From the NCBI GenBank assembly GCA_947630665.1, contig CANRID010000007.1:1-64000 (forward strand): a DNA stretch of 64,000 nt, in the 5' to 3' direction. A program made the translations under genes and the position numbers. The notes under the pieces are model-generated. The model saw nothing but the letters and a program-made list of their open reading frames with translations. It did no database searches and was not told the origin of the DNA. The number at the start of each line of letters is the position of its first letter. The stretch's first letter is position 1. Shown piece by piece: positions 1 to 64,000 of the stretch. This DNA comes from an uncultured Bacteroidales bacterium. GTDB taxonomy: Bacteria > Bacteroidota > Bacteroidia > Bacteroidales > UBA932.

Positions 1-109
1 CCATTGCCAATTCTCACGTGAGTTCTTCTTAAAGGTTTGATATTCACAAATTCTACATCAAACTTCATCAAATATAGAGAAAATCCGTATTCCTTATGGA
101 ATTTTTTAC

Positions 110-117
110 TACCTTTG
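110..117 (+). promoter_or_regulatory. -7 box of ssrA promoter
   Basis: TAccTTTG is a perfect match to the Bacteroidetes -7 element TAnnTTTG. It lies 18 bases before the mature 5' end of tmRNA, which leaves room for a short leader removed by RNase P. No clear TTTG -33 box is visible at the expected distance. Confidence 0.6.
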
Positions 118-134
118 CAATCCTTTCCGATCAA

Positions 135-534
135 GGGGATGTTTTGGTTTTGACAGCAGATTAATTGGAAAGTAAGCATGCCGGGCGTTGTGGGTATAGC
201 CCGTTCAACCTAACCCTCAAGCCTATAATTGGCAACAACAATTACGCACTCGCTGCCTAATTAAGCAAAGCTTAATAGCTTAATCTCCGCCGCCAAGGTT
301 GCGATGGAGACGAGTATCCCGCCGCTCTTTCCGCCGGCTCCGATGCGGCAAACGGGGTATCATTCAAGCCGGATGCCTGTGCGGATTTTCCTAAAGCACA
401 GTAAGACACAGGAAATAAGCTCCCGGTAGCCTGCCTTTCGGCAGCCGGGTCCCGACAATCAAAGAAAGGATAAGCATGTAGAAGGCTTTTGAATGGTTTG
501 CCTGGACGGCGGTTCGAGTCCGCCCATCTCCACA
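135..534 (+). ncRNA. ssrA: transfer-messenger RNA (tmRNA)
   Basis: tmRNA rescues ribosomes stalled on mRNAs without stop codons and tags the nascent peptide for proteolysis. The 5' end GGGGATG pairs with CATCTCC at 525-531 to form the tRNA-like acceptor stem, and GGTTCGAGTCC at 511-521 is the T-arm. The tag frame starts at GGC near 231 and reads G-N-N-N-Y-A-L-A-A before TAA, with the usual YALAA degron end. The CCA end is not fully encoded (ACA follows the stem), so it would be added after transcription. The 3' end lies about 10 bases from the stop of the convergent phosphodiesterase gene. Confidence 0.95.
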
Positions 535-544
535 AAAACGGACA

Positions 545-2644
545 TCATTCCGTTTCATTCGTTACGGGTACTTCCCGCCTGTGATCCTTCTTTTTGTCGG
601 GATAGGCAATGCGGGCGTGATAGATCGCCTGCAAATGTTTTTTGAATACGGCCTTGACAATATTGATCTCCTTAATGGTGATGTCCGCCTGGGCCAGTTG
701 GGAATCGGATATCCGCTGGCTGAGAATCTTATCTACCAGATCGCTGATACTTTCTTTGGAATAGTCCTTCAATGACCGGGAAGCCGCCTCTACGGCATCC
801 GCCATCATTACCACTACCTGTTCTTTAGTCGTAGGCAGCGTACCTTGATAGGTGAAATCCGCGATAGCGGCGGGATCCCCTCCCTGATTGCAATATTGCA
901 TATAAAAATATCCGGTCTGGGAATGGCCGTGATGAGAAGTAATAAAATCCTGAACTATCTGGGGCAGGTTATATTTTTTTGCCAGCGCAGCACCTTCCTC
1001 CACGTGACGGATAATTTCCTTGGCGCTCTCCTGCGGGGAAAGGCCCTCGTGATAATTAATGCCCGGAGCCTGGTTTTCTATGAAACACTGGGGATTGCCC
1101 AGTTTCCCTATATCATGGTACATGGCTCCTACTTTCACTAAACGGGCATCGGCGCCTATGGCAACTGCGGCCCGCTCGGCAAGATTGGCTACCTGCAGGG
1201 AATGCTGGAATGTTCCCGGAGCCTTGCGTGCCAGTTCCTGCAAAAGCGGTTTGTTGGTATCGGACAGCTCCCTGAGCGTAGAAACGGAAACCAAGGAAAA
1301 TATTTTCTCGAACAGAAATACCATAGGATAGGCAGCCACCACAAAAAGGGCGTTCAGAAATATATAAAGGATGATCCGGTTATCCATATCGGAGATTTCG
1401 TTGATCTCCATCAGCCGGAAAGCGCAATATACCATAAAAAGTCCCACGAATATGATAAGCGCATTCAGGAACAGCCTCCATCCTCCGTTCAGATAAGAAA
1501 AAGCCACCAATGTCACTCCGCCGGCAAATACGTTCAGAATATAGAGTTCCACCCCGTTTTCGGCCACGAGCAATACCGGCAAAAGCGAAATCATATATAC
1601 TGGAAATACCACCCGGGAGGGGAAAAACGATTTCATATACAGGGCGAACACGGCAAACGGCACCATAAACAGATAAGAAGAAGATACATTCCGCGTGAGG
1701 ATGGTACTGACGAACATCAGGAGCATCATCAGCAGGATGAAATTCAGCTTATTGTTCTGGACGAAAACATCCATGTCCGTAAAAAAGAGGGTCAGGCAGA
1801 TCAGCAACAGCAATATCAGGATCAGAATCGCATGGCCCGCCAGCAACTGGGCCAGACTTCCGGAATATCCTAAGCTCAATTCATACTCGGCACGGTACGA
1901 ATCCAGCAGCTGTTCTATCTCCGCAGTAACGGTCTCGCCCTGCGCTACGATCAGCTGCCCCGTGTAGAACATCCCTTTGGTAGGGGAAATATAATCGACG
2001 GCCCGTTTATGGAACAAATCGGTAGTCTGCCGGTCATAGATCAGATTCGGCACCACCAGATCGCCCAATTTTATGGCGGTATAGAGGGAATCCGCGTCTA
2101 TATCCGGAAAATTGTCCCGCAAACCCGCCTTTATATAATTTTCGGCCTTGGGCAGGGTAAAAAATCCGGACACCAATTCTTCTCTTGCTTTACGGCCTTT
2201 CTGGACAATAATATATCCGGCATTATTTTTCAATTCATTCAGTTCGGCAAGGGATTTGTCATCCGATATCACCCCCCTGTTATAAATGGCGGTAAAACTG
2301 TTTACTATATTGGCCTCTATATCTCTCGGAATCCGATAACGCCGTTGAAGCCGGGCCAGTTCCCCCAATTGGGAAGGAAGCATATCCTCTTTATAAATGA
2401 AATAGGGCACGACCTTGGAAGCCGCTTCATCCCTCTCGCGCATCAATTCGGCGGAAGTCTTCAGGATGGGAAAATCGATAGGCGCCGTAAGCGTTTCATA
2501 CATCCACGGCCGGCCTTTCTGGTATTCGTATTTGAATTTTCCTTCGTTGGGAAAAAACAGCATCAACAAAACGAAAGCCAAAGCAAGGCTTATATAAAGC
2601 CCCTTATTGCGGAAAACGGATTTTATTTTATTTATGCCTTCCAT
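545..2644 (-). CDS. pgpH: 7TM-HD domain phosphodiesterase (PgpH/YqfF type)
   Basis: A 699-residue integral membrane protein of the 7TMR-HD family, whose studied members (PgpH) hydrolyse cyclic di-AMP. A transmembrane helix near residues 15-33 is followed by a long extracytoplasmic 7TMR-HDED-like region (about 50-250), a cluster of hydrophobic helices (about 265-450) and a cytoplasmic HD domain. The HD signature is visible: FQHS near 479, the H-D pair in MYHDIGK near 510, then HH-G-H downstream. Length matches the family. It faces the esterase gene divergently across only 39 bases. Substrate is inferred from family; the HD assignment is firm. Confidence 0.9.
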   Translation of the reverse strand: MEGINKIKSVFRNKGLYISLALAFVLLMLFFPNEGKFKYEYQKGRPWMYETLTAPIDFPILKTSAELMRERDEAASKVVPYFIYKEDMLPSQLGELARLQRRYRIPRDIEANIVNSFTAIYNRGVISDDKSLAELNELKNNAGYIIVQKGRKAREELVSGFFTLPKAENYIKAGLRDNFPDIDADSLYTAIKLGDLVVPNLIYDRQTTDLFHKRAVDYISPTKGMFYTGQLIVAQGETVTAEIEQLLDSYRAEYELSLGYSGSLAQLLAGHAILILILLLLICLTLFFTDMDVFVQNNKLNFILLMMLLMFVSTILTRNVSSSYLFMVPFAVFALYMKSFFPSRVVFPVYMISLLPVLLVAENGVELYILNVFAGGVTLVAFSYLNGGWRLFLNALIIFVGLFMVYCAFRLMEINEISDMDNRIILYIFLNALFVVAAYPMVFLFEKIFSLVSVSTLRELSDTNKPLLQELARKAPGTFQHSLQVANLAERAAVAIGADARLVKVGAMYHDIGKLGNPQCFIENQAPGINYHEGLSPQESAKEIIRHVEEGAALAKKYNLPQIVQDFITSHHGHSQTGYFYMQYCNQGGDPAAIADFTYQGTLPTTKEQVVVMMADAVEAASRSLKDYSKESISDLVDKILSQRISDSQLAQADITIKEINIVKAVFKKHLQAIYHARIAYPDKKKDHRREVPVTNETE

Positions 2645-2659
2645 ATCGCAAAATTATAT

Positions 2660-2667
2660 TATTTTTG
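2660..2667 (+). promoter_or_regulatory. -7 box of esterase gene
   Basis: TAttTTTG matches TAnnTTTG exactly, 16 bases before the ATG at 2684. The upstream -33 region would fall inside the divergent phosphodiesterase gene and shows no clear TTTG. Confidence 0.55.
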
Positions 2668-2683
2668 TACAAATCATTCCATC

Positions 2684-3505
2684 ATGAAGAAAATATTTTT
2701 ATCTGTTCTCCCGGCTTTGCTTGCCGCAGTATCTACTCTTTTTTCATATTCATCTCTCGGCGCCCAGGAATTGATCGTTTTCGAATCCCCTAACCTGGCC
2801 TGCAACGATTCGGTTCTGGTTTACTCACCTCGTGGCAATTCCGCACCGGCTCCGGCCCTTTTCCTGCTGCACGGATGGAGCGGAGATTACCGCAACTGGA
2901 GTGAAAAATACGATTTACAACAATTAAGCGACCGTACGGGTTTCAGAATTATATGTCCCGACGGATTTTACAACAGCTGGTACCTCGACAGCTCCGATCC
3001 TTCCGGAATGCAATGGAGGAAATTTTTTCATCAGGAACTGTATCCGGCTCTCCAGGAAAAATACGGACTGTCTCCCGACAGCACTTTCATTACAGGCCTG
3101 AGCATGGGCGGCCACGGAGCCATCAATATATTCCTCGACGATACCACCCGTTTCAAGACGGCCGGCAGCATGAGCGGAGTGCTCGACCTGCAGCTGACCC
3201 CTTTAAAGGAAAAGCAAATCTCCAAGATAATCGGAGAGCATAGGGAAAGGCTGGCATTGGAAAGCGCCGTAAACCGCGTGGAAAAATTGTCGGGACGGAA
3301 AACACCGCTTATCATAAGCTGCGGATACGATGACTATTATGCAATCTGCGCGGAAGCATTCGTGAAAAAATGTAAAGCCGTGGGAGTCCCTTATATAGAA
3401 TTATCAAGCCCGGGCAATCATTCCTGGACCTACTGGACTTTCGCGCTGGAACAACATCTGCAATTATTCGGGAAAATCATGAACGGAGAGAATTTAGGAT
3501 ATTAA
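2684..3505 (+). CDS. secreted esterase D-like alpha/beta hydrolase
   Basis: A 273-residue protein with an N-terminal signal peptide (MKKIFLSV then a hydrophobic run ending near A-Q-E). The alpha/beta-hydrolase fold shows an HGWSG oxyanion loop near 65, the nucleophile elbow GLSMGG near 140, an Asp in the CGYDDYY segment and the catalytic His in GNHSW near the C-terminus. It resembles the esterase D / feruloyl-esterase group that cleaves acyl esters of sugars or small molecules in the periplasm. ATG 2684 was chosen because the signal peptide begins there; the open frame extends further upstream but that part overlaps the divergent gene. The next gene starts 21 bases downstream, so the two are probably co-transcribed. 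The true substrate is unknown. Confidence 0.85.
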   Translation: MKKIFLSVLPALLAAVSTLFSYSSLGAQELIVFESPNLACNDSVLVYSPRGNSAPAPALFLLHGWSGDYRNWSEKYDLQQLSDRTGFRIICPDGFYNSWYLDSSDPSGMQWRKFFHQELYPALQEKYGLSPDSTFITGLSMGGHGAINIFLDDTTRFKTAGSMSGVLDLQLTPLKEKQISKIIGEHRERLALESAVNRVEKLSGRKTPLIISCGYDDYYAICAEAFVKKCKAVGVPYIELSSPGNHSWTYWTFALEQHLQLFGKIMNGENLGY

Positions 3506-3526
3506 ACAGCACCCGGGATACTGAAA

Positions 3527-4972
3527 ATGGAAACGGCATCCGTCAAGACCAATTATCTGCTGAACCTCATCAATACGGTTTCGGGACTGCTGTTTCCGCT
3601 GATTACATTTCCCTATGCATCCCGTATTCTGATGGCGGATGGGATCGGGACTTTCCAGTTTTTCGATACTACCATCGGGTATATCCTCATCATCACCTCT
3701 TTAGGTATTCCCTTGTATGCCGTGCGGGCCGTTGCCAAAGTGCGGGACAATCCGGTTGAAAGGAGCAAAACCGCAACGGAGATCCTGATACTCCATGCGC
3801 TTCTTACCATTGCCGCCTACCTGTGCGTTTTCATCGTAGCCTGTACCGTCAGCCGGATCAAAGCCGATATTCCCTTATTCCTGATCGTAAGCGCCTCCCT
3901 GTTTTTCACAGCTATCGGGGCGCAATGGTTCTATCAGGCGATCGAAGATTTCAAATATATTACCATCCGCTCCGTTCTGGTAAAAATCGCAGCGGCCGCA
4001 GCCTTGTTTATCTTCGTGAAAACGAAATCGGATCTTTTATGGTATGCGGCTGTAAATACGGGAGCCACTGTGGGAAACAATCTGTTCAATTTCTTCCGCC
4101 TGAGGAAATATATTTCGTTCAAAGGATTCGGGCTGCGTGAACTGCATCCGGGCAAACATTTGGGAAGATCCTTGAAAGTATTTCCTTTGAATCTGATTAT
4201 AAGTGTATACTTATTGTTGGACGTACAAATGTTAGGGTATCTCAATACCGAGGCCTCCATCGGATATTACACCGCTGCGACGAAACTCACTAAAATGAGT
4301 CTGGGAATCGTAACCGCCTTGGGAGCGGTACTCCTCCCCCGCTTTTCCCATTTAGTCCATCAAAAACGGGAAGCCGAATTCAAAGATCTGGGGAACAAGG
4401 CGATCAGTTTTACAGCCGCCCTCACCCTGCCCATGACGGCAGGCCTTATCCTGCTTGCCGAGCCTATCATTCTGACATTCAGCGGATCGGGCTATCGTCC
4501 TTCCATCCTTACTTTACAAATTATAGCGCCTATCACCTTTTTTATCGGATTCAGCAGCTTCATCGGAATGCAGATACTGTATCCGTTAGGCAAAGAAAAT
4601 CTGGTGATTGCCGCTACGGCTGCAGGAGCCGCCGTAAATGTCGCGCTTAATTTTTTGCTGATCCCTCCTTTCGCACAATACGGCGCCGCGGCCTCCACTT
4701 TGGCCGCCGAATGTACGGTAATGGCCTCTGCCCTGATAATGGGAAGAGAATATCTGCCTTTTTCTTTCTTGTCCCGACAAAATTTCAACTACCTTGTCGG
4801 CACCCTGATCATGGGCGCAGCGGTTTGGTTGATTTCCCGATGGGAAGCCGAACCGTGGAAAATCCTTGTGACGGCAATTCCGTCGGGAGTATGCATCTAT
4901 TTCGGATATCTGGCCTTGTGCAGGGACCATTTCATCAAGGTAGGGAAAGAAATGCTGACCGGCAGCAAATAA
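3527..4972 (+). CDS. polysaccharide flippase (Wzx/MATE-like)
   Basis: A 481-residue polytopic protein with 12-14 hydrophobic segments and the start typical of the polysaccharide transporter family (NYLLNLIN followed by LLFPLITFPYASR). Such flippases move undecaprenyl-linked oligosaccharide repeat units across the inner membrane for O-antigen or capsule assembly. It lies immediately before UDP-galactopyranose mutase and a sugar transferase, which supports a role in exporting a galactofuranose-containing glycan. No polymerase or ligase gene is seen nearby, so the rest of the pathway must be elsewhere. The flippase call is strong; the substrate is inferred from context. Confidence 0.88.
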   Translation: METASVKTNYLLNLINTVSGLLFPLITFPYASRILMADGIGTFQFFDTTIGYILIITSLGIPLYAVRAVAKVRDNPVERSKTATEILILHALLTIAAYLCVFIVACTVSRIKADIPLFLIVSASLFFTAIGAQWFYQAIEDFKYITIRSVLVKIAAAAALFIFVKTKSDLLWYAAVNTGATVGNNLFNFFRLRKYISFKGFGLRELHPGKHLGRSLKVFPLNLIISVYLLLDVQMLGYLNTEASIGYYTAATKLTKMSLGIVTALGAVLLPRFSHLVHQKREAEFKDLGNKAISFTAALTLPMTAGLILLAEPIILTFSGSGYRPSILTLQIIAPITFFIGFSSFIGMQILYPLGKENLVIAATAAGAAVNVALNFLLIPPFAQYGAAASTLAAECTVMASALIMGREYLPFSFLSRQNFNYLVGTLIMGAAVWLISRWEAEPWKILVTAIPSGVCIYFGYLALCRDHFIKVGKEMLTGSK

Positions 4973-4980
4973 AATACGCA

Positions 4981-4988
4981 TATATTTG
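4981..4988 (+). promoter_or_regulatory. candidate -7 box before glf
   Basis: TAtaTTTG fits TAnnTTTG exactly and sits just after the flippase stop, 41 bases before the ATG of glf. It suggests glf can be transcribed independently. No -33 TTTG is evident. Confidence 0.45.
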
Positions 4989-5029
4989 CGGCGATATACG
5001 AGTATCATTATGATTATGTGAATAAGGTT

Positions 5030-6160
5030 ATGACTAAAAAATACGACTATATAGTAGTGGGCGCGGGATTATACGGCGCCATGTTCACCTGGAAAAAGAT
5101 CCGGGAAGGCAAAAAGGTGCTGGTAATCGACAAACGGCCCTATCCGGGGGGAAATATTTACTGCGAGAATATACATGGGATCAATGTCCATAAATACGGG
5201 GCGCATATCTTCCATACCTCCAACAAAAAAGTCTGGGAGTTGGTCAACTCCTTCGTGGAATTCAACCGATACACGAATTCCCCTTTGGCATATTATAAAG
5301 GACGTCTTTATAATATGCCCTTCAACATGAATACCTTTTACGCCATGTGGGGGGTAAAGACGCCTCAGGAAGCTGCCGGCAAGTTGGAAGAACAACGTAA
5401 AGAAATTGCGGAGCTGTTGCGCTCGCAGGGCGTAAGCCGCCCCCGGAACTTGGAAGAACAGGCCTTGCTGCTGGTAGGCAGGGACATTTATGAAACGCTC
5501 ATCAAAGGCTATACCCAAAAACAATGGGGCCGCGATCCGTCCCTGCTCCCGTCTTTCATCATAAAAAGGCTGCCCGTCCGGCTCACATTCGATAACAATT
5601 ATTTCAACGACACCTTTCAGGGAATCCCCATAGGAGGATACAATAAGCTGATAGAAGGATTGCTCTCGGGCGCCGATCTGCAATGCAACACCGATTTTTT
5701 CCACGAGCGCGGCCGATGGGAAGAAACAGCCGATAAAATCCTCTTTACCGGCAGGATAGACGAATATTACGGCTACCGTTTGGGAAAACTGGAATACCGG
5801 AGCCTCCGTTTCGAGCATAAAGTGCTGGACTGTCCCAATTATCAGGGAAATGCGGTCATCAATTATACGGATACCTCCGTTCCGTACACCCGGATCATAG
5901 AGCATAAACATTTCGAGCAATCCTACGCCTACCTGAGCGACCCGGCCAACGGATCGGACAAAACGGTCATTACCTGGGAGTACCCGTTATCCCGGGAGGA
6001 AGAAGGAGAGCCGTATTATCCGGTGAACGACGAAAAGAACAACCGTCTTTATGAAAAATACAGAGAGCTGGCCGCCAAAGAAAAAAATGTCATTTTCGGG
6101 GGACGCTTAGGCGAATACAAATATTACGACATGCACCAGATAGTGGAAAAGCTGTTATGA
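5030..6160 (+). CDS. glf: UDP-galactopyranose mutase
   Basis: Converts UDP-galactopyranose to UDP-galactofuranose with reduced FAD, in the cytoplasm. The 376-residue length is usual. The Rossmann FAD-binding motif VVGAGLYGA is near residue 9, followed by the family signatures RPYPGGN, KYGAHIFHTS, YNMPFNMNTF and GYTQKQWG, and the C-terminal GGRLGEYKYYDMH segment. ATG 5030 puts the dinucleotide motif in its normal place; a GTG at 5018 would add four residues. The gene follows the flippase and precedes a putative galactofuranosyltransferase, giving a coherent supply-and-transfer pair. Confidence 0.96.
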   Translation: MTKKYDYIVVGAGLYGAMFTWKKIREGKKVLVIDKRPYPGGNIYCENIHGINVHKYGAHIFHTSNKKVWELVNSFVEFNRYTNSPLAYYKGRLYNMPFNMNTFYAMWGVKTPQEAAGKLEEQRKEIAELLRSQGVSRPRNLEEQALLLVGRDIYETLIKGYTQKQWGRDPSLLPSFIIKRLPVRLTFDNNYFNDTFQGIPIGGYNKLIEGLLSGADLQCNTDFFHERGRWEETADKILFTGRIDEYYGYRLGKLEYRSLRFEHKVLDCPNYQGNAVINYTDTSVPYTRIIEHKHFEQSYAYLSDPANGSDKTVITWEYPLSREEEGEPYYPVNDEKNNRLYEKYRELAAKEKNVIFGGRLGEYKYYDMHQIVEKLL

Positions 6161-6217
6161 TCATCCCGACGGATGCCGGGAAATCCGGCAAAATATTGCA
6201 GAAGGAGATTTTTAAAC

Positions 6218-6244
6218 GTGCAAAATACAATTGCTTACTCTTAA
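6218..6244 (+). other. eight-codon upstream ORF with strong RBS
   Basis: GAAGGAG at 6201-6207 is an unusually good Shine-Dalgarno for this genome and stands ten bases before a GTG. That GTG opens a frame of only eight codons ending in TAA at 6242. The stop is ten bases before GTG 6255, the likely start of the next gene. It may be a coupling leader, or a remnant of an earlier start site of that gene lost by an indel. Confidence 0.35.
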
Positions 6245-6254
6245 AAGAATACGC

Positions 6255-7271
6255 GTGAAAAAGCTTACAGTAAACCTGTACAACGGTACCAATTGCTACA
6301 ATGCAGGCAGCAAAGCGATTGCGGATTTTCTGAAAATCCTTTCTTCCAAAGGATACCGGATTCTATCGTTCCGGATTCCCATAGGGAAAAGCAAAGCGGC
6401 AAAACTGTATCTCCTCATAAGAGACGTCCTGAAAGGATATTGCACCATTCCCCTGGGGGCAAGAGTGGTATATGTCTATCCCGACATTCTTCAGTACGAT
6501 TTTTTATTTCCTTTGCTGGCATTGAAAAAACACCGGAAAACCGCCATCGTATGCGATATAGACTCCCTTCGCTGCGGCAGCGGGGAATTGAGCCGGGAAG
6601 ATTTCAGCCGGATAGACCGGTTCGATGAGATCATTGTCCATACTCCAATGATGAAGGAAGTGTTGGTAAAGGCGGGGATGAATCCCGAGAAGCTGAAAAT
6701 CATCGATTTATTCGACTACTTGGCGGAACGGCCATACACGGGGGTGCGCCGCAAAAGCAACCGGATATGCTATGCGGGAAACCTCGACAAAAGCATTTTC
6801 CTGCGCCGGCTGCCGCTGTTGTACGAAACGGAGGACAACACTGTCGGGATGCCAAGTTTTAACCTTTACGGCATAGAATCCCCGAATCTGCCCCGCTCGG
6901 AACATATCGTTTATAAAGGAAAGTTTCATCCCGACGATCTGAGCGGATTAGAGGGAAGCTGGGGATTAGTATGGGACGGAGATACTCCGGATACCTGCGG
7001 AGGGCCTTTCGGGAATTACCTCAGGGTAAATATTCCTCATAAGACCTGCCTGTATCTTTCGGCCTGCATGCCCGTCATTATATGGAAAGAAGCCGCACTG
7101 GCCCCGCTGATCGAAAAAAACAAACTCGGAATCGCCGTAAATTCGCTGTACGAAATACCGGAACGGATCGCCGCAATTCCGGAGGAAGAATACGATCAGA
7201 TGTTCCGGAACGTACAGGAATACTCCGCCAAACTCCGAAACGGCGAAATGTTGGGAAAAATGCTGGAATAA
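6255..7271 (+). CDS. galactofuranosyltransferase-like sugar transferase
   Basis: A protein of about 338 residues resembling the beta-1,6-galactofuranosyltransferase / Gtf3 family. N-terminal VNLYNGTNCYNAGSKA is followed by a first Rossmann domain with the D-x-D-like VCDIDSLR near 112, and HTPMMKEVL. The second domain contains RICYAGNLDKS, the nucleotide-binding-like LVWDGD..CGG near 245-255, and a conserved YLRVNIPHKTCLYLSA loop typical of the family. It follows glf, whose product UDP-galactofuranose is the expected donor. GTG 6255 is preferred because family members start at MKK-like residues; TTG 6231 is in frame and would add eight. Donor and linkage are inferred. Confidence 0.75.
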   Translation: MKKLTVNLYNGTNCYNAGSKAIADFLKILSSKGYRILSFRIPIGKSKAAKLYLLIRDVLKGYCTIPLGARVVYVYPDILQYDFLFPLLALKKHRKTAIVCDIDSLRCGSGELSREDFSRIDRFDEIIVHTPMMKEVLVKAGMNPEKLKIIDLFDYLAERPYTGVRRKSNRICYAGNLDKSIFLRRLPLLYETEDNTVGMPSFNLYGIESPNLPRSEHIVYKGKFHPDDLSGLEGSWGLVWDGDTPDTCGGPFGNYLRVNIPHKTCLYLSACMPVIIWKEAALAPLIEKNKLGIAVNSLYEIPERIAAIPEEEYDQMFRNVQEYSAKLRNGEMLGKMLE

Positions 7272-7280
7272 GCGGGCCGT

Positions 7281-8411
7281 CTATTCCCCGCCGTACATTT
7301 CCTTATAATAAGACAGATAGGCCCCGCTGGTAACATGGTCCATCCATTCCTGATGCTCCAGATACCATCTGACGGTTTTCTCCAACCCTTCTTCGAATTG
7401 CAGGGAAGGCTCCCATCCCAGGCTCCGTTTGAGCTTGGAAGAATCGATGGCGTACCGCAAATCGTGTCCTGCCCGGTCCGTCACGTATGTAATCAATCCG
7501 GCAGACGCGCCTTCCGGTCTTCCGAGAGCCTTATCCGTCACTTTTATAAGAAGACGTACCAGATCTATATTTTTCCATTCGTTGAAGCCACCTATATTGT
7601 AAGTGTCTCCCGGTTCGCCTTTATGGAAGATGACATCTATGGCTCTGGCATGATCCACTACATACAGCCAATCGCGTATATTTTCGCCCTTTCCGTAAAC
7701 CGGCAGCGGCTTATTATATCGTATATTGTTGATAAACAAAGGTATCAGTTTTTCCGGGAATTGATACGGACCGTAATTGTTGCTGCAATTAGTTACGATT
7801 ACAGGCATCCCGTAGGTATCCCCGAAAGCGCGCACGAAATGATCCGAAGAGGCTTTGGAAGCCGAGTAAGGACTGTGGGGATCGTATTTGGTATCTTCCG
7901 TAAAATATCCGTCTCCAGGTTTGAGCGCGCCATATACCTCATCCGTGGAAATATGATAGAACAAATGGCCTATATTCCCGTTTTCGTCCCTGCTGAAACA
8001 GCCGTCGTTTTCTTCCTGCGATTTTTTCCGCAACGCCAGACTGCAGTTCCACCATTCCCGGGCGGCCTGAAGCAAAGTAAGGGTGCCTATTACATTCGTC
8101 CGGGCGAATATGAAAGGATCCTTGATGCTCCTGTCCACATGACTTTCCGCAGCCAGATGGATGACATACCCGATATCATATTTCCGGAAAATCTCTTTTA
8201 CGGCTTCATAATCGCAGATATCCCCTTTCAAAAAAGTATAATTGGGACTGTTCTCTATATCTTTCAGATTGGCCAGATTCCCGGCGTAAGTAAGTTTGTC
8301 GAGATTATAAATATGATATTCAGGATATTTATTGACGAACAGCCGGACCACATGGGAACCTATAAATCCCGCTCCCCCCGTAATCAATATATTTTTTCCT
8401 CCGTTTTTCAT
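7281..8411 (-). CDS. rfbB: dTDP-glucose 4,6-dehydratase
   Basis: Extended short-chain dehydrogenase that makes dTDP-4-keto-6-deoxyglucose from dTDP-glucose, the first committed step to L-rhamnose and other deoxysugars. The 376-residue protein has the NAD motif TGGAGFIGSH near 10, AAESHVDRS near 86, the catalytic STDEVYG (Asp-Glu) and YSASK, and the NNYGPYQFPEKLIP substrate loop. An insertion between strands (near 120-150) is typical of Bacteroidetes RmlB. ATG 8411 is chosen because the NAD motif follows at the usual distance. rfbA, rfbC and rfbD are not beside it. It converges on the galactofuranosyltransferase gene with a 9-base gap. Confidence 0.95.
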   Translation of the reverse strand: MKNGGKNILITGGAGFIGSHVVRLFVNKYPEYHIYNLDKLTYAGNLANLKDIENSPNYTFLKGDICDYEAVKEIFRKYDIGYVIHLAAESHVDRSIKDPFIFARTNVIGTLTLLQAAREWWNCSLALRKKSQEENDGCFSRDENGNIGHLFYHISTDEVYGALKPGDGYFTEDTKYDPHSPYSASKASSDHFVRAFGDTYGMPVIVTNCSNNYGPYQFPEKLIPLFINNIRYNKPLPVYGKGENIRDWLYVVDHARAIDVIFHKGEPGDTYNIGGFNEWKNIDLVRLLIKVTDKALGRPEGASAGLITYVTDRAGHDLRYAIDSSKLKRSLGWEPSLQFEEGLEKTVRWYLEHQEWMDHVTSGAYLSYYKEMYGGE

Positions 8412-8467
8412 GTAAATTTCTGATTGTAAGGTTATAATATTATCTTGTAGGATTATGATTATTTCCT

Positions 8468-8498
8468 CAAAATTAGAAAAATTTCCGCGGATAGCAAA
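8468..8498 (-). promoter_or_regulatory. complete promoter of rfbB
   Basis: Read on the minus strand: TTTG (8498-8495), a 19-base spacer, then TAatTTTG (8475-8468). Both boxes and the spacer match the Bacteroidetes sigma-AB consensus. Transcription would begin near 8461, giving a leader of about 50 bases. Confidence 0.8.
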
Positions 8499-8616
8499 TT
8501 TTGTCCTAAGCTTCATTCACATCAAAAACCGCCAGGCTCCTTCCGCCTCTTTATTCCATAAACCTTAAAAAGTTAAACTAAACTGCATAAAAAGGTTATC
8601 GGAACAGCCTTTTATG

Positions 8617-8624
8617 TACCTTTG
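8617..8624 (+). promoter_or_regulatory. -7 box before the MBL pseudogene
   Basis: TAccTTTG, a perfect -7 element, 37 bases before the ATG at 8662. The promoter appears intact although the gene behind it is broken. Confidence 0.5.
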
Positions 8625-8661
8625 CTCCGGTTTCCGCCTGCACATTTTTAGTAACCGTAAT

Positions 8662-9672
8662 ATGAATTTTACCGTACTGATAGACAATCGCAGAAAAAAC
8701 GAAGCGCTTTGGAGCGAACACGGATTTTCCTTGCTGTTCGAGACGGACGGACAGCTTATCCTGTTAGATACGGGCGCTTCGGGCCGGTTTGCGGATAACT
8801 GGGAAATGTTGGCGGAGAATAGGAACGCTTCCGGAGGAAATCTTTCATCCGGTCGAATGAAAAAGGCATCCCGGGGCGTCTGCCTGCGGGGAACCAGACC
8901 GGCCGATACCGGTTGGCCTGATCCTATCTCACGGACACAACGATCATACGGGCGGGCTCCGCACGTTTTTAGAATGCAATTTTTCCGCTCCGGTTTATAT
9001 ATCCGCCCGAGTAAAAGGCGCACATTATTATTCATGCCGCACGAAAACCGCGTCCGACACCGACACTGCTCCGGACACCGCTCCGGAAACCGCTCCGGAA
9101 ACTCCCTTGAACGATCCGGGTTATCTGCCTGTTTTCCGGGAATACCGGTCCATCGGAGTATCTCAGGCCGTATTGGAAGAATACCAGAACCGCATTATCT
9201 ATATCCGGGGAAGCCGCCGCCTCACGCCGAAAGTATCGCTCATAGACATCCGGGCGGAGCAGCTTCATATACCTCCCCGTTGGCCTCTTCCGGCCGGAAA
9301 TGCCACCCTGCTGGCGGAAGATCATGCGGATACATTCGATCATGAACTGGCGGTAGCCGTAGAAGATCCCGACGGTCTGGTCGTCCTTTCTCCCTGTTCC
9401 CATAACGGAGTATTGAATATCATTGAGGCCTGCCAAAAATTCACGGGAAACCGCTTGCCTGTAAAGGCTTTTATCGGAGGGACCCATCTGGTGGAATATG
9501 TCCCGGACACGATTGAACAGACCCGCGAATTGGCCCTTACAATAAAAGAAAAATATCCGCGATGAAATTTTTCTCAGGCCACTGCACTTGCCAGGCAGCT
9601 TGCGGAATATTCGAAGACATTCTGGGAGAAAGATACGAAACCTTTTACAGCGGATATTGCGGAAAGGTCTGA
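8662..9672 (+). pseudogene. broken metallo-beta-lactamase-fold hydrolase
   Basis: The pieces of one MBL-fold enzyme lie in order but in different frames. Frame of 8662: N-terminus with VLIDNRR, LLFETDGQ and LLDTGASGRFADN, intact to about 8820. Next frame (8915-9565): the metal motif LSHGHNDHTGG, then DHELAVAVEDPDG, SPCSHNGVLNII and GGTHLVEY. Frame of 9562 up to a TGA at 9670-9672: the C-terminal KFFSGHC and ILGERYETFYSG. Between the first two pieces the continuing frame also has a TGA at 8858, and the segment is longer than in intact relatives. At least two frameshifts plus this stop or insertion separate the pieces, so the enzyme is almost certainly inactive unless the assembly has indel errors. 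A proline-rich repeat near 9053-9105 (units like gctccgga) lies inside it. The family includes the Tm0894-like cyclic phosphodiesterase / dihydropterin group. Confidence 0.82.
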
Positions 9673-9741
9673 AAACCGGTCCGGGACGATCGGAGAGAAT
9701 GGCCGCGAAATCGCGTGAGATCATAAACGAATTGGGAAAAC

Positions 9742-10860
9742 ATGGAAATGGAAAATATATTTACACTATTTGTAGGGACTTATGGAAATGAAATATTCAG
9801 ATACTCTTTCAATACCCGGACACTTGAAGCGGTTCCCGACGGAAGTGCGAAAGTAGAAAACGGATCTTATCTGGCGGCAGGCAGCGCCGATACGGATCCG
9901 GAAAACCGGCCCCCTTCTTTCATATACGCTCTCACGGAAAGCGGTTCCCGGTCGGCCGTTCATGCGCTTGGCAATGATATCGGGATGTCCCGCATCAACA
10001 CGGAAAGATCCGTAGGCAAAGATCCCTGTTACGTGATCCATTACCGGAATCATGTCATAACTGCCGATTACTCGGGCGGAAGCATTTCCGTTTTCCCCAC
10101 CGCCCCGGACGGGGCGCTGCTTCCTCCTGTCCAGACAATCCGGTTCACAGGCAAAAGCGTACATCCTCTCCGGCAGCAATCTTCCCATATCCACACCGTA
10201 AGAGTGGTTCCGCCCCTTACACCGGACGGCGTTTCGGAATCATCCCCCTCACAAGGCTATCTGCTGGCTACCGACTTGGGAAGCGACCGGATCCATATTC
10301 TCAAAATCACGGAAAACGAGCCCGCTTCTTTGCGGCTGATACCCGCAAACCCCGCCTTCATTCCGGTACCGCAGGGATCGGGTCCCCGGCACATAGCATT
10401 TCATCCGGGAAAAAACATGCTTTACGTACTCGCGGAGCTATCGGGAATGATACTCGTATTCCGGATGAAAGAAACCGCCGGAGAACTTATGCTGGAACCG
10501 ATCCAGGAAATCGAAACCGATACCGCTCCCGGTCGGGCCGGCGGAGACATTCATATCAGTCCCGACGGGCGTTTTCTATACGCTTCCACCCGGAATGCTA
10601 ACGACGGCATCTTTCATTACCGTATTTCCGCACAGGACGGCACGCTTGCCTGCACGGGATTCACCCCCACGGGTCGCCATCCCAGAAGTTTTCTCATTAC
10701 TCCCGACGGATCGCTGCTGCTGGCAGCCTGCAAAAACGACAAATTGATTCAGATTTTCCGGATCGATACCCGAACAGGCGCTTTAACAGGCCCCTTACGG
10801 ACGATCGGATTTGAACGGGATGAACCCGTTTGCCTGATAGCTGCGCCCGCCCGCCGATAA
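9742..10860 (+). CDS. lactonase, 7-bladed beta-propeller (6-phosphogluconolactonase-like)
   Basis: A 372-residue cytoplasmic protein of the lactonase/YbhE family, which hydrolyses 6-phosphogluconolactone in the oxidative pentose phosphate pathway or related sugar lactones. It starts with the family-typical FTLFVGTY, then the repeated blade pattern: YALTE, VITADYSGGSISVFP, SSHIHTVRV, YLLATDLGSDRIHI, GSGPRHIAFHPG, YVLAELSGMILVF, DIHISPDGRFLYASTRN, GRHPRSFLITPDGSLLLAA. The H-x-H in SSHIH and R in GPRH are conserved near the active site. Start at 9742; a second ATG at 9748 is equally possible. No zwf or gnd is adjacent, so the exact lactone is uncertain. Confidence 0.82.
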   Translation: MEMENIFTLFVGTYGNEIFRYSFNTRTLEAVPDGSAKVENGSYLAAGSADTDPENRPPSFIYALTESGSRSAVHALGNDIGMSRINTERSVGKDPCYVIHYRNHVITADYSGGSISVFPTAPDGALLPPVQTIRFTGKSVHPLRQQSSHIHTVRVVPPLTPDGVSESSPSQGYLLATDLGSDRIHILKITENEPASLRLIPANPAFIPVPQGSGPRHIAFHPGKNMLYVLAELSGMILVFRMKETAGELMLEPIQEIETDTAPGRAGGDIHISPDGRFLYASTRNANDGIFHYRISAQDGTLACTGFTPTGRHPRSFLITPDGSLLLAACKNDKLIQIFRIDTRTGALTGPLRTIGFERDEPVCLIAAPARR

Positions 10861-10886
10861 TCCACTCTCCCGCGTATCCCTGCTTT

Positions 10887-11567
10887 TTATTTTCTGTCCG
10901 TAACGGACTGAAGTTCGAGCGTGGTTTTGACCATACCGTTCATCGCCTCCGTTGTTTGCCGGATCATGCCCGTGCCGGGAGACAACCAATAGGTATTTAC
11001 GGTTTCCTGATTCTGTCCCATTATCTTAATAATCATTTTTTCCGAAAAACGGATGCACTCGAACTTGCCGGCAGGAACTTCTACGGTTTCCCGCGCTTCG
11101 GCGATCCGGTCTTCCTGGGATATATCCATTTCCATGCTCATTCCATAGACCGTGGCCTTGATTTTCATAGAGACTCCCGGATATCGGTTCCCTATTTCCA
11201 TCTTCTTGGGGTATATCAGTTCGCCGGTCGATTCGAGAATCTCGAAATCGCCCAGTTGCGACAGATTGTCGGCGAAGATCTCCTTGAAATCCGCTTTATA
11301 TACATCTCCGGCATTATCGTATTTGAGGGTGATCGTCTGAAGAGGTCCGGTCCCTCCTTCCTGATAAACTTCCGTAGCTACTTCCGTAAAGTCATCATTC
11401 TGATTCTTAATATACTGGCGCGAAATCATGTACTGAACTCCCGTAGGCAGAGCGGCCGTAGCCTTATACTCGAGCATTTTGCCCAACCGAGGGAAAAACG
11501 GGCATTCCTGCGCAAAAAGCGAAAACGCGCAAAGCCCCAAGGCAAGGGTAAGAAGAAATTTTTTCAT
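10887..11567 (-). CDS. secreted TapB/DUF3108-like protein
   Basis: A 226-residue protein with a clear signal peptide (MKKFLLTLALGLCAFSLFAQ). The mature part is beta-rich and follows the DUF3108/TapB-like pattern: a 'pagkFECIRFSEKM' strand, then 'TYWLSPGTGMIRQTTE', typical of periplasmic lipocalin-like folds that report how a property is carried to a modified form. Two cysteines are present in the mature part. Function unknown; family members in Bacteroidetes are common and uncharacterised. Family placement is by visual pattern only. Confidence 0.6.
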   Translation of the reverse strand: MKKFLLTLALGLCAFSLFAQECPFFPRLGKMLEYKATAALPTGVQYMISRQYIKNQNDDFTEVATEVYQEGGTGPLQTITLKYDNAGDVYKADFKEIFADNLSQLGDFEILESTGELIYPKKMEIGNRYPGVSMKIKATVYGMSMEMDISQEDRIAEARETVEVPAGKFECIRFSEKMIIKIMGQNQETVNTYWLSPGTGMIRQTTEAMNGMVKTTLELQSVTDRK

Positions 11568-11597
11568 TTTAAAAAAGAATTATCCGGATTCCAGTGC

Positions 11598-11605
11598 CAA
11601 AGATA
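11598..11605 (-). promoter_or_regulatory. -7 box of the TapB-like gene
   Basis: Minus strand TATCTTTG (plus strand CAAAGATA), exact TAnnTTTG, 30 bases before the ATG at 11567. Confidence 0.6.
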
Positions 11606-11625
11606 CTAATTTATTTACCGGATAT

Positions 11626-12348
11626 CTACATTTCCTCCAGCGCATATTGGACCGCCATATTCAATATCCGGTTAAATTCGCAGGTCAGGGAGAATTTTTC
11701 CGCCGTTCTCTCCAGCAGATCGGGAGCGAACAAAAACGAATTATCTATCGGGAGGCTAACTGAAAAATCTTTATGTTTAAGCAGTTCCTTCCATTTTTCA
11801 TCCGCACCTTCGAATCCTTTAGGCACTTTCTTCAATACCTGATACGTATCCAAGCGGAAGCCGCGCGCCCGTTTCAACGCCCGGAGAAAACTGTCTCCGT
11901 TTACGGATATTTCATCCCGCAGGCTTTGCACGACTTTGGATTCCGGACAATACAGGCCGGCCGCCAGCAGATTGCCTCCTAAAAATTCCTGTCCCGGTTC
12001 CAACACATGATCCGCACCCCAACCGTCCGACAGAGGCTCCACATGAAAATAATATCCCGCATAAGGAGACTTTTTGCCTCCCTTGCAAATATATCCACCC
12101 ATATAGGTCTTATACGGGGCCTTGTTTTTAGAAAAACGGATGTCCCTGTAAATACGGAAAATACAGTCCTTGACGTCCAGCAAATCGGGACGGATATCGG
12201 AATCGAAGCGGGCTATTTCAACAATCAGCTTTTCGATAAATGAATTGAATTCGGCCTGCGCATCTTTGTATTCGGATTTATGCCTTTCGAACCACTCCCG
12301 GTTGTTATTCTCTTTCAATCGGCATAAAAAATCATAAACCTGCTTCAT
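11626..12348 (-). CDS. DUF2461 (TIGR02453 family) protein
   Basis: A 240-residue protein with the family hallmarks: FLCRLKENNNREWFERHK at the N-terminus, IFRIYRDIRFSKNKAPYKTYMGGYI near 65-90, GYYFHVEP near 97, and FLGGNLLAAGLY near 122. DUF2461 proteins are widespread in bacteria and fungi and have no established biochemical role. There is no signal peptide. It is monocistronic behind a good promoter. Confidence 0.88.
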   Translation of the reverse strand: MKQVYDFLCRLKENNNREWFERHKSEYKDAQAEFNSFIEKLIVEIARFDSDIRPDLLDVKDCIFRIYRDIRFSKNKAPYKTYMGGYICKGGKKSPYAGYYFHVEPLSDGWGADHVLEPGQEFLGGNLLAAGLYCPESKVVQSLRDEISVNGDSFLRALKRARGFRLDTYQVLKKVPKGFEGADEKWKELLKHKDFSVSLPIDNSFLFAPDLLERTAEKFSLTCEFNRILNMAVQYALEEM

Positions 12349-12369
12349 AAAAACACATTAAGTCGTATG

Positions 12370-12401
12370 CAAATATAATCCGCTATCGGATACTGGACAA
12401 A
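12370..12401 (-). promoter_or_regulatory. complete promoter of the DUF2461 gene
   Basis: Minus strand TTTG (12401-12398), 20-base spacer, TATATTTG (12377-12370); ATG follows 21 bases later. Both boxes fit the Bacteroidetes consensus. Confidence 0.75.
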
Positions 12402-12489
12402 CTTTTTATACGCTTTCCGGCATTGTTTTTATTTTACAATCGAAAAAACTTCCTAAATTTATGCCCCGGAACCTACCTGAAAGACTGTC

Positions 12490-13254
12490 ATGGAAAACAA
12501 CTTTACCATATTCCTGATACTGATGAGCATTACGGCGCTGATCGTTTTCATCGCCCTGTATTTCATAACGGCCGGGTACGGAAAATTCGCCAGCCGGAAA
12601 TGGGGTCCGGCGATCGGCAACAAACCGGCATGGATGCTGATGGAAAGTCCCGTATTCATATTAATGACAGTCTTATGGATATGCAGCCCCCGGCGGTACG
12701 AAACGGCCTTGTTGGTAATGTTCCTGCTTTTCCAGCTCCATTATTTTCAACGATCCTTCATCTTCCCCCTGCTGATCAAAGGGAAAAGCAAAATGCCCCT
12801 TTCCATCATGTTCATGGGAATCATATTCAACGTATTGAATGCCCTGATGCAGGGAGGGTGGCTGTTTTATATTTCCTCTCCCGACAGATATCCCGCCTCC
12901 TGGCTCGTCTCTCCCCAATTTATTGTCGGGACCGCCATCTATCTGACAGGAATGTTCATCAACATACAATCCGATTCCATTATCCGCCGTCTGCGCAAAC
13001 CCGGCGACACCCGCCACTACCTGCCCCGGAAAGGAATGTACAAATACGTTACCTCCGCCAACTATCTGGGAGAAATCATCGAATGGACGGGATTCGCCAT
13101 CCTGACCTGGAGTTGGGCCGGCGCGGTCTTCGCATGGTGGACCTTCGCCAATTTAGTACCCCGGGCCCATACCATTTACAAGAAGTACCGGATGGAATTC
13201 GGACAGGAAATGGAAGGTAAGAATCTCAAGCGGATCATTCCGTTCATTTATTGA
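12490..13254 (+). CDS. steroid 5-alpha-reductase homologue (5AR)
   Basis: A 254-residue integral membrane enzyme of the 3-oxo-5-alpha-steroid 4-dehydrogenase family, almost the length of the human SRD5A enzymes. The C-terminal NADPH-binding signature is very clear: PRKGMYKYVTSANYLGEIIEW near 180-200, then TWSWAGAVFAWWTFANLVPRA, IYKKY and the terminal RIIPFIY, which mirror SRD5A1/2. Six to seven hydrophobic helices are seen. Expected reaction: NADPH reduction of the C4-C5 double bond of 3-oxo-delta4 steroids to the 5-alpha (allo) product. It is the first gene of an operon; the next starts 13 bases later. Upstream TAaaTTTa at 12454-12461 is an imperfect -7 box. Comparable genes in gut Bacteroidales act on 3-oxo-delta4 bile acids (reported by Sato et al. 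2021, recalled); substrate here is inferred. Confidence 0.88.
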   Translation: MENNFTIFLILMSITALIVFIALYFITAGYGKFASRKWGPAIGNKPAWMLMESPVFILMTVLWICSPRRYETALLVMFLLFQLHYFQRSFIFPLLIKGKSKMPLSIMFMGIIFNVLNALMQGGWLFYISSPDRYPASWLVSPQFIVGTAIYLTGMFINIQSDSIIRRLRKPGDTRHYLPRKGMYKYVTSANYLGEIIEWTGFAILTWSWAGAVFAWWTFANLVPRAHTIYKKYRMEFGQEMEGKNLKRIIPFIY

Positions 13255-13267
13255 TTATCGACCGATT

Positions 13268-14545
13268 ATGAAAAACACCGATATGGAAAACATCCAGACA
13301 AACTGTCCTGCGGAGAAAAAATCCCGCCTTTTTACCCCCGGCAAGCTGGGTCCCATCACTTTACGGAACCGGACGATCCGCTCGGCGGCTTTCGAAAACA
13401 TGGCTACCGGACACAATCCCTCCAAAATGCTCTACGACTACCATAAAAGCGTTGCCGCAGGCGGCATCGGGATGACGACCATCGCTTACGCTTCCGTTAC
13501 GCAAAGCGGACTGTCGTTCAAAGACCAGTTGTGGCTCCGGAAAGAAACAGTGCCGGGGCTGCGGAAAATTACCGATGCCATCCATGCGGAAGGGGCAGCC
13601 GCCTCCATACAGATCGGGCATTGCGGAAATATGAGCCACCGCTCGGTGACCGGATGCATGCCGGTATCCGCCTCCGGGGGCTTCAATATGTACTCCCCTA
13701 CCCTGTACCGCAGTCTCAAGGAAAATGAATTGACGGAAATGGCCCGCGCTTTCGGCAACGGGGTAAGGTTGGCCCGGGAAGCCGGGTTCGACTGCGTAGA
13801 AGTCCATGCGGGACACGGATATCTTATCAGCCAGTTCCTTTCGCCCTATACCAACCGCAGAAAAGACCGGTTCGGAGGAAGCCTGCAAAACCGGATGCGT
13901 TTCATGAATATGTGCATGAACGAGGTGATGGAAGCGGCCGGCTCCGACATGGCGGTTGTAGCGAAAACCAATATGAGGGACGGATTCAAAGGCGGCATAG
14001 AAATAGACGAAGGGATAGAAATCGCCCGGGAGTTGCGCAAAAGCGGTGCGCATGCGCTGGTGCTGAGCGGAGGCTTCGTCAGCAAGGCTCCCATGTATGT
14101 TATGCGCGGCGCCATGCCGATCAAAACCCTTACCCATTATATGGATATCTGGTGGCTCAAATACGGGGTAAAATTAGTGGGAAGAATGATGATCCCTACC
14201 GTACCGTTCAAAGAGGCGTATTTCTTGGAAGACGCGCTTCGTTTCCGGGAAGCGATGCCGGATTATCCCCTCATATATGTAGGAGGACTTGTATCCCGAC
14301 AGAAAATAGACATGGTGCTGGACCACGGGTTCGAATTCGTACAGATGGGACGGGCCGTACTGCACGATCCGGCTTTCGTAAATAAGATGAAGGAGCAAGG
14401 GCTGGAAAGATGCGGGTGCAAACACTCCAATTATTGTATCGGCAGGATGTACAGCATAGAAATGGCCTGCCACCAGCATCTGCAAGAAGAACTGCCGTCC
14501 AAACTGAAAAAAGAAATCGAGCGGTTAGAAGCAGAAAACAAATGA
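13268..14545 (+). CDS. Old Yellow Enzyme-type flavin reductase (5BR/BaiCD-like)
   Basis: A 425-residue FMN-dependent ene-reductase. The TIM-barrel features are [13 protein letters not shown] near 25, QIGHCGN near 115, [28 protein letters not shown] near 177-205 and the C-terminal phosphate-binding YVGGLVS and [10 protein letters not shown]. It lacks the second FAD/NAD domain found in full-length BaiCD/BaiH (over 600 residues). A C-terminal cysteine group (C-G-C-x5-C-x10-C near 381-400) remains where those enzymes bind an iron-sulfur cluster. Sitting between 5AR and two dehydrogenases, it is a good candidate for the 5-beta-reductase of 3-oxo-delta4 bile acids. Electron donor and substrate are inferred. 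ATG 13268; 13283 is an alternative. Confidence 0.82.
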   Translation: [425 protein letters not shown]

Positions 14546-14596
14546 AATTTGGGTTATGCCGAGGCGCAGCGTGTTTGTAATGATAAAATATAAGGA

Positions 14597-15523
14597 ATGA
14601 GAAATTTTTCACAGACCGGAACAATGCGTCTTACCGCATTGGTAACCGGAGCCAGCTCGGGTATAGGCAGCCAGTATGCCGACCAGCTGGCCCTGAGGGG
14701 GTGCAACGTTCTGTTGATAAGCAATCAGGCCGGGCAGATCCGGGAAACGGCAGCCCGCATCGCCTCGAAGTACGGATACACCGACCTGTCTCCCATGCCG
14801 GAGAACTTGAACACGGAGGGATATACAGAAAATCAGACACATCTGCGGGAATCCGAACCCCGGAAAACGGGAAACGGAACACTCTCCGAGTCCCCCTGGG
14901 TAATGGGACTGTACAAAGACCTGGCGGAGGCCGAAGCCGCCCGCGAATTATGGGAATTCTGCAAAGAAAAAGGCATGGAGGTGGATATATTAATCAACAA
15001 TGCCGGCATTTTCTTTTTCAAGGATACCATCGACTGTCCGCCCGAAAAGGTGCGGGCCATTCTGAACCTGCATGTGGTAACCTCGACCATGCTGTGCCGG
15101 TATTTCGGAGAGGATATGAAAAAAAGGAAAAGAGGCTATATCCTCAATATGTCCTCCATATCCGTCCATACCCCTTTTCCGGGCATATCGCTCTATACGG
15201 CGACCAAATCGTTTATAAGGACTTTTACAAAAGCCCTGCATTATGAAATGAAGGACTATGGAGTGAAAGTCGTGGCTGTATCGCCCGGAGCTGTGGCGAC
15301 CGATCTTTACAACCTGCCGCCGCATTTGCAAAAACTGGGCGTCAGGTTAGGGATTATCTACCGGCCCGGCCGGCTGGCCGATAAAGCCCTGAATAAGTTG
15401 GCGAAAGGGAAAATCGAATTTATTCCGGGTTTTGTCAACCGTTTTTACAAACCTTTCTTCGCCATTTTGCCGGGATGGTTCAAAATGATGGCGCGGAGAA
15501 AGCTCAAAACGTTAATGAAATGA
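14597..15523 (+). CDS. short-chain dehydrogenase 1, candidate hydroxysteroid dehydrogenase
   Basis: A 308-residue classical SDR. The cofactor motif TGASSGIG is at 17-24, NNAG near 133, the catalytic Ser in NMSSIS, and Y200-x3-K204 (YTATK). The sequence around SPGAVATDLY and the extended basic C-terminus resemble 17-beta-HSD12/DltE-like reductases. A hydrophilic insertion of about 45 residues (roughly 55-100) sits between the second strand and third helix, where ordinary SDRs are short. RBS TAAGGA precedes ATG 14597; ATG 14624 would also keep the fold. The stop overlaps the next start (ATGA). In this operon a 3-hydroxysteroid dehydrogenase (3-oxo to 3-beta- or 3-alpha-hydroxy) is the likely role. 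Confidence 0.8.
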   Translation: MRNFSQTGTMRLTALVTGASSGIGSQYADQLALRGCNVLLISNQAGQIRETAARIASKYGYTDLSPMPENLNTEGYTENQTHLRESEPRKTGNGTLSESPWVMGLYKDLAEAEAARELWEFCKEKGMEVDILINNAGIFFFKDTIDCPPEKVRAILNLHVVTSTMLCRYFGEDMKKRKRGYILNMSSISVHTPFPGISLYTATKSFIRTFTKALHYEMKDYGVKVVAVSPGAVATDLYNLPPHLQKLGVRLGIIYRPGRLADKALNKLAKGKIEFIPGFVNRFYKPFFAILPGWFKMMARRKLKTLMK

Positions 15524-16566
15524 CGCGCCGCCCGCAAAATTTTATGGAAACGGAAAATTGGAAGGAGCCGGCCGCTATCGATAGGATTGCGGTCATGACC
15601 GGCGCCACGGGAGGAATCGGGAGTCATGTATGCGCCCGTCTGATAGAAAAAGGATATACGGTATATGCCGCCTGCCGGAATGCCGCCAAAGGAGAACGAT
15701 TCAGGCAGGAAATGGCCGGCAGTCTCTCTCCCGACCTGCCGCCCGCTGTAACGGACAGCCGCCTGATTCTGATCCCCGCCGACCTGAAATCCTTCACTTC
15801 CACGGACCGTTTTACGGACCGGATCATCTCGCTGCTGGGAACCGGCATATCCGGAGAGGAACTTTCAAATGACCGGGAACCACCGGAAAACGCCGGAGGC
15901 AACGGGCCGGAGGCAAAAGACGGCCGCCGCCCTGCTATCGGGATACTGATAAATAATGCGGGCATCATCGCCCCCCGCTTCGAGGTTACGGAAGACGGAT
16001 ACGAATCCTCCCTCCAGGTCAATTACCTGGCTCCCCGCCGGATCATCCGCCGGCTGCTCCCCTATCTTCATCCGCAGGAGGGTCGGATTATCAATACCGT
16101 TTCCTGCACCATCCGGATAGCTTCGCCCGATCCGTACATCCGGGAATGGCTCCGGGCAGACGAGGAGCAGGAGCCGGAAAACCTGAAACTGTCGGGACAA
16201 TTGCTGGAAGAACAGAAAAGACATTTCCGGAATCTCAAAAATTACGGGAACTCCAAATGGCTGCTGGCCGTCCATACGGCACGGTTGCACGAATCGCTTC
16301 GTTTACAAGGTTCCGGCATCCGGGTATTCGGCGCCGATCCCGGCATAGTGAATACGAATATCATTACTTTGGACAGATGGTTCGATCCGTTGGCCGACCT
16401 GTTTTTCCGTCCGTTTATAAAGACGCCCCGGCAAGGAGCCGTTCCGTTAGTGCGGGCCGCCGAATATCCTTTCCATCCCGACAGGCCCCTCCTTTTCAAA
16501 GGGAAAAAGGAAGTTTCTTTTCCCGCAAATATCCTGGCATTCGCCCATCGGGAATTTCCGCAATAA
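15520..16566 (+). CDS. short-chain dehydrogenase 2, RDH-like
   Basis: A 348-residue SDR of the retinol-dehydrogenase/WWOX-like type. TGATGGIG is at 27-34, NNAG near 145, NTVSC as the Ser segment and Y242-x3-K246 (YGNSK). The tail GADPGIVNTNII and a hydrophobic 'DPLADLFFRPF' helix suggest membrane association. Two long insertions are present, near 75-135 (gly/pro/charged) and near 205-235. ATG 15520 is chosen because it overlaps the previous stop as ATGA, implying translational coupling; ATG 15544 is possible. With the upstream reductases it completes a set able to reduce both the ring double bond and a keto group. The positional and stereo-specificity cannot be read from sequence. Confidence 0.78.
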   Translation: MTRRPQNFMETENWKEPAAIDRIAVMTGATGGIGSHVCARLIEKGYTVYAACRNAAKGERFRQEMAGSLSPDLPPAVTDSRLILIPADLKSFTSTDRFTDRIISLLGTGISGEELSNDREPPENAGGNGPEAKDGRRPAIGILINNAGIIAPRFEVTEDGYESSLQVNYLAPRRIIRRLLPYLHPQEGRIINTVSCTIRIASPDPYIREWLRADEEQEPENLKLSGQLLEEQKRHFRNLKNYGNSKWLLAVHTARLHESLRLQGSGIRVFGADPGIVNTNIITLDRWFDPLADLFFRPFIKTPRQGAVPLVRAAEYPFHPDRPLLFKGKKEVSFPANILAFAHREFPQ

Positions 16567-16596
16567 CAGAAAATCTCCCGACAGCCTTCCCCGCAA

Positions 16597-16620
16597 GAGC
16601 GGTTAAACAAACAACCGCTC
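16597..16620 (+). terminator. hairpin after the steroid-reductase operon
   Basis: Perfect 8-bp stem GAGCGGTT/AACCGCTC with an 8-base loop, 31 bases after the last SDR stop. The following run is only moderately T-rich (ctgttt), so termination strength is uncertain. Confidence 0.55.
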
Positions 16621-16663
16621 CGCTCTGTTTATGTAATTGCTAAAACTGAAAATCATTATTGCC

Positions 16664-16960
16664 ATGAAAAAGTACAGACTCATAAACAACCGGGGAGCCC
16701 ATCAATACGAATTTCAATTGGAAAACGGATCGGCGATGGTCGAATATATCAAAACAAAAAACGGGGAAATGGTGCTTACGCATACCGAAGTGCCTACACG
16801 GTACCAGAAACAGGGAGTGGGCACCGAATTAGTGGAACAGGTGCTGGAAGATATCAAGAAGTCTCATTTGCAGGTAGTTCCGATCTGTCCGTTCATTGCC
16901 GATTACATCAGCGCGCATCCCCAATGGAAATCGCTGGTAGTGAAAGGAATCGATGTATAG
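16664..16960 (+). CDS. small GNAT-like N-acetyltransferase (COG2388)
   Basis: A 98-residue protein of the short GNAT group (YjdJ-like). The acetyl-CoA motif is RYQKQGVGTELVEQVLEDIK (about 46-65), followed by VVPICPFIADYISAHPQWKSLV, which is diagnostic for the family. These minimal acetyltransferases lack the N-terminal half of ordinary GNATs; substrates are unknown. ATG 16664 is the first methionine with the conserved MKKYRLINN start; the in-frame extension to 16637 lacks conservation signs. It is followed by the convergent AraC gene. Confidence 0.85.
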   Translation: MKKYRLINNRGAHQYEFQLENGSAMVEYIKTKNGEMVLTHTEVPTRYQKQGVGTELVEQVLEDIKKSHLQVVPICPFIADYISAHPQWKSLVVKGIDV

Positions 16961-16984
16961 CATCCTTATTTCCAGATTATTGTT

Positions 16985-17896
16985 TTATGCGATTGCGCTG
17001 TTCACAAACTCTTTTGGAGTACATCCGACTTGCTTTTTAAAGAAACGGAGAAAATGTTGTGGATATTGGAAACCTAACATATCGGCTACCTGCTTTGTGT
17101 TCAGGTTCGCATCCAGCAAAGCACTTTTGGCAACCTCTGCAATCTTGAGTTGGATATGCTCTTGTGCGGTCTTGCCTGTTTCACTTTTTACCAAATCACC
17201 GAAATAGCTTGGCGAAAGGCAGATCTTGTCTGCAAAGTATTTCACGGTAGGCAATCCGTGCAGTTTTGCCATACCGGAATCCCAATATTCACTCAACATG
17301 CGCTCGAAGCGTACAAGCGCACCGTTGTTCAATTCTTCACGGGTAACAAACTGCCTCTCATAGAAACGCATGCAATAGTTGAGCAGCACCTCTATGTTGG
17401 AAATAATCAGCGATTTGGAGAACCTGTCGATAGGATGCTGTAACTCTCGGACGATCTTCTCCATATAATCCTGAAGAACGATACGCTCTTCGGTTGACAG
17501 ATGCAACGCCTCGTTGGAAGCGTAGGAGAAAAACGAATACTGTTTCATCTTCTGACCCAACGAGGTACGGTTCAGAAAATCGGGATGGAACAGCAATCCG
17601 ACAGCTTCCGGAGCAGGACCGTCCTCTATCCGGTGGATACCGACGGTCTGTCCCGGAGCGAAACTGACAACCGTTTCGTCATCGAAATCATAGATGGTCT
17701 TTCCGTAGTTGATGATGCATCCGGTTGTCTTTTTGAGAAACAACGCATAAAACCCCAGTGTCATCCGATGGGTGGGTTGAGGCACGGAACTGTCGAAATG
17801 CACGATACCGACCAACGGATGGAGCGTCTCGAACCCGAAAAACCGGTTATATTGTTCGATGGTGTCCGCTTTTACTATATCCGCAGTATGATCCAT
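16985..17896 (-). CDS. AraC family transcriptional regulator
   Basis: A 303-residue regulator. The N-terminal 170 residues form a cupin-like sensing domain (AFAPGQTVGIHR-like strands); the C-terminal 100 residues carry two helix-turn-helix units: VKYFADKICLSPSYFGDLVKSETGKT and NTKQVADMLGFQYPQHFLRFFKKQVGCTPKEF. It is transcribed away from the secreted hydrolase gene across a 209-base intergenic region, the usual layout for an AraC protein controlling its divergent neighbour. The inducer is unknown. Confidence 0.92.
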   Translation of the reverse strand: MDHTADIVKADTIEQYNRFFGFETLHPLVGIVHFDSSVPQPTHRMTLGFYALFLKKTTGCIINYGKTIYDFDDETVVSFAPGQTVGIHRIEDGPAPEAVGLLFHPDFLNRTSLGQKMKQYSFFSYASNEALHLSTEERIVLQDYMEKIVRELQHPIDRFSKSLIISNIEVLLNYCMRFYERQFVTREELNNGALVRFERMLSEYWDSGMAKLHGLPTVKYFADKICLSPSYFGDLVKSETGKTAQEHIQLKIAEVAKSALLDANLNTKQVADMLGFQYPQHFLRFFKKQVGCTPKEFVNSAIA

Positions 17897-18046
17897 ATTC
17901 TATGAACTTTTCTTTCAAACGCAATGTTTTCTGTGCAGTACAAAGGAAATATATTTTTCCCGATAATAAAAGCATTGCATGGCAAAACCCGTAATCGTGG
18001 TACTTCTATCCGTAAGATAGGTATCATGCCGCATGACAGAACACCC

Positions 18047-18054
18047 TAATTTTG
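18047..18054 (+). promoter_or_regulatory. -7 box of the hydrolase gene
   Basis: TAatTTTG matches TAnnTTTG exactly, 51 bases before ATG 18106. The 150 bases upstream, up to the divergent AraC start, are the likely operator region. Confidence 0.55.
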
Positions 18055-18105
18055 TAACACACCAACTAAATGATCATAAACATCTGTCAATAAAAACTGA
18101 GAATC

Positions 18106-19191
18106 ATGAATAAAAATATCTTAGTACTGTTTGCAGCATGGGTGCTTTGCATAGAAACTGCCTGCACTGCCGTAAACAATACGGGAAACTATCAAAAGAT
18201 CGGTAACAATATGGAAAATCTGCATTTGACAAACGAGTGGGACAAGACGTTCCCCAAAAGCGACAAAGTGAATCACTGCAAAGTAACATTCGTCAACCGT
18301 TACGGCATTACACTGGCGGCGGATATGTATATGCCGAAAAATCCTGCCGGGAAACTGCCCGCCATCGCTGTCTGCGGACCCTTCGGGGCTGTCAAGGAAC
18401 AGGCGGCCGGACTGTATGCCCAGACAATGGCCGAGCGCGGCTTTCTGACCATCGCTTTCGACCCCTCCTACACCGGAGAGAGCGGCGGCGAGCCTCGCTA
18501 CGTAGTATCGCCCGACATCAATACCGAAGATTTCTCGGCGGCCGTCGATTTCCTGGCCACTAACGACAAGGTCGATTCAGAACGGATCGGCATTATCGGT
18601 ATCTGCGGCTGGGGAGGACTGGCCATCAATGCCGCAGCAGCCGACACGCGCATCAAAGCCACCGTTGCCTCCACCATGTACGACATGAGCCGCGTCAGTG
18701 CCAACGGTTATTTCGATGCCGATGATAATGCCGAAGCCCGCAACGCGCTTCGCAAGGCGCTGTCTGCACAACGGACCGAGGATTTCCGCAACGGCTTCCC
18801 GAAGCCGGCCGGCGGCGTAGCCGATGAAATTCCGGACGATGCCCCGCAGTTCCTCAAAGATTATCATGCCTACTACAAGACCCCGCGCGGCTATCACAAG
18901 CGCTCGCTCAATTCCAATCAGGGGCGGAATGTGACAGGGGCCATTCCTTTCATCAACTTCCCGCTCATGAGCCGTGCGGATGAAATCGAAAGCGCCGTGC
19001 TTGTCATTCATGGCGAAAAGGCCCACTCCCGCTATTTCGGAGAAGATGCGTTCAAGAAACTCAAAGGCGACAACAAGGAACTGATGATTATTCCCGGGGC
19101 GAGCCATACGGATCTTTATGACAACCTGTCCGTCATCCCTTTCGACAAAATAGAAGCATTCTTTCAAAAGAATCTTCAGTTGTACAGGTAA
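18106..19191 (+). CDS. secreted alpha/beta hydrolase (dienelactone hydrolase/YcjY-like)
   Basis: A 361-residue protein with an N-terminal hydrophobic segment ending in ETAC, a possible lipobox, so it may be a lipoprotein. The hydrolase domain begins with YGITLAADMYMPKN, contains GPFGAVKEQAAGLYAQ and FDPSYTGESGGEPR, and has the elbow GICGWGG near 170, with Cys-Gly-Trp-Gly in place of the classical G-x-S-x-G: the nucleophile may be Cys, as in dienelactone hydrolases. Asp and His candidates are in VIHGEKAHSR and GASHTDLYD. Homologues next to AraC regulators are common in gut Bacteroidales. Substrate unknown. Confidence 0.82.
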   Translation: MNKNILVLFAAWVLCIETACTAVNNTGNYQKIGNNMENLHLTNEWDKTFPKSDKVNHCKVTFVNRYGITLAADMYMPKNPAGKLPAIAVCGPFGAVKEQAAGLYAQTMAERGFLTIAFDPSYTGESGGEPRYVVSPDINTEDFSAAVDFLATNDKVDSERIGIIGICGWGGLAINAAAADTRIKATVASTMYDMSRVSANGYFDADDNAEARNALRKALSAQRTEDFRNGFPKPAGGVADEIPDDAPQFLKDYHAYYKTPRGYHKRSLNSNQGRNVTGAIPFINFPLMSRADEIESAVLVIHGEKAHSRYFGEDAFKKLKGDNKELMIIPGASHTDLYDNLSVIPFDKIEAFFQKNLQLYR

Positions 19192-19205
19192 TCCTCCGGG
19201 TGAGG

Positions 19206-20096
19206 CTACTTATAGCCGATTATTTGTGCAATTACCACTGTCTTCACGCCTGCATCGGGAAATTTCTTTCGCACAAACTCTGTCAGGTCCTGATACAGCC
19301 AAACATAGGCACGGGTACCGCCGCCATTGCCCGTGCCGCCGGGAAGACGTACGATAAAAGCATCCATTGTCAGGGAAGTTCTATCGGTAATAGGGCCGAG
19401 AATGAAAGTCCATTGCTCTTTGCCCATTACCTGACCTTCCAACGGCAGCAGCTTGTAGCTGTCCGGGAAATTATCGTCCGTCCTCGTTTTCCTCTCTAAT
19501 TTACCGGCGCCCATCAAAGGATACAATGCGTCTTCATTGAATATTGCGAATTCCGTAAGTTCCTCATTGAAAACATATTGTTTGCACAAAAAAAGGTAGG
19601 ATCTGTTCATGAGAAAATCCTCTACTTCCTCCTTTTTGTCGGCCTCGATAAGATAGCGCCGCTCGACATCCAGACAACTGTAACCGTCCGGCAGCAAATT
19701 CGCAGGAAGCCCTTCCGATTCGCCCTTCTCTTTCGAGATTACTTCAAGCAACTTGTATTCCACCCAAGCCGGATCGCCCATACGGTAGTCCAGGTACCAG
19801 GTTTCGCTTATTTTTATGTGATATTCATACCCCTCTTCATAGGAAAAATCTTGAATGGCCGAAAACGGTTCCCATGCTTGCGCACCTTCTTTTTTTACCG
19901 CATAGACCATGCTGAAATAATTATTGCCGCCGCTGAATACCATGCCCAACAACTCTTTTGAAGCTACAGTGAGTTCATACTCCCGATAGTCGGTTACTTT
20001 GGCTTTTTCATCGTTGTCATCATCGAGACACGCCGTCAGCCCTACCGCCATGAGGCACATGGCGAGCGACATTCCGAGAAGCTCTTTTGTTTTCAT
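19206..20096 (-). CDS. DUF4377-containing lipoprotein
   Basis: A 296-residue protein with a lipoprotein signal (MKTKELLGMSLAMCLMAVGLTAC, lipobox LTAC at about 20-23) followed by an acidic tether DDDNDEK. Residues 40-110 match the DUF4377 pattern: a strand ending YELTVASKE, then a segment with MVFSGGNNYFSMVYAVK, and YEYHIKISETWYLD. The C-terminal part (about 190-296) is a separate unannotated domain. ATG 20096 is preceded by AGGAGAGG, a strong Shine-Dalgarno for this genome, and the lipoprotein signal begins there, which fixes the start. It converges with the hydrolase gene (14-base gap). Function unknown; probably surface-anchored. Confidence 0.75.
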   Translation of the reverse strand: MKTKELLGMSLAMCLMAVGLTACLDDDNDEKAKVTDYREYELTVASKELLGMVFSGGNNYFSMVYAVKKEGAQAWEPFSAIQDFSYEEGYEYHIKISETWYLDYRMGDPAWVEYKLLEVISKEKGESEGLPANLLPDGYSCLDVERRYLIEADKKEEVEDFLMNRSYLFLCKQYVFNEELTEFAIFNEDALYPLMGAGKLERKTRTDDNFPDSYKLLPLEGQVMGKEQWTFILGPITDRTSLTMDAFIVRLPGGTGNGGGTRAYVWLYQDLTEFVRKKFPDAGVKTVVIAQIIGYK

Positions 20097-20470
20097 TGTC
20101 CTCTCCTTTTTATCATTGTTCTTCTCTGTACTCGGGATTATTCCCATCCCGACATAAAGATAGGAATAATTTATGATTATCTGCCTTGCAAAAATCCCGA
20201 ACAATAATAGATTTATTATATGGACAGTGTATAATTTTGACGCTGTGCATCCATGGCATTATATAGCCGGGGAAACAACCGCATCGGCAAACTTTTTTCG
20301 CTTTCATCCTCCACAAAGTCTGTCCACAAGCCGCCATAACCATCTCATTTTATGAACACATCCCCGAATACAAGTATGTAAATGCCGCCATTAATGTATT
20401 TTGGAATAAGGTTCTTAGATAGTAGATATAAGTGAGAACCCTAACAAAATCATAATGAACAAACAGTTAT
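20097..20470. other. 374-base intergenic region at island edge
   Basis: No convincing gene. It contains TATCTTTA on the minus strand (20162-20155), one base from a -7 box and suitable for the DUF4377 gene, overlapped by a perfect 7-bp inverted repeat TCGGGAT/ATCCCGA (20132-20138 and 20146-20152) that could be an operator or leader hairpin. A second inverted repeat GGTTCT/AGAACC (20410-20415, 20435-20440) lies upstream of the recombinase gene. Confidence 0.5.
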
Positions 20471-21682
20471 ATGGCATCAATCAAATTAAAATTCAGAGCG
20501 CATACGGATAACAAGAAAGAGGGTGCGTTGTATTTTCAAGTCATACACGAGAGAGTGGTCAAGCAGGTTAAGACCGATTATCGCATATTTGAATACGAGT
20601 GGGATAAGCGACGCGGAGACATTGTCAAAGAGTTTCCACTATCGGCGGCACGAAACGAGACATTGAGGATTGTCCGCGACAAGATTTTGTGGGAGCAAAG
20701 GAAGTTGGAGCAGATTGCCAAATCTTTTGAGAATATCGGCCAGCCATACACAGCCGATGAGATAATCCACCGCTACAAAGAATCTGCATCGGACAAAACA
20801 ACCGTCTTTGAGTACATGCGTCATCAGTCGGAACGGATGAAGAAGCTCGGCAGAACAAGAACGGGCGAAACCTATCAGCAAACATTGCACAGTTTTATGC
20901 GGTTCCGCAATGGCGTTGATTTATATTTCGATATGTTCTATGCCGATATGGCCGAGCAGTACGAGAGTTATATGCGGGCGAATTGTCTGAGCCGCAATAC
21001 GACCTCTTTTTATATGCGGATTCTTCGGTGTATTTATAACCGGGCTGTCGAGGATGGTCTTGCCCAGCAAAACAATCCGTTCAAAAGAGTCTATACAGGC
21101 GTAGATAAAACAGCCAAACGGGCCATATCGATTAAAGAGATCAAGCGGATCAAGGAATTAGACCTTGCGGATAAACCGGATCTGGATTTCGTCCGCGATC
21201 TGTTTATGCTCTCATTCTATCTTCGTGGAATGTCGTTTATCGATCTGGCTTATTTGCGTAAAAAAGACCTTGCCAATGGCTATATTACCTATATCCGCAA
21301 AAAGACCGGGCAGCAGCTTACGATTCGCTGGGAGCGGTCGATGCAGGAGATTATCGACAAATACCCCGAAAATCCGACACCATATCTGTTGCCGGTCATC
21401 ACGAGGCAAGACGGTACGGAACGCAAACAATACCTCAATAAGATACTGTTTGTCAATCGTAAACTGAAACAGATTGCACAATTGGCGAAGATTGCCACGC
21501 CGCTGACGATGTATGTCAGCCGCCATAGCTGGGCAAGCATCGCCAAGTCGAAAAATATTCCGCTAAGCGTCATCAGCGAGGGCATGGGACACGACAACGA
21601 AGAAACCACACGCATCTATCTCGCCTCACTTGACACAAGTGCGGTAGATAAGGCTAATTGTCTTATCTTAAAAGATTTGTAA
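20471..21682 (+). CDS. tyrosine recombinase (integrase/invertase type)
   Basis: A 403-residue site-specific recombinase. The N-terminal arm-binding domain (SIKLKFRAHTDNKKEGALYFQVIHER) is followed by a SAM-like core-binding domain (about 115-200) and the catalytic domain with Arg in LRGMSFIDLAYLRKKDL near 255, Lys-rich KKTGQQLTIRW, the second Arg in YVSRHSWASIAK near 350, the GHDNEETTRIYL segment and the nucleophile Tyr in IYLASLD. The usual H-x-x-R box reads Y-V-S-R. This size and domain order is shared by Bacteroides transposon integrases and by the Tsr-type DNA invertases. A pair of inverted repeats lies just downstream, favouring the invertase reading. Confidence 0.9.
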   Translation: MASIKLKFRAHTDNKKEGALYFQVIHERVVKQVKTDYRIFEYEWDKRRGDIVKEFPLSAARNETLRIVRDKILWEQRKLEQIAKSFENIGQPYTADEIIHRYKESASDKTTVFEYMRHQSERMKKLGRTRTGETYQQTLHSFMRFRNGVDLYFDMFYADMAEQYESYMRANCLSRNTTSFYMRILRCIYNRAVEDGLAQQNNPFKRVYTGVDKTAKRAISIKEIKRIKELDLADKPDLDFVRDLFMLSFYLRGMSFIDLAYLRKKDLANGYITYIRKKTGQQLTIRWERSMQEIIDKYPENPTPYLLPVITRQDGTERKQYLNKILFVNRKLKQIAQLAKIATPLTMYVSRHSWASIAKSKNIPLSVISEGMGHDNEETTRIYLASLDTSAVDKANCLILKDL

Positions 21683-21723
21683 CCAGTCGTATATGGTGAA
21701 ATATGTTGAGCGAAAAGACGAAC

Positions 21724-21912
21724 CTCTTGTTAAGAGTTATAGTTGATATTGCAAAGATACGCATAATATTGTAAAATCTGAGTTTTTGCCTTTTTTATAA
21801 TAGGACATGAAAGACATTTTATCAGAATTTGTTTGGCAATTCAATCTACATTGATTTCACAATTAATTGATTTACAATGCAAATATCCCTATAATATATC
21901 TCTTAACAAGAG
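21724..21912. repeat. inverted-repeat-bounded segment, candidate invertible promoter
   Basis: CTCTTGTTAAGAG at 21724-21736 and its exact reverse complement CTCTTAACAAGAG at 21900-21912 bound 189 bases between the recombinase stop and the ATG of the next gene (21913). Each arm is itself a near-palindrome with a three-base centre (gtt or aac). The only perfect -7 box inside points left (see next feature). If the segment flips, that box would lie at 21877-21884 facing right, 28 bases before ATG 21913. The repeat is directly seen; inversion is inferred. Confidence 0.65.
21752..21759 (-). promoter_or_regulatory. -7 box inside the invertible segment, facing away
   Basis: Minus strand TATCTTTG, followed by C, matches TAnnTTTGC. 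In the present orientation it would transcribe towards the recombinase 3' end as antisense. No TAnnTTTG occurs on the plus strand of the 230-base intergenic region. A -33 TTTG was not found. Confidence 0.5.
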
Positions 21913-22929
21913 ATGTTTGTAGAAATTGATATATTAGAAGATAACATATTCCTGCTTTCGCCTGAATTACTGAATATCTTGCTTAAAGACCATACCACGA
22001 GCAAGGAGGATATTCAGCACAATATCTTTTGGGCAACTTCCGATTATGAATATTTGGGCAATGGTTATCAATATGATTCGCCTATTCTTCCTTGTCTGAT
22101 TACCGGAGATAACGGACATGTCATCATGCCCCGTGTTCTTAAAAGCCGTGATACACAAACTGCGCGTTCACGGGACATGGCAGAGGTGTTTACCCCGTCA
22201 TGGATATGCAATGCACAGAACAATCTGATTGATGAAGCGTGGTTTGGGAGAAAGGATGTGTTCAATACGGAATACACGGACGAACAAGGATACCATCGGT
22301 GGCAGCCCAATGCGGAGAAGATTCAATTTCCGAAAGGCAAGACTTGGAAGGATTATGTTCGTGACACCCGGTTAGAGATATCCTGCGGAGAAGCCCCTTA
22401 CATAGTAAGCCGGTATGATACCACAAACGGAGAGGCTATCCCAATAGAAGGACGTATCGGACTCCTCGATCGCAAGTTGCGGGTAGTAGGTGAAAATACG
22501 GAAACCTCCGGTGAATGGTTGGAATGGACACAGGAAGCATATAAGAGTACTTACGCTTACGAATGGCAAGGCGACAATTTACTGATTGCCCGAGAATCAA
22601 TGCTCATCTCCTTTATCGAATACTATCAACAGAAATTCGGCAAGCAGCCCTTGTTGAAATCCATCAATTATATCGCCTACATCATTTCGTGGAATGTATG
22701 GCAGATGGACGGGCTGAAAGGTGTCGTTCCGAATAGTTGCGGTGAACGCAGGGAAATTGTTGCCGACCTGTTCGGAACAAGGGAAGAAGTCAGTCAATGC
22801 GAAGGTTGTCTGAAAGATGACATACGCAGGCACAACGGTATCTATTGCCAAATCAAGGACTGGCGGGCAAAAGACCCTAAAACGGGAAAAACGGGAAAAC
22901 GAATCCGATTTATCGACCTCATAAAATAG
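21913..22929 (+). CDS. methyltransferase-like restriction-modification subunit
   Basis: A 338-residue protein with two motifs of N6-adenine methyltransferases: the motif X-like AEVFTPSWICN (90-100) and the motif I-like LEISCGEAPYIVSRYD (154-169). It has no N-P-P-Y motif IV, so it is unlikely to methylate alone. The C-terminal half holds IISWNVWQMDGLKGVVP and a possible metal-binding group C-x2-C (297-300) with other Cys and His. It ends 6 bases before the large nuclease-helicase-methyltransferase gene and should act with it, perhaps as a specificity or AdoMet-binding partner. Similar proteins are often labelled restriction subunit M. The GC content is lower than in the core genes. Confidence 0.65.
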   Translation: MFVEIDILEDNIFLLSPELLNILLKDHTTSKEDIQHNIFWATSDYEYLGNGYQYDSPILPCLITGDNGHVIMPRVLKSRDTQTARSRDMAEVFTPSWICNAQNNLIDEAWFGRKDVFNTEYTDEQGYHRWQPNAEKIQFPKGKTWKDYVRDTRLEISCGEAPYIVSRYDTTNGEAIPIEGRIGLLDRKLRVVGENTETSGEWLEWTQEAYKSTYAYEWQGDNLLIARESMLISFIEYYQQKFGKQPLLKSINYIAYIISWNVWQMDGLKGVVPNSCGERREIVADLFGTREEVSQCEGCLKDDIRRHNGIYCQIKDWRAKDPKTGKTGKRIRFIDLIK

Positions 22930-22935
22930 TGCAGC

Positions 22936-25900
22936 ATGAAATTCACATCTTCACTAAAATTGAAACTGATCTATGTGTTCCGCATCAACGATGCCGCACA
23001 CAGAGGGTGTCTGAAGGTGGGTGAAGCCACTTGTAACGATGACAGCGTTTTGGGGCTTGCTCCGAACAGCAAAGCTCTCAACGACTCTGCGAAGAAGCGC
23101 ATTAACCAATATACGCAGACGGCCGGCATCGCCTACGACCTCTTATATACGGAGCTTACCCTATACAACAGCAAAAAAGGCTTGTGTTCTTTCAACGATA
23201 AGGAAGTGCATCATGTGCTGGAGCGTTCCGGTATTAAGAAAAAGATATTCGATACCGAGAACAAAGCCAACAAATGGTTCATCACGGACCTTGAAACGGT
23301 CAAACGGGCCATAACAGCAGTTAAGGAGGGACGGGAATCGCTCTCTTCCGCAGAAGTATCACATGACCGAACTCCGATTGTGTTCCGTCCTGAACAACGG
23401 GAAGCCATCGAAAAGACCAAGAAGCAATTCAAGAAAGGCAATCAGATGTTGTGGAATGCCAAGATGCGTTTCGGCAAAACGTTGTCGGCCTTGCAAGTGG
23501 TAAAAGATATGGATTTCGGCCGGACTTTGATTCTTACCCATCGCCCTGTGGTGGATAGCGGTTGGTTCGAGGATTTCGGCAAGATATTCTATGATAGTCC
23601 CGGTTTTGCATATGGTTCAAAGAACAATGGTGATAACCATGTTTCATTAGAAACGAGAGCGAAACAGGGCAGATGCAAATATGTGTATTTCGCTTCCATG
23701 CAGGACTTGCGCGGTTCCGAACTCGTAGGCGGCAACTTTGACAAGAACGATGATGTGTTTGCTACCGCATGGGATTGCATCATCGTGGACGAAGCACACG
23801 AGGGGACACAGACGGAACTGGGCAAGGCGGTCATACAGGAACTGACAAAAGCCGATACCAAGATATTGCGCCTTTCCGGCACTCCGTTCAATCTGTTGGA
23901 TGATTTCAAAGAGGATGAAATATATACTTGGGACTATGTAATGGAACAACGGGCCAAGGCTTCGTGGGATTTGATACATTTCGGTGATCCGAATCCATAC
24001 GCTTCCCTGCCCACGATGAACATCTACACCTACGATCTCGGGCGGTTGCTCCATGAGTTCGTGGATGAGGATGTGGCTTTCAACTTCCGCGAGTTTTTCC
24101 GTGTCAATGAGGCCGGGAACTTTATCCACGAAAAAGACGTAAAGGCATTCTTGAATCTTATCACCAAAGAAGACAAGGAGAGCTGCTATCCCTTTGCCAA
24201 CGAGGAATACCGCAATATCTTCCGACATACCCTATGGATGCTGCCGGGCGTGAAAGAGGCTCGCGCCATGAGTGTCATGCTGCAATCACACCCTGTATTC
24301 CAACATTTCAAGGTAGTAAATGTAGCGGGAAACGGTGACGAGGACGAAGAGAGCAAAGATGCGCTTGTCGCGGTGGAAGAAGCCATCGGTAAAGACCCTG
24401 ATGCCACACGCACCATCACCCTGTCTTGCGGACGATTGACCACCGGCGTCAGTGTCAAGGCATGGACAGGCGTATTTATGCTGTCCGGCTCATACAATAC
24501 CGCCGCCTCAAGTTATATGCAGACCATCTTCCGTGTGCAGACACCTGCTACTATCAATGGAAGGGTTAAGGAGCAGTGTTATGTGTTTGATTTCGCACCG
24601 GACAGGACACTGAAAGTCATTGCCGAGACGGCGAAGATTTCAGCCAAGGCAGGAAAGACCAGCGGCAACGACCGCAAGATTATGGGCGAGTTCCTGAACT
24701 TCTGCCCGATTATTTCCATCGAAGGCTCCAAGATGAACCAGTTCGATGTACCCAGAATGTTGGAGCAACTCAAACGTGTTTATGTGGAAAGGGTTGTCCG
24801 CAACGGTTTTGAGGACAGGAGCCTATATAATGATGAGTTGATGAAACTCGATGATTTGGAGTTGCAGGAGTTTGACGACCTGAAAAAGATTATCGGTCAG
24901 ACCAAAGTCATGCCCAAGACCAATCAGGTGGACATCAACAATCAGGGATTGACCGATGAACAATATGAGGAACTGGAAGACCTCGAAAAGAAATCCAAGA
25001 AGAAAGGCAAAGACAAACAGCCGTTGACGGAAGAGGAGAAGAAACGGCTCGAAGAGCTGAAAAAGAAAAAGAACAACCGTGAAGCCGCCATTTCCATTCT
25101 TCGGGGTATCTCCATCCGTATGCCCTTGCTGATTTATGGCGCAGAGTTACAAGATGAATCTCAAGAAATAACGATTGACAACTTCGCCTCGCTTATCGAC
25201 CCGCAATCGTGGGAAGAGTTTATGCCGAAAGGAGTTACCAAACAGAAGTTCAACAGCATCAAGAAATACTACGACCCGGAGATATTCTGTGCGGCAGGCA
25301 AACGCATTCGCGCCATAGCCCGAGCTGCGGACAAGCTGAATGTGGAAGAGCGCATCGAACGCATCACGGATATTTTCAGCACATTCCGCAATCCCGACAA
25401 GGAAACGGTGCTTACGCCTTGGCGTGTGGTGAATATGCACCTTGGGGATTGTCTGGGCGGTTATAACTTCTTCGAAAAAGGTTATGAAACCACATTGTCC
25501 GAACCTCGTTTCATTGACCGAGGCGAAGTGACGGCCAATGTATTCGCCCCGGATTCCCGAATCCTTGAAATCAACTCGAAGTCCGGCTTATATCCACTTT
25601 ACATGGCATACAGCATTTACCGCGCAAGGGTAAAGGATTCTTTATTTTCAGTGTCAAGCATAGAGGATGAACAGAGAATCTGGGACAAAGTGGTGGAGGA
25701 AAACATCTTTGTCATCTGCAAGACGCCTATGGCAAAAGCCATTACCCGCCGTACACTTCTTGGCTTCCGCAAAGGAAAAACCAATATGTGGGCGCCGGAA
25801 GATTTAATCAACAAAATTAAAAACCAGCCCGAACTCTTTATCAGCCGCGTTACGAAGGCTTCAAAGTGGGGCATCTTGAACATAGACATGATGAAATTCA

Positions 25901-26937
25901 ACGCTATTGTAGGTAATCCTCCTTATCAGGAAGTAGATGGTGGTGGAATTGGTGATAGTGCTAAACCTATTTATCACTTCTTTGTTGGCATTGCGAAAAG
26001 AATTAATCCGAACTACATGAGTATGATTATGCCATCTCGTTGGTTAAAAGGTGGCAAAGGATTATTCAAATTTAGAGAAGAAATGCTTTCAGACCCATGT
26101 CTTTCTGTTCTTTATGATTATGCGGATGCTGGTGTATGTTTTGGGAATATTCATATTGATGGCGGAATTTGTTACTTCCGTTGGGATAGAAATAAAAAGC
26201 ATGTGGCTCAACAAGTATCTTATTCATACCAAGATCTTTCAGGTTACAGGAGTACATCAATACGTGTTCTTGCGGATGAAGATTTAAATGCCGTCATTAG
26301 GGATGTCCGTCAGCAATCTATTGTAGAAAAAGCATTGCGTCAGAATCAACCTACTTTTGACACTATTGTGTCTCCAAGAAATCCTTTTGGCTTTTATGCA
26401 GATTTGTTTAACCGCCCTGAAAATTATTCATATCTCCATATTTCTGATTATGAAAATGACGGATATGTTCCAATTTATGGTGTTATAGGTATAAAGGGCG
26501 GTGCTAAGCGTATCACGAAATTTATATTAAAAGAAGAAATACTCAAATCCACTTCGAGTATTGACGCATATAAAATATTCTTTTCCAAGGCTTATATGAC
26601 AACATCTACTGTCCCACCAGAATTTATATGTGGACAGCCAGGAGATGTGTGTACGGAAACTTTTCTTAAAATTGGAGATTTCACATCTTCTATAGAAATG
26701 GAATGTTGTGCCAAGTACATAAAAACGAAATTCTTTAGAGCATTACTGTTCTTTAATCGTAGTTCTCTTAACATTTCTCAGTCCACTTTCTCACTTATTC
26801 CTTTGCAGAATTTTGTGGATGATAGTGACATTGACTGGAGCAAAAGCGTATCAGAAATAGATACACAACTCTACGCCAAATACAATCTGACAGAAGAAGA
26901 AATCGCCTTCATCGAATCAATGATTAAACCGATGTAA
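22936..26937 (+). CDS. GIY-YIG-like nuclease / SF2 helicase / N6-adenine methyltransferase fusion
   Basis: A 1333-residue single-chain restriction-modification enzyme. Residues 1-100 resemble a GIY-YIG (T5orf172-like) nuclease: YVFRI, LKVGEAT, KKRINQYT and the Glu of KEVHHVL. Residues 145-580 form an SF2 ATPase: motif I AKMRFGKT near 178, DEAH (IIVDEAHEG) near 281, motif III LSGTPFN, motif VI region FRVQTPA. A charged coiled segment (about 660-720, lys/glu rich) follows. The methyltransferase has motif I ILEINSKSGLYPL near 875 and motif IV NPPYQE near 993, then a target-recognition region. The order nuclease-helicase-methylase-TRD parallels Type ISP enzymes such as LlaGI, but with a different nuclease. 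Composition changes sharply at about 25,905-26,815. Confidence 0.85.
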   Translation: MKFTSSLKLKLIYVFRINDAAHRGCLKVGEATCNDDSVLGLAPNSKALNDSAKKRINQYTQTAGIAYDLLYTELTLYNSKKGLCSFNDKEVHHVLERSGIKKKIFDTENKANKWFITDLETVKRAITAVKEGRESLSSAEVSHDRTPIVFRPEQREAIEKTKKQFKKGNQMLWNAKMRFGKTLSALQVVKDMDFGRTLILTHRPVVDSGWFEDFGKIFYDSPGFAYGSKNNGDNHVSLETRAKQGRCKYVYFASMQDLRGSELVGGNFDKNDDVFATAWDCIIVDEAHEGTQTELGKAVIQELTKADTKILRLSGTPFNLLDDFKEDEIYTWDYVMEQRAKASWDLIHFGDPNPYASLPTMNIYTYDLGRLLHEFVDEDVAFNFREFFRVNEAGNFIHEKDVKAFLNLITKEDKESCYPFANEEYRNIFRHTLWMLPGVKEARAMSVMLQSHPVFQHFKVVNVAGNGDEDEESKDALVAVEEAIGKDPDATRTITLSCGRLTTGVSVKAWTGVFMLSGSYNTAASSYMQTIFRVQTPATINGRVKEQCYVFDFAPDRTLKVIAETAKISAKAGKTSGNDRKIMGEFLNFCPIISIEGSKMNQFDVPRMLEQLKRVYVERVVRNGFEDRSLYNDELMKLDDLELQEFDDLKKIIGQTKVMPKTNQVDINNQGLTDEQYEELEDLEKKSKKKGKDKQPLTEEEKKRLEELKKKKNNREAAISILRGISIRMPLLIYGAELQDESQEITIDNFASLIDPQSWEEFMPKGVTKQKFNSIKKYYDPEIFCAAGKRIRAIARAADKLNVEERIERITDIFSTFRNPDKETVLTPWRVVNMHLGDCLGGYNFFEKGYETTLSEPRFIDRGEVTANVFAPDSRILEINSKSGLYPLYMAYSIYRARVKDSLFSVSSIEDEQRIWDKVVEENIFVICKTPMAKAITRRTLLGFRKGKTNMWAPEDLINKIKNQPELFISRVTKASKWGILNIDMMKFNAIVGNPPYQEVDGGGIGDSAKPIYHFFVGIAKRINPNYMSMIMPSRWLKGGKGLFKFREEMLSDPCLSVLYDYADAGVCFGNIHIDGGICYFRWDRNKKHVAQQVSYSYQDLSGYRSTSIRVLADEDLNAVIRDVRQQSIVEKALRQNQPTFDTIVSPRNPFGFYADLFNRPENYSYLHISDYENDGYVPIYGVIGIKGGAKRITKFILKEEILKSTSSIDAYKIFFSKAYMTTSTVPPEFICGQPGDVCTETFLKIGDFTSSIEMECCAKYIKTKFFRALLFFNRSSLNISQSTFSLIPLQNFVDDSDIDWSKSVSEIDTQLYAKYNLTEEEIAFIESMIKPM

Positions 26938-26940
26938 AAA

Positions 26941-26969
26941 ACGAGGACAAGTATAACTCTTGTCCTCGT
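26941..26969. terminator. bidirectional terminator between defence operons
   Basis: Perfect 11-bp stem ACGAGGACAAG/CTTGTCCTCGT with a 7-base loop, flanked by A-run on the left and TTAAAA on the right. It begins 3 bases after the stop of the large R-M gene and lies 6 bases from the stop of the convergent 57-residue gene, so it can serve both strands. Confidence 0.88.
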
Positions 26970-26975
26970 TAAAAT

Positions 26976-27149
26976 TCACTTTTCTTTTCGTACACCCTTA
27001 AACGGTGTACCATCCTGTTTTACATCAATAAAACGTCCAGTATCTTTATCCCTTTTTACCCATTGTTCTGTTTTAGGATTAAAAACCTGAGAACGTTTTC
27101 TTACTGCACCATTACGATGTCCGTCTCCTGACGGTGGATTTGTTGCCAT
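26976..27149 (-). CDS. conserved 57-residue basic protein
   Basis: A short gene read from ATG 27149 to TGA 26976: a 57-residue, strongly basic, Gly/Lys-rich protein. It begins MATNPPSGDGHRNGAVRKRS, contains NPKTEQWVKRDKDTGRF and ends TPFKGVRKEK. I recall near-identical small proteins, uncharacterised, across many bacteria; no domain name is known to me. It lies 13 bases after the 522-residue gene on the same strand and shares its operon. It has no signal peptide or membrane segment and could bind nucleic acid. Function unknown. Confidence 0.75.
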   Translation of the reverse strand: MATNPPSGDGHRNGAVRKRSQVFNPKTEQWVKRDKDTGRFIDVKQDGTPFKGVRKEK

Positions 27150-27162
27150 AACCTTTTTGTCT

Positions 27163-28731
27163 TTATAGTTGTTCTATGATTTTCTGCATTGCCTCACTGC
27201 CCTTTGATAATAGATTCTTTGCAGCCTCTTTTGTATTCAATTTTTCAATACTTAATCCCACATAGGCTAAAGCTTGTTTCTCATTGTCTTTCGTGATTTC
27301 CGCCCCATTATGATGAGCAAGTGAGAGTATTGAACGTAATGTCCTTTCGTTTTTTAAGAAAGTATCGAATTCCGTATCATCAATTTTAAGATGTTCAAAT
27401 AATCTATGTAAGTATGCAATCGATGCCCCCCTCTTTTCTTCTTCTGTAGGATTAAGGATGTTTTTATAGAGTTTAGCCTTATTTAGACTATCATAAAACA
27501 TCAATCCAATTTGTTGAAGTAACGGACTGAGTGCAAAATAATCATTATCCTGCAAAAGATTAATTTTGTCGGGAATTTCATTCTGAGCATGATTCAAAGG
27601 CTTGATAAGCGGGAATCCATATTCTTCTTCCCACTTACGTAATAATGTTTTATACGTATCCCTAAAAACGAAGTCAATTGATTCGGCAGAAGAATTCCAA
27701 TTGCCTTGGAACATTGTTTCTTGAAAATGCCGGCTAAAACCACGTCCGTCAGGAGCGATGTTGTAACCCTTCCAAGTATTTTGTTCTCTATACGGGAGAT
27801 CCAATACATCTTTTAGAAAGGCAACAATATAACTCTCATTATCGTTGTCGCAACGAATAGAGAAATCAGGAGTGGTGATTCTAAGTGATTCAACACAATA
27901 TTTTTCGCGTCCCATATAACGAGAAAGTAATTTCTTTTCAAAGAAAATCGGAGTATATGGGAATGTGTTTTCATCAGACAATATGTCTAACCCATTCTCG
28001 TCTGTTGCAATAATATATCGAGCGTTCATCGATTTCATATACTCTTTAAGTGGTGTGTGCTTAAAGACAGCCTTTCCATTGAACCAATTACGCATATTGG
28101 TAAAACACGGATTTACCATAATATTGTAATGCTGTAATGCTGTCCTACTTATATCTTTGCCTCGTTCAGGAGTACATTTATATTCAAATGTTGGAGAATA
28201 ATCATTCAAATTGTATTCAATTTCTGATTGACAGTGGCAGATTAAATCCATTCCCTTCGCTGCCATAAATTCAGTAAGGTATCTATTAAGTATTTTTGCA
28301 GAAGTATCTGTGATTTCACATACAAGAGTACCTTTATCATCAAAAAACAGCCTTGTGCTTTCCTTATGCACCTCATATAGATTATGGTAGAAAACAATTT
28401 CTTCTGCTACTCTAATCTGCACGAATCGGTCAACTCCATTTTTGAAATCACGGATTATCGTCAATGGCTCAAAGCCATCGTGTACAAAAGGTTTATATGT
28501 ACATCCATTAATTAAAGCACCTCGCACATTGTCAGGTATATCCACGGTATATGATGATAATGCATCGGTTATTTTAGATGGAGTCGCCAAGTAACACCAG
28601 TACTTATAGTAAACATCAATTACTCCGTCCTTGTAATGCTGCTTCTTATATAACCACACCCAATCATTTGCTAAAAAATGATTGGAGAGAAGTTCTATAT
28701 GTTGTTTATGTTCAAATTCTTCTCGAGTCAT
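27163..28731 (-). CDS. unrecognised 522-residue protein of the RloA-RloB operon
   Basis: Not recognised. The protein is soluble, with no signal peptide or helix long enough to span a membrane. The N-terminal half is aromatic-rich and beta-like (WVWLYKKQHYKDGVIDVYYKYWCYLA, FVQIRVAEEIVFYHNLYEV); the middle has conserved-looking ICHCQSEIEYNLNDY and FEYKCTPERGKDISR; the C-terminal third is helical (TEEEKRGASIAYLHRLFEHL, SLAHHNGAEITKDNEKQALAYVGLSIEKL). It begins 6 bases after the RloB stop on the same strand, so it is co-expressed with that module. The gene is AT-rich, unlike the core genes and more so than its two upstream partners. Its place suggests an effector, sensor or third subunit of the defence system. 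Confidence 0.6.
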   Translation of the reverse strand: MTREEFEHKQHIELLSNHFLANDWVWLYKKQHYKDGVIDVYYKYWCYLATPSKITDALSSYTVDIPDNVRGALINGCTYKPFVHDGFEPLTIIRDFKNGVDRFVQIRVAEEIVFYHNLYEVHKESTRLFFDDKGTLVCEITDTSAKILNRYLTEFMAAKGMDLICHCQSEIEYNLNDYSPTFEYKCTPERGKDISRTALQHYNIMVNPCFTNMRNWFNGKAVFKHTPLKEYMKSMNARYIIATDENGLDILSDENTFPYTPIFFEKKLLSRYMGREKYCVESLRITTPDFSIRCDNDNESYIVAFLKDVLDLPYREQNTWKGYNIAPDGRGFSRHFQETMFQGNWNSSAESIDFVFRDTYKTLLRKWEEEYGFPLIKPLNHAQNEIPDKINLLQDNDYFALSPLLQQIGLMFYDSLNKAKLYKNILNPTEEEKRGASIAYLHRLFEHLKIDDTEFDTFLKNERTLRSILSLAHHNGAEITKDNEKQALAYVGLSIEKLNTKEAAKNLLSKGSEAMQKIIEQL

Positions 28732-28737
28732 ATGAAA

Positions 28738-29340
28738 CTATAATTCATTAAGTAATTCAATGATTTTGTGTATCTCAGAGTATGCCCTCAAATCCTCCGG
28801 TGATTCCTTACAGAGCTGGCACAATTTTTCGGAATTTGACATTGCCCGTTCCAAATCTCCATTCTCAGTCAAGAACTTGTAGAGGTTGATACGTATGAAA
28901 TATCGCTTTGTCTTTTCATATCCCGGCATATATTTCTGCAATTCAGGAAGCAGTTGTTCGTAGCTGTCATATCGCCGACAGACCACATTCGGCAGGAAGT
29001 GGAGCAAAAACCAAAATTCAGTGCATGGATTCGTTTCTACAAACATCACTCTTTCGGCATACTTCTTTGCACTGTACTTTCTCTTTGCCCGCTGATAAAG
29101 CTGCATTTCAGAAGGGAACTGTAACAGTCTGTCCATGTCAAACAGGCATACGATATAATCATATTGCTTGTTCAGGTAGGATTCCGCCAATTTCAGAATA
29201 TGATTGATGTCGCTGTGCTGTGGAAAATCCGGAGCGACCTTGAAAGGATAGCGACACGCGATTCTCAAAGAGTCGAAATAGAACCATTCCGTTTCTCCTT
29301 CGCCTATGATGGCGATACTTTTTGTTACTGTTCCCGGCAT
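28738..29340 (-). CDS. rloB: RloB family protein (AbiL-type TOPRIM-like subunit)
   Basis: A 200-residue protein with the RloB pattern: GEGETEWFYFDSL near 13 (the acidic first TOPRIM-like motif), VCLFDMDRL near 64 (D-x-D) and NPCTEFWFLLHF near 106, the family signature. RloB is thought to be a TOPRIM-fold nuclease and pairs with an AAA ATPase in Lactococcus AbiL abortive-infection loci and in restriction-linked ORFs of Campylobacter. The start is 4 bases after the ATPase stop. Catalytic acidic residues are intact, so the module looks functional. Confidence 0.88.
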   Translation of the reverse strand: MPGTVTKSIAIIGEGETEWFYFDSLRIACRYPFKVAPDFPQHSDINHILKLAESYLNKQYDYIVCLFDMDRLLQFPSEMQLYQRAKRKYSAKKYAERVMFVETNPCTEFWFLLHFLPNVVCRRYDSYEQLLPELQKYMPGYEKTKRYFIRINLYKFLTENGDLERAMSNSEKLCQLCKESPEDLRAYSEIHKIIELLNEL

Positions 29341-29344
29341 ATCA

Positions 29345-30643
29345 TCAGTCGTTTAGGTTGATATACTGACTGCCCAAGAACGGCAACTTTACCAATTTCC
29401 CCTGCTTGTAGGCGTTATACGGGGAAAGATTCTTATGCAGTCCCAAAGAAGAAAGGCGCACTATTTTTGTTTCGCCAAATTCGTTCTTATCAGTGAACCA
29501 TATCGTATCACGGCGAATGAAATCCTCGTTGAGCAGATTGATGTCGTGCGTGGTCAGGAGCATCTGGGATGTCCCGTTGCTGTTTGCCAAAAATACTTTT
29601 ATGAAATAAGCCAGCAATTCATAGTGAATGCTTGTTTCCACTTCATCGATAGGCACGAACCGATTGGTCTTTAACAAGAAATTCAGTATCACTGCCATTC
29701 CCAAGAACCTCATGGTGCCATTGGACTCGTATTCTTCCGACAAATCATATACTTTATCACCTGCTTTATGCTTGAAGGTCAGTTCCGTATTTGTGATTTT
29801 TCCTTTTCTAAGCATTTCTGCCTTTGCTTCACTACCAATAGGGGCATTCTGAATCAGTTGTTCCAGTTCCGGAGTAATCAGTTCTTCCTCTTCGTGCAAT
29901 ACCACATCTTCTATATTGAAATCGGACGCTTTCAGGAAGTTCAAGATGAATTTCTTCAAATCCCCTGTTTCGTCTTTATCCAATCGTGATTTGACATATC
30001 CCGAAAGCAGCATACCGGGAGCCAATAGCTCTTTTACCTGTTTGACAAAATAATCGTACACATCATTCAGCTTGGTACGTTCTACGTTGCTTTTGCCAAA
30101 TGCGGCAAGCACACTGCAATTATTGATAGTGTTGCCTGAAATCACATCCTGGCTCTTCTTCGTCATTTTCAGATTTACACCAAAATCGATGGTAGTAGAA
30201 TCTGTTGCGGCATCATAACTGCGGTTATAAAGTTTTGTAGGACGAATGGAATCATAAACAATCAATGTCTCGGAATAAATATGCTTGGCATCCAACTCAA
30301 AACTGAGTATGTACTTCGACTGATTGATATAGAATACCATCGACATCTTTGTCTTTTCATTCCTTGAAGTGTCATCTAACATGAAAGGGACAACCCCGGT
30401 TTTCTCATTCCTGTCTTTTGGCATTCTCAAAACCAACATCCTGAAAAATTCGATGGCATTTAATATGTTTGTTTTGCCGGACGCATTGGCACCATAGATT
30501 ATTCCCACTTTCAGTAATCTTACTCCTTCCTTGACTTCATACGAATATTCATCAGACATAAAAGTGTCCGTCGTCGGTTCAAAACTGATTTTCTGATTCG
30601 ATTTAATGGAGAAATAATTCTCAATGCTGAACTCTGCTATCAT
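29345..30643 (-). CDS. AAA/ABC-type ATPase (RloA/AbiLi-like)
   Basis: A 432-residue SMC-like ATPase of the AAA_15/21 group. The fold starts with FSIENYFSIKSNQKISFEP, Walker A GANASGKTN is near 51-59, a signature-like helical region follows (about 190-290), Walker B FVPIDEVETSIHYEL near 332-346, and LLTTHDINLL as the switch His. Such ATPases are overcoming-lysogenization-defect or AbiL-like sensors that control a partner nuclease. It heads a four-gene minus-strand operon (ATPase, RloB, 522-residue protein, 57-residue protein) with 4-, 6- and 13-base gaps. Confidence 0.88.
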   Translation of the reverse strand: MIAEFSIENYFSIKSNQKISFEPTTDTFMSDEYSYEVKEGVRLLKVGIIYGANASGKTNILNAIEFFRMLVLRMPKDRNEKTGVVPFMLDDTSRNEKTKMSMVFYINQSKYILSFELDAKHIYSETLIVYDSIRPTKLYNRSYDAATDSTTIDFGVNLKMTKKSQDVISGNTINNCSVLAAFGKSNVERTKLNDVYDYFVKQVKELLAPGMLLSGYVKSRLDKDETGDLKKFILNFLKASDFNIEDVVLHEEEELITPELEQLIQNAPIGSEAKAEMLRKGKITNTELTFKHKAGDKVYDLSEEYESNGTMRFLGMAVILNFLLKTNRFVPIDEVETSIHYELLAYFIKVFLANSNGTSQMLLTTHDINLLNEDFIRRDTIWFTDKNEFGETKIVRLSSLGLHKNLSPYNAYKQGKLVKLPFLGSQYINLND

Positions 30644-30671
30644 AATCGTTGAATTTGTCTGTTACACGGCT

Positions 30672-30679
30672 CAAAGATA
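30672..30679 (-). promoter_or_regulatory. -7 box of the RloA-RloB operon
   Basis: Minus strand TATCTTTG, exact TAnnTTTG, 28 bases before ATG 30643. The 150 bases beyond it (to about 30830) are very AT-rich and hold no gene. Confidence 0.6.
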
Positions 30680-30924
30680 CAAATAAAATTCTATTTTAAT
30701 AAATCATAATCGAAATTATTGTAATAAAACTACGATATATATAAATAAAATGAATATATATCCATCTATTTGGACTATACTTTATTTTTAATATTTGAGG
30801 TATTTTGCTTTGAGACGTTTATGGTTTGGAGCTTGGCAATCTCTTGTTGTTGAGAAAGGACTCCGGCCACTTTCTGATTTTTAAACTGTTTTTATGGGCA
30901 ATTTATTCTATCTTTACATTGCGT

Positions 30925-31662
30925 ATGAAAAAAGATTTCTTTTCCTGGAATCCCTGGCACGGCTGCCGGAAAGTAAGCGCCGGATGTCTGAATTGTTATG
31001 TATATCGGATCGACGGACGGCACGGGAAAGACAGTTCCGTGATAACCCGGACGGAAAATTTCGGACTGCCTCTGCACAGGAAAAGGGACGGGAAGTTCAA
31101 AATCCCGTCGGGAACCCTGCTTTATACATGCTTCAGTTCCGATTTTCTGATAGAGGAAGCGGATGCCTGGCGTCCGGAAGCATGGAAGATGATGCGCTTT
31201 AGGAAAGACGTGCATTTCCTTTTCATTACCAAACGGATAGACCGGTTGCAGAAATGCGTTCCTCCCGACTGGGGAGACGGATACGAAAATGTAACCGTTT
31301 GCTGTACGATGGAAAATCAGGAGCGTGCCGATTATCGGCTTCCCATTTATAAAGAGGCCCCCATCAAACACAAAATCATCATTTGCGAACCGCTGTTGGA
31401 AGAGATCGTTTTTCCGGCACCTTTGGAAGGATGGGTGGAGGAAATCATAGCGGGCGGAGAATCGGGGCCGGATGCCCGTCCCTGCGATTATAAATGGATA
31501 TTAAGCCTCAGGGAACAATGCATCCGCAACAGAGTCGGCTTCCGGTTCAAGCAGACGGGGGCGCGCTTTATAAAGGAAGGCCACCTGTACCGTATTCCCC
31601 GGCCATTCCAGTCTTCGCAGGCGAGGAAAGCGGATATCGACTATCATCCTGCAAAATGGTAA
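30925..31662 (+). CDS. DUF5131 (phage Gp37/Gp68 family) protein
   Basis: A 245-residue protein with the family start SWNPWHGCRKVSAGCLNCY, a C-x6-C-x2-C group that probably binds metal or an iron-sulfur cluster. It continues with YTCFSSDFLIEEADAWRPEAWKMM, HFLFITKRIDRL, NVTVCCTMENQERADYRLP and the distinctive IIAGGESGPDARPCDYKW. DUF5131 proteins occur in phages, plasmids and genomic islands; a radical-SAM-like role has been proposed for relatives but is not established. ATG 30925 was chosen since the conserved part begins five residues later. It lies just outside the defence genes and could be part of the same mobile region. Confidence 0.8.
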   Translation: MKKDFFSWNPWHGCRKVSAGCLNCYVYRIDGRHGKDSSVITRTENFGLPLHRKRDGKFKIPSGTLLYTCFSSDFLIEEADAWRPEAWKMMRFRKDVHFLFITKRIDRLQKCVPPDWGDGYENVTVCCTMENQERADYRLPIYKEAPIKHKIIICEPLLEEIVFPAPLEGWVEEIIAGGESGPDARPCDYKWILSLREQCIRNRVGFRFKQTGARFIKEGHLYRIPRPFQSSQARKADIDYHPAKW

Positions 31663-31743
31663 GATTTTTGCAGCACCCATCCTGCAAAAAAGGAAACTTT
31701 TTGTCTATTCAGGGAAGTATCCCGACAATATTCATTTACAAAT

Positions 31744-33948
31744 ATGAATACGTGTACTTTACCGGTATTGGAAATGAGCTGCGCCGTCTGTGCGGCCAAT
31801 GTTGAAAATAAAGTGAAATCTCTGCCAGGGGTCATCCGTGCCTCCGTCAATTTTGCAGCCAATACTCTGCAACTCGAATATGATCCTGAAAAAATCGGTC
31901 TGGAACAAGTCCGGGACGCCATCCGGAGCATCGGCTACGATCTGATTATCGCTCCTGACAACAAAGAGGAGCTTCAGGAAGAGGCCGGAAAAGTCCGTTA
32001 TAAATCTTTACGGCGGAAAGTCATCTGGGCATGGGCGCTATGTATACCGCTGATGGCGGTTTCCATGATTTTCATGCACGAGAAGTGGTCACCGTGGATC
32101 ATGCTGGCGTTGACCGTCCCTATTTTATTCTATTCCGGAGGGGGATTTTATGTCCATGCCTGGAAACAGGCTTTGCGCAGGACCGCCAACATGGACACAT
32201 TAGTGACCTTGAGTACTTCCATCGCATTTCTATTCAGTCTTTTCAATACGTTATTCCCTTCTTTCTGGACAAGCCGGGGCATCGAGCCGCATGTATATTA
32301 CGAAGCGGCGGGGATGATCATTGCATTCGTCCTGCTGGGGAAACTATTGGAAGAAAGGGCTAAAAACAGCACCACCTCCGCCATTAAAAGCCTGATGGGA
32401 CTCCAGCCCAAAACGGCCCGCAGAATAACCGCAGAAGGGGAAGAGGAAATTTCCATCTCCCTGTTGCAAGTGTCGGATCAGGTAAGTGTCCGCCCCGGAG
32501 AGAAGATTCCGGTAGACGGAACCATCATCTCCGGAGAATCTTATGTAGATGAGAGTATGATAACGGGAGAGCCTATCCCGGTGGAAAAACAACCTTCGGA
32601 CAGAGTACTGGCGGGTACCATCAACCAGCGGGGAGCTTTCGTACTCAGGGCGGATAAAGTGGGGGCGGAAACAGTCCTGGCGCAAATCGTGAAAATGGTA
32701 CAGCAGGCGCAGGGCAGCAAGGCGCCGGTCCAGAAAATCGCCGATAAAATCAGCAGCGTATTCGTTCCGGCAGTCATGGGGATTTCCCTGCTCACGTTTA
32801 TTTTATGGTGGGCTATCGGGGGAAACTCCGACTTTTCCTATGCGTTGCTTTCGGCAGTGTCGGTATTGGTAATCGCCTGTCCATGCGCCTTAGGACTCGC
32901 CACCCCGACCGCGCTGACAGTGGGTATCGGGAAAGGAGCGGAAAACCATATTCTGATAAAAGATGCGTATGCGCTGGAAAAACTGTGCAATGTAAACAGC
33001 GTAGTATTAGATAAAACCGGCACTTTAACGGAGGGACGGCCTTCTGTAAAAGATTCTTATTGGGATACCGAACCTTCGCCCCGGGTAAAAGGCCTCCTGT
33101 TGGCGGCGGAAATGAAGTCAGAACATCCCCTGGCCTTTGCCCTCACCGAGTATCTGACCCGCGAGGGAGTAACGCCCGTCGAACCGGACACCTTCAACAG
33201 CATAACCGGAAAAGGCGTGGAAGTTACCTGGGAAAACAAGATTTACTGGGCCGGCAGCTATAAATTCGCCGCCGCCCGCCAGTCCGACCTCGAAGGCGAA
33301 GTCTCCCGGTTATCCCGACAATGGCAGGAAGAGGGCAAAAGCGTAGTCTATTACGGATGCGATGACCGGCTGCTGGCCGCCTTCGCGATAACGGACCCTA
33401 TCAAGCCTACGTCCGCACAGGCGATCCGGCAATTGCAGAAAAAAGGCATAGAAATACACATGCTTACCGGAGACGGATACAGAACGGCTCTCTCCGTTGC
33501 CAAAGAAGCGGGCATCACCCGGATAAAGGCCGAAGTGCTGCCGGCCGACAAAGAAGAGTATATTTTACAACTTCAGCGCAACGGCAAGACGACGGCCATG
33601 GTAGGTGACGGAATCAACGATTCCCAGGCACTTGCCCGCGCCGATGTCAGCATCGCCATGGGGAAAGGAACCGATATCGCCATGGATGTGGCCATGGTAA
33701 CGCTCATGACCTCAGACCTGCTGCTGCTTCCTCGGGCCATACGCCTGTCCCGGAAAACCGTCCGGCTGATCCGCGAAAATCTCTTCTGGGCCTTTATTTA
33801 TAACATTATCGGCATCCCGATAGCGGCCGGAGCGTTATTCCCGGCCTACGGATTGCTCTTGAATCCCATGTGGGCAAGTGCCGCCATGGCCTTCAGTTCC
33901 GTTTCCGTGGTAATGAACAGTCTGCGGCTCAAATGGAGCCGGATTTAA
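31744..33948 (+). CDS. copA: copper-exporting P1B-type ATPase
   Basis: A 734-residue Cu(I) export pump of the inner membrane. One N-terminal HMA domain carries M-S-C-A-V-C near 12-17. The actuator loop TGEP is near 273, the metal-binding CPC in [10 protein letters not shown] near 379, the phosphorylation site DKTGT near 422, and GDGIND near 620. The last helix motif [23 protein letters not shown] includes the M-x2-SS typical of Cu(I) (1B-1) pumps. It starts an operon: the HMA peptide follows after 27 bases, then the iron-centre repair protein and a LuxR regulator. TCCCGACA at 31721-31728 lies in the promoter region; no perfect -7 box is seen. Confidence 0.94.
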
Positions 33949-33975
33949 AGAATAATACCCTAAAAATTACGAATC

Positions 33976-34194
33976 ATGAAAACAAGCAGATTTAAAACCA
34001 ACGCCAAATGCATGGGATGCGTGGCGAAAATAGAAGAATCCTTGAACGGGAAAGTGGCGAGAGATGCCTGGAAGATAGATCTTTCTTCTCCCGATAAAAT
34101 CTTGGAAATCACATCGGATCTGTCTGATGAAACCGTAGCGGCCCTGATCAATCAAGCGGGATTCAAAGCCGAGAAAATAAACCAGACGGAATGA
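33976..34194 (+). CDS. HMA-domain copper chaperone-like peptide
   Basis: A 72-residue single HMA domain with the metal site K-C-M-G-C near 12-15 (C-x2-C) and the beta-alpha-beta pattern of CopZ/Atx1, though the loop Met precedes the second Cys rather than the first. It would carry Cu(I) to CopA or buffer it in the cytoplasm. The stop overlaps the next start by four bases (ATGA), implying translational coupling to the hemerythrin gene. Confidence 0.85.
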   Translation: MKTSRFKTNAKCMGCVAKIEESLNGKVARDAWKIDLSSPDKILEITSDLSDETVAALINQAGFKAEKINQTE

Positions 34195-34898
34195 AAAAGC
34201 ATTATAAGTATAAAGAGACGGATAAGATGAGTGATCTTATCTGTGAGGATTACTCATTGCTAACCGTTATGAGCCGTTTCGGCTTGTCTCTCGGATTCGG
34301 AGACCAAAGCGTGAAAGAGGTATGCCGGACCCAGCACGTGGATCACAAGACTTTTCTGGCGGTGGTCAATTTCATGGAAGACGGACAGTTCCAGCCCGAA
34401 GACCTGGAAGATTCGGAATTTTCCATCGAGGCCCTGATGGAATATCTGAAAAGGGCCCACAATTATTTTCTGGACTTCAACCTGCCGGCCATCCGGCGCA
34501 AACTCATCGAAGCGATCGACTGTTCGGCCGCCAACGATGTAGCTTTAGTAATCCTCAAATTTTATGACGAGTACGTGGGAGAAGTGCGCAAACACATGAA
34601 TTACGAAGACCGCAGGGTCTTTACCTATGTCGAATCCTTGTTGAAGGGAACTCCGCCCGAAGATTATAATATCGCCGTTTTCGCCAGGCGCCACAATCAG
34701 ATCAACCGGAAACTGAACGAGCTTAAAAACATCATCATCAAATATTATCCGCAGAAAGGGAGCAACAACCTGCTCAATGCGGTCTTATTCGATATTTACA
34801 ATTGCGAACATGACCTGTTCTCCCATTGCCGGATAGAAGATTACATGTTCGTTCCGGCCGTGCTGCAACTGGAAAAAAAGAGGCAAAATGAAAAATAG
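34191..34898 (+). CDS. iron-centre repair-like hemerythrin protein (RIC/YtfE type)
   Basis: A 235-residue protein. The N-terminal ScdA_N/DUF542-like part (about 13-75, SDLICEDYSLLTVMSRFGL..KEVC) is followed by a hemerythrin HHE domain with the di-iron ligands: H in KRAHNYF near 91, H-x3-E in RKHMNYE near 139, H in ARRHNQI near 169, and H-x3-E/D in SHCRIEDYMFVP near 213. RIC proteins restore iron-sulfur clusters damaged by nitric oxide or oxidants. Start 34191 is supported by its ATGA overlap with the HMA gene; M13 is an alternative. It overlaps the LuxR gene by 11 bases. Confidence 0.85.
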   Translation: MKKHYKYKETDKMSDLICEDYSLLTVMSRFGLSLGFGDQSVKEVCRTQHVDHKTFLAVVNFMEDGQFQPEDLEDSEFSIEALMEYLKRAHNYFLDFNLPAIRRKLIEAIDCSAANDVALVILKFYDEYVGEVRKHMNYEDRRVFTYVESLLKGTPPEDYNIAVFARRHNQINRKLNELKNIIIKYYPQKGSNNLLNAVLFDIYNCEHDLFSHCRIEDYMFVPAVLQLEKKRQNEK

Positions 34899-35502
34899 CG
34901 GACCTTTTAAAATAGTGATCGCAGATACATCCGTAATCGTAAGAAGCGGAATCGTATCCGTCTTAAAAAGAGTTCCGGATCTGAATATACAGCCGGTGGA
35001 AATCGTTTCGGCGGAAGCCCTGCATAATTTCACCCGACTGCACACTCCCGATCTGATGTTGGTAAATCCCTTATTGGAGGAATGGTTCAATATAACGGCT
35101 TTCAAGGCGAAAAATCCTTCGGTAAAATGTATCGCCTTGCTCTATTCCGTCATGAATCCCGCTTTGCTGAAAGATTACGATCAGACCATATCCATCTGCG
35201 ATGATGCGGATACGATCGTTTCCAAAATAAACTCCCAGTTAAACCGGCCCGGAGAGACTGAGGAAAAAGAAAACAACGGACAGGAACCCCTGAGCCAGCG
35301 GGAAAAAGAAATCATCGTATGCGTGGTTAAAGGAATGACCAACAAAGAGATAGCAAACAAGCTCTTTCTTTCTATCCATACGGTCATTACGCATCGCCGG
35401 AATATCGCCCGAAAACTACAGATCCATTCTCCCGCCGGCCTTACCATTTACGCCATTATCAACAAGTTAGTTGAATTGCAGGATATCAAGAACCTGTTTT
35501 GA
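34888..35502 (+). CDS. LuxR-type regulator with degenerate receiver
   Basis: A 204-residue regulator. Residues 1-115 follow the receiver fold, but the phospho-acceptor position reads Asn (TPDLMLVNPLL) and only one Asp remains in the acidic pocket (VIADTS), so it is probably not controlled by ordinary phosphorylation. The C-terminal GerE/LuxR HTH is intact: LSQREKEIIVCVVKGMTNKEIANKLFLSIHTVITHRRNIARKL. Paired hemerythrin-LuxR genes are frequent in Bacteroidales. It is the last gene of the copper/iron-repair operon and may regulate it in response to a signal sensed by the hemerythrin partner; this is inference. Confidence 0.88.
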   Translation: MKNSGPFKIVIADTSVIVRSGIVSVLKRVPDLNIQPVEIVSAEALHNFTRLHTPDLMLVNPLLEEWFNITAFKAKNPSVKCIALLYSVMNPALLKDYDQTISICDDADTIVSKINSQLNRPGETEEKENNGQEPLSQREKEIIVCVVKGMTNKEIANKLFLSIHTVITHRRNIARKLQIHSPAGLTIYAIINKLVELQDIKNLF

Positions 35503-35507
35503 CCCGC

Positions 35508-36296
35508 TTATTCTTCTTCTGTTCTCCCGATAGCTTTCAGCAAGGCGACGGCAGCCGCATGCGCATCCCCGCCGGATTCTTCCAACAGACGGACGTATTT
35601 GCTGCCGATAATAGCGCCGCAGGCATGCGCGGCGGCCGTCTCATAGGACTGTTTATCGGATATGCCGAAGCCTATCATCAGGGGATTTTTCAATCCCATC
35701 TGCGCTATGCGTCTGAAATATTCTTCTTCCCGTACACCGAACTGCCGGAATCCCGTAACGGAGGCCGCAGATACCATATATATGAATCCGTCCGTATAAC
35801 GGTCGATAAGCCGTATCCGCTCGGGAGAAGTTTCCGGCGTAATAAGCATAATCATGCGGATATCATATCTACGGGCTACGGGCAGATATTCTTCTATATA
35901 ATTTTCCAGTGGCAGATCCGGTATGATCGCGCCGTCCACGCCGCATTCCGAGCAGGAGTGGCAAAAATTTTCGAACCCGTATTGCATGATAGGATTCAAA
36001 TATCCCATCATCAGCAGCGGAATCTGCACCCGGCTGCGTATTCCGGCCAATTGTCCGAACAGTTTCTTCAAGGTCATTCCCCCTTGGAGGGCGCATCGGG
36101 TCGCCTGCTGGATTACCGGACCGTCAGCCATCGGATCGCTAAACGGGATCCCTATTTCTATCATATCCACACCCGCACCGGAGAGCGACTCTATTACCCC
36201 GGAAGCATCCGATCCGGCAGGATGCCCGGCGCAAAAATAAACGGAAAGGACGTCTTTCTTTTTCGTCCGGAATAATTCATTAATTCTATTCATCAT
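35508..36296 (-). CDS. trpA: tryptophan synthase alpha subunit
   Basis: Last gene of the trp operon. The enzyme cleaves indole-3-glycerol phosphate to indole, which is channelled to TrpB. The 262-residue TIM barrel has catalytic Glu in IEIGIPFSDPMADGP (near 47) and Asp in the same segment, LLMMGYLNPIMQYG, IIPDLPLEN near 128 and the phosphate loop IGFGISD with GAIIGSKYV. Start at 36296 (a second Met follows directly). It converges tail-to-tail with the LuxR gene, 5 bases apart. A 75-base gap separates it from trpF. Confidence 0.96.
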   Translation of the reverse strand: MMNRINELFRTKKKDVLSVYFCAGHPAGSDASGVIESLSGAGVDMIEIGIPFSDPMADGPVIQQATRCALQGGMTLKKLFGQLAGIRSRVQIPLLMMGYLNPIMQYGFENFCHSCSECGVDGAIIPDLPLENYIEEYLPVARRYDIRMIMLITPETSPERIRLIDRYTDGFIYMVSAASVTGFRQFGVREEEYFRRIAQMGLKNPLMIGFGISDKQSYETAAAHACGAIIGSKYVRLLEESGGDAHAAAVALLKAIGRTEEE

Positions 36297-36370
36297 TCGC
36301 GATTTTTATTTTCCTATTACTTAATCATTTATTATCAAAATCTTCATTTCTTGTCGGGAATCCTGTTTTC

Positions 36371-36994
36371 TTACATGTCCTCCTGCAGGAGGCGGAATTC
36401 CTTTATGAACTTCCCGATAGATTCCGCATCTTTTACAGCCGGAGCCTTTTCGAATCCGCTGTTTAAATCCACCCCCGCCCATGCCGGATGCCGGAATTCA
36501 CGGAGAGAAGCCAGGCTGTCGGGACCCAAACCGCCGCTGAGCAAAAAAGGGACAGAGCCTTCGTACAGCGAAAGCAGCGTCCAATCGAATTTCTTCCCGG
36601 AACCGCCGTAGCCCCTGCAACGGGTATCGAACAAAAAATAATCGCAGCTATCGCAGAAGTCCGCCGCCAACTTCAGATCATCCTTACATTCCACGGAAAA
36701 AGCCTTTATAACCCTTAAGCCTTTTTCTCTCAGTTCCCGACAGATTCCGGGAGATTCTCCTCCATGCAGCTGAACCGCATTCAATCCGTATTTCCGTACC
36801 GTATCCAAGATCTTTTCCGCCGGTTCGTTTACAAACACCCCCACTCTATCCGCCTTTTCAGGCAAATATTCCGGCACTGCCGATACGAACCGGGAAGAAT
36901 ACGGATAGAAAATAAAACCTATCCAATCCGCTCCCGCCCGCTCCGTTTCCCGGATATTGCGGGAGTCCCTCATACCGCATACTTTCACGATCAT
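36371..36994 (-). CDS. trpF: phosphoribosylanthranilate isomerase
   Basis: Isomerises phosphoribosylanthranilate to the carboxyphenylamino deoxyribulose form. The 207-residue TIM barrel begins with the canonical MIVKVCGMRD (catalytic Cys), then DWIGFIFYPYSSRFV, VGVFVN, VQLHGGES, FLFDTRCRGYGGSGKKFDW with catalytic Asp, FLLSGGLGPDS and VDLNSGFE. ATG 36994 is chosen because the conserved start begins exactly there; ATG 37012 would overlap the trpC stop. The gap to trpC is 4 bases. Confidence 0.95.
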   Translation of the reverse strand: MIVKVCGMRDSRNIRETERAGADWIGFIFYPYSSRFVSAVPEYLPEKADRVGVFVNEPAEKILDTVRKYGLNAVQLHGGESPGICRELREKGLRVIKAFSVECKDDLKLAADFCDSCDYFLFDTRCRGYGGSGKKFDWTLLSLYEGSVPFLLSGGLGPDSLASLREFRHPAWAGVDLNSGFEKAPAVKDAESIGKFIKEFRLLQEDM

Positions 36995-36998
36995 ATTT

Positions 36999-37865
36999 TC
37001 AAAAGGCTGCATTTTCGAAGCTTTTTACACAATCGCCGCACAGGGAACCGTATCCGGCCAGAAAACTCTCAAGAGCGTCCGCAGGACGGCCGGTTTTCAT
37101 AAAACGCTCCCCTATCAGGAATCCCCGGTAGCCCGCCTCCCGCAAGAGTTTTACCGTTTCGGGTCCGGATATGCCGCTTTCCGAAATCCACAGTTTCTCC
37201 CGGGGCAATTTTTCCGCCAGACGGAAAGAATTTTCCACATCCGTATGGAACGTACCCAAATTCCGGTTGTTGACCCCTATCATATCCGTGAACTCGTTTA
37301 TACGATCCAGCTCTTCTTCCCGATGGATTTCCAGCAAAACTTCCAATCCGAGGGACTTGGCCCTGGCTCCCAAATCCCTGCACCGGGCCGCATCCAGTAC
37401 GGAGGCAATCAGCAGAACGGCATCCGCCCCGGCGGCCCGGGCCTCGAACAACTGATAAGGATCAATTATAAAATCCTTCCGGAGAATCGGCAAGCCGGTT
37501 GCGGAACGTCCCCGGGACAAATCTTCCAAAGAACCTCCGAAATAGGGAGAATCGGTCAAAACGGATATCGCAGAAGCGCCCGCCTTTTCATATCCCCGGC
37601 AAACATCCTCTATATCAGCATCCCGACAAATCCATCCCTTCGACGGCGACTTCCGTTTGAACTCAGCAATAATTCCGGTTTCGGAACGCTCCAGATTCCG
37701 GAGCATGCTTCTGCCTTTTCTGTTCCGGCTCCCGTCCATGCCCTGTTCTTCCTTCTCGCAATGCAATGCCAGCATGCCGATCCCCACGGTCTCCTTCCGC
37801 CGGGCCACCTCGATCCGTTTGGCGGCCACGATCTCTTCCAAAATATCTTTTTCCATAATTTTCAT
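36999..37865 (-). CDS. trpC: indole-3-glycerol phosphate synthase
   Basis: Closes the indole ring in tryptophan synthesis. The 288-residue protein shows IIAEFKRKSPSKGWI near 70 (catalytic Glu/Lys), SVLTDSPYFGGS near 105, ILRKDFIIDPYQ near 128 (catalytic Lys), DAVLLIASVL, VNNRNLGTF near 198 and SESGISGPE. A proline-free basic linker near 40-65 makes it a little longer than usual. Start 37865; ATG 37856 is possible. Located between trpD (19-base gap) and trpF. Confidence 0.96.
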   Translation of the reverse strand: MKIMEKDILEEIVAAKRIEVARRKETVGIGMLALHCEKEEQGMDGSRNRKGRSMLRNLERSETGIIAEFKRKSPSKGWICRDADIEDVCRGYEKAGASAISVLTDSPYFGGSLEDLSRGRSATGLPILRKDFIIDPYQLFEARAAGADAVLLIASVLDAARCRDLGARAKSLGLEVLLEIHREEELDRINEFTDMIGVNNRNLGTFHTDVENSFRLAEKLPREKLWISESGISGPETVKLLREAGYRGFLIGERFMKTGRPADALESFLAGYGSLCGDCVKSFENAAF

Positions 37866-37884
37866 CCTCTTACATACATTTTTT

Positions 37885-38880
37885 CTAACTGTTGACCGCT
37901 ATGAATTTTTTCAATACGTCCAGCGCCTTGCCGCTCTCGAGCGATTCCCGGGCCAGCGCTACGCATTCCTCTATAGGCCGTGCGGGTTCGATGGCCTGAA
38001 TAGCAAAAGAAGCGTTAATAAGAACGCAATCTTCTTGCGCTTTCGTACCCCTGTTTTCCAAGACATTGTCAAAAATGCACGCGGCATCTTCCGGAGTGCG
38101 TCCTCCGAACAGTTCTTCCCGTGGAGCGAGTTCGAAACCCAAATCCGCAGGTTGATAGATAGTCTCATACAGATTGGTCATCACCTTGAATTCATCCGTC
38201 AGGGATATCTCATCGTAACCGTCCAGATTGTTGACTACGGCAAACCCGATCCCCAATTCGCGCAACACATTCGTATATAAACGCATCTGTACCAAATCGG
38301 CCACTCCCAATAATTGATAGTCAGGCAAAGCGGGGTTTATCAGGGGGCCGAGCAAATTGAATACGGTCCTGAACTGCAAGGCTTTTCGCACCGGAGCCAC
38401 ATTTTTCATCGCCGGATTGAAAAGCGGCGCATGCAGATACGCCATTCCGCATTCTTCCATCGACCGGCGCAGCGCATCCGGACGGTTCGTAAATTTTACG
38501 CCGTGCATCTCCATCACATTGCTGGCACCGCTTATAGAGGTAGCTCCGTAATTTCCGTGTTTGGCCACTTTATACCCCGCACCGGCTACCACAAAACATG
38601 CGCAAGTGGAAATATTGAAAGTATTTTTACCGTCGCCTCCCGTTCCCACAATATCTATGGGATGATAATCCGTCAAATCCACCGGCACCCGGGAGGAGAG
38701 CAGCGACTCCCGGAATCCGATCATTTCCTCTACGGTAATTCCCCGCATCCGGAATACCGTAAGCAGCGCCGCAATCCGGGCTTCGTTAATCCGGTTTTCC
38801 GTAATGCAGTCCATCAGTTCCCGGGCTTCTTCCCGGTTCAACTGTTCATGGTCGAATAATCTGTCAAGTAAAATTTTCAT
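37885..38880 (-). CDS. trpD: anthranilate phosphoribosyltransferase
   Basis: Transfers phosphoribose from PRPP to anthranilate. The 331-residue protein has the PRPP loop GTGGDGKNTFNIST near 78-91, KHGNYGATSISGASNVME near 105 and the anthranilate-site region HAPLFNPAMKNVAPVRK with Arg, and FNLLGPLINPA. ATG 38880 is preferred, since the conserved helix MKILLDRLFDHEQL begins there; the in-frame extension to 38925 overlaps the space before trpG. Followed by trpC. Confidence 0.96.
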   Translation of the reverse strand: MKILLDRLFDHEQLNREEARELMDCITENRINEARIAALLTVFRMRGITVEEMIGFRESLLSSRVPVDLTDYHPIDIVGTGGDGKNTFNISTCACFVVAGAGYKVAKHGNYGATSISGASNVMEMHGVKFTNRPDALRRSMEECGMAYLHAPLFNPAMKNVAPVRKALQFRTVFNLLGPLINPALPDYQLLGVADLVQMRLYTNVLRELGIGFAVVNNLDGYDEISLTDEFKVMTNLYETIYQPADLGFELAPREELFGGRTPEDAACIFDNVLENRGTKAQEDCVLINASFAIQAIEPARPIEECVALARESLESGKALDVLKKFIAVNS

Positions 38881-38894
38881 ATCGGTTCGTATTT

Positions 38895-39473
38895 TTATAT
38901 TGCGGGCAAAGAATGAGACAACCAATTAAAAAGAATCGTTTTTCCGCAAGGGGTCAGAACGGACTCCGGATGGAACTGGATTCCCCGCACATCGTATTTC
39001 CGGTGCCGGAGAGCCATAATTTGACCTTCTGCGCTTACGGCCGTTATTTCCAAAGAGTCCGGAAAGTCCCCGGTATCCACGACCCACGAATGATAACGCC
39101 CCGCCTGTATGACCCGAGGCAGCCCCTCGAAAATATAATCGTCTCCCGACAGAGTTACCGGAGTCTGCACCCCGTGAAAAACCTTCGGCAAATTTACCAG
39201 CCGCGCCCCGAATACCTGGGCGATAGCTTGTTCTCCTAAGCATATTCCTAAGATCGGTTTCACGGGCGCATACCGGCGGATCGTCTCCAACAGCAGACCC
39301 GCTTCCTCCGGAATTCCCGGACCGGGAGAAAGTATTATTTTATCATAAGGCTCCAGCTCTTCCAATGAGAATGCATCGTTCCGGAACACATCTACCTGTC
39401 TGCCGGACTCTACGACCACATGTCGCAGATTATACGTAAACGAATCGTAATTATCGATAATAGCTATTTTCAT
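38895..39473 (-). CDS. trpG: anthranilate synthase glutamine amidotransferase subunit
   Basis: Supplies ammonia from glutamine to TrpE. A 192-residue class I amidotransferase with IIDNYDSFTYNL at the start, the oxyanion strand ILSPGPGIPEEAG, nucleophile Cys in GICLGEQAIA near 80 and the catalytic His-Glu in QFHPESVLT near 168. The usual GxQ reads GEQ, as expected. Fifteen bases separate it from trpE and fourteen from trpD. Confidence 0.96.
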   Translation of the reverse strand: MKIAIIDNYDSFTYNLRHVVVESGRQVDVFRNDAFSLEELEPYDKIILSPGPGIPEEAGLLLETIRRYAPVKPILGICLGEQAIAQVFGARLVNLPKVFHGVQTPVTLSGDDYIFEGLPRVIQAGRYHSWVVDTGDFPDSLEITAVSAEGQIMALRHRKYDVRGIQFHPESVLTPCGKTILFNWLSHSLPAI

Positions 39474-39488
39474 TTCCGTTCATATTAT

Positions 39489-40895
39489 TTAAAGAATTTC
39501 CGCCAGCTCTATCGCCCTTTTAAGAGCGCCCAATTTATTATTCACCTCCTGAAGCTCTTTTTCCGCATCGCTCCCGGCTACAATGCCTCCGCCTGCCTGA
39601 AACCAAAGCTCATTATTCCGGCTTACGAATGTCCGGATCGTTATGGCCTGGTTCAGAGAACCGTTCAATCCGATGAATCCGATGCAACCGCCGTAGGCTC
39701 CCCTGTTGTGCGGCTCGTATTCGCTGATAAGCTGCATCGCCCTGACCTTAGGCGCTCCCGACAAAGTCCCGGCCGGGAAAGTGTCGATAAACGCCTTAAC
39801 CGGATCCGCATTTTCTTCCAACCGGCCGCTCACACGGCTGACTAAATGAATAACATGGCTGTAATATTGAATCTGTTTGAAAAATTCCACTTTTACATCC
39901 CGACAATTCCGGCTCAGATCGTTGCGGGCCAGATCCACTAACATCACATGCTCCGCATTTTCCTTGGGATCGGCCAGCAGAGCCTCGGCCAGCAAGGCGT
40001 CTTCACGGGGATCGCCTCCCCGACGGGTCGTACCGGCAATCGGATCGATATAGGCCCTTCCCCCTTCTATACGGCAATGAGTCTCCGGAGACGACCCGAA
40101 AATGCGGAATCCACCGAAGTCGAAATAAAACAAATACGGAGAGGGATTTATGCTCCTGAGCGCACGGTATAATTTAAAATCATCTCCGGTATAATGCTGT
40201 ATATATCTCCGGGATAAAACGATCTGGAATACATCCCCTCTTTTGCAATGGGCAATTCCCTTGCGGATATTCTCCATATGTTCCCGGTCGGTAAGCGTTC
40301 CGGTAACGGGTCCCTGCGCCCTGAACCCGTAAGTAGAATAAATTCCATTGCATATAGCCTTTTCTACCCTATCCAGGCCGCTTTCCTCCTGCGGACCGCA
40401 CATTTCCAGCAATACCATCTCATCCCGATAGTCGTTGAAGACGATCAGATATCTATATAAGATATACAGCATATCGGGCGCATCGTTTTTGGGGAACCGG
40501 CTTTCCTTCACGGGAATATTTTCCATATACCTCACGGCATTGAAAGAGGTATATCCATACAGGCCGCAATAACCGGAGTACTCCCCCCGGACACTGAAAC
40601 GGTCCAGAAAATCACGCAGGACGTTCTCCACCCTGCAGGATTCTCCCAGCATCCGTTCTTCCTCCGATCCGTCGGGAAACCGGTAAGTCGCCTTGCCGCG
40701 ATTGATTCCGATACTGGCCACCGGACAAAGCCCGATAAAAGAACGGTTATTTTCCCCTCCGTGATAATCGGAACTCTCCATCAGAGCGCTTTGAGGAAAT
40801 ACATCCCGTACTTTCAGATACGTTTCCACGGGCGTATGCAAATCGCCCGGCAGAATCTTATAACGGGTTACATATTCAAACTTTTTCATTTTCAT
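39489..40895 (-). CDS. trpE: anthranilate synthase component I
   Basis: Converts chorismate to anthranilate with TrpG. The 468-residue protein has the feedback-site segment with LMESSD near 38 (the L-L-E-S-like motif that binds tryptophan), then the chorismate-binding domain: GDVFQIVLSRR near 220, INPSPYLFY, GSSPETHCRIEG, PIAGTTRRG near 290, EHVMLVDLARND, FPAGTLSGAPKVRAM near 370 and GAYGGCIGFIG, QAGGGIVAGSD. The retained Ser in the LMESSD motif suggests feedback inhibition by tryptophan in addition to attenuation. Start 40895 or Met-3 at 40889. Confidence 0.96.
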   Translation of the reverse strand: MKMKKFEYVTRYKILPGDLHTPVETYLKVRDVFPQSALMESSDYHGGENNRSFIGLCPVASIGINRGKATYRFPDGSEEERMLGESCRVENVLRDFLDRFSVRGEYSGYCGLYGYTSFNAVRYMENIPVKESRFPKNDAPDMLYILYRYLIVFNDYRDEMVLLEMCGPQEESGLDRVEKAICNGIYSTYGFRAQGPVTGTLTDREHMENIRKGIAHCKRGDVFQIVLSRRYIQHYTGDDFKLYRALRSINPSPYLFYFDFGGFRIFGSSPETHCRIEGGRAYIDPIAGTTRRGGDPREDALLAEALLADPKENAEHVMLVDLARNDLSRNCRDVKVEFFKQIQYYSHVIHLVSRVSGRLEENADPVKAFIDTFPAGTLSGAPKVRAMQLISEYEPHNRGAYGGCIGFIGLNGSLNQAITIRTFVSRNNELWFQAGGGIVAGSDAEKELQEVNNKLGALKRAIELAEIL

Positions 40896-40931
40896 TATTT
40901 ATTTCTCATTCTTTATTTTCTATGCCTATAA

Positions 40932-42146
40932 TTATTCGTTTCCGGAAAGAACGGTTTCTTTGCGGTATTGCAGATAAACCGGAAGATCCTTATCTCCCCG
41001 TCCGGAGACAGTCAGCACGACGATATCGGAAGGACGGAATTTCATTTTTTCCAATGCGCCCAGAATATGGGCCGATTCCAAAGCCGGAATGATTCCTTCC
41101 AAACGGGTCAGTTCATACGCCGCTTGCAGCGCCTGATCATCGTTTACGGCCACCACCCGGGCCCGTCCGCATCGGGACAAATAAGCATGCAAGGGACCTA
41201 TACCCGGGTAATCGAGTCCTGCGGAGACGGAATACGGCTCTTCGATCTGCCCGTCTTCGTCCTGCATTACCAAGGTCCTGGAACCATGCAGGATGCCCGT
41301 CCTGCCTAAATGAATGGTAGCGGCCGACATGCCCGACTCTATCCCTTTTCCTCCGGCTTCCGCCAACACGATTTTTACCCGCTCGTCATTCAGGTAATGA
41401 TAAATAGTCCCGGCAGCATTACTCCCGCCTCCTACGCAGGCCATCAGATAATCCGGATAATCCCGTCCTTCTTTTTCCAGCAACTGCTTTTTGATCTCCT
41501 CGCTGATGACCGATTGCAGCCGGGCCACTAAATCAGGATAAGGATGCGGTCCCACCGTAGAACCTATGATATAATAAGTATCCGAAGGATGACAGCACCA
41601 GTCGCGGATCGCCTCGTTAGTGGCATCTTTCAGGGTCATGTTGCCGGAAGTAACGCTCCGCACCTCTGCGCCCAGCATTTTCATTCTCTCCACATTGGTC
41701 CTCTGACGCCGGATATCCGTTTCCCCCATATATACGACACATTGCATATTCATCAAAGCGCAGACCGTAGCCGTAGCCACACCATGTTGTCCTGCTCCCG
41801 TTTCGGCGATAATGCGTTTTTTCCCCAATCGCCTGGCCAACAGAATCTGCCCCACGGTATTATTGATCTTGTGAGCGCCCGTATGATTAAGATCCTCTCT
41901 TTTCAAATAAATTTTGCAGCCGTATTTTCCCGACAGGCGGGCGGCGGGATACAAGGGAGAGGGCCGGCCCACATAGTCGCGCAACAACCGGTCATACTCT
42001 TGCTTAAAATCCCTGCTTTCCAATATTTCCCGATAAACCGACTGCAAATCAGTCACGCATTTGTGCAGGATTTCGGGAATATAGGCACCTCCGAATTCCC
42101 CGTAAAACCCGCGTTCATTTACCTGATACGTTTCCATTTTATTCAT
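40932..42146 (-). CDS. trpB: tryptophan synthase beta subunit
   Basis: PLP enzyme joining indole and serine. The 404-residue protein has GFYGEFGGAYIPEIL, PLP-lysine in HTGAHKINN near 98, AETGAGQHG near 120, the phosphate-binding CVGGGSNAAG near 240, DEDGQI, and SAGLDYPGIGP near 308. It is the first structural gene, 161 bases after the leader peptide stop, the order typical of Bacteroidetes (trpB first). Start 42146 with a second Met at 42137. Confidence 0.97.
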   Translation of the reverse strand: MNKMETYQVNERGFYGEFGGAYIPEILHKCVTDLQSVYREILESRDFKQEYDRLLRDYVGRPSPLYPAARLSGKYGCKIYLKREDLNHTGAHKINNTVGQILLARRLGKKRIIAETGAGQHGVATATVCALMNMQCVVYMGETDIRRQRTNVERMKMLGAEVRSVTSGNMTLKDATNEAIRDWCCHPSDTYYIIGSTVGPHPYPDLVARLQSVISEEIKKQLLEKEGRDYPDYLMACVGGGSNAAGTIYHYLNDERVKIVLAEAGGKGIESGMSAATIHLGRTGILHGSRTLVMQDEDGQIEEPYSVSAGLDYPGIGPLHAYLSRCGRARVVAVNDDQALQAAYELTRLEGIIPALESAHILGALEKMKFRPSDIVVLTVSGRGDKDLPVYLQYRKETVLSGNE

Positions 42147-42216
42147 TTTATTCAGTTTATTGTAATTCCATTACCGTATTTTGTCCGTGCAAAACCGCAT
42201 CCGGAAAAGGCCGCAA

Positions 42217-42250
42217 ATCAAAAAGGCCCGTCGTAAGTACGACAGGCCTT
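42217..42250 (-). terminator. trp operon attenuator terminator
   Basis: On the minus-strand RNA: a 12-bp stem AAGGCCUGUCGU/ACGACGGGCCUU (one G-U pair) with loop ACUU, then UUUGAUUU. It lies between the leader peptide and trpB. Its loop and 3' arm (CUUACGAC, 42237-42230) can pair instead with GUCGUAAG at 42318-42311, the last codons of the leader peptide, forming an antiterminator. Confidence 0.85.
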
Positions 42251-42307
42251 CGATATCCTTTTTATATTATGATGTTCAGAAATCAGCTATAGATATATAC
42301 GGTCCTC

Positions 42308-42370
42308 TCACTTACGACTTTTAAAGTGCAAGCGGCGCCACCAATATCTATCTGCCGATAATCTTCTCAT
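42308..42370 (-). CDS. trpL: trp operon leader peptide
   Basis: A 20-codon reading frame, ATG 42370 to TGA 42308, with tandem tryptophan codons (W10-W11, 42343-42338) and five arginines in an otherwise basic peptide. Its last codons (Ser-Arg-Lys) form one arm of the antiterminator. If the ribosome stalls at the Trp codons, that arm stays free and the terminator cannot form; if it reaches the stop codon, it covers the arm and termination follows. It is too short for ordinary gene finding. The reading frame, codons and complementary segments are all directly visible; regulation is inferred. Confidence 0.85.
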   Translation of the reverse strand: MRRLSADRYWWRRLHFKSRK

Positions 42371-42390
42371 TTTTTCTTATATTTCGGGGA

Positions 42391-42398
42391 CAAAGATA
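42391..42398 (-). promoter_or_regulatory. -7 box of the trp operon
   Basis: Minus strand TATCTTTG, exact TAnnTTTG, 20 bases before the leader-peptide ATG at 42370. Transcription would start near 42384, so the leader RNA to the attenuator is about 170 bases. No TTTG -33 box is found. Confidence 0.65.
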
Positions 42399-42466
42399 AC
42401 TGTTTTTTCTTAACATTATTCCGATATGGAAAGATTTTTGCTGATGGTTTGCAAAAAAATATTCTA

Positions 42467-43699
42467 ATGCGATTTCTGTGGATCATACTCCTGTTTTCAG
42501 GAGCCAATATATATGTCTTTTCCCGTATATGGAATATGATGCCCGCCGGTACGGTCGAAAAGATTTTACTGATTCTTTTGTGGCTGCTGCTTACGGCAGC
42601 GCCTTTTATAGGCATTTTCGCAGGCGGCCGTTTCCCGTCCTCCGTTACGGCATTCCTATACAGGACCGGCTCTTCCTGGCTGATTATCTTTCTGTATATG
42701 GCAATGATTTTCCTGTTATGGGATCTGCTGCATCTTCTCCGGATATTGCCTTCCATGACCGCATACCGGGCTGCACCCTTTATATTGGGAGGGATTCTGC
42801 TGATTATATTTACGGGAGGATATATCCGTTACAGGATCAAGGACCGGGTGGAACTGAATATCTCCGTTACCCATCCCGCCCCTTCCGGCTCTGCAGATCC
42901 GGGGCTTCGCTCCCCGGAGGCCGTTTCGCCGGAATACGATCTCCCGCAATACCCTATTCCGGAATACGGCACCCTTACATCGGATTCCTTAAAAATAGTG
43001 GCGATCAGCGATCTTCATTTGGGATACACTATCGGGAAAAAAGAACTCGAACAATGGATCGCCCTTATCAACCGGGAAGAGCCGGATGCGGTATTAATCG
43101 CCGGAGACATTATCGATAACAATCTGAAGCCTTTATACGAGCAGAACATGGCTCCTTCCTTTAGAAAAATCCGCTCCCGGTACGGAGTGTTCGCCGTTCC
43201 CGGAAATCATGAATATATTGCCGGAATCGAGGGCAGCGCCGAATTTATAAAATCCGCCGGCATCGTATTCCTCAGGGATTCGGTAGCGAAGATAGACGGA
43301 CGGTTTTATATTGCCGGAAGAGACGACAGGAGCAACAGAAGAAGAAAGCCCTTGGGAGAATTGCTCGGCAAGCCCGATCCCTCCCTGCCCGTTATTCTGT
43401 TGGACCATCAGCCTTACGGGCTGGAGCAATCAGCCGAAAACGGAGTGGATCTTCAGATTTCCGGTCACACCCACCGCGGACAAATATGGCCCGTTTCGCG
43501 GATTACCGACCGCATATTCGAAAAATCCCACGGATACTTGCGCAAGGGCGATACGCATATATACGTAAGCTCCGGGTTGGGAATCTGGGGCGGAAAATTC
43601 CGGATCGGAACAAAATCCGAATATGTAGTCATCCATCTGAAAATCATCCGCGACACAACGGCCCCGAAAAAGGATCTCCGCATAGCCGAAAATGAATAA
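42467..43699 (+). CDS. membrane-anchored metallophosphoesterase (YaeI-like)
   Basis: A 410-residue protein. The N-terminal 130 residues hold four hydrophobic helices; a linker follows (about 135-175, Pro-rich). The calcineurin-like domain has DLHLG near 186, GDIIDN near 214, GNHEY near 247, LLDHQP and GHTHRGQIWP near 335. These bind two metal ions and hydrolyse phosphomonoesters or diesters; YaeI-type members act at the membrane, some on lipid A precursors. ATG 42467 gives a clean signal-anchor; a TTG at 42449 is in frame. It is divergent from the trp operon. Confidence 0.88.
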   Translation: MRFLWIILLFSGANIYVFSRIWNMMPAGTVEKILLILLWLLLTAAPFIGIFAGGRFPSSVTAFLYRTGSSWLIIFLYMAMIFLLWDLLHLLRILPSMTAYRAAPFILGGILLIIFTGGYIRYRIKDRVELNISVTHPAPSGSADPGLRSPEAVSPEYDLPQYPIPEYGTLTSDSLKIVAISDLHLGYTIGKKELEQWIALINREEPDAVLIAGDIIDNNLKPLYEQNMAPSFRKIRSRYGVFAVPGNHEYIAGIEGSAEFIKSAGIVFLRDSVAKIDGRFYIAGRDDRSNRRRKPLGELLGKPDPSLPVILLDHQPYGLEQSAENGVDLQISGHTHRGQIWPVSRITDRIFEKSHGYLRKGDTHIYVSSGLGIWGGKFRIGTKSEYVVIHLKIIRDTTAPKKDLRIAENE

Positions 43700-43728
43700 A
43701 CAGACAAGGGGACGGGGCTGACAAGAAA

Positions 43729-43761
43729 CGGGGACTGCCGACAAGTTTCAGACAGTCCCCG
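43729..43761. terminator. hairpin between convergent genes
   Basis: Perfect 9-bp stem CGGGGACTG/CAGTCCCCG with a 15-base loop, between the metallophosphoesterase stop (43699) and the outer-membrane protein stop (43784). No T-run follows on either strand, so function as an intrinsic terminator is uncertain. Confidence 0.45.
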
Positions 43762-43783
43762 CCATGCTTCCGCCGGAGCATCG

Positions 43784-44299
43784 TTACCAGACATACGCCA
43801 CCTTAAATCCCAATGCGCCCGCATTTACACTCAAACCGTCACGGGTGAGTGACTGATGATAATATCCGAACGTGAAATCCAACGCATGTCCATTCTGGAT
43901 ATTCATGCTGCATCCGATCTGAGGATCGATGAGAAATCCGCCCAAACTGCTGAAATCACCGGCGCCTACGCCGCCTCCCAGATCCAAGGCAGCCAGCAGG
44001 GATATTCTATCGGTCACCGGATAATATGCTTTGGCATTTAAGAAAATGGGGATAATCGTCCCGCATCCATCGGAGGTATAAAAATCCACGCCCAATCCGG
44101 CACCGACAAAGAAATTCTCATTCAGGCGCACGCCGTGAACCGTACGCACCGGAATCCGGGTCATATCGTATGTACCTATCCCGATTCCTACTCCCAAGCT
44201 CGCTTCTCCCTGATATTGAAGATGGAAAGATCTTTGCTGCGCATTCGCGAATCCTATGCCCATTAAAAAGGCGGTAAGAACAAAAAGAACTTTTTTCAT
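43784..44299 (-). CDS. outer-membrane beta-barrel protein
   Basis: A 171-residue protein with a signal peptide (MKKVLFVLTAFLMGIGFANAQ) and a mature part of alternating hydrophobic strands rich in Gly and Tyr (ASLGVGIGIGTYDMT, FFVGAGLGVDFYT, ISLLAALDLGGGVGAG, LDFTFGYYHQSLT), ending in AYVW with a C-terminal aromatic. The pattern is that of an eight-stranded OMP_b-brl barrel, common in Bacteroidetes. Function unknown. Confidence 0.85.
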   Translation of the reverse strand: MKKVLFVLTAFLMGIGFANAQQRSFHLQYQGEASLGVGIGIGTYDMTRIPVRTVHGVRLNENFFVGAGLGVDFYTSDGCGTIIPIFLNAKAYYPVTDRISLLAALDLGGGVGAGDFSSLGGFLIDPQIGCSMNIQNGHALDFTFGYYHQSLTRDGLSVNAGALGFKVAYVW

Positions 44300-44445
44300 G
44301 ACAATATTTTTTAAGTTATTAATTTACAAAGCGGTTACGATTTATTTTTCCAAATACCCGCATCTTACATGCAAAAATAATAAAAATCCTCTTTGAAGAT
44401 ACTTTAAATAATCTTCCTCCCGATAGGGCATTGCCCTTTTTTTTA

Positions 44446-44453
44446 TACCTTTG
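44446..44453 (+). promoter_or_regulatory. -7 box of dacB
   Basis: TAccTTTG, exact TAnnTTTG, 30 bases before ATG 44484. Confidence 0.55.
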
Positions 44454-44483
44454 CCAATCGAACCCATCAAAATCCGGATTAAA

Positions 44484-45950
44484 ATGAGACTTACCCTTTT
44501 CTCGCTATTGTTTTTTTCGCTTTTAGCCGCAGAACCGGCAGAAGCCAAGAGCGATGCGCAAAAGTTCATCGACTCGCAACTCAAAACCGATCCGTTGTTC
44601 TGCAATGCGGTAGTAGGCATTTTAGCGGTGGACCAGAACGGAAATACCATCGCCGAATGGAATTCCAATCTGCCGCTTTTAACAGCATCTACCTTGAAAA
44701 CCGTTACTACCGGACTCGGACTCTATTATTTAGGGCCGGACTACCGTTTCAGTACCCGGATCGCTTATTCGGGCCAGATCAGAGACAGCGTTTTACAAGG
44801 CAACCTGCATATTATAGGCGGAGGAGACCCGACCTTAGGGTCCCAAGATACGGTAGCCTATAAAATCGATTCCATATTCGGCATCTGGAAAAATGCCGTG
44901 GATGCCTGCGGTATCAAAAAAATAGAGGGAAATATCGTAGTGGACGACCGGTTTTTCGAGAGGGAAGCCATTCCCGACTCCTGGTCGTGGGGCAATATAA
45001 GCACCGATTACGGGAGCGCCCCGTCGGGACTCTCCTTTTATGAAAACAATCAGATATTCAAGCTGATCCCCGGAGAACAGCCCGGAGACAGCGTATCGGT
45101 ATCGATATCCTATCCCGGATTACCCGATTTCCAAATCGTCAATGAACTGAAAACCGCCAAAGCGAAAAGCGGCGACCGCAGCGCATATTATACGCAGGAC
45201 ATGGTACAGGCCGGAAGATTTACCGGAACCGTTCCGGCAGACCGCGACTCCATTCTGTCGGTCAACTCCAACAAATTCCCGCACCTAAGCTGCGGATATG
45301 AATTCCGGGAATACCTTCTGCGCCACGGGATAGAAAGCAAACCGCAGATAGTGGACATCTCCCAAGTGGGGGAAGACGAGGATGAAGCCCTGATTTACAT
45401 CGCCCAGACCTATTCTCCCGAACTGCGCCGGATTGTAAACGTAACCAATCATATCAGCAATAATTTCTACGCGGAAACCATCCTTAAAACCATCGGGAAG
45501 AAAATGACGGGGTCGGGAAGCTACGACTCTTCCGTGGTAGCGGTACGCCGGCTGCTGAAAGAATTAAACGTTCCCCTGACGGGATTCACTATGGAAGACG
45601 GCAGCGGCCTGTCGCGGCAAAATTACGTATCGCCTGCATTTTTCTGCAATTATTATTCTAAAATAGCGGAAAGTGATATCTTTGTTCCGTTTTTTGAGAG
45701 CTTGCCCGTACCGGGGGAAGGAGGTACGTTGAAAAACGTACTGCGCAACGCTCCGGTGCAAATAAAAAACCGGATTCATGCCAAAAGCGGCTCCTTAGCC
45801 AATGTAAAATGCTATGCCGGATATGTAGAATGCGAAGGGGGAAGCGGCCTGATCCGATTCGCCATTTTAGTAAATAATTATGCCGCAAGGACTTCTCAAA
45901 TACAACCCAAAATAGAGGGATTTTTAGAAATGCTTACCCACTGCGAATAG
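44484..45950 (+). CDS. dacB: D-alanyl-D-alanine carboxypeptidase/endopeptidase (PBP4)
   Basis: A 488-residue periplasmic peptidoglycan hydrolase of peptidase family S13. Signal peptide MRLTLFSLLFFSLLAAEPAEA is followed by the active-site triads: S-T-L-K in LLTASTLKTVTTGLG near 70, S-N-N in HISNNFYAE near 328, and K-S-G in HAKSGSLANVKCYAGYVE near 434. A large insertion domain between the first two motifs is usual. ATG 44484 starts the signal peptide. The KTG motif appears as KSG, as in many PBP4 enzymes. Confidence 0.93.
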   Translation: MRLTLFSLLFFSLLAAEPAEAKSDAQKFIDSQLKTDPLFCNAVVGILAVDQNGNTIAEWNSNLPLLTASTLKTVTTGLGLYYLGPDYRFSTRIAYSGQIRDSVLQGNLHIIGGGDPTLGSQDTVAYKIDSIFGIWKNAVDACGIKKIEGNIVVDDRFFEREAIPDSWSWGNISTDYGSAPSGLSFYENNQIFKLIPGEQPGDSVSVSISYPGLPDFQIVNELKTAKAKSGDRSAYYTQDMVQAGRFTGTVPADRDSILSVNSNKFPHLSCGYEFREYLLRHGIESKPQIVDISQVGEDEDEALIYIAQTYSPELRRIVNVTNHISNNFYAETILKTIGKKMTGSGSYDSSVVAVRRLLKELNVPLTGFTMEDGSGLSRQNYVSPAFFCNYYSKIAESDIFVPFFESLPVPGEGGTLKNVLRNAPVQIKNRIHAKSGSLANVKCYAGYVECEGGSGLIRFAILVNNYAARTSQIQPKIEGFLEMLTHCE

Positions 45951-45981
45951 ATTAATATAAAAAACACTTAAAAAATACACT

Positions 45982-47178
45982 ATGTTAACTTTTTCAAAAA
46001 AGGCCCAGGCAATGCCGGCCTCTCCTATCAGAAAATTAGTACCTTTTGCAGAAGCCGCTAAAAAAAGAGGCGTAAAAGTATATCACCTGAATATCGGACA
46101 GCCCGATATCGCTTCCCCGAAAGAAGCGTTGGACGCCGTTAAAAACAATACGCTGGAATATGTGCCTTACAGCAACTCCGCCGGAGTGGAATCTTACCGG
46201 AAAGGACTGGCGAAATATTACCAAGGCATCGGCATCGATATCGACTATACCGATCTGATCGTAACCGGCAGCGGTACGGAAGCCGTTCAGTTCGCCATTT
46301 CCGTTACCTGCGACCCGGGCGATGAGGTAATCGTAATGGAGCCTTTTTATACCAACTACAATGCTTTCGCCATTCAAAACGATGTCAAACTGGTTCCTAT
46401 CTCCACTTCCATAGAAGAAGGATTCAAATTGCCGCCTATCGAGGAATTCGAGAAACACATCACGCCCAAGACCAAAGCCATCCTTATCTGCAACCCGGGT
46501 AACCCGACCGGAACCTTGTATTCCAAGGAATCCCTGCTCCAATTAGGGGAAATCGTAAAAAAACATAATATATTTTTGTTCTCGGACGAAGTATATCGCG
46601 AATTCTGCTACACGGATGATCCTCATTTCTCCTGCATGCAGATACCCGGCGCAGAACAGAACGTAGTATTATTAGATTCCGTTTCAAAAAGATACAGTCT
46701 TTGCGGAGTGAGAATCGGCTGCATCGCATCCCGCAATAAAGAACTGATGAAATACGTGTTGAAATATGCCCAGGCACGCCTTTGCGCTCCGGCTTACGGA
46801 CAAATCGCTGCAGAAGGCGCTCTGGCGACTCCTAAAGAATATTTCGCTGCCGTCAAAGCCGAATATATCCACAGAAGGGATGTAATGATCGATGCATTGA
46901 GGAAAATGGGCGTGGTGACTCCTACCCCGATGGGTGCTTTCTACACCGTTGCCGAGCTTCCGGTAGATAATGCGGACAAATTCGCCCAATGGCTGCTGGA
47001 AGAATTCCAGTACGAAGGCCAGACCGTAATGGTAGCGCCGGCCGCAGGTTTTTATGCCACCCCGGGAAAAGGAACCCGTCAGGTAAGAATCGCCTACGTG
47101 CTTAAAATCGAAGACCTGAAAGCCGCCATGAAATGCTTGGAAGAAGCTCTTAAAGTTTATCCGGGACGTCTCAAATAA
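45982..47178 (+). CDS. class I/II aminotransferase (aspartate aminotransferase-like)
   Basis: A 398-residue PLP enzyme. The fold-type I motifs are LNIGQPDI near 36, GSGTEAVQFAI near 95, NPGNPTGTLYS near 173, SDEVYREF near 205, and the Schiff-base Lys in SVSKRYSLCGVRIG near 237; the C-terminal Arg of GTRQVRIAYV binds the substrate carboxylate. Homologues in Bacteroidetes are annotated as aspartate aminotransferases. It lies 31 bases after dacB and ends before a strong terminator. Substrate specificity cannot be fixed from sequence. Confidence 0.9.
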   Translation: MLTFSKKAQAMPASPIRKLVPFAEAAKKRGVKVYHLNIGQPDIASPKEALDAVKNNTLEYVPYSNSAGVESYRKGLAKYYQGIGIDIDYTDLIVTGSGTEAVQFAISVTCDPGDEVIVMEPFYTNYNAFAIQNDVKLVPISTSIEEGFKLPPIEEFEKHITPKTKAILICNPGNPTGTLYSKESLLQLGEIVKKHNIFLFSDEVYREFCYTDDPHFSCMQIPGAEQNVVLLDSVSKRYSLCGVRIGCIASRNKELMKYVLKYAQARLCAPAYGQIAAEGALATPKEYFAAVKAEYIHRRDVMIDALRKMGVVTPTPMGAFYTVAELPVDNADKFAQWLLEEFQYEGQTVMVAPAAGFYATPGKGTRQVRIAYVLKIEDLKAAMKCLEEALKVYPGRLK

Positions 47179-47216
47179 AACCTTTTTCATAAAGGAAAAA
47201 ATACGGAATACCGAAA

Positions 47217-47249
47217 ATAGCCGGAAAGTCATGCGGACCTTCCGGCTAT
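47217..47249. terminator. bidirectional terminator
   Basis: Perfect 10-bp stem ATAGCCGGAA/TTCCGGCTAT, with a further GTC/GAC pairing inside the loop, flanked by AAA on the left and ATTTAT on the right. It lies between the aminotransferase (plus) and the DUF6427-like gene (minus). Confidence 0.8.
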
Positions 47250-47331
47250 ATTTATGTTCCGGCCTCATTGCACAATCCCCGTCGGGAATAATATGAATCC
47301 GGTTTATCTGCTCACTGTCGGGAAGGGCCTG

Positions 47332-48297
47332 TCAATTCACGAAATATGCCGCCCGGGCGATTACCAGCGCACATAAAAGCAAAATCAGCTCTATCCGTAC
47401 GGCATTTCCCTCTAACCGGTTGCCGAAATAATGAGAAAACACCAATGCTAAGGAAGGAGCAGGGAGAATGCACAGGGGAGCATTTCCCGCCCGGGAAAAC
47501 AAGAAGAAAATTCCCGACAACAAAAACACGTATATGAATTCCATTCTCAGAATCGATGCGGCAATGGGACTGTAACGGCTCATTTTTCCCGCAATTCCGA
47601 TGACCGCATGGATAAAGACAAAGGCGATGCACAAAATCAGGAACAATACGGTAATAGCCGGAGTATAAAACGGCACGCCGAATCCGGAAACGGCATCCAA
47701 GTACTGTAAAAGGAAATAATCCAAGTCATTATATACTATATACCGGAAGGAAAAGAGATAGATGAAAGGTACGGCCGCCCCGCCTGCATAACGGGCCGCA
47801 TCCCTCAATACATCCGTACTGCCGATCAGCGCCAGAATAAAAATACAGGGAATGCACCACAATAAAGGCGCATAAAACAAGGTTCCCGATGCCAGCAGCA
47901 GAAAGGAGGTAAATTTCTGTTTCTCCAAAAAACAGTATTGCGCCCAGGCCCAACACACGGCGGCGGGATATATTCCGCTGAAATATACGGAAGCCGGATC
48001 GGAAAATATAAAAGCCGATAAAAACAGCCAGGTGAAGTTCCAGTTGAAAGAATGGCTCAAGGTCTTATGACTGATAAGATAGACCGGCAAAAACAGCAAC
48101 AGGATGAAAAAAATCCCCAAAGCGGCGCTCCACCATACATTTTCATACAGGATATCCGTCTCTATATACCCGCTCACAAGAGGAATCCAATCTCCGCTCC
48201 GGTCGGCCGGTATCAGAAAAGCGGACAGAAACAGAAACAGCACTACGGCCAGAATCAGCCGGTTCCACTTGGGATAAGTATCGGAGGCAGGCAACAT
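47332..48297 (-). CDS. polytopic membrane protein (DUF6427-like)
   Basis: A 321-residue protein with about ten hydrophobic helices and an aromatic-rich sequence (WNFTWLFLSAFIFSDPASVYFSGIYPA). It matches the Bacteroidetes-specific DUF6427 type, usually beside purD or a polysaccharide deacetylase as here (16-base gap to purD). No enzymatic motif is seen. It may take part in envelope assembly; this is inference from neighbours only. Confidence 0.6.
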   Translation of the reverse strand: MLPASDTYPKWNRLILAVVLFLFLSAFLIPADRSGDWIPLVSGYIETDILYENVWWSAALGIFFILLLFLPVYLISHKTLSHSFNWNFTWLFLSAFIFSDPASVYFSGIYPAAVCWAWAQYCFLEKQKFTSFLLLASGTLFYAPLLWCIPCIFILALIGSTDVLRDAARYAGGAAVPFIYLFSFRYIVYNDLDYFLLQYLDAVSGFGVPFYTPAITVLFLILCIAFVFIHAVIGIAGKMSRYSPIAASILRMEFIYVFLLSGIFFLFSRAGNAPLCILPAPSLALVFSHYFGNRLEGNAVRIELILLLCALVIARAAYFVN

Positions 48298-48313
48298 ATA
48301 CGGTTGGTATCGT

Positions 48314-49618
48314 TTACTTTTCTTTCGGGCCGAGCAAATCCAATCCTATATCTTTCCGATAATATTTGCCGGTGAATCCTATCTTTTCCATTTCCCGATA
48401 AATAACCTCCCGACAAGCAGGAATGCCTTTTCCGTTGACGGTCACCGCCAGCACCCGCCCTCCGGAGGTAACCAACTTTCCGTCGCGGACCGCCGTTCCG
48501 GAATGGAAAATCTTTACGGGGCTGTCGGGACGATTCTCTAAAAGATAAGGAGTTCCCGTTATTTCGAATCCTTTTTCATACGATTCCGGATAGCCGCCGG
48601 ATACGCACACTACCGTAAAAGCCTCTTCAGGAGAAACCGAAATCTTTTCTCCCGACAGCCGGCCTTGCGCCGCAGCCGTCAAATGCTCCAGTAGGTCGGA
48701 TTCGATCCGGGTCATTACCGCCTCCGTTTCCGGATCTCCCATACGGACATTGTATTCGATCACGTAAGGCTCTCCGGCGCAATTCATCAATCCGATAAAA
48801 ATGAATCCTTTATAATCGATTCCGTCTTTTTTCAGCCCCTCAATGGTAGGCCGGATGATTTTTTGCTCCGTTTTCGCCATAAAATCCCGGTCGGCAAACG
48901 GAACGGGAGAAACTGCGCCCATTCCTCCGGTATTGAGCCCCTTATCGTTCTCGCCTATCCGTTTATAATCTTTCGCCTCGGGCAGAATCATATAGTCTTT
49001 TCCATCGGTAAGCACGAAGACGGAAACTTCGATGCCCGCCAGAAATTGTTCGATTACCACCGTATTCCCGGCTTCGCCGAACTTGCCTCCCAACATTTCC
49101 CGCAATTGCCGTTTGGCTTCCGGAAGATTATCCACGATCAAGACCCCCTTTCCGGCCGCCAGACCGTCCGCTTTCAACACGTAAGGAGGATTCAGACTCT
49201 CTAAAAAACGATCCGCCTCGGCAAGACCGGCAGAGGTGAAACTCTTATAGGCGGCTGTCGGGATACCGTGCCGGGACATGAACTCCTTGGCGAAATCTTT
49301 GCTTCCCTCCAACCGGGCGCCGGATTTTCCCGGGCCTATGAACAGAACCCGGCTCAATTGCGGGTCGCTTTCGATAAAATCGCGCAACCCTCCTACCAGC
49401 GGGTCTTCAGGCCCTACGACCACCATATCTATATCATGCCGCAGGATCTGCTCTTTTATCGCATTGAAGTCCTTGACGGAACCTTCTATATTTTGGGCTA
49501 TCCGGGCGGTTCCGGGGTTTCCCGGCATACAGAACAGGGCCGTACATTTTTTACTTTGTCTTATCTTCCAGGCAATCGCATGCTCCCTTCCGCCGGAGCC
49601 TAATACCAATACATTCAT
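48314..49618 (-). CDS. purD: phosphoribosylamine-glycine ligase
   Basis: Second step of purine synthesis: ATP-dependent joining of glycine to phosphoribosylamine. The 434-residue protein starts VLVLGSGGREHAIAWK, shows GPEDPLVGGLRDF near 71, the ATP-grasp segment LKADGLAAGKGVLIV near 148, EQFLAGIEVSVF, GGMGAVSPVPF near 234, and the metal-binding VIEYNVRMGDPETEAVM near 290. Located 10 bases after the deacetylase stop in the same operon. Confidence 0.97.
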   Translation of the reverse strand: MNVLVLGSGGREHAIAWKIRQSKKCTALFCMPGNPGTARIAQNIEGSVKDFNAIKEQILRHDIDMVVVGPEDPLVGGLRDFIESDPQLSRVLFIGPGKSGARLEGSKDFAKEFMSRHGIPTAAYKSFTSAGLAEADRFLESLNPPYVLKADGLAAGKGVLIVDNLPEAKRQLREMLGGKFGEAGNTVVIEQFLAGIEVSVFVLTDGKDYMILPEAKDYKRIGENDKGLNTGGMGAVSPVPFADRDFMAKTEQKIIRPTIEGLKKDGIDYKGFIFIGLMNCAGEPYVIEYNVRMGDPETEAVMTRIESDLLEHLTAAAQGRLSGEKISVSPEEAFTVVCVSGGYPESYEKGFEITGTPYLLENRPDSPVKIFHSGTAVRDGKLVTSGGRVLAVTVNGKGIPACREVIYREMEKIGFTGKYYRKDIGLDLLGPKEK

Positions 49619-49628
49619 TTCCGTTATT

Positions 49629-50240
49629 TTATAGTTCTATTCTTTTGCATACGAGATTCTTCTTTCCGATCGCCTCCAGCACCAAAGGGAGGGCCACCCA
49701 AAGATTTTTCGCACATTTGACCGAATCGTGGAATACGATAACGGCCCCCGGCTCTATATACGGTATGACATTTCTGGCACAGGTTTTTCCGGAAATCCGG
49801 CGGTTATAATCCCGGCTCAGGACATTCCACATGATCGTATGGTATCTCTCGCTCAGCACCCGGGCCTGATTGGGACCGATCCGGGCATAGGGAGGGCGGA
49901 ATAAATTGGACCGGATCATATCTCCCGCAATATCGATATCGCGCACATAATCGCCCGTCTCCATTCCCCATCCTTTTACGTGGCTGTAAGAATGGTTGCC
50001 CACCGCATGCCCCCGGCGCTTCACCTCTTCGAAAAGCTCCGGAAACATCTCCACATTCTTGCCTATACAGAAAAAAGTAGCCTTTGCATTGTATTTATCC
50101 AATTGATCCAGCACCCACGGGGTTACTTCGGGCCGCGGGCCGTCGTCAAACGTAAGGAAAACCCCCTCTTCCTCTTCCGGAAAATTCCAGATGAAGGAGG
50201 GAAACATTCTTTTTATAATCCGGGGCGGTCTGAATTTCAT
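49629..50240 (-). CDS. polysaccharide deacetylase family protein
   Basis: A 203-residue NodB-fold (carbohydrate esterase 4) protein. FLTFDDGP near 30 has the catalytic and metal Asp residues, H-x3-H in GNHSYSHVKGWG near 77 completes the metal site, RPPYARIG near 114 is motif 3 and VIFHDS near 168 is motif 5. There is no signal peptide; a basic N-terminus RPPRIIKRMFPSFIW may associate with the membrane. ATG 50240 is chosen since the upstream seven codons overlap the divergent promoter. It probably removes acetyl groups from a cell-wall or lipid-linked sugar. Confidence 0.88.
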   Translation of the reverse strand: MKFRPPRIIKRMFPSFIWNFPEEEEGVFLTFDDGPRPEVTPWVLDQLDKYNAKATFFCIGKNVEMFPELFEEVKRRGHAVGNHSYSHVKGWGMETGDYVRDIDIAGDMIRSNLFRPPYARIGPNQARVLSERYHTIMWNVLSRDYNRRISGKTCARNVIPYIEPGAVIVFHDSVKCAKNLWVALPLVLEAIGKKNLVCKRIEL

Positions 50241-50254
50241 TTTATAAGTTTGAA

Positions 50255-50285
50255 TTGGCAAAAATAATAATAAAAATTAACTTTG
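50255..50285 (+). promoter_or_regulatory. promoter of the DUF4296 operon
   Basis: TTGG at 50255-50258, a 19-base spacer and TAacTTTG at 50278-50285, 19 bases before ATG 50305. It overlaps the divergent promoter for the deacetylase-purD operon (minus strand TATTTTTG, 50266-50259). Confidence 0.65.
50259..50266 (-). promoter_or_regulatory. -7 box of deacetylase-purD-DUF6427 operon
   Basis: Minus strand TATTTTTG, exact TAnnTTTG, 18 bases before ATG 50240. It lies inside the spacer of the plus-strand promoter, so polymerase binding at the two should be mutually exclusive. Confidence 0.55.
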
Positions 50286-50304
50286 TGTTTCATTAATAAG
50301 CCGT

Positions 50305-50925
50305 ATGCGCAACATATCGAAGATATTTCACATTTTCCCGGGAATACTCGCCTGCCTGCTATTGTTTTCCTGTACGAAAAGGGGCATCATTCCCGCCAAT
50401 GAACTTTCCCGCATCATCGGTGAAATGTACTTGGCGGATCAATACGTGGAAGAAAATCCCCAGTACCGGATACAGGCCGATTCCGCCGCCCTGTACGAGT
50501 CCATTTTCCGCAAATACGGCTATACTACGGAAACGTACAGAAATTCTTTAGCTTACTATCTTCAAAAAGGCAACTCCTACGAGAAAATCAATACCCGGGC
50601 CCGCGATATGCTTTCCGAAAGGAAAAATGAACTCGAACGGATCCTGCAGAAAACCGGGAAAACTCCTGTCCACTGGCCCATATTGGATTCCATCCGGAAA
50701 ATAAATCTGCATGAACTCCGGGCCTATCCCTATTTGAGGGCCGTAAAATGGTTTTCCATTCCCGACGAGGACGCCGGCTGGAAATTTACCGATACCCAGG
50801 AACCCGACATCCCCGGAAACATCCGTTGGTGGATACTGAACGTAGACATTTTCTCGGATTCCCTGAATCTGAAATATCCCGTTTTACTAAAAAAGTATTT
50901 GCTGGAAAAAGAATCGGCAAAATGA
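50305..50925 (+). CDS. DUF4296 lipoprotein
   Basis: A 206-residue lipoprotein: hydrophobic signal then the lipobox LFSC near 20-23. The DUF4296 domain follows, with the conserved IIPANELSRIIGEMYLADQYVEENP and YESIFRKYGYTTETYRNSLAYYLQ segments, then a coiled helix. The C-terminal half (about 120-206) has Trp-rich strands. The family is restricted to Bacteroidetes and has no known activity; proteins are predicted to sit on the inner face of the outer membrane. Its stop overlaps the amidohydrolase start as ATGA. Confidence 0.85.
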   Translation: MRNISKIFHIFPGILACLLLFSCTKRGIIPANELSRIIGEMYLADQYVEENPQYRIQADSAALYESIFRKYGYTTETYRNSLAYYLQKGNSYEKINTRARDMLSERKNELERILQKTGKTPVHWPILDSIRKINLHELRAYPYLRAVKWFSIPDEDAGWKFTDTQEPDIPGNIRWWILNVDIFSDSLNLKYPVLLKKYLLEKESAK

Positions 50926-52055
50926 GACGGATCGCAGCCAACTATATATTTCCGGTAACGGGCGAACCGATCAAAAACGGCGTTATAACGCTGGAGGATG
51001 ACGGAACGATTCTTCGGATCGGCCGGCTGGAAAGCGAAGAGGAAGATACCGAATTCTATAACGGCATCCTCTGTCCCGGGTTCGTAAATGCCCACTGCCA
51101 TCTCGAATTGTCCCATTTGCAGGGCCGCCTCCAGGAAGCGACCGGAATGTGGGGATTCATCTCCCAGATTAAGTCCTTACGGGAAACCACGCCCCGGGAG
51201 GAACGCATCCGGGCCGCGGAAATTCAAATGGAAAATTTATACCGGCAGGGAGTAAGCGCCGTAGCGGATATAAGCAACAGCGAGGAAACATTCGGGATCA
51301 AAACCCGCAGCCCGTTGTACAGCCGTACTTTCATAGAACTTTTCGGTTCAGAACCCGACAAGGCGGAAGAGCTGCTCCGGCAAGGAGTACAAAAGGCCGG
51401 CAGGGCGACTGCGCAAGGTTTAGATGCCTCCTTGGCTCCCCATGCCTGTTACAGCATGAGCGTCCCTCTTTTAGAGGCTACCGTCCGGGAAGGGCTAAAA
51501 AGCGGATTCCTATCCTGTCATAACCAGGAAAGCCCGGAAGAAGAAGAATTGTCGGGAAGAAATACGGGGAAGCCCTCCCTTCTCTATTTTTTAGATCATC
51601 TGTCACGGGTACATACTCCGACTGTCCCGGGAAAAATAAATCTGGTCCACAACACGGTTACCGGGGAAGAAAGCATCGATGCGGCCCTGCAAATTTTGCA
51701 GGAACCTTACTGGACAATTTGTCCGCTTTCCAATATTTTCATCCATCGGACCCTGCCTCCCCTGAATCTGATGCGGGCCAAAGGGCTGGATATATGTTTA
51801 GGAACCGACAGCCTTTCCAGCAATAAATGCCTGTGCATGGCAGAAGAGATCAAATGCCTGCATATCAATTTCCCCGAGATTCCGTTAACGGAAATTCTCA
51901 AATGGGCCTGTCTGAACGGAGCCAAGGCCTTAGGCAAGGAAAATGAACTGGGAAGTTTGGAGCCGGGGAAAAAACCGGGCATAGTTTTAGTAAGCCACAT
52001 AGACTGGTCACATTTTAAGCTGACTCCCGACAGTATTACGAAAAGAATTATCTGA
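50922..52055 (+). CDS. amidohydrolase family deaminase/hydrolase
   Basis: A 377-residue metal-dependent TIM-barrel hydrolase of the ATZ/TRZ-like group. Metal ligands are visible in GFVNAHCHLELSH (H-x-H, near 60), SCHNQE near 198 and GTDSLSSN near 292. The Glu in HLEL is typical of the sub-group that includes aminodeoxyfutalosine and S-adenosylhomocysteine deaminases. The ATG overlaps the previous stop (ATGA), so translation is coupled. Aminofutalosine deaminase is a possible role given the UbiA-type prenyltransferase 2 kb away, but no other mqn gene is in view. Confidence 0.82.
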   Translation: MRRIAANYIFPVTGEPIKNGVITLEDDGTILRIGRLESEEEDTEFYNGILCPGFVNAHCHLELSHLQGRLQEATGMWGFISQIKSLRETTPREERIRAAEIQMENLYRQGVSAVADISNSEETFGIKTRSPLYSRTFIELFGSEPDKAEELLRQGVQKAGRATAQGLDASLAPHACYSMSVPLLEATVREGLKSGFLSCHNQESPEEEELSGRNTGKPSLLYFLDHLSRVHTPTVPGKINLVHNTVTGEESIDAALQILQEPYWTICPLSNIFIHRTLPPLNLMRAKGLDICLGTDSLSSNKCLCMAEEIKCLHINFPEIPLTEILKWACLNGAKALGKENELGSLEPGKKPGIVLVSHIDWSHFKLTPDSITKRII

Positions 52056-52068
52056 AAAAACAAATATC

Positions 52069-52845
52069 ATGGCAACCTTGCTTTTCAATCATATCGCTTT
52101 CGGTCCCATTAAAAGCAGACGTTTAGGCAACTCGTTAGGGATAAATTTATTGCCGAAATTCGGCAAATGGTGCAGCTTCGACTGCATCTATTGCGAATGC
52201 GGCTGGAACAAAGACGGCAAAAACGACCGGCAGCTTCCTTCAAAAGAAGAAGTTTTCCTTGCCCTCGACCACAAGCTCAAAGAATGTAAAGAAAACGGCA
52301 CGCCTATCGATACCATCACTTTTTCCGGCAACGGGGAGCCGACGCTGCATCCCGATTTTCCCGCCATTATCGACCGTACGCTGGAATTGCGTGACCGGTA
52401 TTATCCCGCCTCAAAGGTATCTGTTCTCACCAATGCTTCCCAATTGGACAAACCGCAAATAAGGGCGGCCCTGCAAAAAACGGATAACCCCATTTTAAAG
52501 ATCGATTCTCCTCTAAACGAATACGTACAAAGCATAGATCGTCCCTCTCCCGCCTATTCTTTGGCCCGGACCATAGAAAACATAAAACTGTTCGACGGCG
52601 ATTTTATTCTCCAGACCATGTTTCTCAGAGGAGAAGCAGACGGAAAACGCATAGATAGTACGGACCCCGAAAATTGCCGCGCATGGCGGGATCTGGTGCG
52701 GGAACTCAAACCCCGCGAAATCATGATGTACACCATAGACCGGGAAACCCCCGCCCAAAATCTTTCCAAGGTAACGGTGGAAGAGATGGAAGAAATAGCC
52801 CGCCCGCTCAAACAGGAAGGATACAGGATCCAAATCAAAGGATAA
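52069..52845 (+). CDS. radical SAM protein
   Basis: A 258-residue radical SAM enzyme with the cluster motif C-x3-C-x2-C in CSFDCIYC near 35-42 and a further Cys right after it. FSGNGEPTLHPDF near 86 is the AdoMet-binding GGE-like segment. It starts with the conserved FGPIKSRRLGNSLGINLLP, found in the COG0731-like group of unknown substrate, and lacks a SPASM domain. It lies 13 bases after the amidohydrolase in the same operon. Confidence 0.88.
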   Translation: MATLLFNHIAFGPIKSRRLGNSLGINLLPKFGKWCSFDCIYCECGWNKDGKNDRQLPSKEEVFLALDHKLKECKENGTPIDTITFSGNGEPTLHPDFPAIIDRTLELRDRYYPASKVSVLTNASQLDKPQIRAALQKTDNPILKIDSPLNEYVQSIDRPSPAYSLARTIENIKLFDGDFILQTMFLRGEADGKRIDSTDPENCRAWRDLVRELKPREIMMYTIDRETPAQNLSKVTVEEMEEIARPLKQEGYRIQIKG

Positions 52846-52914
52846 AGGCCGGCCGGAGAACGGAACGGTTAAAAAAAAGTTAATTTTTCCGGAAAAAATA
52901 TTTCAAAGGAAGAT

Positions 52915-52922
52915 TATCTTTG
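52915..52922 (+). promoter_or_regulatory. -7 box of dtd
   Basis: TAtcTTTG, exact TAnnTTTG, 77 bases before ATG 53000; predicted transcript has a leader of about 70 bases. Confidence 0.6.
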
Positions 52923-52937
52923 TAATAGGAAATTCGT

Positions 52938-52967
52938 AAAAATCCTTTACTAAAGTAACGGATTTTT
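52938..52967 (+). other. hairpin in the dtd leader
   Basis: Stem AAAAATCC/GGATTTTT (52938-52945, 52960-52967) with an inner TTAC/GTAA pairing and loop TAAA, directly followed by Ts. It sits between the predicted start of transcription and dtd. It looks like an intrinsic terminator and could attenuate dtd, or end a short leader transcript. Confidence 0.45.
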
Positions 52968-52999
52968 TAAACGACCTGAAAATTAAAATTGTTAAAAGG

Positions 53000-53452
53000 A
53001 TGCGGACAGTGATACAAAGGGTATCCCGGGCGGAGGTGACAACGGAAGGGGAAACTATCGGGAAAATCGGTCAGGGACTTATGATTTTAGTGGGAATCGA
53101 AGAGGCGGACAATACGGAAGACATTTCCTGGATGGCCAGAAAGATAATCAATCTGCGTATTTTCGATGACCGGGAGGGAGTTATGAATCTGTCCGTCAAG
53201 GATACGGACGGAGAAATCCTGTTGGTAAGCCAGTTTACCCTCCATGCGCTGACAGCCAAAGGGAACCGGCCTTCCTATATCAAAGCCGCCCGTCCGGAAA
53301 CGGCAATTCCGGTATATGAAGAATTTATCCGCACCATAGAAGAAGGGCTGGGAAAAAAGATCGCTACGGGAAAATTCGGAGCGGAAATGCAAGTATCCCT
53401 CGTAAATGACGGACCGGTTACGATCCTCATAGATACCAAACATAAAGAATAG
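53000..53452 (+). CDS. dtd: D-aminoacyl-tRNA deacylase
   Basis: Hydrolyses D-amino acids (and glycine from tRNA-Ala) mischarged on tRNA. The 150-residue protein has the canonical start MRTVIQRVSRAEV, the active-site SQFTL near 78 and NDGPVT near 138 (Gly-cisPro-type motif). Full length. It is transcribed with deoC, 48 bases later. Confidence 0.96.
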   Translation: MRTVIQRVSRAEVTTEGETIGKIGQGLMILVGIEEADNTEDISWMARKIINLRIFDDREGVMNLSVKDTDGEILLVSQFTLHALTAKGNRPSYIKAARPETAIPVYEEFIRTIEEGLGKKIATGKFGAEMQVSLVNDGPVTILIDTKHKE

Positions 53453-53500
53453 CCCTGCTGCAAGACTCCCCTGGAGAACACGAAAAAAATAGAACGATAT

Positions 53501-54370
53501 ATGAAAGAGATTCTGAACGGTTTTGATTACATCCCCGACATCGAAGACATCGACAAAAAACTCTCGGCAATACAATCGAACCTGGAAAACTGGGCGACCA
53601 AAGACAATCTGGCCTCTTGTATCGGCTATATGGATCTGACCTCCCTGAACTCGACCGACACGGCGGAAAAAATAGCCGGCCTGACCCAGAAAGTAAATAA
53701 TTTCAAAAGCAATTTCCCCAATTATCCCGCTCCCGCATCCATTTGCGTCTATCCGAACTTAGGGAAAACCGTCAAGGACAATCTGACGGTTCCCGGCGTT
53801 CATGTAACCGTAGTAGGCGGAGTTTTTCCCACTTCCCAGAGTTTTTTGGACGTAAAAGTACTCGAATGCAGAACTGCAGTGGAGCAAGGCGCGGATGAAG
53901 TGGATATCGTTCTGGCATTGAACGCATTTTTGGCAAATGATTTCGAAAAAGCCTCCCATGAAATCCGGGAAATCAAAAAAGCTGTCGGGAACGCCTGTCT
54001 GAAAGTCATTCTGGAAACAGGAGCGCTCGCCACTCCGGAAAAGATCGCGGCGGCCTCCTTCTTGGCTATGGAAGCGGGCGCCGATTTCATAAAGACCTCT
54101 ACCGGAAAACTCGAACCGGCCGCCACTCCCATGGCCGCCATCGTCATGTGCGAATGCATCAATGCATATAATCGTAAAACGGGGAAAAAGATCGGTTTCA
54201 AGCCGGCCGGAGGTATGACTTCTCCCAAAGACGCTCTCTGCTATCTGGCCATCGTAGACACCATTCTGGGAAAAGAATGGCTTACGCCCCGATATTTCAG
54301 GATAGGAGCCAGCCGTCTGGCAAACAATCTGCTGAGCGAATTGGAGCAGAAAACCGTCAGTTATTATTAA
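53501..54370 (+). CDS. deoC: deoxyribose-phosphate aldolase
   Basis: Cleaves 2-deoxyribose 5-phosphate to glyceraldehyde 3-phosphate and acetaldehyde in deoxynucleoside breakdown. The 289-residue TIM barrel has MDLTSLNSTDT, ICVYPNLG near 83, EVDIVLALNAF near 130, the Schiff-base Lys in ADFIKTSTGK near 198 and the second Lys in GFKPAGGM near 230. It follows dtd directly. Confidence 0.95.
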   Translation: MKEILNGFDYIPDIEDIDKKLSAIQSNLENWATKDNLASCIGYMDLTSLNSTDTAEKIAGLTQKVNNFKSNFPNYPAPASICVYPNLGKTVKDNLTVPGVHVTVVGGVFPTSQSFLDVKVLECRTAVEQGADEVDIVLALNAFLANDFEKASHEIREIKKAVGNACLKVILETGALATPEKIAAASFLAMEAGADFIKTSTGKLEPAATPMAAIVMCECINAYNRKTGKKIGFKPAGGMTSPKDALCYLAIVDTILGKEWLTPRYFRIGASRLANNLLSELEQKTVSYY

Positions 54371-54393
54371 TATAATATCGTCCCTTGCGCCGT

Positions 54394-55287
54394 CTAACCG
54401 GCCAGCAGGCTCCAGACCGTAAACACTGCGAAAATTACGGAAGCCAGTCCGTTGGTAGTAAAAAAAGCCGCATCCAACCGTCTCAGATCGGATGGGGAGA
54501 TGATACAGTGTTGATATGCCAGGAGTCCGGAAAACAGCAGCGCCCCGGTAATATATATCCAATGGACACTGCCCGATGCAGAAAAAGACATATCCGTATC
54601 CTTGAAAATATAAAAATACAGCACGCCCGTCAGGGGAACGACCAAGGCATGCAGAAATCCAGAGAGGATCATGGCTTTTTTCCTTCCTAAGCGGGCCGGT
54701 ATGGAGCGGATTCCATATCGTTTATCGAAATCCTCATCCGCCAGAGCATACAATATGTCGAATGAACCCGACCAGAGCAGAACAATCAGAGAGACGATCA
54801 GGGGTGCGGGAGCTAACTCTCCGGTTACGGCCATGTAGGCGCCCGCCGGCGCCAAAGAGAGGGACAGCCCTAACCCGAAATGGCATAACGCCGTAAATCT
54901 TTTCAGCGAACTGTATCCCAACAAAACCGTCAGTACTACCGGAGAAAGCATCAGGCATAAGCGATTGATGAAAGAGCAGGCAGCAATGAACAGCAGGCAA
55001 TTCACGGCTACGAAAACCAGTACGTTCCGGGGGCTTAGGACTCCCGACGGTATCTCCCGCGAAGCCGTACGGGGATTCATCGCATCGATCCTGCGGTCCA
55101 GATACCGGTTGAAACCCATAGCCGCATTCCGTGCGGTTACCATGCAGACCAGCACTTTCAACAGCAGGGACACGGAAAATTCCATACCGGGCTGCAATAT
55201 GCCCAAGGTAAATCCGATACAGGCAAAAGGAAGCGCAAAAACGGTATGCGCGAATTTCACTAAGGAAAAATAGCTCGCTACCCGCAT
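54394..55287 (-). CDS. UbiA family prenyltransferase (UbiA/MqnP-like)
   Basis: A 297-residue integral membrane prenyltransferase with about nine helices. First Asp-rich motif N-R-Y-L-D-R-R-I-D near 65 (N-x3-D-x3-D) and second DEDFDKRYGIRSIP near 190 (D-x3-D-like) bind the polyprenyl diphosphate. It most resembles 4-hydroxybenzoate prenyltransferase-like proteins, which in quinone pathways of non-ubiquinone bacteria correspond to MqnP of the futalosine route to menaquinone. MenA is an alternative. It is downstream of pheT (15-base gap) on the same strand. Confidence 0.85.
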   Translation of the reverse strand: MRVASYFSLVKFAHTVFALPFACIGFTLGILQPGMEFSVSLLLKVLVCMVTARNAAMGFNRYLDRRIDAMNPRTASREIPSGVLSPRNVLVFVAVNCLLFIAACSFINRLCLMLSPVVLTVLLGYSSLKRFTALCHFGLGLSLSLAPAGAYMAVTGELAPAPLIVSLIVLLWSGSFDILYALADEDFDKRYGIRSIPARLGRKKAMILSGFLHALVVPLTGVLYFYIFKDTDMSFSASGSVHWIYITGALLFSGLLAYQHCIISPSDLRRLDAAFFTTNGLASVIFAVFTVWSLLAG

Positions 55288-55302
55288 ATTTTATTCCGTC
55301 CG

Positions 55303-57783
55303 CTAACGTAAAACGGCCCCGAATTTCTCCTGGAAATTTTTCAGCAATTTTTCCATCGTAACTTCCACCGCCTTATCGGTCAGGGTTTTTTCCATATCCT
55401 GCAGCACGAAACTGATCGCATATTGTTTTTTGCCGGCCGGAATTTTATCTCCCCGATATACATCGAACAGCGTTACGCTTTTAAGCAACCGGCGTTCAGC
55501 CGAAAAAGCCGCTTTCCGGATATCGGCGAAAGATATGTTTTCTTCCAGCAGCAATGCCAGGTCTCTTTTCACTTCGGGATATTTAGGCAATTCCTTGTAT
55601 TGAACCCGGTTTTTCCGAATCAATTTCCACAGGATGTTCCATGAAATTTCAGCGGCGAAAACCGGCTGCTTGATGCCGAATTGTCTCAGGCGCACCGCAG
55701 CCACCGTCCCCATGACCGCCAGTTCCTTGCCTCCGACAATATAGGAAAGTCCTTCCGAGAATAAATCCGACGGAGCCGGAGCATATTCCAGATCGGCCAG
55801 TTCGATACCGAAGCGTTTGAGCAGCAATTCCAAATACCCTTTCAGCGTAAAATAATTTCCTCCGGCCGTTTTGTTGTGCCAGCTTTGATAACCGTTCCCG
55901 GTAATGAAAATGGAGAATCGGGGCTTTTCATCATAGGCTCCCAAAGAATTTCCGGGATCGCCCGTTTCCCCGTCGGGAAGGACATAATCAGGATTAAATG
56001 AATATACATTCCCGTATTCGAACAGTTTCAAATCCGGCATCTGCCGGTTAATATTATAGGCAATCACCTCCAATCCGCTGAATAAAAGGGTCTGACGCAT
56101 ACAATTCAGATCCGAGCTGAGCGGATTCAAGATTTTCACGCATTTCTTTTCCGGATATGTTTTCAGATGGGCGTAATATTCGCTCCGTGTCAGCGAATTG
56201 TTCATCATCTCCATAAAGCCGTTGGCCGCCATAAAATCAGACGCCACGCTTCTGATCCTCTCCTTATCCGGTTTGGGAACCGTATTTACGGAAGAAGTCA
56301 TCCTCTGGGGCAACTCCACATTATTATATCCGTAAATCCGCAATACGTCTTCCACTACATCGCACTCCCGATAAACATCCTCTCTGTAAGTAGGAACCTT
56401 GACTACCGCACCTTCCGCATCGGAAGAAACGAATTCCATATCCAGATATTCCAGAATCTTTTTGATGGTTTCCGCGCCGATCTTTTTCCCCATCAGCCGT
56501 TCCATACGGCCGTAATTCAACTCCACCTCTTTTTTCCCGACAGGTCCGGACACGATATCATACACCGGCCCCGTGATACGGCCGCCGCCCAACTCCTGAA
56601 TCAACAAGGCGGCCCGTTTAAGAGCATACAGCGTAATCATAGGATCCGCTCCCCTTTCGTACCGGAAAGACGCATCGGTCTTCAATCCGTGCCGTTTGGA
56701 AGTTTTCCTTACATATACCGGATTGAAATAAGCGCTTTCTAAAAAAACATTCACCGTATTTTCGGTAATTCCGCTTTCCGCTCCGCCGAATACTCCCGCA
56801 ATACACATGGGAGCCTGAGTATTGCATATCATCAGATCCTGTGCATCCAGCTTCCTTTCAACGCCGTCCAGCGTTACAAAACGGGTTCCCGGCGCACAAA
56901 AATCCACCACTACCTTCCCGCCCGTAATCTTATCCGCATCAAAAGCGTGCAGCGGCTGCCCTATTTCCATCAGTACGAAGTTCGTAATATCCACTAAATT
57001 ATTGATAGGCCGCAGCCCTACCGACAGCAACTTCGCCTTCAACCAATCCGGAGACTCCCCCACTTTCACGCCCCGGATAGTCACTCCCGAGTACCTCGGC
57101 GCTCCCTGCGGCGCCTTCACTTCTACCGTTATCGATTCTTCCGTATCGGTTCCCTCTTTAAATGCGCTTACATCCGGGATATGAAGATCCCCTCCCAAAC
57201 CGTTCAATTTCAAATAGGCGCTCAGATCCCTGGCCACTCCTATATGCGAGGCGGCATCTACACGGTTGGGCGTCAGCCCTATCTCAAAAACGATATCCGT
57301 CTTCAGATTCAGATAATCCTTTGCGGGAGTTCCGGGAACCGCCCCGGCATCCAACACCATAATACCTTCGTGATCATGCCCGATTCCCAATTCATCCTCC
57401 GCGCACAACATCCCGAAAGATTCCACACCCCGTATTTTGGATTTTTTTATTTTCACCTCTTCCCCGTTGATGAAAGTCAGCCGGGTATTCAGCGTCGCCA
57501 GCATCACTTTCTGACCGGCCGCCACATTGGGGGCGCCGCAAACGATCTGCAACGGTTCTCCGCTGCCCATATCGACCTTGGTTACATGCAAATGATCCGA
57601 ATTCGGATGTTCCTTGCATTCCAGCACCTCCGCCACCACTACTCCGGCCAGACCGCCGGGAATCTCCTCCACTTGTTCCATGCCTTCTACTTCCAGCCCT
57701 ATTGAATTCAATATCACTTCCAATTGTTCGGGAGTCAGATCGAAATCGACATATTCTTTCAGCCAATTATACGAAATTTTCAT
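55303..57783 (-). CDS. pheT: phenylalanyl-tRNA synthetase beta subunit
   Basis: An 826-residue subunit. Starts MKISYNWLKEYVDFDL; the tRNA-binding EMAP-like domain (about 40-150) includes VLECKEHPNSDHLHV and VCGAPNVAAGQKV; the B3/B4 editing region has RVDAASHIGVARDLSAY and GTRFVTLDGVERKL; B5 has two copies of a helix around 400-480; the C-terminal FDX-ACB anticodon-binding domain begins at LPKYPEVKRDLALLLEE near 735. Length is normal. pheS is not adjacent, as often in Bacteroidetes. Confidence 0.97.
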   Translation of the reverse strand: MKISYNWLKEYVDFDLTPEQLEVILNSIGLEVEGMEQVEEIPGGLAGVVVAEVLECKEHPNSDHLHVTKVDMGSGEPLQIVCGAPNVAAGQKVMLATLNTRLTFINGEEVKIKKSKIRGVESFGMLCAEDELGIGHDHEGIMVLDAGAVPGTPAKDYLNLKTDIVFEIGLTPNRVDAASHIGVARDLSAYLKLNGLGGDLHIPDVSAFKEGTDTEESITVEVKAPQGAPRYSGVTIRGVKVGESPDWLKAKLLSVGLRPINNLVDITNFVLMEIGQPLHAFDADKITGGKVVVDFCAPGTRFVTLDGVERKLDAQDLMICNTQAPMCIAGVFGGAESGITENTVNVFLESAYFNPVYVRKTSKRHGLKTDASFRYERGADPMITLYALKRAALLIQELGGGRITGPVYDIVSGPVGKKEVELNYGRMERLMGKKIGAETIKKILEYLDMEFVSSDAEGAVVKVPTYREDVYRECDVVEDVLRIYGYNNVELPQRMTSSVNTVPKPDKERIRSVASDFMAANGFMEMMNNSLTRSEYYAHLKTYPEKKCVKILNPLSSDLNCMRQTLLFSGLEVIAYNINRQMPDLKLFEYGNVYSFNPDYVLPDGETGDPGNSLGAYDEKPRFSIFITGNGYQSWHNKTAGGNYFTLKGYLELLLKRFGIELADLEYAPAPSDLFSEGLSYIVGGKELAVMGTVAAVRLRQFGIKQPVFAAEISWNILWKLIRKNRVQYKELPKYPEVKRDLALLLEENISFADIRKAAFSAERRLLKSVTLFDVYRGDKIPAGKKQYAISFVLQDMEKTLTDKAVEVTMEKLLKNFQEKFGAVLR

Positions 57784-57820
57784 GTCTGTCTTTTATTATT
57801 TTTTGATTTTCAAACGTTTG

Positions 57821-58780
57821 TTACCGGAATAGCGAACCGACGAATTCTTTCTTGTCGAATACCTGCAAATCCTCTATTTTCTCTCCCACGCCGATAAACT
57901 TTACGGGAATCCTGAATTGGTCGGCGATACCTATCACCACACCGCCCTTGGCCGTCCCGTCCAATTTCGTTACCGCCAGCGCAGTCACATCCGTAGCTTT
58001 GGTAAATTCCTTCGCCTGCTGGTAAGCGTTTTGTCCCGTCGAGCCGTCCAGCACCAACAATACCTCATGAGGAGCATCCGGGATCACTTTCCGCATGACA
58101 TTCCGGATTTTAGTCAACTCGTTCATCAGATTCACTTTATTATGCAAACGTCCGGCAGTATCTATCAAGACCACATCCGCACCCTGCGCTACCGCCGATT
58201 TAACCGTATCGTAAGCCACGGAAGCCGGATCGGCTCCCATTCCCTGCTTGACGATCGGCACCCCCGCACGTTCACTCCAGATGGTCAATTGTTCCACGGC
58301 TGCCGCCCGGAATGTATCGGCCGCACCCAGAACCACTTTTTTACCGGCATTTTTCAGGCGCAACGCCAGTTTTCCGATCGTAGTGGTCTTCCCGACGCCA
58401 TTTACCCCTACCACCATCATCACATACGGTTTTTTGGAAAAGTCGAAAGGTTCCGGAATCTCTCCATCCGAATCCTTTACATTGAGCAGTTTTTCGATTT
58501 CTTCCCGTAAAATGGAATTTAATTCCTCCGTATTCATATATTTATCTCTCGCCACCCTTTCCTCCAGACTGTCTATAATTTTAAGCGTGGTCTCCACCCC
58601 GATATCCGATGCGATAAGCGCCTCTTCGATACCGTCCAAAACATCATCGTCCACTCTCGATTTACCCACGATCGCCCGCGATATTTTATCGAAAATCCCG
58701 CTCTTGGTCTTTTGCAAACCCTGATCGAGGGATTGCTGTTCTTCTTTTGTTTTCTTTCCGAATAATCCAAAAAACGCCAT
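57821..58780 (-). CDS. ftsY: signal recognition particle receptor FtsY
   Basis: A 319-residue GTPase that docks SRP-ribosome complexes at the membrane. The N domain helices (LDQGLQKTKSGIFDKISRA) are followed by the G domain: G1 VVGVNGVGKTTTIGKLA near 122, G2 DTFRAAAVEQL, G3 DTAGRLHNK near 208, G4 TKLDGTAKGG near 271 and the closing GVGEKIEDLQVFD. It lacks the long acidic N-terminal extension of E. coli FtsY, as usual in this phylum. It has its own promoter and precedes pheT. Confidence 0.97.
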   Translation of the reverse strand: MAFFGLFGKKTKEEQQSLDQGLQKTKSGIFDKISRAIVGKSRVDDDVLDGIEEALIASDIGVETTLKIIDSLEERVARDKYMNTEELNSILREEIEKLLNVKDSDGEIPEPFDFSKKPYVMMVVGVNGVGKTTTIGKLALRLKNAGKKVVLGAADTFRAAAVEQLTIWSERAGVPIVKQGMGADPASVAYDTVKSAVAQGADVVLIDTAGRLHNKVNLMNELTKIRNVMRKVIPDAPHEVLLVLDGSTGQNAYQQAKEFTKATDVTALAVTKLDGTAKGGVVIGIADQFRIPVKFIGVGEKIEDLQVFDKKEFVGSLFR

Positions 58781-58806
58781 AATTCCTATATTCTTTTTCC
58801 AACTTG

Positions 58807-58839
58807 CAAATATAGATATTTTTTACCTCACAGGACAAA
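58807..58839 (-). promoter_or_regulatory. complete promoter of ftsY
   Basis: Minus strand TTTG (58839-58836), 21-base spacer, TATATTTG (58814-58807); ATG 58780 follows 26 bases later. Confidence 0.75.
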
Positions 58840-58878
58840 AAAGGTCCGGACAGAGTCAATAATCAATATAAAACACAA

Positions 58879-58917
58879 AAAAGGCTTCCCGACTGGAATT
58901 CAGTCTAAAAGCCTTAT
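58879..58917 (-). terminator. terminator of the rpmB-rpmG-DUF4295 operon
   Basis: Stem AAGGCT/AGCCTT enclosing a second perfect stem GACTG/CAGTC, with a T-run on the minus-strand 3' side. It separates the ribosomal-protein operon from the ftsY promoter. Confidence 0.65.
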
Positions 58918-58983
58918 TCTAAAAAAGAGCTGCCTAAAATTCATCAGACAGCCCCAATACTGGATATAAAATCGCCTTACTAC

Positions 58984-59148
58984 TTATTTTTTATTGGCGA
59001 AAAATTCTTTTACCTGATCAACCGGAACAATCTCCTCGTTGAAAACGTAAGCTCCCGATCTGTCAGAACGGACCATACGGATACATTTCACGACATTTCT
59101 CAACTGAGATTTGTCACCGCTAAAGGTTGCGACTGCTTTCTTTGCCAT
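58984..59148 (-). CDS. DUF4295 small protein
   Basis: A 54-residue basic protein read from ATG 59148 to TAA 58984: it starts MAKKAVATFSGDKSQLRNVV and ends KEFFANKK. DUF4295 is restricted to Bacteroidetes and always lies beside rpmG, as here (19 bases after it), so a ribosome-associated role is likely. Too short for many gene finders. No cysteine zinc knuckle is present, apart from one Cys. Confidence 0.92.
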   Translation of the reverse strand: MAKKAVATFSGDKSQLRNVVKCIRMVRSDRSGAYVFNEEIVPVDQVKEFFANKK

Positions 59149-59167
59149 TTTCTGAAATAATTAGATG

Positions 59168-59350
59168 TTATTTGATTTCGCGGTGTACCGTAACCCTTTT
59201 CAAATAAGGATTGTACTTTTTACGCTCTAACCTTTGAGTTGTATTCTTTTTATTTTTGGTAGTAACATACCGGGACATTCCCGGCACTCCGCTTTCCCTT
59301 TGTTCAGTACACTCGAGTATAACCTGAACCCTATTGCCTTTCTTTGCCAT
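59168..59350 (-). CDS. rpmG: 50S ribosomal protein L33
   Basis: A 60-residue ribosomal protein with [47 protein letters not shown]. Only the first Cys of the zinc form is kept, so this is the zinc-free (C-minus) version. It lies 11 bases after rpmB. Confidence 0.97.
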
Positions 59351-59361
59351 ATCTTCCTAAT

Positions 59362-59604
59362 TTACACTAAGTTAATTAAACCTTTCTCCTGAGCTTTCTT
59401 TAGAGAGGCAGCCAGGCCGTTTTTCTGGATATTCCGGATGCCTGCAGCGGAAACCTTGAGTGTAATGAACCGTTTCTCCTCTTCGCTCCAGAATTTCTTT
59501 ATCCGGAGGTTCGGGGCGAATTCACGTTTGGTACGACGCTTGGAATGGGAAACGTTGTTTCCGATCATTCTCCTTTTCCCTGTAATTTGACAAACTCTTG
59601 CCAT
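59362..59604 (-). CDS. rpmB: 50S ribosomal protein L28
   Basis: An 80-residue ribosomal protein: MARVCQITGKRRMIGNNVSHSKRRTKREFAPNLRIKKFW, ending KAQEKGLINLV. First gene of the rpmB-rpmG-DUF4295 operon. The first Cys is conserved but no full zinc ribbon is present. Confidence 0.97.
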   Translation of the reverse strand: MARVCQITGKRRMIGNNVSHSKRRTKREFAPNLRIKKFWSEEEKRFITLKVSAAGIRNIQKNGLAASLKKAQEKGLINLV

Positions 59605-59677
59605 TTCGTATATGCGTTATTATTATTCGAATTTGAGGATGCAAATATCCTTCTTTTTTTTTAAATATACAAATTTT

Positions 59678-61024
59678 TTAAAGAAACTTAAAAATCCTCT
59701 TCCAACGGATATTGGACGGAAACGATTTGTATTTATCGGTCGAAAACCAGATGACGGAAGGAGTCCCTACGATATGGTCTTCCGGGACGAAGCCAAAGTA
59801 ACGGGAGTCCAGCGAATTATGCCGGTTATCCCCCATCATGAAAAAATAATCCTGCTTGAACGTATATGAATCCGTTTTTTCGCCGTTAATATAGATCTGT
59901 CCGTCTTTCACTTCCAGCGTATTGTGTTCATAGGCGGTAATAATCCGGGAATAGAGCGGAAGGTTTTCTTCCGTCAGTTCCACCGTCGCGCCTTTGGCGG
60001 GAACCCAAAGAGGGCCGTAATTGTCCCGGGTCCATTTGAAATCTTCCGTAAACGGGAACAGCATCAAGGCCGAATCGGGATAATCAGGCGGATAAACATC
60101 TATATTGGGATACACTTTCACGATGTTGCCCATTTTTTCTATTGTATTCAGTTCGTTTTGGGTAAGGGCGATATTCGGATACCCGGGCAGCTTAGGATCG
60201 TAATACACTTCCTCCTGATTCAGTCCCATATCTTTTATAATCTTGGGATTTATAGGAGTTCCATTCGTATAGACGGTATAGGTATTCTGAATTCCTTCAT
60301 ATTCGGGTTGCAGCATACCGTTTGTTATCACCTGGCCGTTGATTATCGATAAAGTATCCCCGGCAATGGCTACACACCGTTTTACATAATTATCCTTTTT
60401 ATCATTCGGTCTGACGATTACCGGACCATACGTTTTTTGGGTATAATCCCGTCCGTTCAGCCGCACGTAAGCATAGTAATCGGCCATAGGCGCCTTTTTC
60501 AAGACCGTATCTCCATGCGGGAATCCGAATACCACGATGTCGTCCCTCTTTACCTTGGAAAATCCTTTCAGTCTGCGGTACTTATTCTTAATGATTTCCG
60601 AGTATGACTCTCCACCGGTAATAGGCATTACATTGTGGACCAAAGGAAACGATATGGGAGTCTCGGGAATTTTTGGTCCGTAGGCGATCTTGCTTACAAA
60701 CAGATAATCTCCTACCAGCAATGTTTTTTCCATGGACGATGTGGGAATCGTATAGGCCTCATAAAAGAACATGCGGATGAATGTAGCCGCCACCAAAGCG
60801 AAAATGATAGCGTCCACCCATTCGAACCACCCTCCGGACTTTCGGCGGGATGCGTCTTTTTTCCTCCAGAAGGCCCACCTGACTTTCTTGGAGACATAGA
60901 TATCGAAAATTACGGGCAACCCCAAAAGCCACCAATAATTTCCTAACCATATCACCCATAGAAGATACAAGCCCCCCCATAAAGAGAACTTAAACCATTT
61001 GTTTCTCAAAAAACCCAGATCCAT
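59678..61024 (-). CDS. lepB: signal peptidase I
   Basis: A 448-residue membrane protease that removes signal peptides. Two or three N-terminal membrane segments are followed by the catalytic Ser in TIPTSSMEKTLLVGDYLFVSK near 105 and the general-base Lys in NYVKRCVAIAGDTL near 212, with GDNRHNSLDSRYFG near 410 as box E. Between boxes D and E is an insertion of about 150 residues, giving the long form typical of Bacteroidetes. ATG 61024 is chosen because the alternative upstream Met (61054) lies inside the terminator of rplT. Confidence 0.94.
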   Translation of the reverse strand: MDLGFLRNKWFKFSLWGGLYLLWVIWLGNYWWLLGLPVIFDIYVSKKVRWAFWRKKDASRRKSGGWFEWVDAIIFALVAATFIRMFFYEAYTIPTSSMEKTLLVGDYLFVSKIAYGPKIPETPISFPLVHNVMPITGGESYSEIIKNKYRRLKGFSKVKRDDIVVFGFPHGDTVLKKAPMADYYAYVRLNGRDYTQKTYGPVIVRPNDKKDNYVKRCVAIAGDTLSIINGQVITNGMLQPEYEGIQNTYTVYTNGTPINPKIIKDMGLNQEEVYYDPKLPGYPNIALTQNELNTIEKMGNIVKVYPNIDVYPPDYPDSALMLFPFTEDFKWTRDNYGPLWVPAKGATVELTEENLPLYSRIITAYEHNTLEVKDGQIYINGEKTDSYTFKQDYFFMMGDNRHNSLDSRYFGFVPEDHIVGTPSVIWFSTDKYKSFPSNIRWKRIFKFL

Positions 61025-61030
61025 ATCATA

Positions 61031-61065
61031 AAAATGACTATCCCTTATTCGCATAAGGGACAGTC
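61031..61065 (-). terminator. terminator of the thrS-infC-rpmI-rplT operon
   Basis: On the minus strand: 13-bp stem GACTGTCCCTTAT/ATAAGGGATAGTC (one G-T pair) with loop GCGA, then ATTTTTAT. It begins 18 bases after the rplT stop. Confidence 0.88.
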
Positions 61066-61082
61066 GTCATATTTTCGCCGGT

Positions 61083-61427
61083 TTATTTTATCGAATTGAT
61101 TATCGCTTCGAATGCCTGCGGATTGTTCATGGCCAGATCCGCTAGGACTTTTCTGTTCAGCCCTACATTATTCTTGGCCAACTTACCTATGAACTGAGAA
61201 TAGTTCATTCCATGCTGACGGGCAGCGGCATTGATCCTTTGGATCCACAGGGCGCGGAAATTCCTTTTTTTGGTCTTGCGGTCCCTGTAAGCATACGTTA
61301 GACCTTTTTCGTAAGTGTTTTTGGCAACTGTCCACACATTGGCCCGTGCGAGGAAATTGCCTTTGGTTTGTTTCAGAATCTTTTTGCGGCGAGCTCTCGA
61401 AGCTACCGAATTTACCGATCTTGGCAT
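61083..61427 (-). CDS. rplT: 50S ribosomal protein L20
   Basis: A 114-residue rRNA-binding protein with [54 protein letters not shown] and NRKVLADLA. In other bacteria it also represses its own operon by binding the leader or infC-rpmI region; no L20-binding structure was identified here. It is 80 bases after rpmI. Confidence 0.98.
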
Positions 61428-61507
61428 ACTTTTAATGTTTTGTGAATGTCAGCGTTCTTCTCCATAAGAATCTTAATCTGCTGGACATCCGGTTAATAAA
61501 TAATGAT

Positions 61508-61702
61508 TTAAGCTAAAATCAGTCTCTTTACCCTTGGCTCGTCCACGCGGGAAACAGTGCCGGTATGGGTAAGATTCCTTTTTTGCTTAGTCGTCTTTTT
61601 AGTCAAAATGTGGCTTTTGTAAGCGTGCTTTCTTTTCACTTTACCCGATCCGGTAAGCTGGAAACGCTTTTTTGCACCGGAATTGGTCTTCATTTTTGGC
61701 AT
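61508..61702 (-). CDS. rpmI: 50S ribosomal protein L35
   Basis: A 64-residue basic ribosomal protein: [31 protein letters not shown], ending VKRLILA. Between infC (26 bases) and rplT. Confidence 0.98.
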
Positions 61703-61728
61703 TGCTAAATATTTTTAGTTAATAAAAT

Positions 61729-62352
61729 TTACTTTTTCTTGATAGGAGCCAACATCATGATCATCCTTTTCCCTTCCAACTTGGGCATTTGCTCCGCTTT
61801 TCCGTAATCTTCCAACTCCACGGCAAACCTCAACAGCAATTTCTCGCCCTGCTCGGAAAATAAAATGGAACGGCCTTTGAAAAAAACATACGCCTTTACC
61901 TTGGAACCTTCCTCCAAAAAACTCCGGGCATGCTTGAGCTTAAACTGAAAGTCGTGTTCGTCCGTATTCGGTCCGAACCTGATCTCTTTAATTACCACCT
62001 TGCTGGCGTTGGCTTTCATTTCTTTAGCCTTCTTCTTCTGCTGGTACAAAAATTTCTGGTAATCGATAATTTTACATACCGGCGGATCGGCATTGGGAGA
62101 GATCTCTACTAAATCCAATTCCAGATCGGCCGCCATTTTCAGAGCTTCCTGCAAAGGATATATTCTTTGTTCAGGAACATTTTCCCCGACAACCCTTACT
62201 TGAGCCGCCCTTATCTCCTCATTGATCTTAGGGCCGTTCTCTTTCTTTTTCTGGCTATTATACGGCTGCCTTCTGTCCTGCGAAGCAGACGATGACGAAT
62301 TAGTTTTTTTAATAAAGCCCCCCGGACGTGGTTTAAAAGGTGTAGCGATAAT
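61729..62352 (-). CDS. infC: translation initiation factor IF-3
   Basis: Prevents premature joining of ribosomal subunits and proofreads the start codon. The 207-residue protein has an unusual basic tail (about 1-45: [26 protein letters not shown]), the N-domain [17 protein letters not shown], the linker [32 protein letters not shown] and C-domain [40 protein letters not shown]. There is no ATG at the right place: an AGGAGG at 62362-62357 precedes ATT (62352) and ATC (62349). A rare AUU-type start is expected for infC, which senses its own abundance. I place the start at ATT 62352. Confidence 0.88.
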
Positions 62353-62400
62353 CAGTCCTCCTAATTTTAATTAATATTCAATAAAACAAACCCGGCCGGC

Positions 62401-64000
62401 TTATGCCAGCTGAGCCTTGATTTCATCCTTTATAAAAGTAACGAAGTCTTCCACGGACATTTGTCCCAGATTTTCTCCGCCCTGACGCCGTACCGAAACG
62501 GTTCCCGCCTCCATCTCCTTTTCTCCCACCACTAACAGGAAAGGAATCCTTTTCAATTCGTTTTCCCTGATTTTCTTCCCGATCGTTTCGCTACGCTCAT
62601 CGATTGAGGCGCGAATATCGTAATTATTCAGCAAATTACAAACTTTTTTTGCAAAATCGTTATATTTTTCGCTTACCGGCAACAATACGGTCTGGTCCGG
62701 AGCCAGCCACAACGGGAACTTACCGCCCGTATGCTCCAACAGCACCGCCACAAACCGCTCCATAGACCCGAAAGGAGCCCGATGGATCATGATCGGACGG
62801 TATTTTTTATCATCCGCACCCGTATATTCCAGATCGAACCGCTCGGGCAGATTGTAATCCACCTGTATGGTACCCAGCTGCCATTTTCTTCCCAAGGCGT
62901 CTTTTACCATAAAGTCCAGCTTAGGTCCGTAAAAAGCCGCTTCGCCGTATTCGACAACCGTATCGAGACCTTTCTCCTTAGCCGCCTCTACGATAGCGTT
63001 CTCCGCTTTCTCCCAATTCTCATCCGAACCGATATACTTTTCTTTGTTGTTCCGGTCCCTAAGAGAAACCTGCGCGGTAAAGTTATCGAATTTCAAAGTC
63101 TTGAATATATACAGCACGATATCTATTACCTTGCAGAATTCATCTTTCAATTGATCCGGCCGCACGAACAGATGGGCATCGTCCTGGGTGAATCCCCGTA
63201 CCCGGGTCAAACCGTGCAATTCCCCGCTTTGCTCATAACGATAAACGGTGCCGAACTCCGCAAAGCGCAAAGGCAAATCCTTGTAAGAGCGGGGCTTTGT
63301 TTTATAAATTTCGCAATGATGCGGACAATTCATGGGTTTGAGCAAAAATTCTTCCCCTTCCTGCGGCGTATGGATAGGCTGGAAGGAATCCTGACCGTAT
63401 TTGGCATAATGGCCGGAGGTCACATACAATTCCTTCTGCCCGATATGCGGGGTAATGACCGGCTGATAGCCATACGCTTTCTGTACCTGTCTCAGGAAGT
63501 TCTCCAGTTTCTCCCTCAAGGCGGCTCCCCTCGGAAGCCACAACGGAAGTCCCTGTCCCACCCGGGAAGAGAAAGCAAACAGCTCCAGTTCCTTTCCCAA
63601 CTTGCGGTGATCCCTTTTCTTGGCCTCTTCGAGCATCGTCAGATACTCGTCCAGCATTTTTTTCTGAGGGAAAGTGACTCCGTAAATACGGGTCAGCATT
63701 TTATTATGTTCGTTCCCGCGCCAGTAAGCGCCGGCGATAGAGGTAAGTTTTACCGCTTTTATCACGGAAGTGTCCGCCAGATGCGGGCCGCGGCATAAAT
63801 CGGTGAATCCGCCGTTCGTATAGAATGTAATGGTTCCGTCCTGAAGGTCCCGGATCAGCTCGCATTTGTATTGGTCTCCTTTGGCGGTATAGGTTTTCAT
63901 CGCCTCCTCTTTGGACACTTCCCTTCTCTGGAAGGACTCCTTTCTACGGGCCAGTTCTATCATTTTGTCCTCGATCCGTTTCAGATCCGTTTCAGAGATG
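62401..64000 (-). CDS. thrS: threonyl-tRNA synthetase (3' part)
   Basis: The C-terminal 532 residues of ThrRS; the N-terminal TGS and part of the editing domain lie beyond the window. Visible: end of the editing domain ([11 protein letters not shown]), class II motif 1 region with [21 protein letters not shown] with the zinc Cys near the middle, motif 2 [30 protein letters not shown], motif 3 [16 protein letters not shown], and the HGTP anticodon-binding domain to the end. The frame runs open to base 64000. It is 48 bases upstream of infC, the usual order. Confidence 0.97.

Follow-up and report, generated by a model that had tools for sequence, protein, structure and literature searches.

Type ISP restriction-modification enzymes such as LlaBIII and LlaGI carry all of their activities in one polypeptide, in which a nuclease is followed by an SF2 motor, a coupler, a gamma-class N6-adenine methyltransferase (MTase) and a target recognition domain (TRD). 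The same order is found in the large chain of the gene pair described here, which lies within the 64,000-nucleotide stretch of DNA that was analyzed (the window). However, Type ISP enzymes have an Mrr/PD-(D/E)XK nuclease, whereas the large chain has a GIY-YIG domain, and the pair further differs from them in having a degenerate cofactor half and, nearly always, a separate small subunit (S). To judge from the genomes, the single-polypeptide organization probably does not hold here, given that S, with the cofactor motifs missing from the large chain, is present in 81 of 84 loci.

A gene set comprising a helicase, an N6-adenine MTase and a T5orf172 protein, DnmA-YeeB-YeeC, is already in the literature, and its homologues in Vibrio crassostreae influence sensitivity to some phages (PMC9973331). 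On its own, DnmA, an MTase of the MmeI type, is sufficient (PMC7261158), and an S-like partner has not been reported for it. As in the present system, the N6-adenine MTase, SF2 helicase and T5orf172/GIY-YIG functions of the Bacillus subtilis and V. crassostreae sets are encoded together, but, judged by the published descriptions, they occupy three separate genes. M.AquI is a naturally split cytosine-5 MTase, cut within one domain, whose two chains complement each other; it lacks a second, degenerate cofactor half as well as a motor and nuclease, and the likeness lies in two chains forming one MTase. In fold, S resembles MmeI (Z 8.4) and the MTase part of the large chain resembles CamA (Z 21), but these gamma-class N6-adenine MTases, and BrxX with them, are single-chain enzymes with their own cofactor motifs, unlike the present pair.

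The PADLOC models PDLC03626 (REase_MTase_IIG) and PDLC03390 (MTase_II) match proteins of this system. A preliminary description of the locus knew of no named system with exactly this pair, which is true only in part: both proteins are represented in PADLOC, under generic names and listed separately as independent proteins, and neither the split halves nor the GIY-YIG motor combination appears in the labels. Nothing relevant to a split N6-adenine MTase or to this gene pair was found in the open-licence literature, although one of these searches was dominated by unrelated matches, and the division of labor between the two chains seems to be undescribed so far. We consider it likely, on the basis of sequence comparisons and structural models, that the two proteins are the subunits of a Type ISP-like restriction-modification system that depends on ATP and in which S supplies the SAM-binding half of the MTase in trans.

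Organization of the locus

The features of the locus, all on the forward strand, are as follows.

20471..21682, +, tyrosine integrase, 403 aa, adjoining the pair on its upstream side (Pfam Phage_int_SAM_5, Phage_integrase and Arm-DNA-bind_5)
21913..22929, +, S, 338 aa, putative SAM-binding half of an N6-adenine MTase (PADLOC PDLC03390 MTase_II, 406 bits), stopping a little short of the catalytic motif
22180..22203, +, S motif X, AEVFTPSW, residues 90-97 (E91, V92, T94, P95 and W97 invariant, 78/78)
22372..22401, +, S motif I, LEISCGEAPY, residues 154-163 (Gly retained: G159, 78/78)
22552..22575, +, S motif II, YAYEWQGD, residues 214-221 (acidic residue retained: E/D217, 78/78; D221, 78/78)
22696..22716, +, S motif III-like, VWQMDGL, residues 262-268 (D/N266 in 77/78)
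22936..26937, +, large subunit, 1333 aa: nuclease, motor, coupler, degenerate MTase half, catalytic MTase half with TRD
22963..23325, +, GIY-YIG nuclease domain, T5orf172-type, residues ~10-130 (T5orf172 in 61/61 homologues; invariant residues)
23272..23274, +, codon AAA, K113 (Glu in 84/85 relatives)
23368..24795, +, SF2 helicase-like translocase, residues ~145-620 (Pfam ResIII, 2e-13; RadD and Snf2h-like folds, Z 21.5)
24796..25335, +, coupler-like helical region, residues ~621-800 (lies between motor and MTase, consists of helices in the model, and falls within the whole-length LlaBIII alignment; boundary approximate)
25396..25893, +, Psi, degenerate N-terminal MTase half, residues ~821-986 (motif I LEINSKSGLYPL, in which Lys, K882, replaces Gly)
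25894..26934, +, C, catalytic MTase half and TRD, residues 987-1333 (NPPY at 25915-25926; CamA-like MTase and TRD fold, Z 21)

Both open reading frames were confirmed, with a gap of 6 bp between the small gene and the large one. Pfam places ResIII at residues 149-318 and an Eco57I MTase at 922-1065 of the large protein, whose MTase is of the gamma-class N6-adenine type and is followed by a TRD. Neither protein, nor its profile, gave a usable match in sequence searches against the PDB, and the solved Type ISP structures had no detectable sequence match even by profile. Comparison of folds with Foldseek, in contrast, gave LlaBIII and LlaGI as the best matches along the whole large chain, with LlaBIII (4xqk_A) as the top whole-length match (E=6.6e-21, 1388 columns), confirming the Type ISP-like domain order that had been proposed for it; CamA matched the Psi and C part. 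The PADLOC label is that of a Type IIG enzyme, a kind that combines endonuclease and MTase in a single chain and cleaves near its site independently of ATP, but a complete SF2 motor is present.

The N-terminus had been suggested to be a GIY-YIG nuclease instead of an Mrr-like one, and this assignment, which is based on profile matches and invariant residues, agrees with our results. The window copy has no Pfam match above the cutoff in this region (T5orf172, E=0.15; MUG113, E=0.05), but T5orf172 matched all 61 aligned homologues (best 5.2e-7), none of which had an Mrr match at the N-terminus, and the equivalent domain of split relatives clears the Pfam cutoff (T5orf172, 7.7e-8; MUG113, 7e-9). 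The signature residues Y13, K27, G29, R55 and D88 are invariant in 85 sequences, and the large chain has every element typical of a T5orf172 domain: the Tyr, the (Y/K)IG, the Arg and the acidic residue. Lys at position 113 is unique to the window copy, where 84 of 85 relatives have the Glu of an 'EWF' motif, possibly reflecting local inactivation, a variant or an assembly error.

Pairing of the two genes and reciprocal loss of motifs

At least 536 relatives were confirmed, and full-length relatives share 41-87% identity, a resemblance far beyond chance. S lies directly upstream of the large gene in 81 of the 84 testable loci; this adjacency, together with overlapping starts and fusions of S to C, led us to reject the idea that S is a chance neighbor. 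The integrase upstream of the pair is probably the mobility gene of the cassette: of 41 homologous loci that were long enough, 12 carry one with 50-55% identity in matching position and orientation. This putative anti-virus gene pair is widespread, very common and mobile, and the genome that contains the window encodes a second large protein (PDLC03626 match at residues 8-1075, 1167 bits). Hundreds of bacterial genomes and plasmids have the system, and annotation splits its proteins into separate methylases. If the split proposed here is correct, the small protein annotated as 'restriction endonuclease subunit M' would be half of a methyltransferase and not a second one, which would change the prediction of methylomes and restriction barriers.

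The two chains have lost complementary parts of the MTase. Large proteins have Lys (K882) in place of the motif I Gly, with NPPY intact, in 85/85 sequences, and the acidic residue of motif II is replaced (K929 in 84/85). S proteins retain the cofactor motifs and lack NPPY in all 78 members (NPPY 0/78), bearing out the earlier view of S as a small methyltransferase-like partner without this motif. Neither chain alone has the canonical gamma-class order X-I-II-III-IV(NPPY)-TRD with a canonical motif I, but reading C after S gives this order, as in open reading frames that join them and in an Eco57I domain that crosses their junction. We rejected the possibility that a Lys in motif I is common among Eco57I MTases after comparing, as a control, 60 Eco57I-MTase loci of the same phylum: nine had the Lys, all nine of these had an adjoining S, and no locus with the canonical Gly did. 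The association was drawn from one clade and therefore represents one evolutionary event rather than many.

The predicted structure of S (pLDDT 90) resembles the N-terminal MTase halves of MmeI (Z 8.4), LlaBIII (residues 782-1011) and CamA by VIA-align, and ends ahead of where a TRD would sit; a Foldseek search with S alone gave no strong match (best E 0.29) and was uninformative. The LlaBIII match stops at residue 1011, and the catalytic Asn of LlaGI, a close LlaBIII homologue, is residue 1018 (PMC4872093). The PADLOC labels, Type II MTase for S and Type IIG for the large chain, would suit a conventional Type IIG or Type ISP enzyme accompanied by an independent second MTase that protects the other strand, and two-MTase systems commonly serve asymmetric sites. 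However, S lacks the catalytic NPPY in 78/78 members, stops before the TRD position and stays constant while the TRD changes, and we regard this explanation as highly improbable.

The first Gly of GxG is absent from M.TaqI too, so a changed motif I alone is no proof that SAM binding has been lost, and Psi and C still fold as an apparently complete CamA-like MTase, so that S must either displace Psi or act in some other way. Conservation is perfect at residues of Psi, K882 among them, indicating that Psi is under selection. Another reading is that the large chain is itself a working MTase whose SAM pocket is unusual, and S a METTL14-like pseudo-MTase accessory that stabilizes the complex or aids DNA binding. 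Against this, the cofactor motifs are kept by S and not by Psi, C occurs alone with S or fused to it in chains without Psi, and phages that keep only the methylation part retain S and C without Psi; on balance we think this rather unlikely. Because S is near-obligatory and carries the cofactor motifs missing from the large chain, the latter is probably not self-sufficient, contrary to its initial description as a single-chain enzyme. No similarity between the profile of S and the Psi half was found by hhalign, and S therefore did not arise by recent duplication of Psi.

Fused and separate halves, and a proposed mechanism

S and C are fused in canonical order as a single open reading frame in Fusobacterium phage FNU4 (L212) and at loci L225 (711 aa) and L227 (671 aa), and in FNU4 the Pfam Eco57I domain crosses the S-C junction (residues 176-369, profile positions 9-171). 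Stand-alone C genes (NPPY-TRD) adjoin S in phage PTm1 (L211) and at L224, L226 and L239. No homologue of the nuclease-motor-Psi portion was found in PTm1 or FNU4 at E 1e-5, whereas at L224-L227 a Lys-type Psi lies at the end of the helicase chain and C is together with S. Since these relatives pair or fuse S with NPPY-TRD, S most likely supplies the cofactor half in trans. The same C module forming single-chain MTases of canonical order, and the invariance of NPPY (85/85), also argue against a large chain that never methylates, acting instead as a site sensor whose NPPY merely holds the flipped base while the host is protected from elsewhere; the degeneration of motifs I and II in large chains of all members would fit such a sensor, which we nevertheless find very unlikely.

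Among near relatives, identity collapses directly past NPPYQ, and S keeps 88% identity where the TRD drops to 12%, indicating from the alignments that TRDs are exchanged directly after NPPY. Neither silent TRD cassettes nor inverted repeats were found at the window locus, and the window copy itself is thus not a shufflon.

The computations here show which domains are present and in which order, the near-constant pairing of the genes, the complementary loss of motifs, S-C fusions, phage genes for S and C only, and TRD exchange at NPPY. We infer that SAM is bound by S, which would complete the active site, that DNA is both methylated and cut by the system, and that the role of Psi lies in restriction and not in methylation. 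In the mechanism that we propose, the TRD of the large chain would read the DNA site and an adenine would be flipped into the NPPY pocket, with S giving motifs X, I, II and III to C in trans. Psi has lost residues for SAM binding, and N6-adenine methylation would therefore need S; both proteins probably must join to mark DNA. The GIY-YIG nuclease would ride on the SF2 motor, and at an unmethylated foreign site the motor would be released and translocate until the GIY-YIG domain cuts, in parallel with cleavage by Type ISP enzymes, which use an Mrr nuclease and cut once two translocating enzymes have collided on head-to-head sites. A role of Psi in restriction is suggested by its retention, with its Lys motif I, in bacterial systems that also have the motor and nuclease. 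It is conceivable, though we think it somewhat doubtful, that each catalytic half has two alternative cofactor halves, S for methylation and a conserved decoy, Psi, that takes its place during restriction, such that the swap is the switch between modifying and cutting, with TRDs shuffled by recombination at the NPPY codons, the exact seam between the halves. If the split between S and the large chain is real, it would provide a testable model of how the enzyme chooses between methylating and cutting, and the pair would be a modular N6-adenine MTase in two parts, occurring in nature, with a specificity that changes on exchange of one cassette after NPPY.

The two subunits and their reciprocal motif loss

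Context and homology indicate that the small and large genes listed here very probably encode a restriction-modification system.

Features of the locus
20471-21682: tyrosine integrase, preceding the small gene
21913-22929: small gene S, 338 aa
22936-26937: large gene, 1333 aa, starting 6 bp past the S gene
After the large gene, opposite strand: AbiL/RloB-type defence pair

Above Pfam cutoffs, the large protein matched only ResIII (residues 149-318) and the Eco57I methyltransferase (922-1065), and S matched no domain. In PADLOC, S fell under Type II methyltransferases (406 bits), and the large protein, at its C-terminus, under Type IIG/MTase_II. Motif I of the large protein reads LE(I/M)NSK(S/T)GLYPL in 85/85 sequences, with Lys where GxG has its first Gly, and motif II has another residue in its acidic position (K929 in 84/85); NPPY is intact in all 85. 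All 78 small proteins retain motif X (EVxTP) along with the Gly of motif I and an acidic residue in motif II, and none carries NPPY, bearing out the preliminary description of a methyltransferase-like partner lacking that motif. The predicted structure of S (pLDDT 90) fits the N-terminal halves of gamma-class N6-adenine methyltransferases, with matches to MmeI (Z 8.4), LlaBIII residues 782-1011 and CamA, and the match ends right ahead of the catalytic motif, which in LlaGI, a close homologue of LlaBIII, starts from Asn1018 (PMC4872093). It is likely that S supplies the cofactor half. Most probably, S and the large chain jointly methylate adenine at a site defined by the target recognition domain (TRD), and the motor and GIY-YIG domain of the large chain would destroy unmodified DNA.

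Among 60 control loci with Eco57I-type methyltransferases from the same phylum, an adjoining S gene was found at 9/9 loci with Lys in motif I and at none with the canonical Gly (Fisher p ~1.6e-10, the loci being related and not independent trials); S detection here also relied on profiles from known S genes. The Lys-type enzymes form a single clade (100/100 support), and the association therefore represents one ancient event kept throughout.

Natural rearrangements

Homologous loci distribute four parts differently: S, the nuclease and motor (NH), the degenerate methyltransferase half (Psi) and the NPPY-TRD half (C).

Arrangements of the parts
S, NH-Psi-C: window form
S, Psi-C, NH: three genes
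S, C, NH-Psi: loci L224 and L226, and L005 with an insertion sequence interrupting
S-C fused, NH-Psi: loci L225 (711 aa) and L227 (671 aa)
C and S only: Tenacibaculum phage PTm1 and large-phage contig L239
S-C fused only: Fusobacterium phage FNU4

The S proteins of the window and three-gene forms are homologous (hhalign probability 98.6%, E 5.5e-16). The separate C proteins encoded by PTm1 and L239 start MKFDIIVGNPPYQ and MRFDVIVGNPPYG, and therefore lack a cofactor half. FNU4_28, the fused gene of FNU4, is annotated with too late a start, its reading frame staying open further upstream, across motif X (L212:2760-3006); one Pfam Eco57I domain spans its S-C junction. No NH-Psi homologue was found in PTm1 or FNU4. 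From these rearrangements, S and C together read as one canonical methyltransferase, and Psi stays wherever the cutting machinery stays, joined either to NH or, where there are three genes, to C. Psi might conceivably act on the restriction side, as a decoy or for coupling, a hypothesis that we put forward tentatively.

Five phage-like contigs of 155-411 kb (L232, L234-L237) have an S-like gene (~255 aa) but no neighbouring gene recognisable as C.

Nuclease domain and likeness to Type ISP enzymes

T5orf172 was matched by 61/61 aligned homologues of the large protein (best 5.2e-7), and separate nuclease-motor proteins of relatives passed the Pfam cutoffs for T5orf172 (7.7e-8) and MUG113 (7e-9). 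The residues Y13, K27, G29, R55 and D88 are the same in all 85 sequences compared. By profile, the N-terminus is thus predicted to be a nuclease as a family, and the GIY-YIG assignment made at first reading holds at that level. The window copy has K113 (codon AAA, 23272-23274) at a site that is Glu in 84/85 sequences, possibly a variant, damage or an assembly error; within the GIY-YIG domain, the site belongs to the EWF motif, and AAA is one base away from a Glu codon. Lactococcus/Enterococcus-type large proteins (L001:3518-7873 and L098) have an extra N-terminal stretch of ~140 aa ahead of this domain, with a weak DUF4145 match.

When residues 140-1333 were modelled with AlphaFold2 (mean pLDDT 80.6, pTM 0.59), the top whole-length Foldseek matches were LlaBIII and LlaGI (E 6.6e-21), in agreement with the Type ISP-like domain order first proposed; domain-wise matches were to RadD and Snf2-type motors (Z ~21) and to the methyltransferase and TRD of CamA (Z ~21). 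The rigid-body fit on LlaBIII was poor (TM 0.26), and therefore the domain order is in common but the exact arrangement is not. Type ISP structures gave no sequence match to the large protein, even by profile. The system would work as Type ISP enzymes do, but lacks the Mrr nuclease and probably also the one self-sufficient chain that define them; the single-chain Type ISP-like enzyme initially described keeps its likeness but probably not its self-sufficiency, the cofactor motifs being kept in S instead. No named system was assigned to exactly this pair at first reading; PADLOC already lists the components, with generic names. The papers searched did not describe a split methyltransferase that has a second, degenerate half. 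DnmA-YeeB-YeeC, a known gene set (PMC9973331, PMC7261158), has helicase, N6-adenine methyltransferase and T5orf172 in common with the window system.

Specificity exchange, mobility and neighbours

In 128 pairs of large proteins with motors at least 90% identical and different TRDs, identity is high across GNPPYQ and drops directly after it (mean 86% to 24%); in the one example compared, S is ~88% identical alongside a differing TRD. The homologous locus L092:8832-12985 has silent C cassettes, one inverted, with inverted repeats located at the NPPY codons. It also encodes a tyrosine recombinase, and looks like a TRD-switching arrangement with phase-variable specificity. Another (L030:10230-15487) has two silent C copies in direct orientation 3' of the large gene, one lying past a GH35 gene. 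No silent C cassettes were found at the window copy.

A scan over 84,980 species genomes gave at least 536 confirmed relatives, and 87 plasmid records, most from Enterococcus or Lactococcus, carry relatives as well (33/87 spanning at least 80% of the query). The cassette looks mobile, because the small gene is absent from 36/36 other genomes of the host's genus and an integrase 50-55% identical occupies the same upstream position in 12/41 long loci. A second system lies on another contig of the same genome (L101:5800-10807, minus strand; G000:C6:33805-38773); its small protein is 62% identical to S, its large protein only 24-29% in aligned stretches, and its large-subunit motif I is LDIASKQGEF. 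Two genes further on, L101:3891-4790 appears SEFIR/TIR-like by eye.

Directly 3' of the window pair, the run at 27163-30643 (minus strand) forms a small defence island with it. The run encodes an AbiLi-type ATPase (432 aa), an AbiLii/RloB-like protein (200 aa) and a 522-aa protein not assigned to a family. Further along, the 204-aa product of 34888-35502 (plus strand) weakly matches CARF-type families in PADLOC (4e-10), and two uncharacterised ORFs adjoin its gene.
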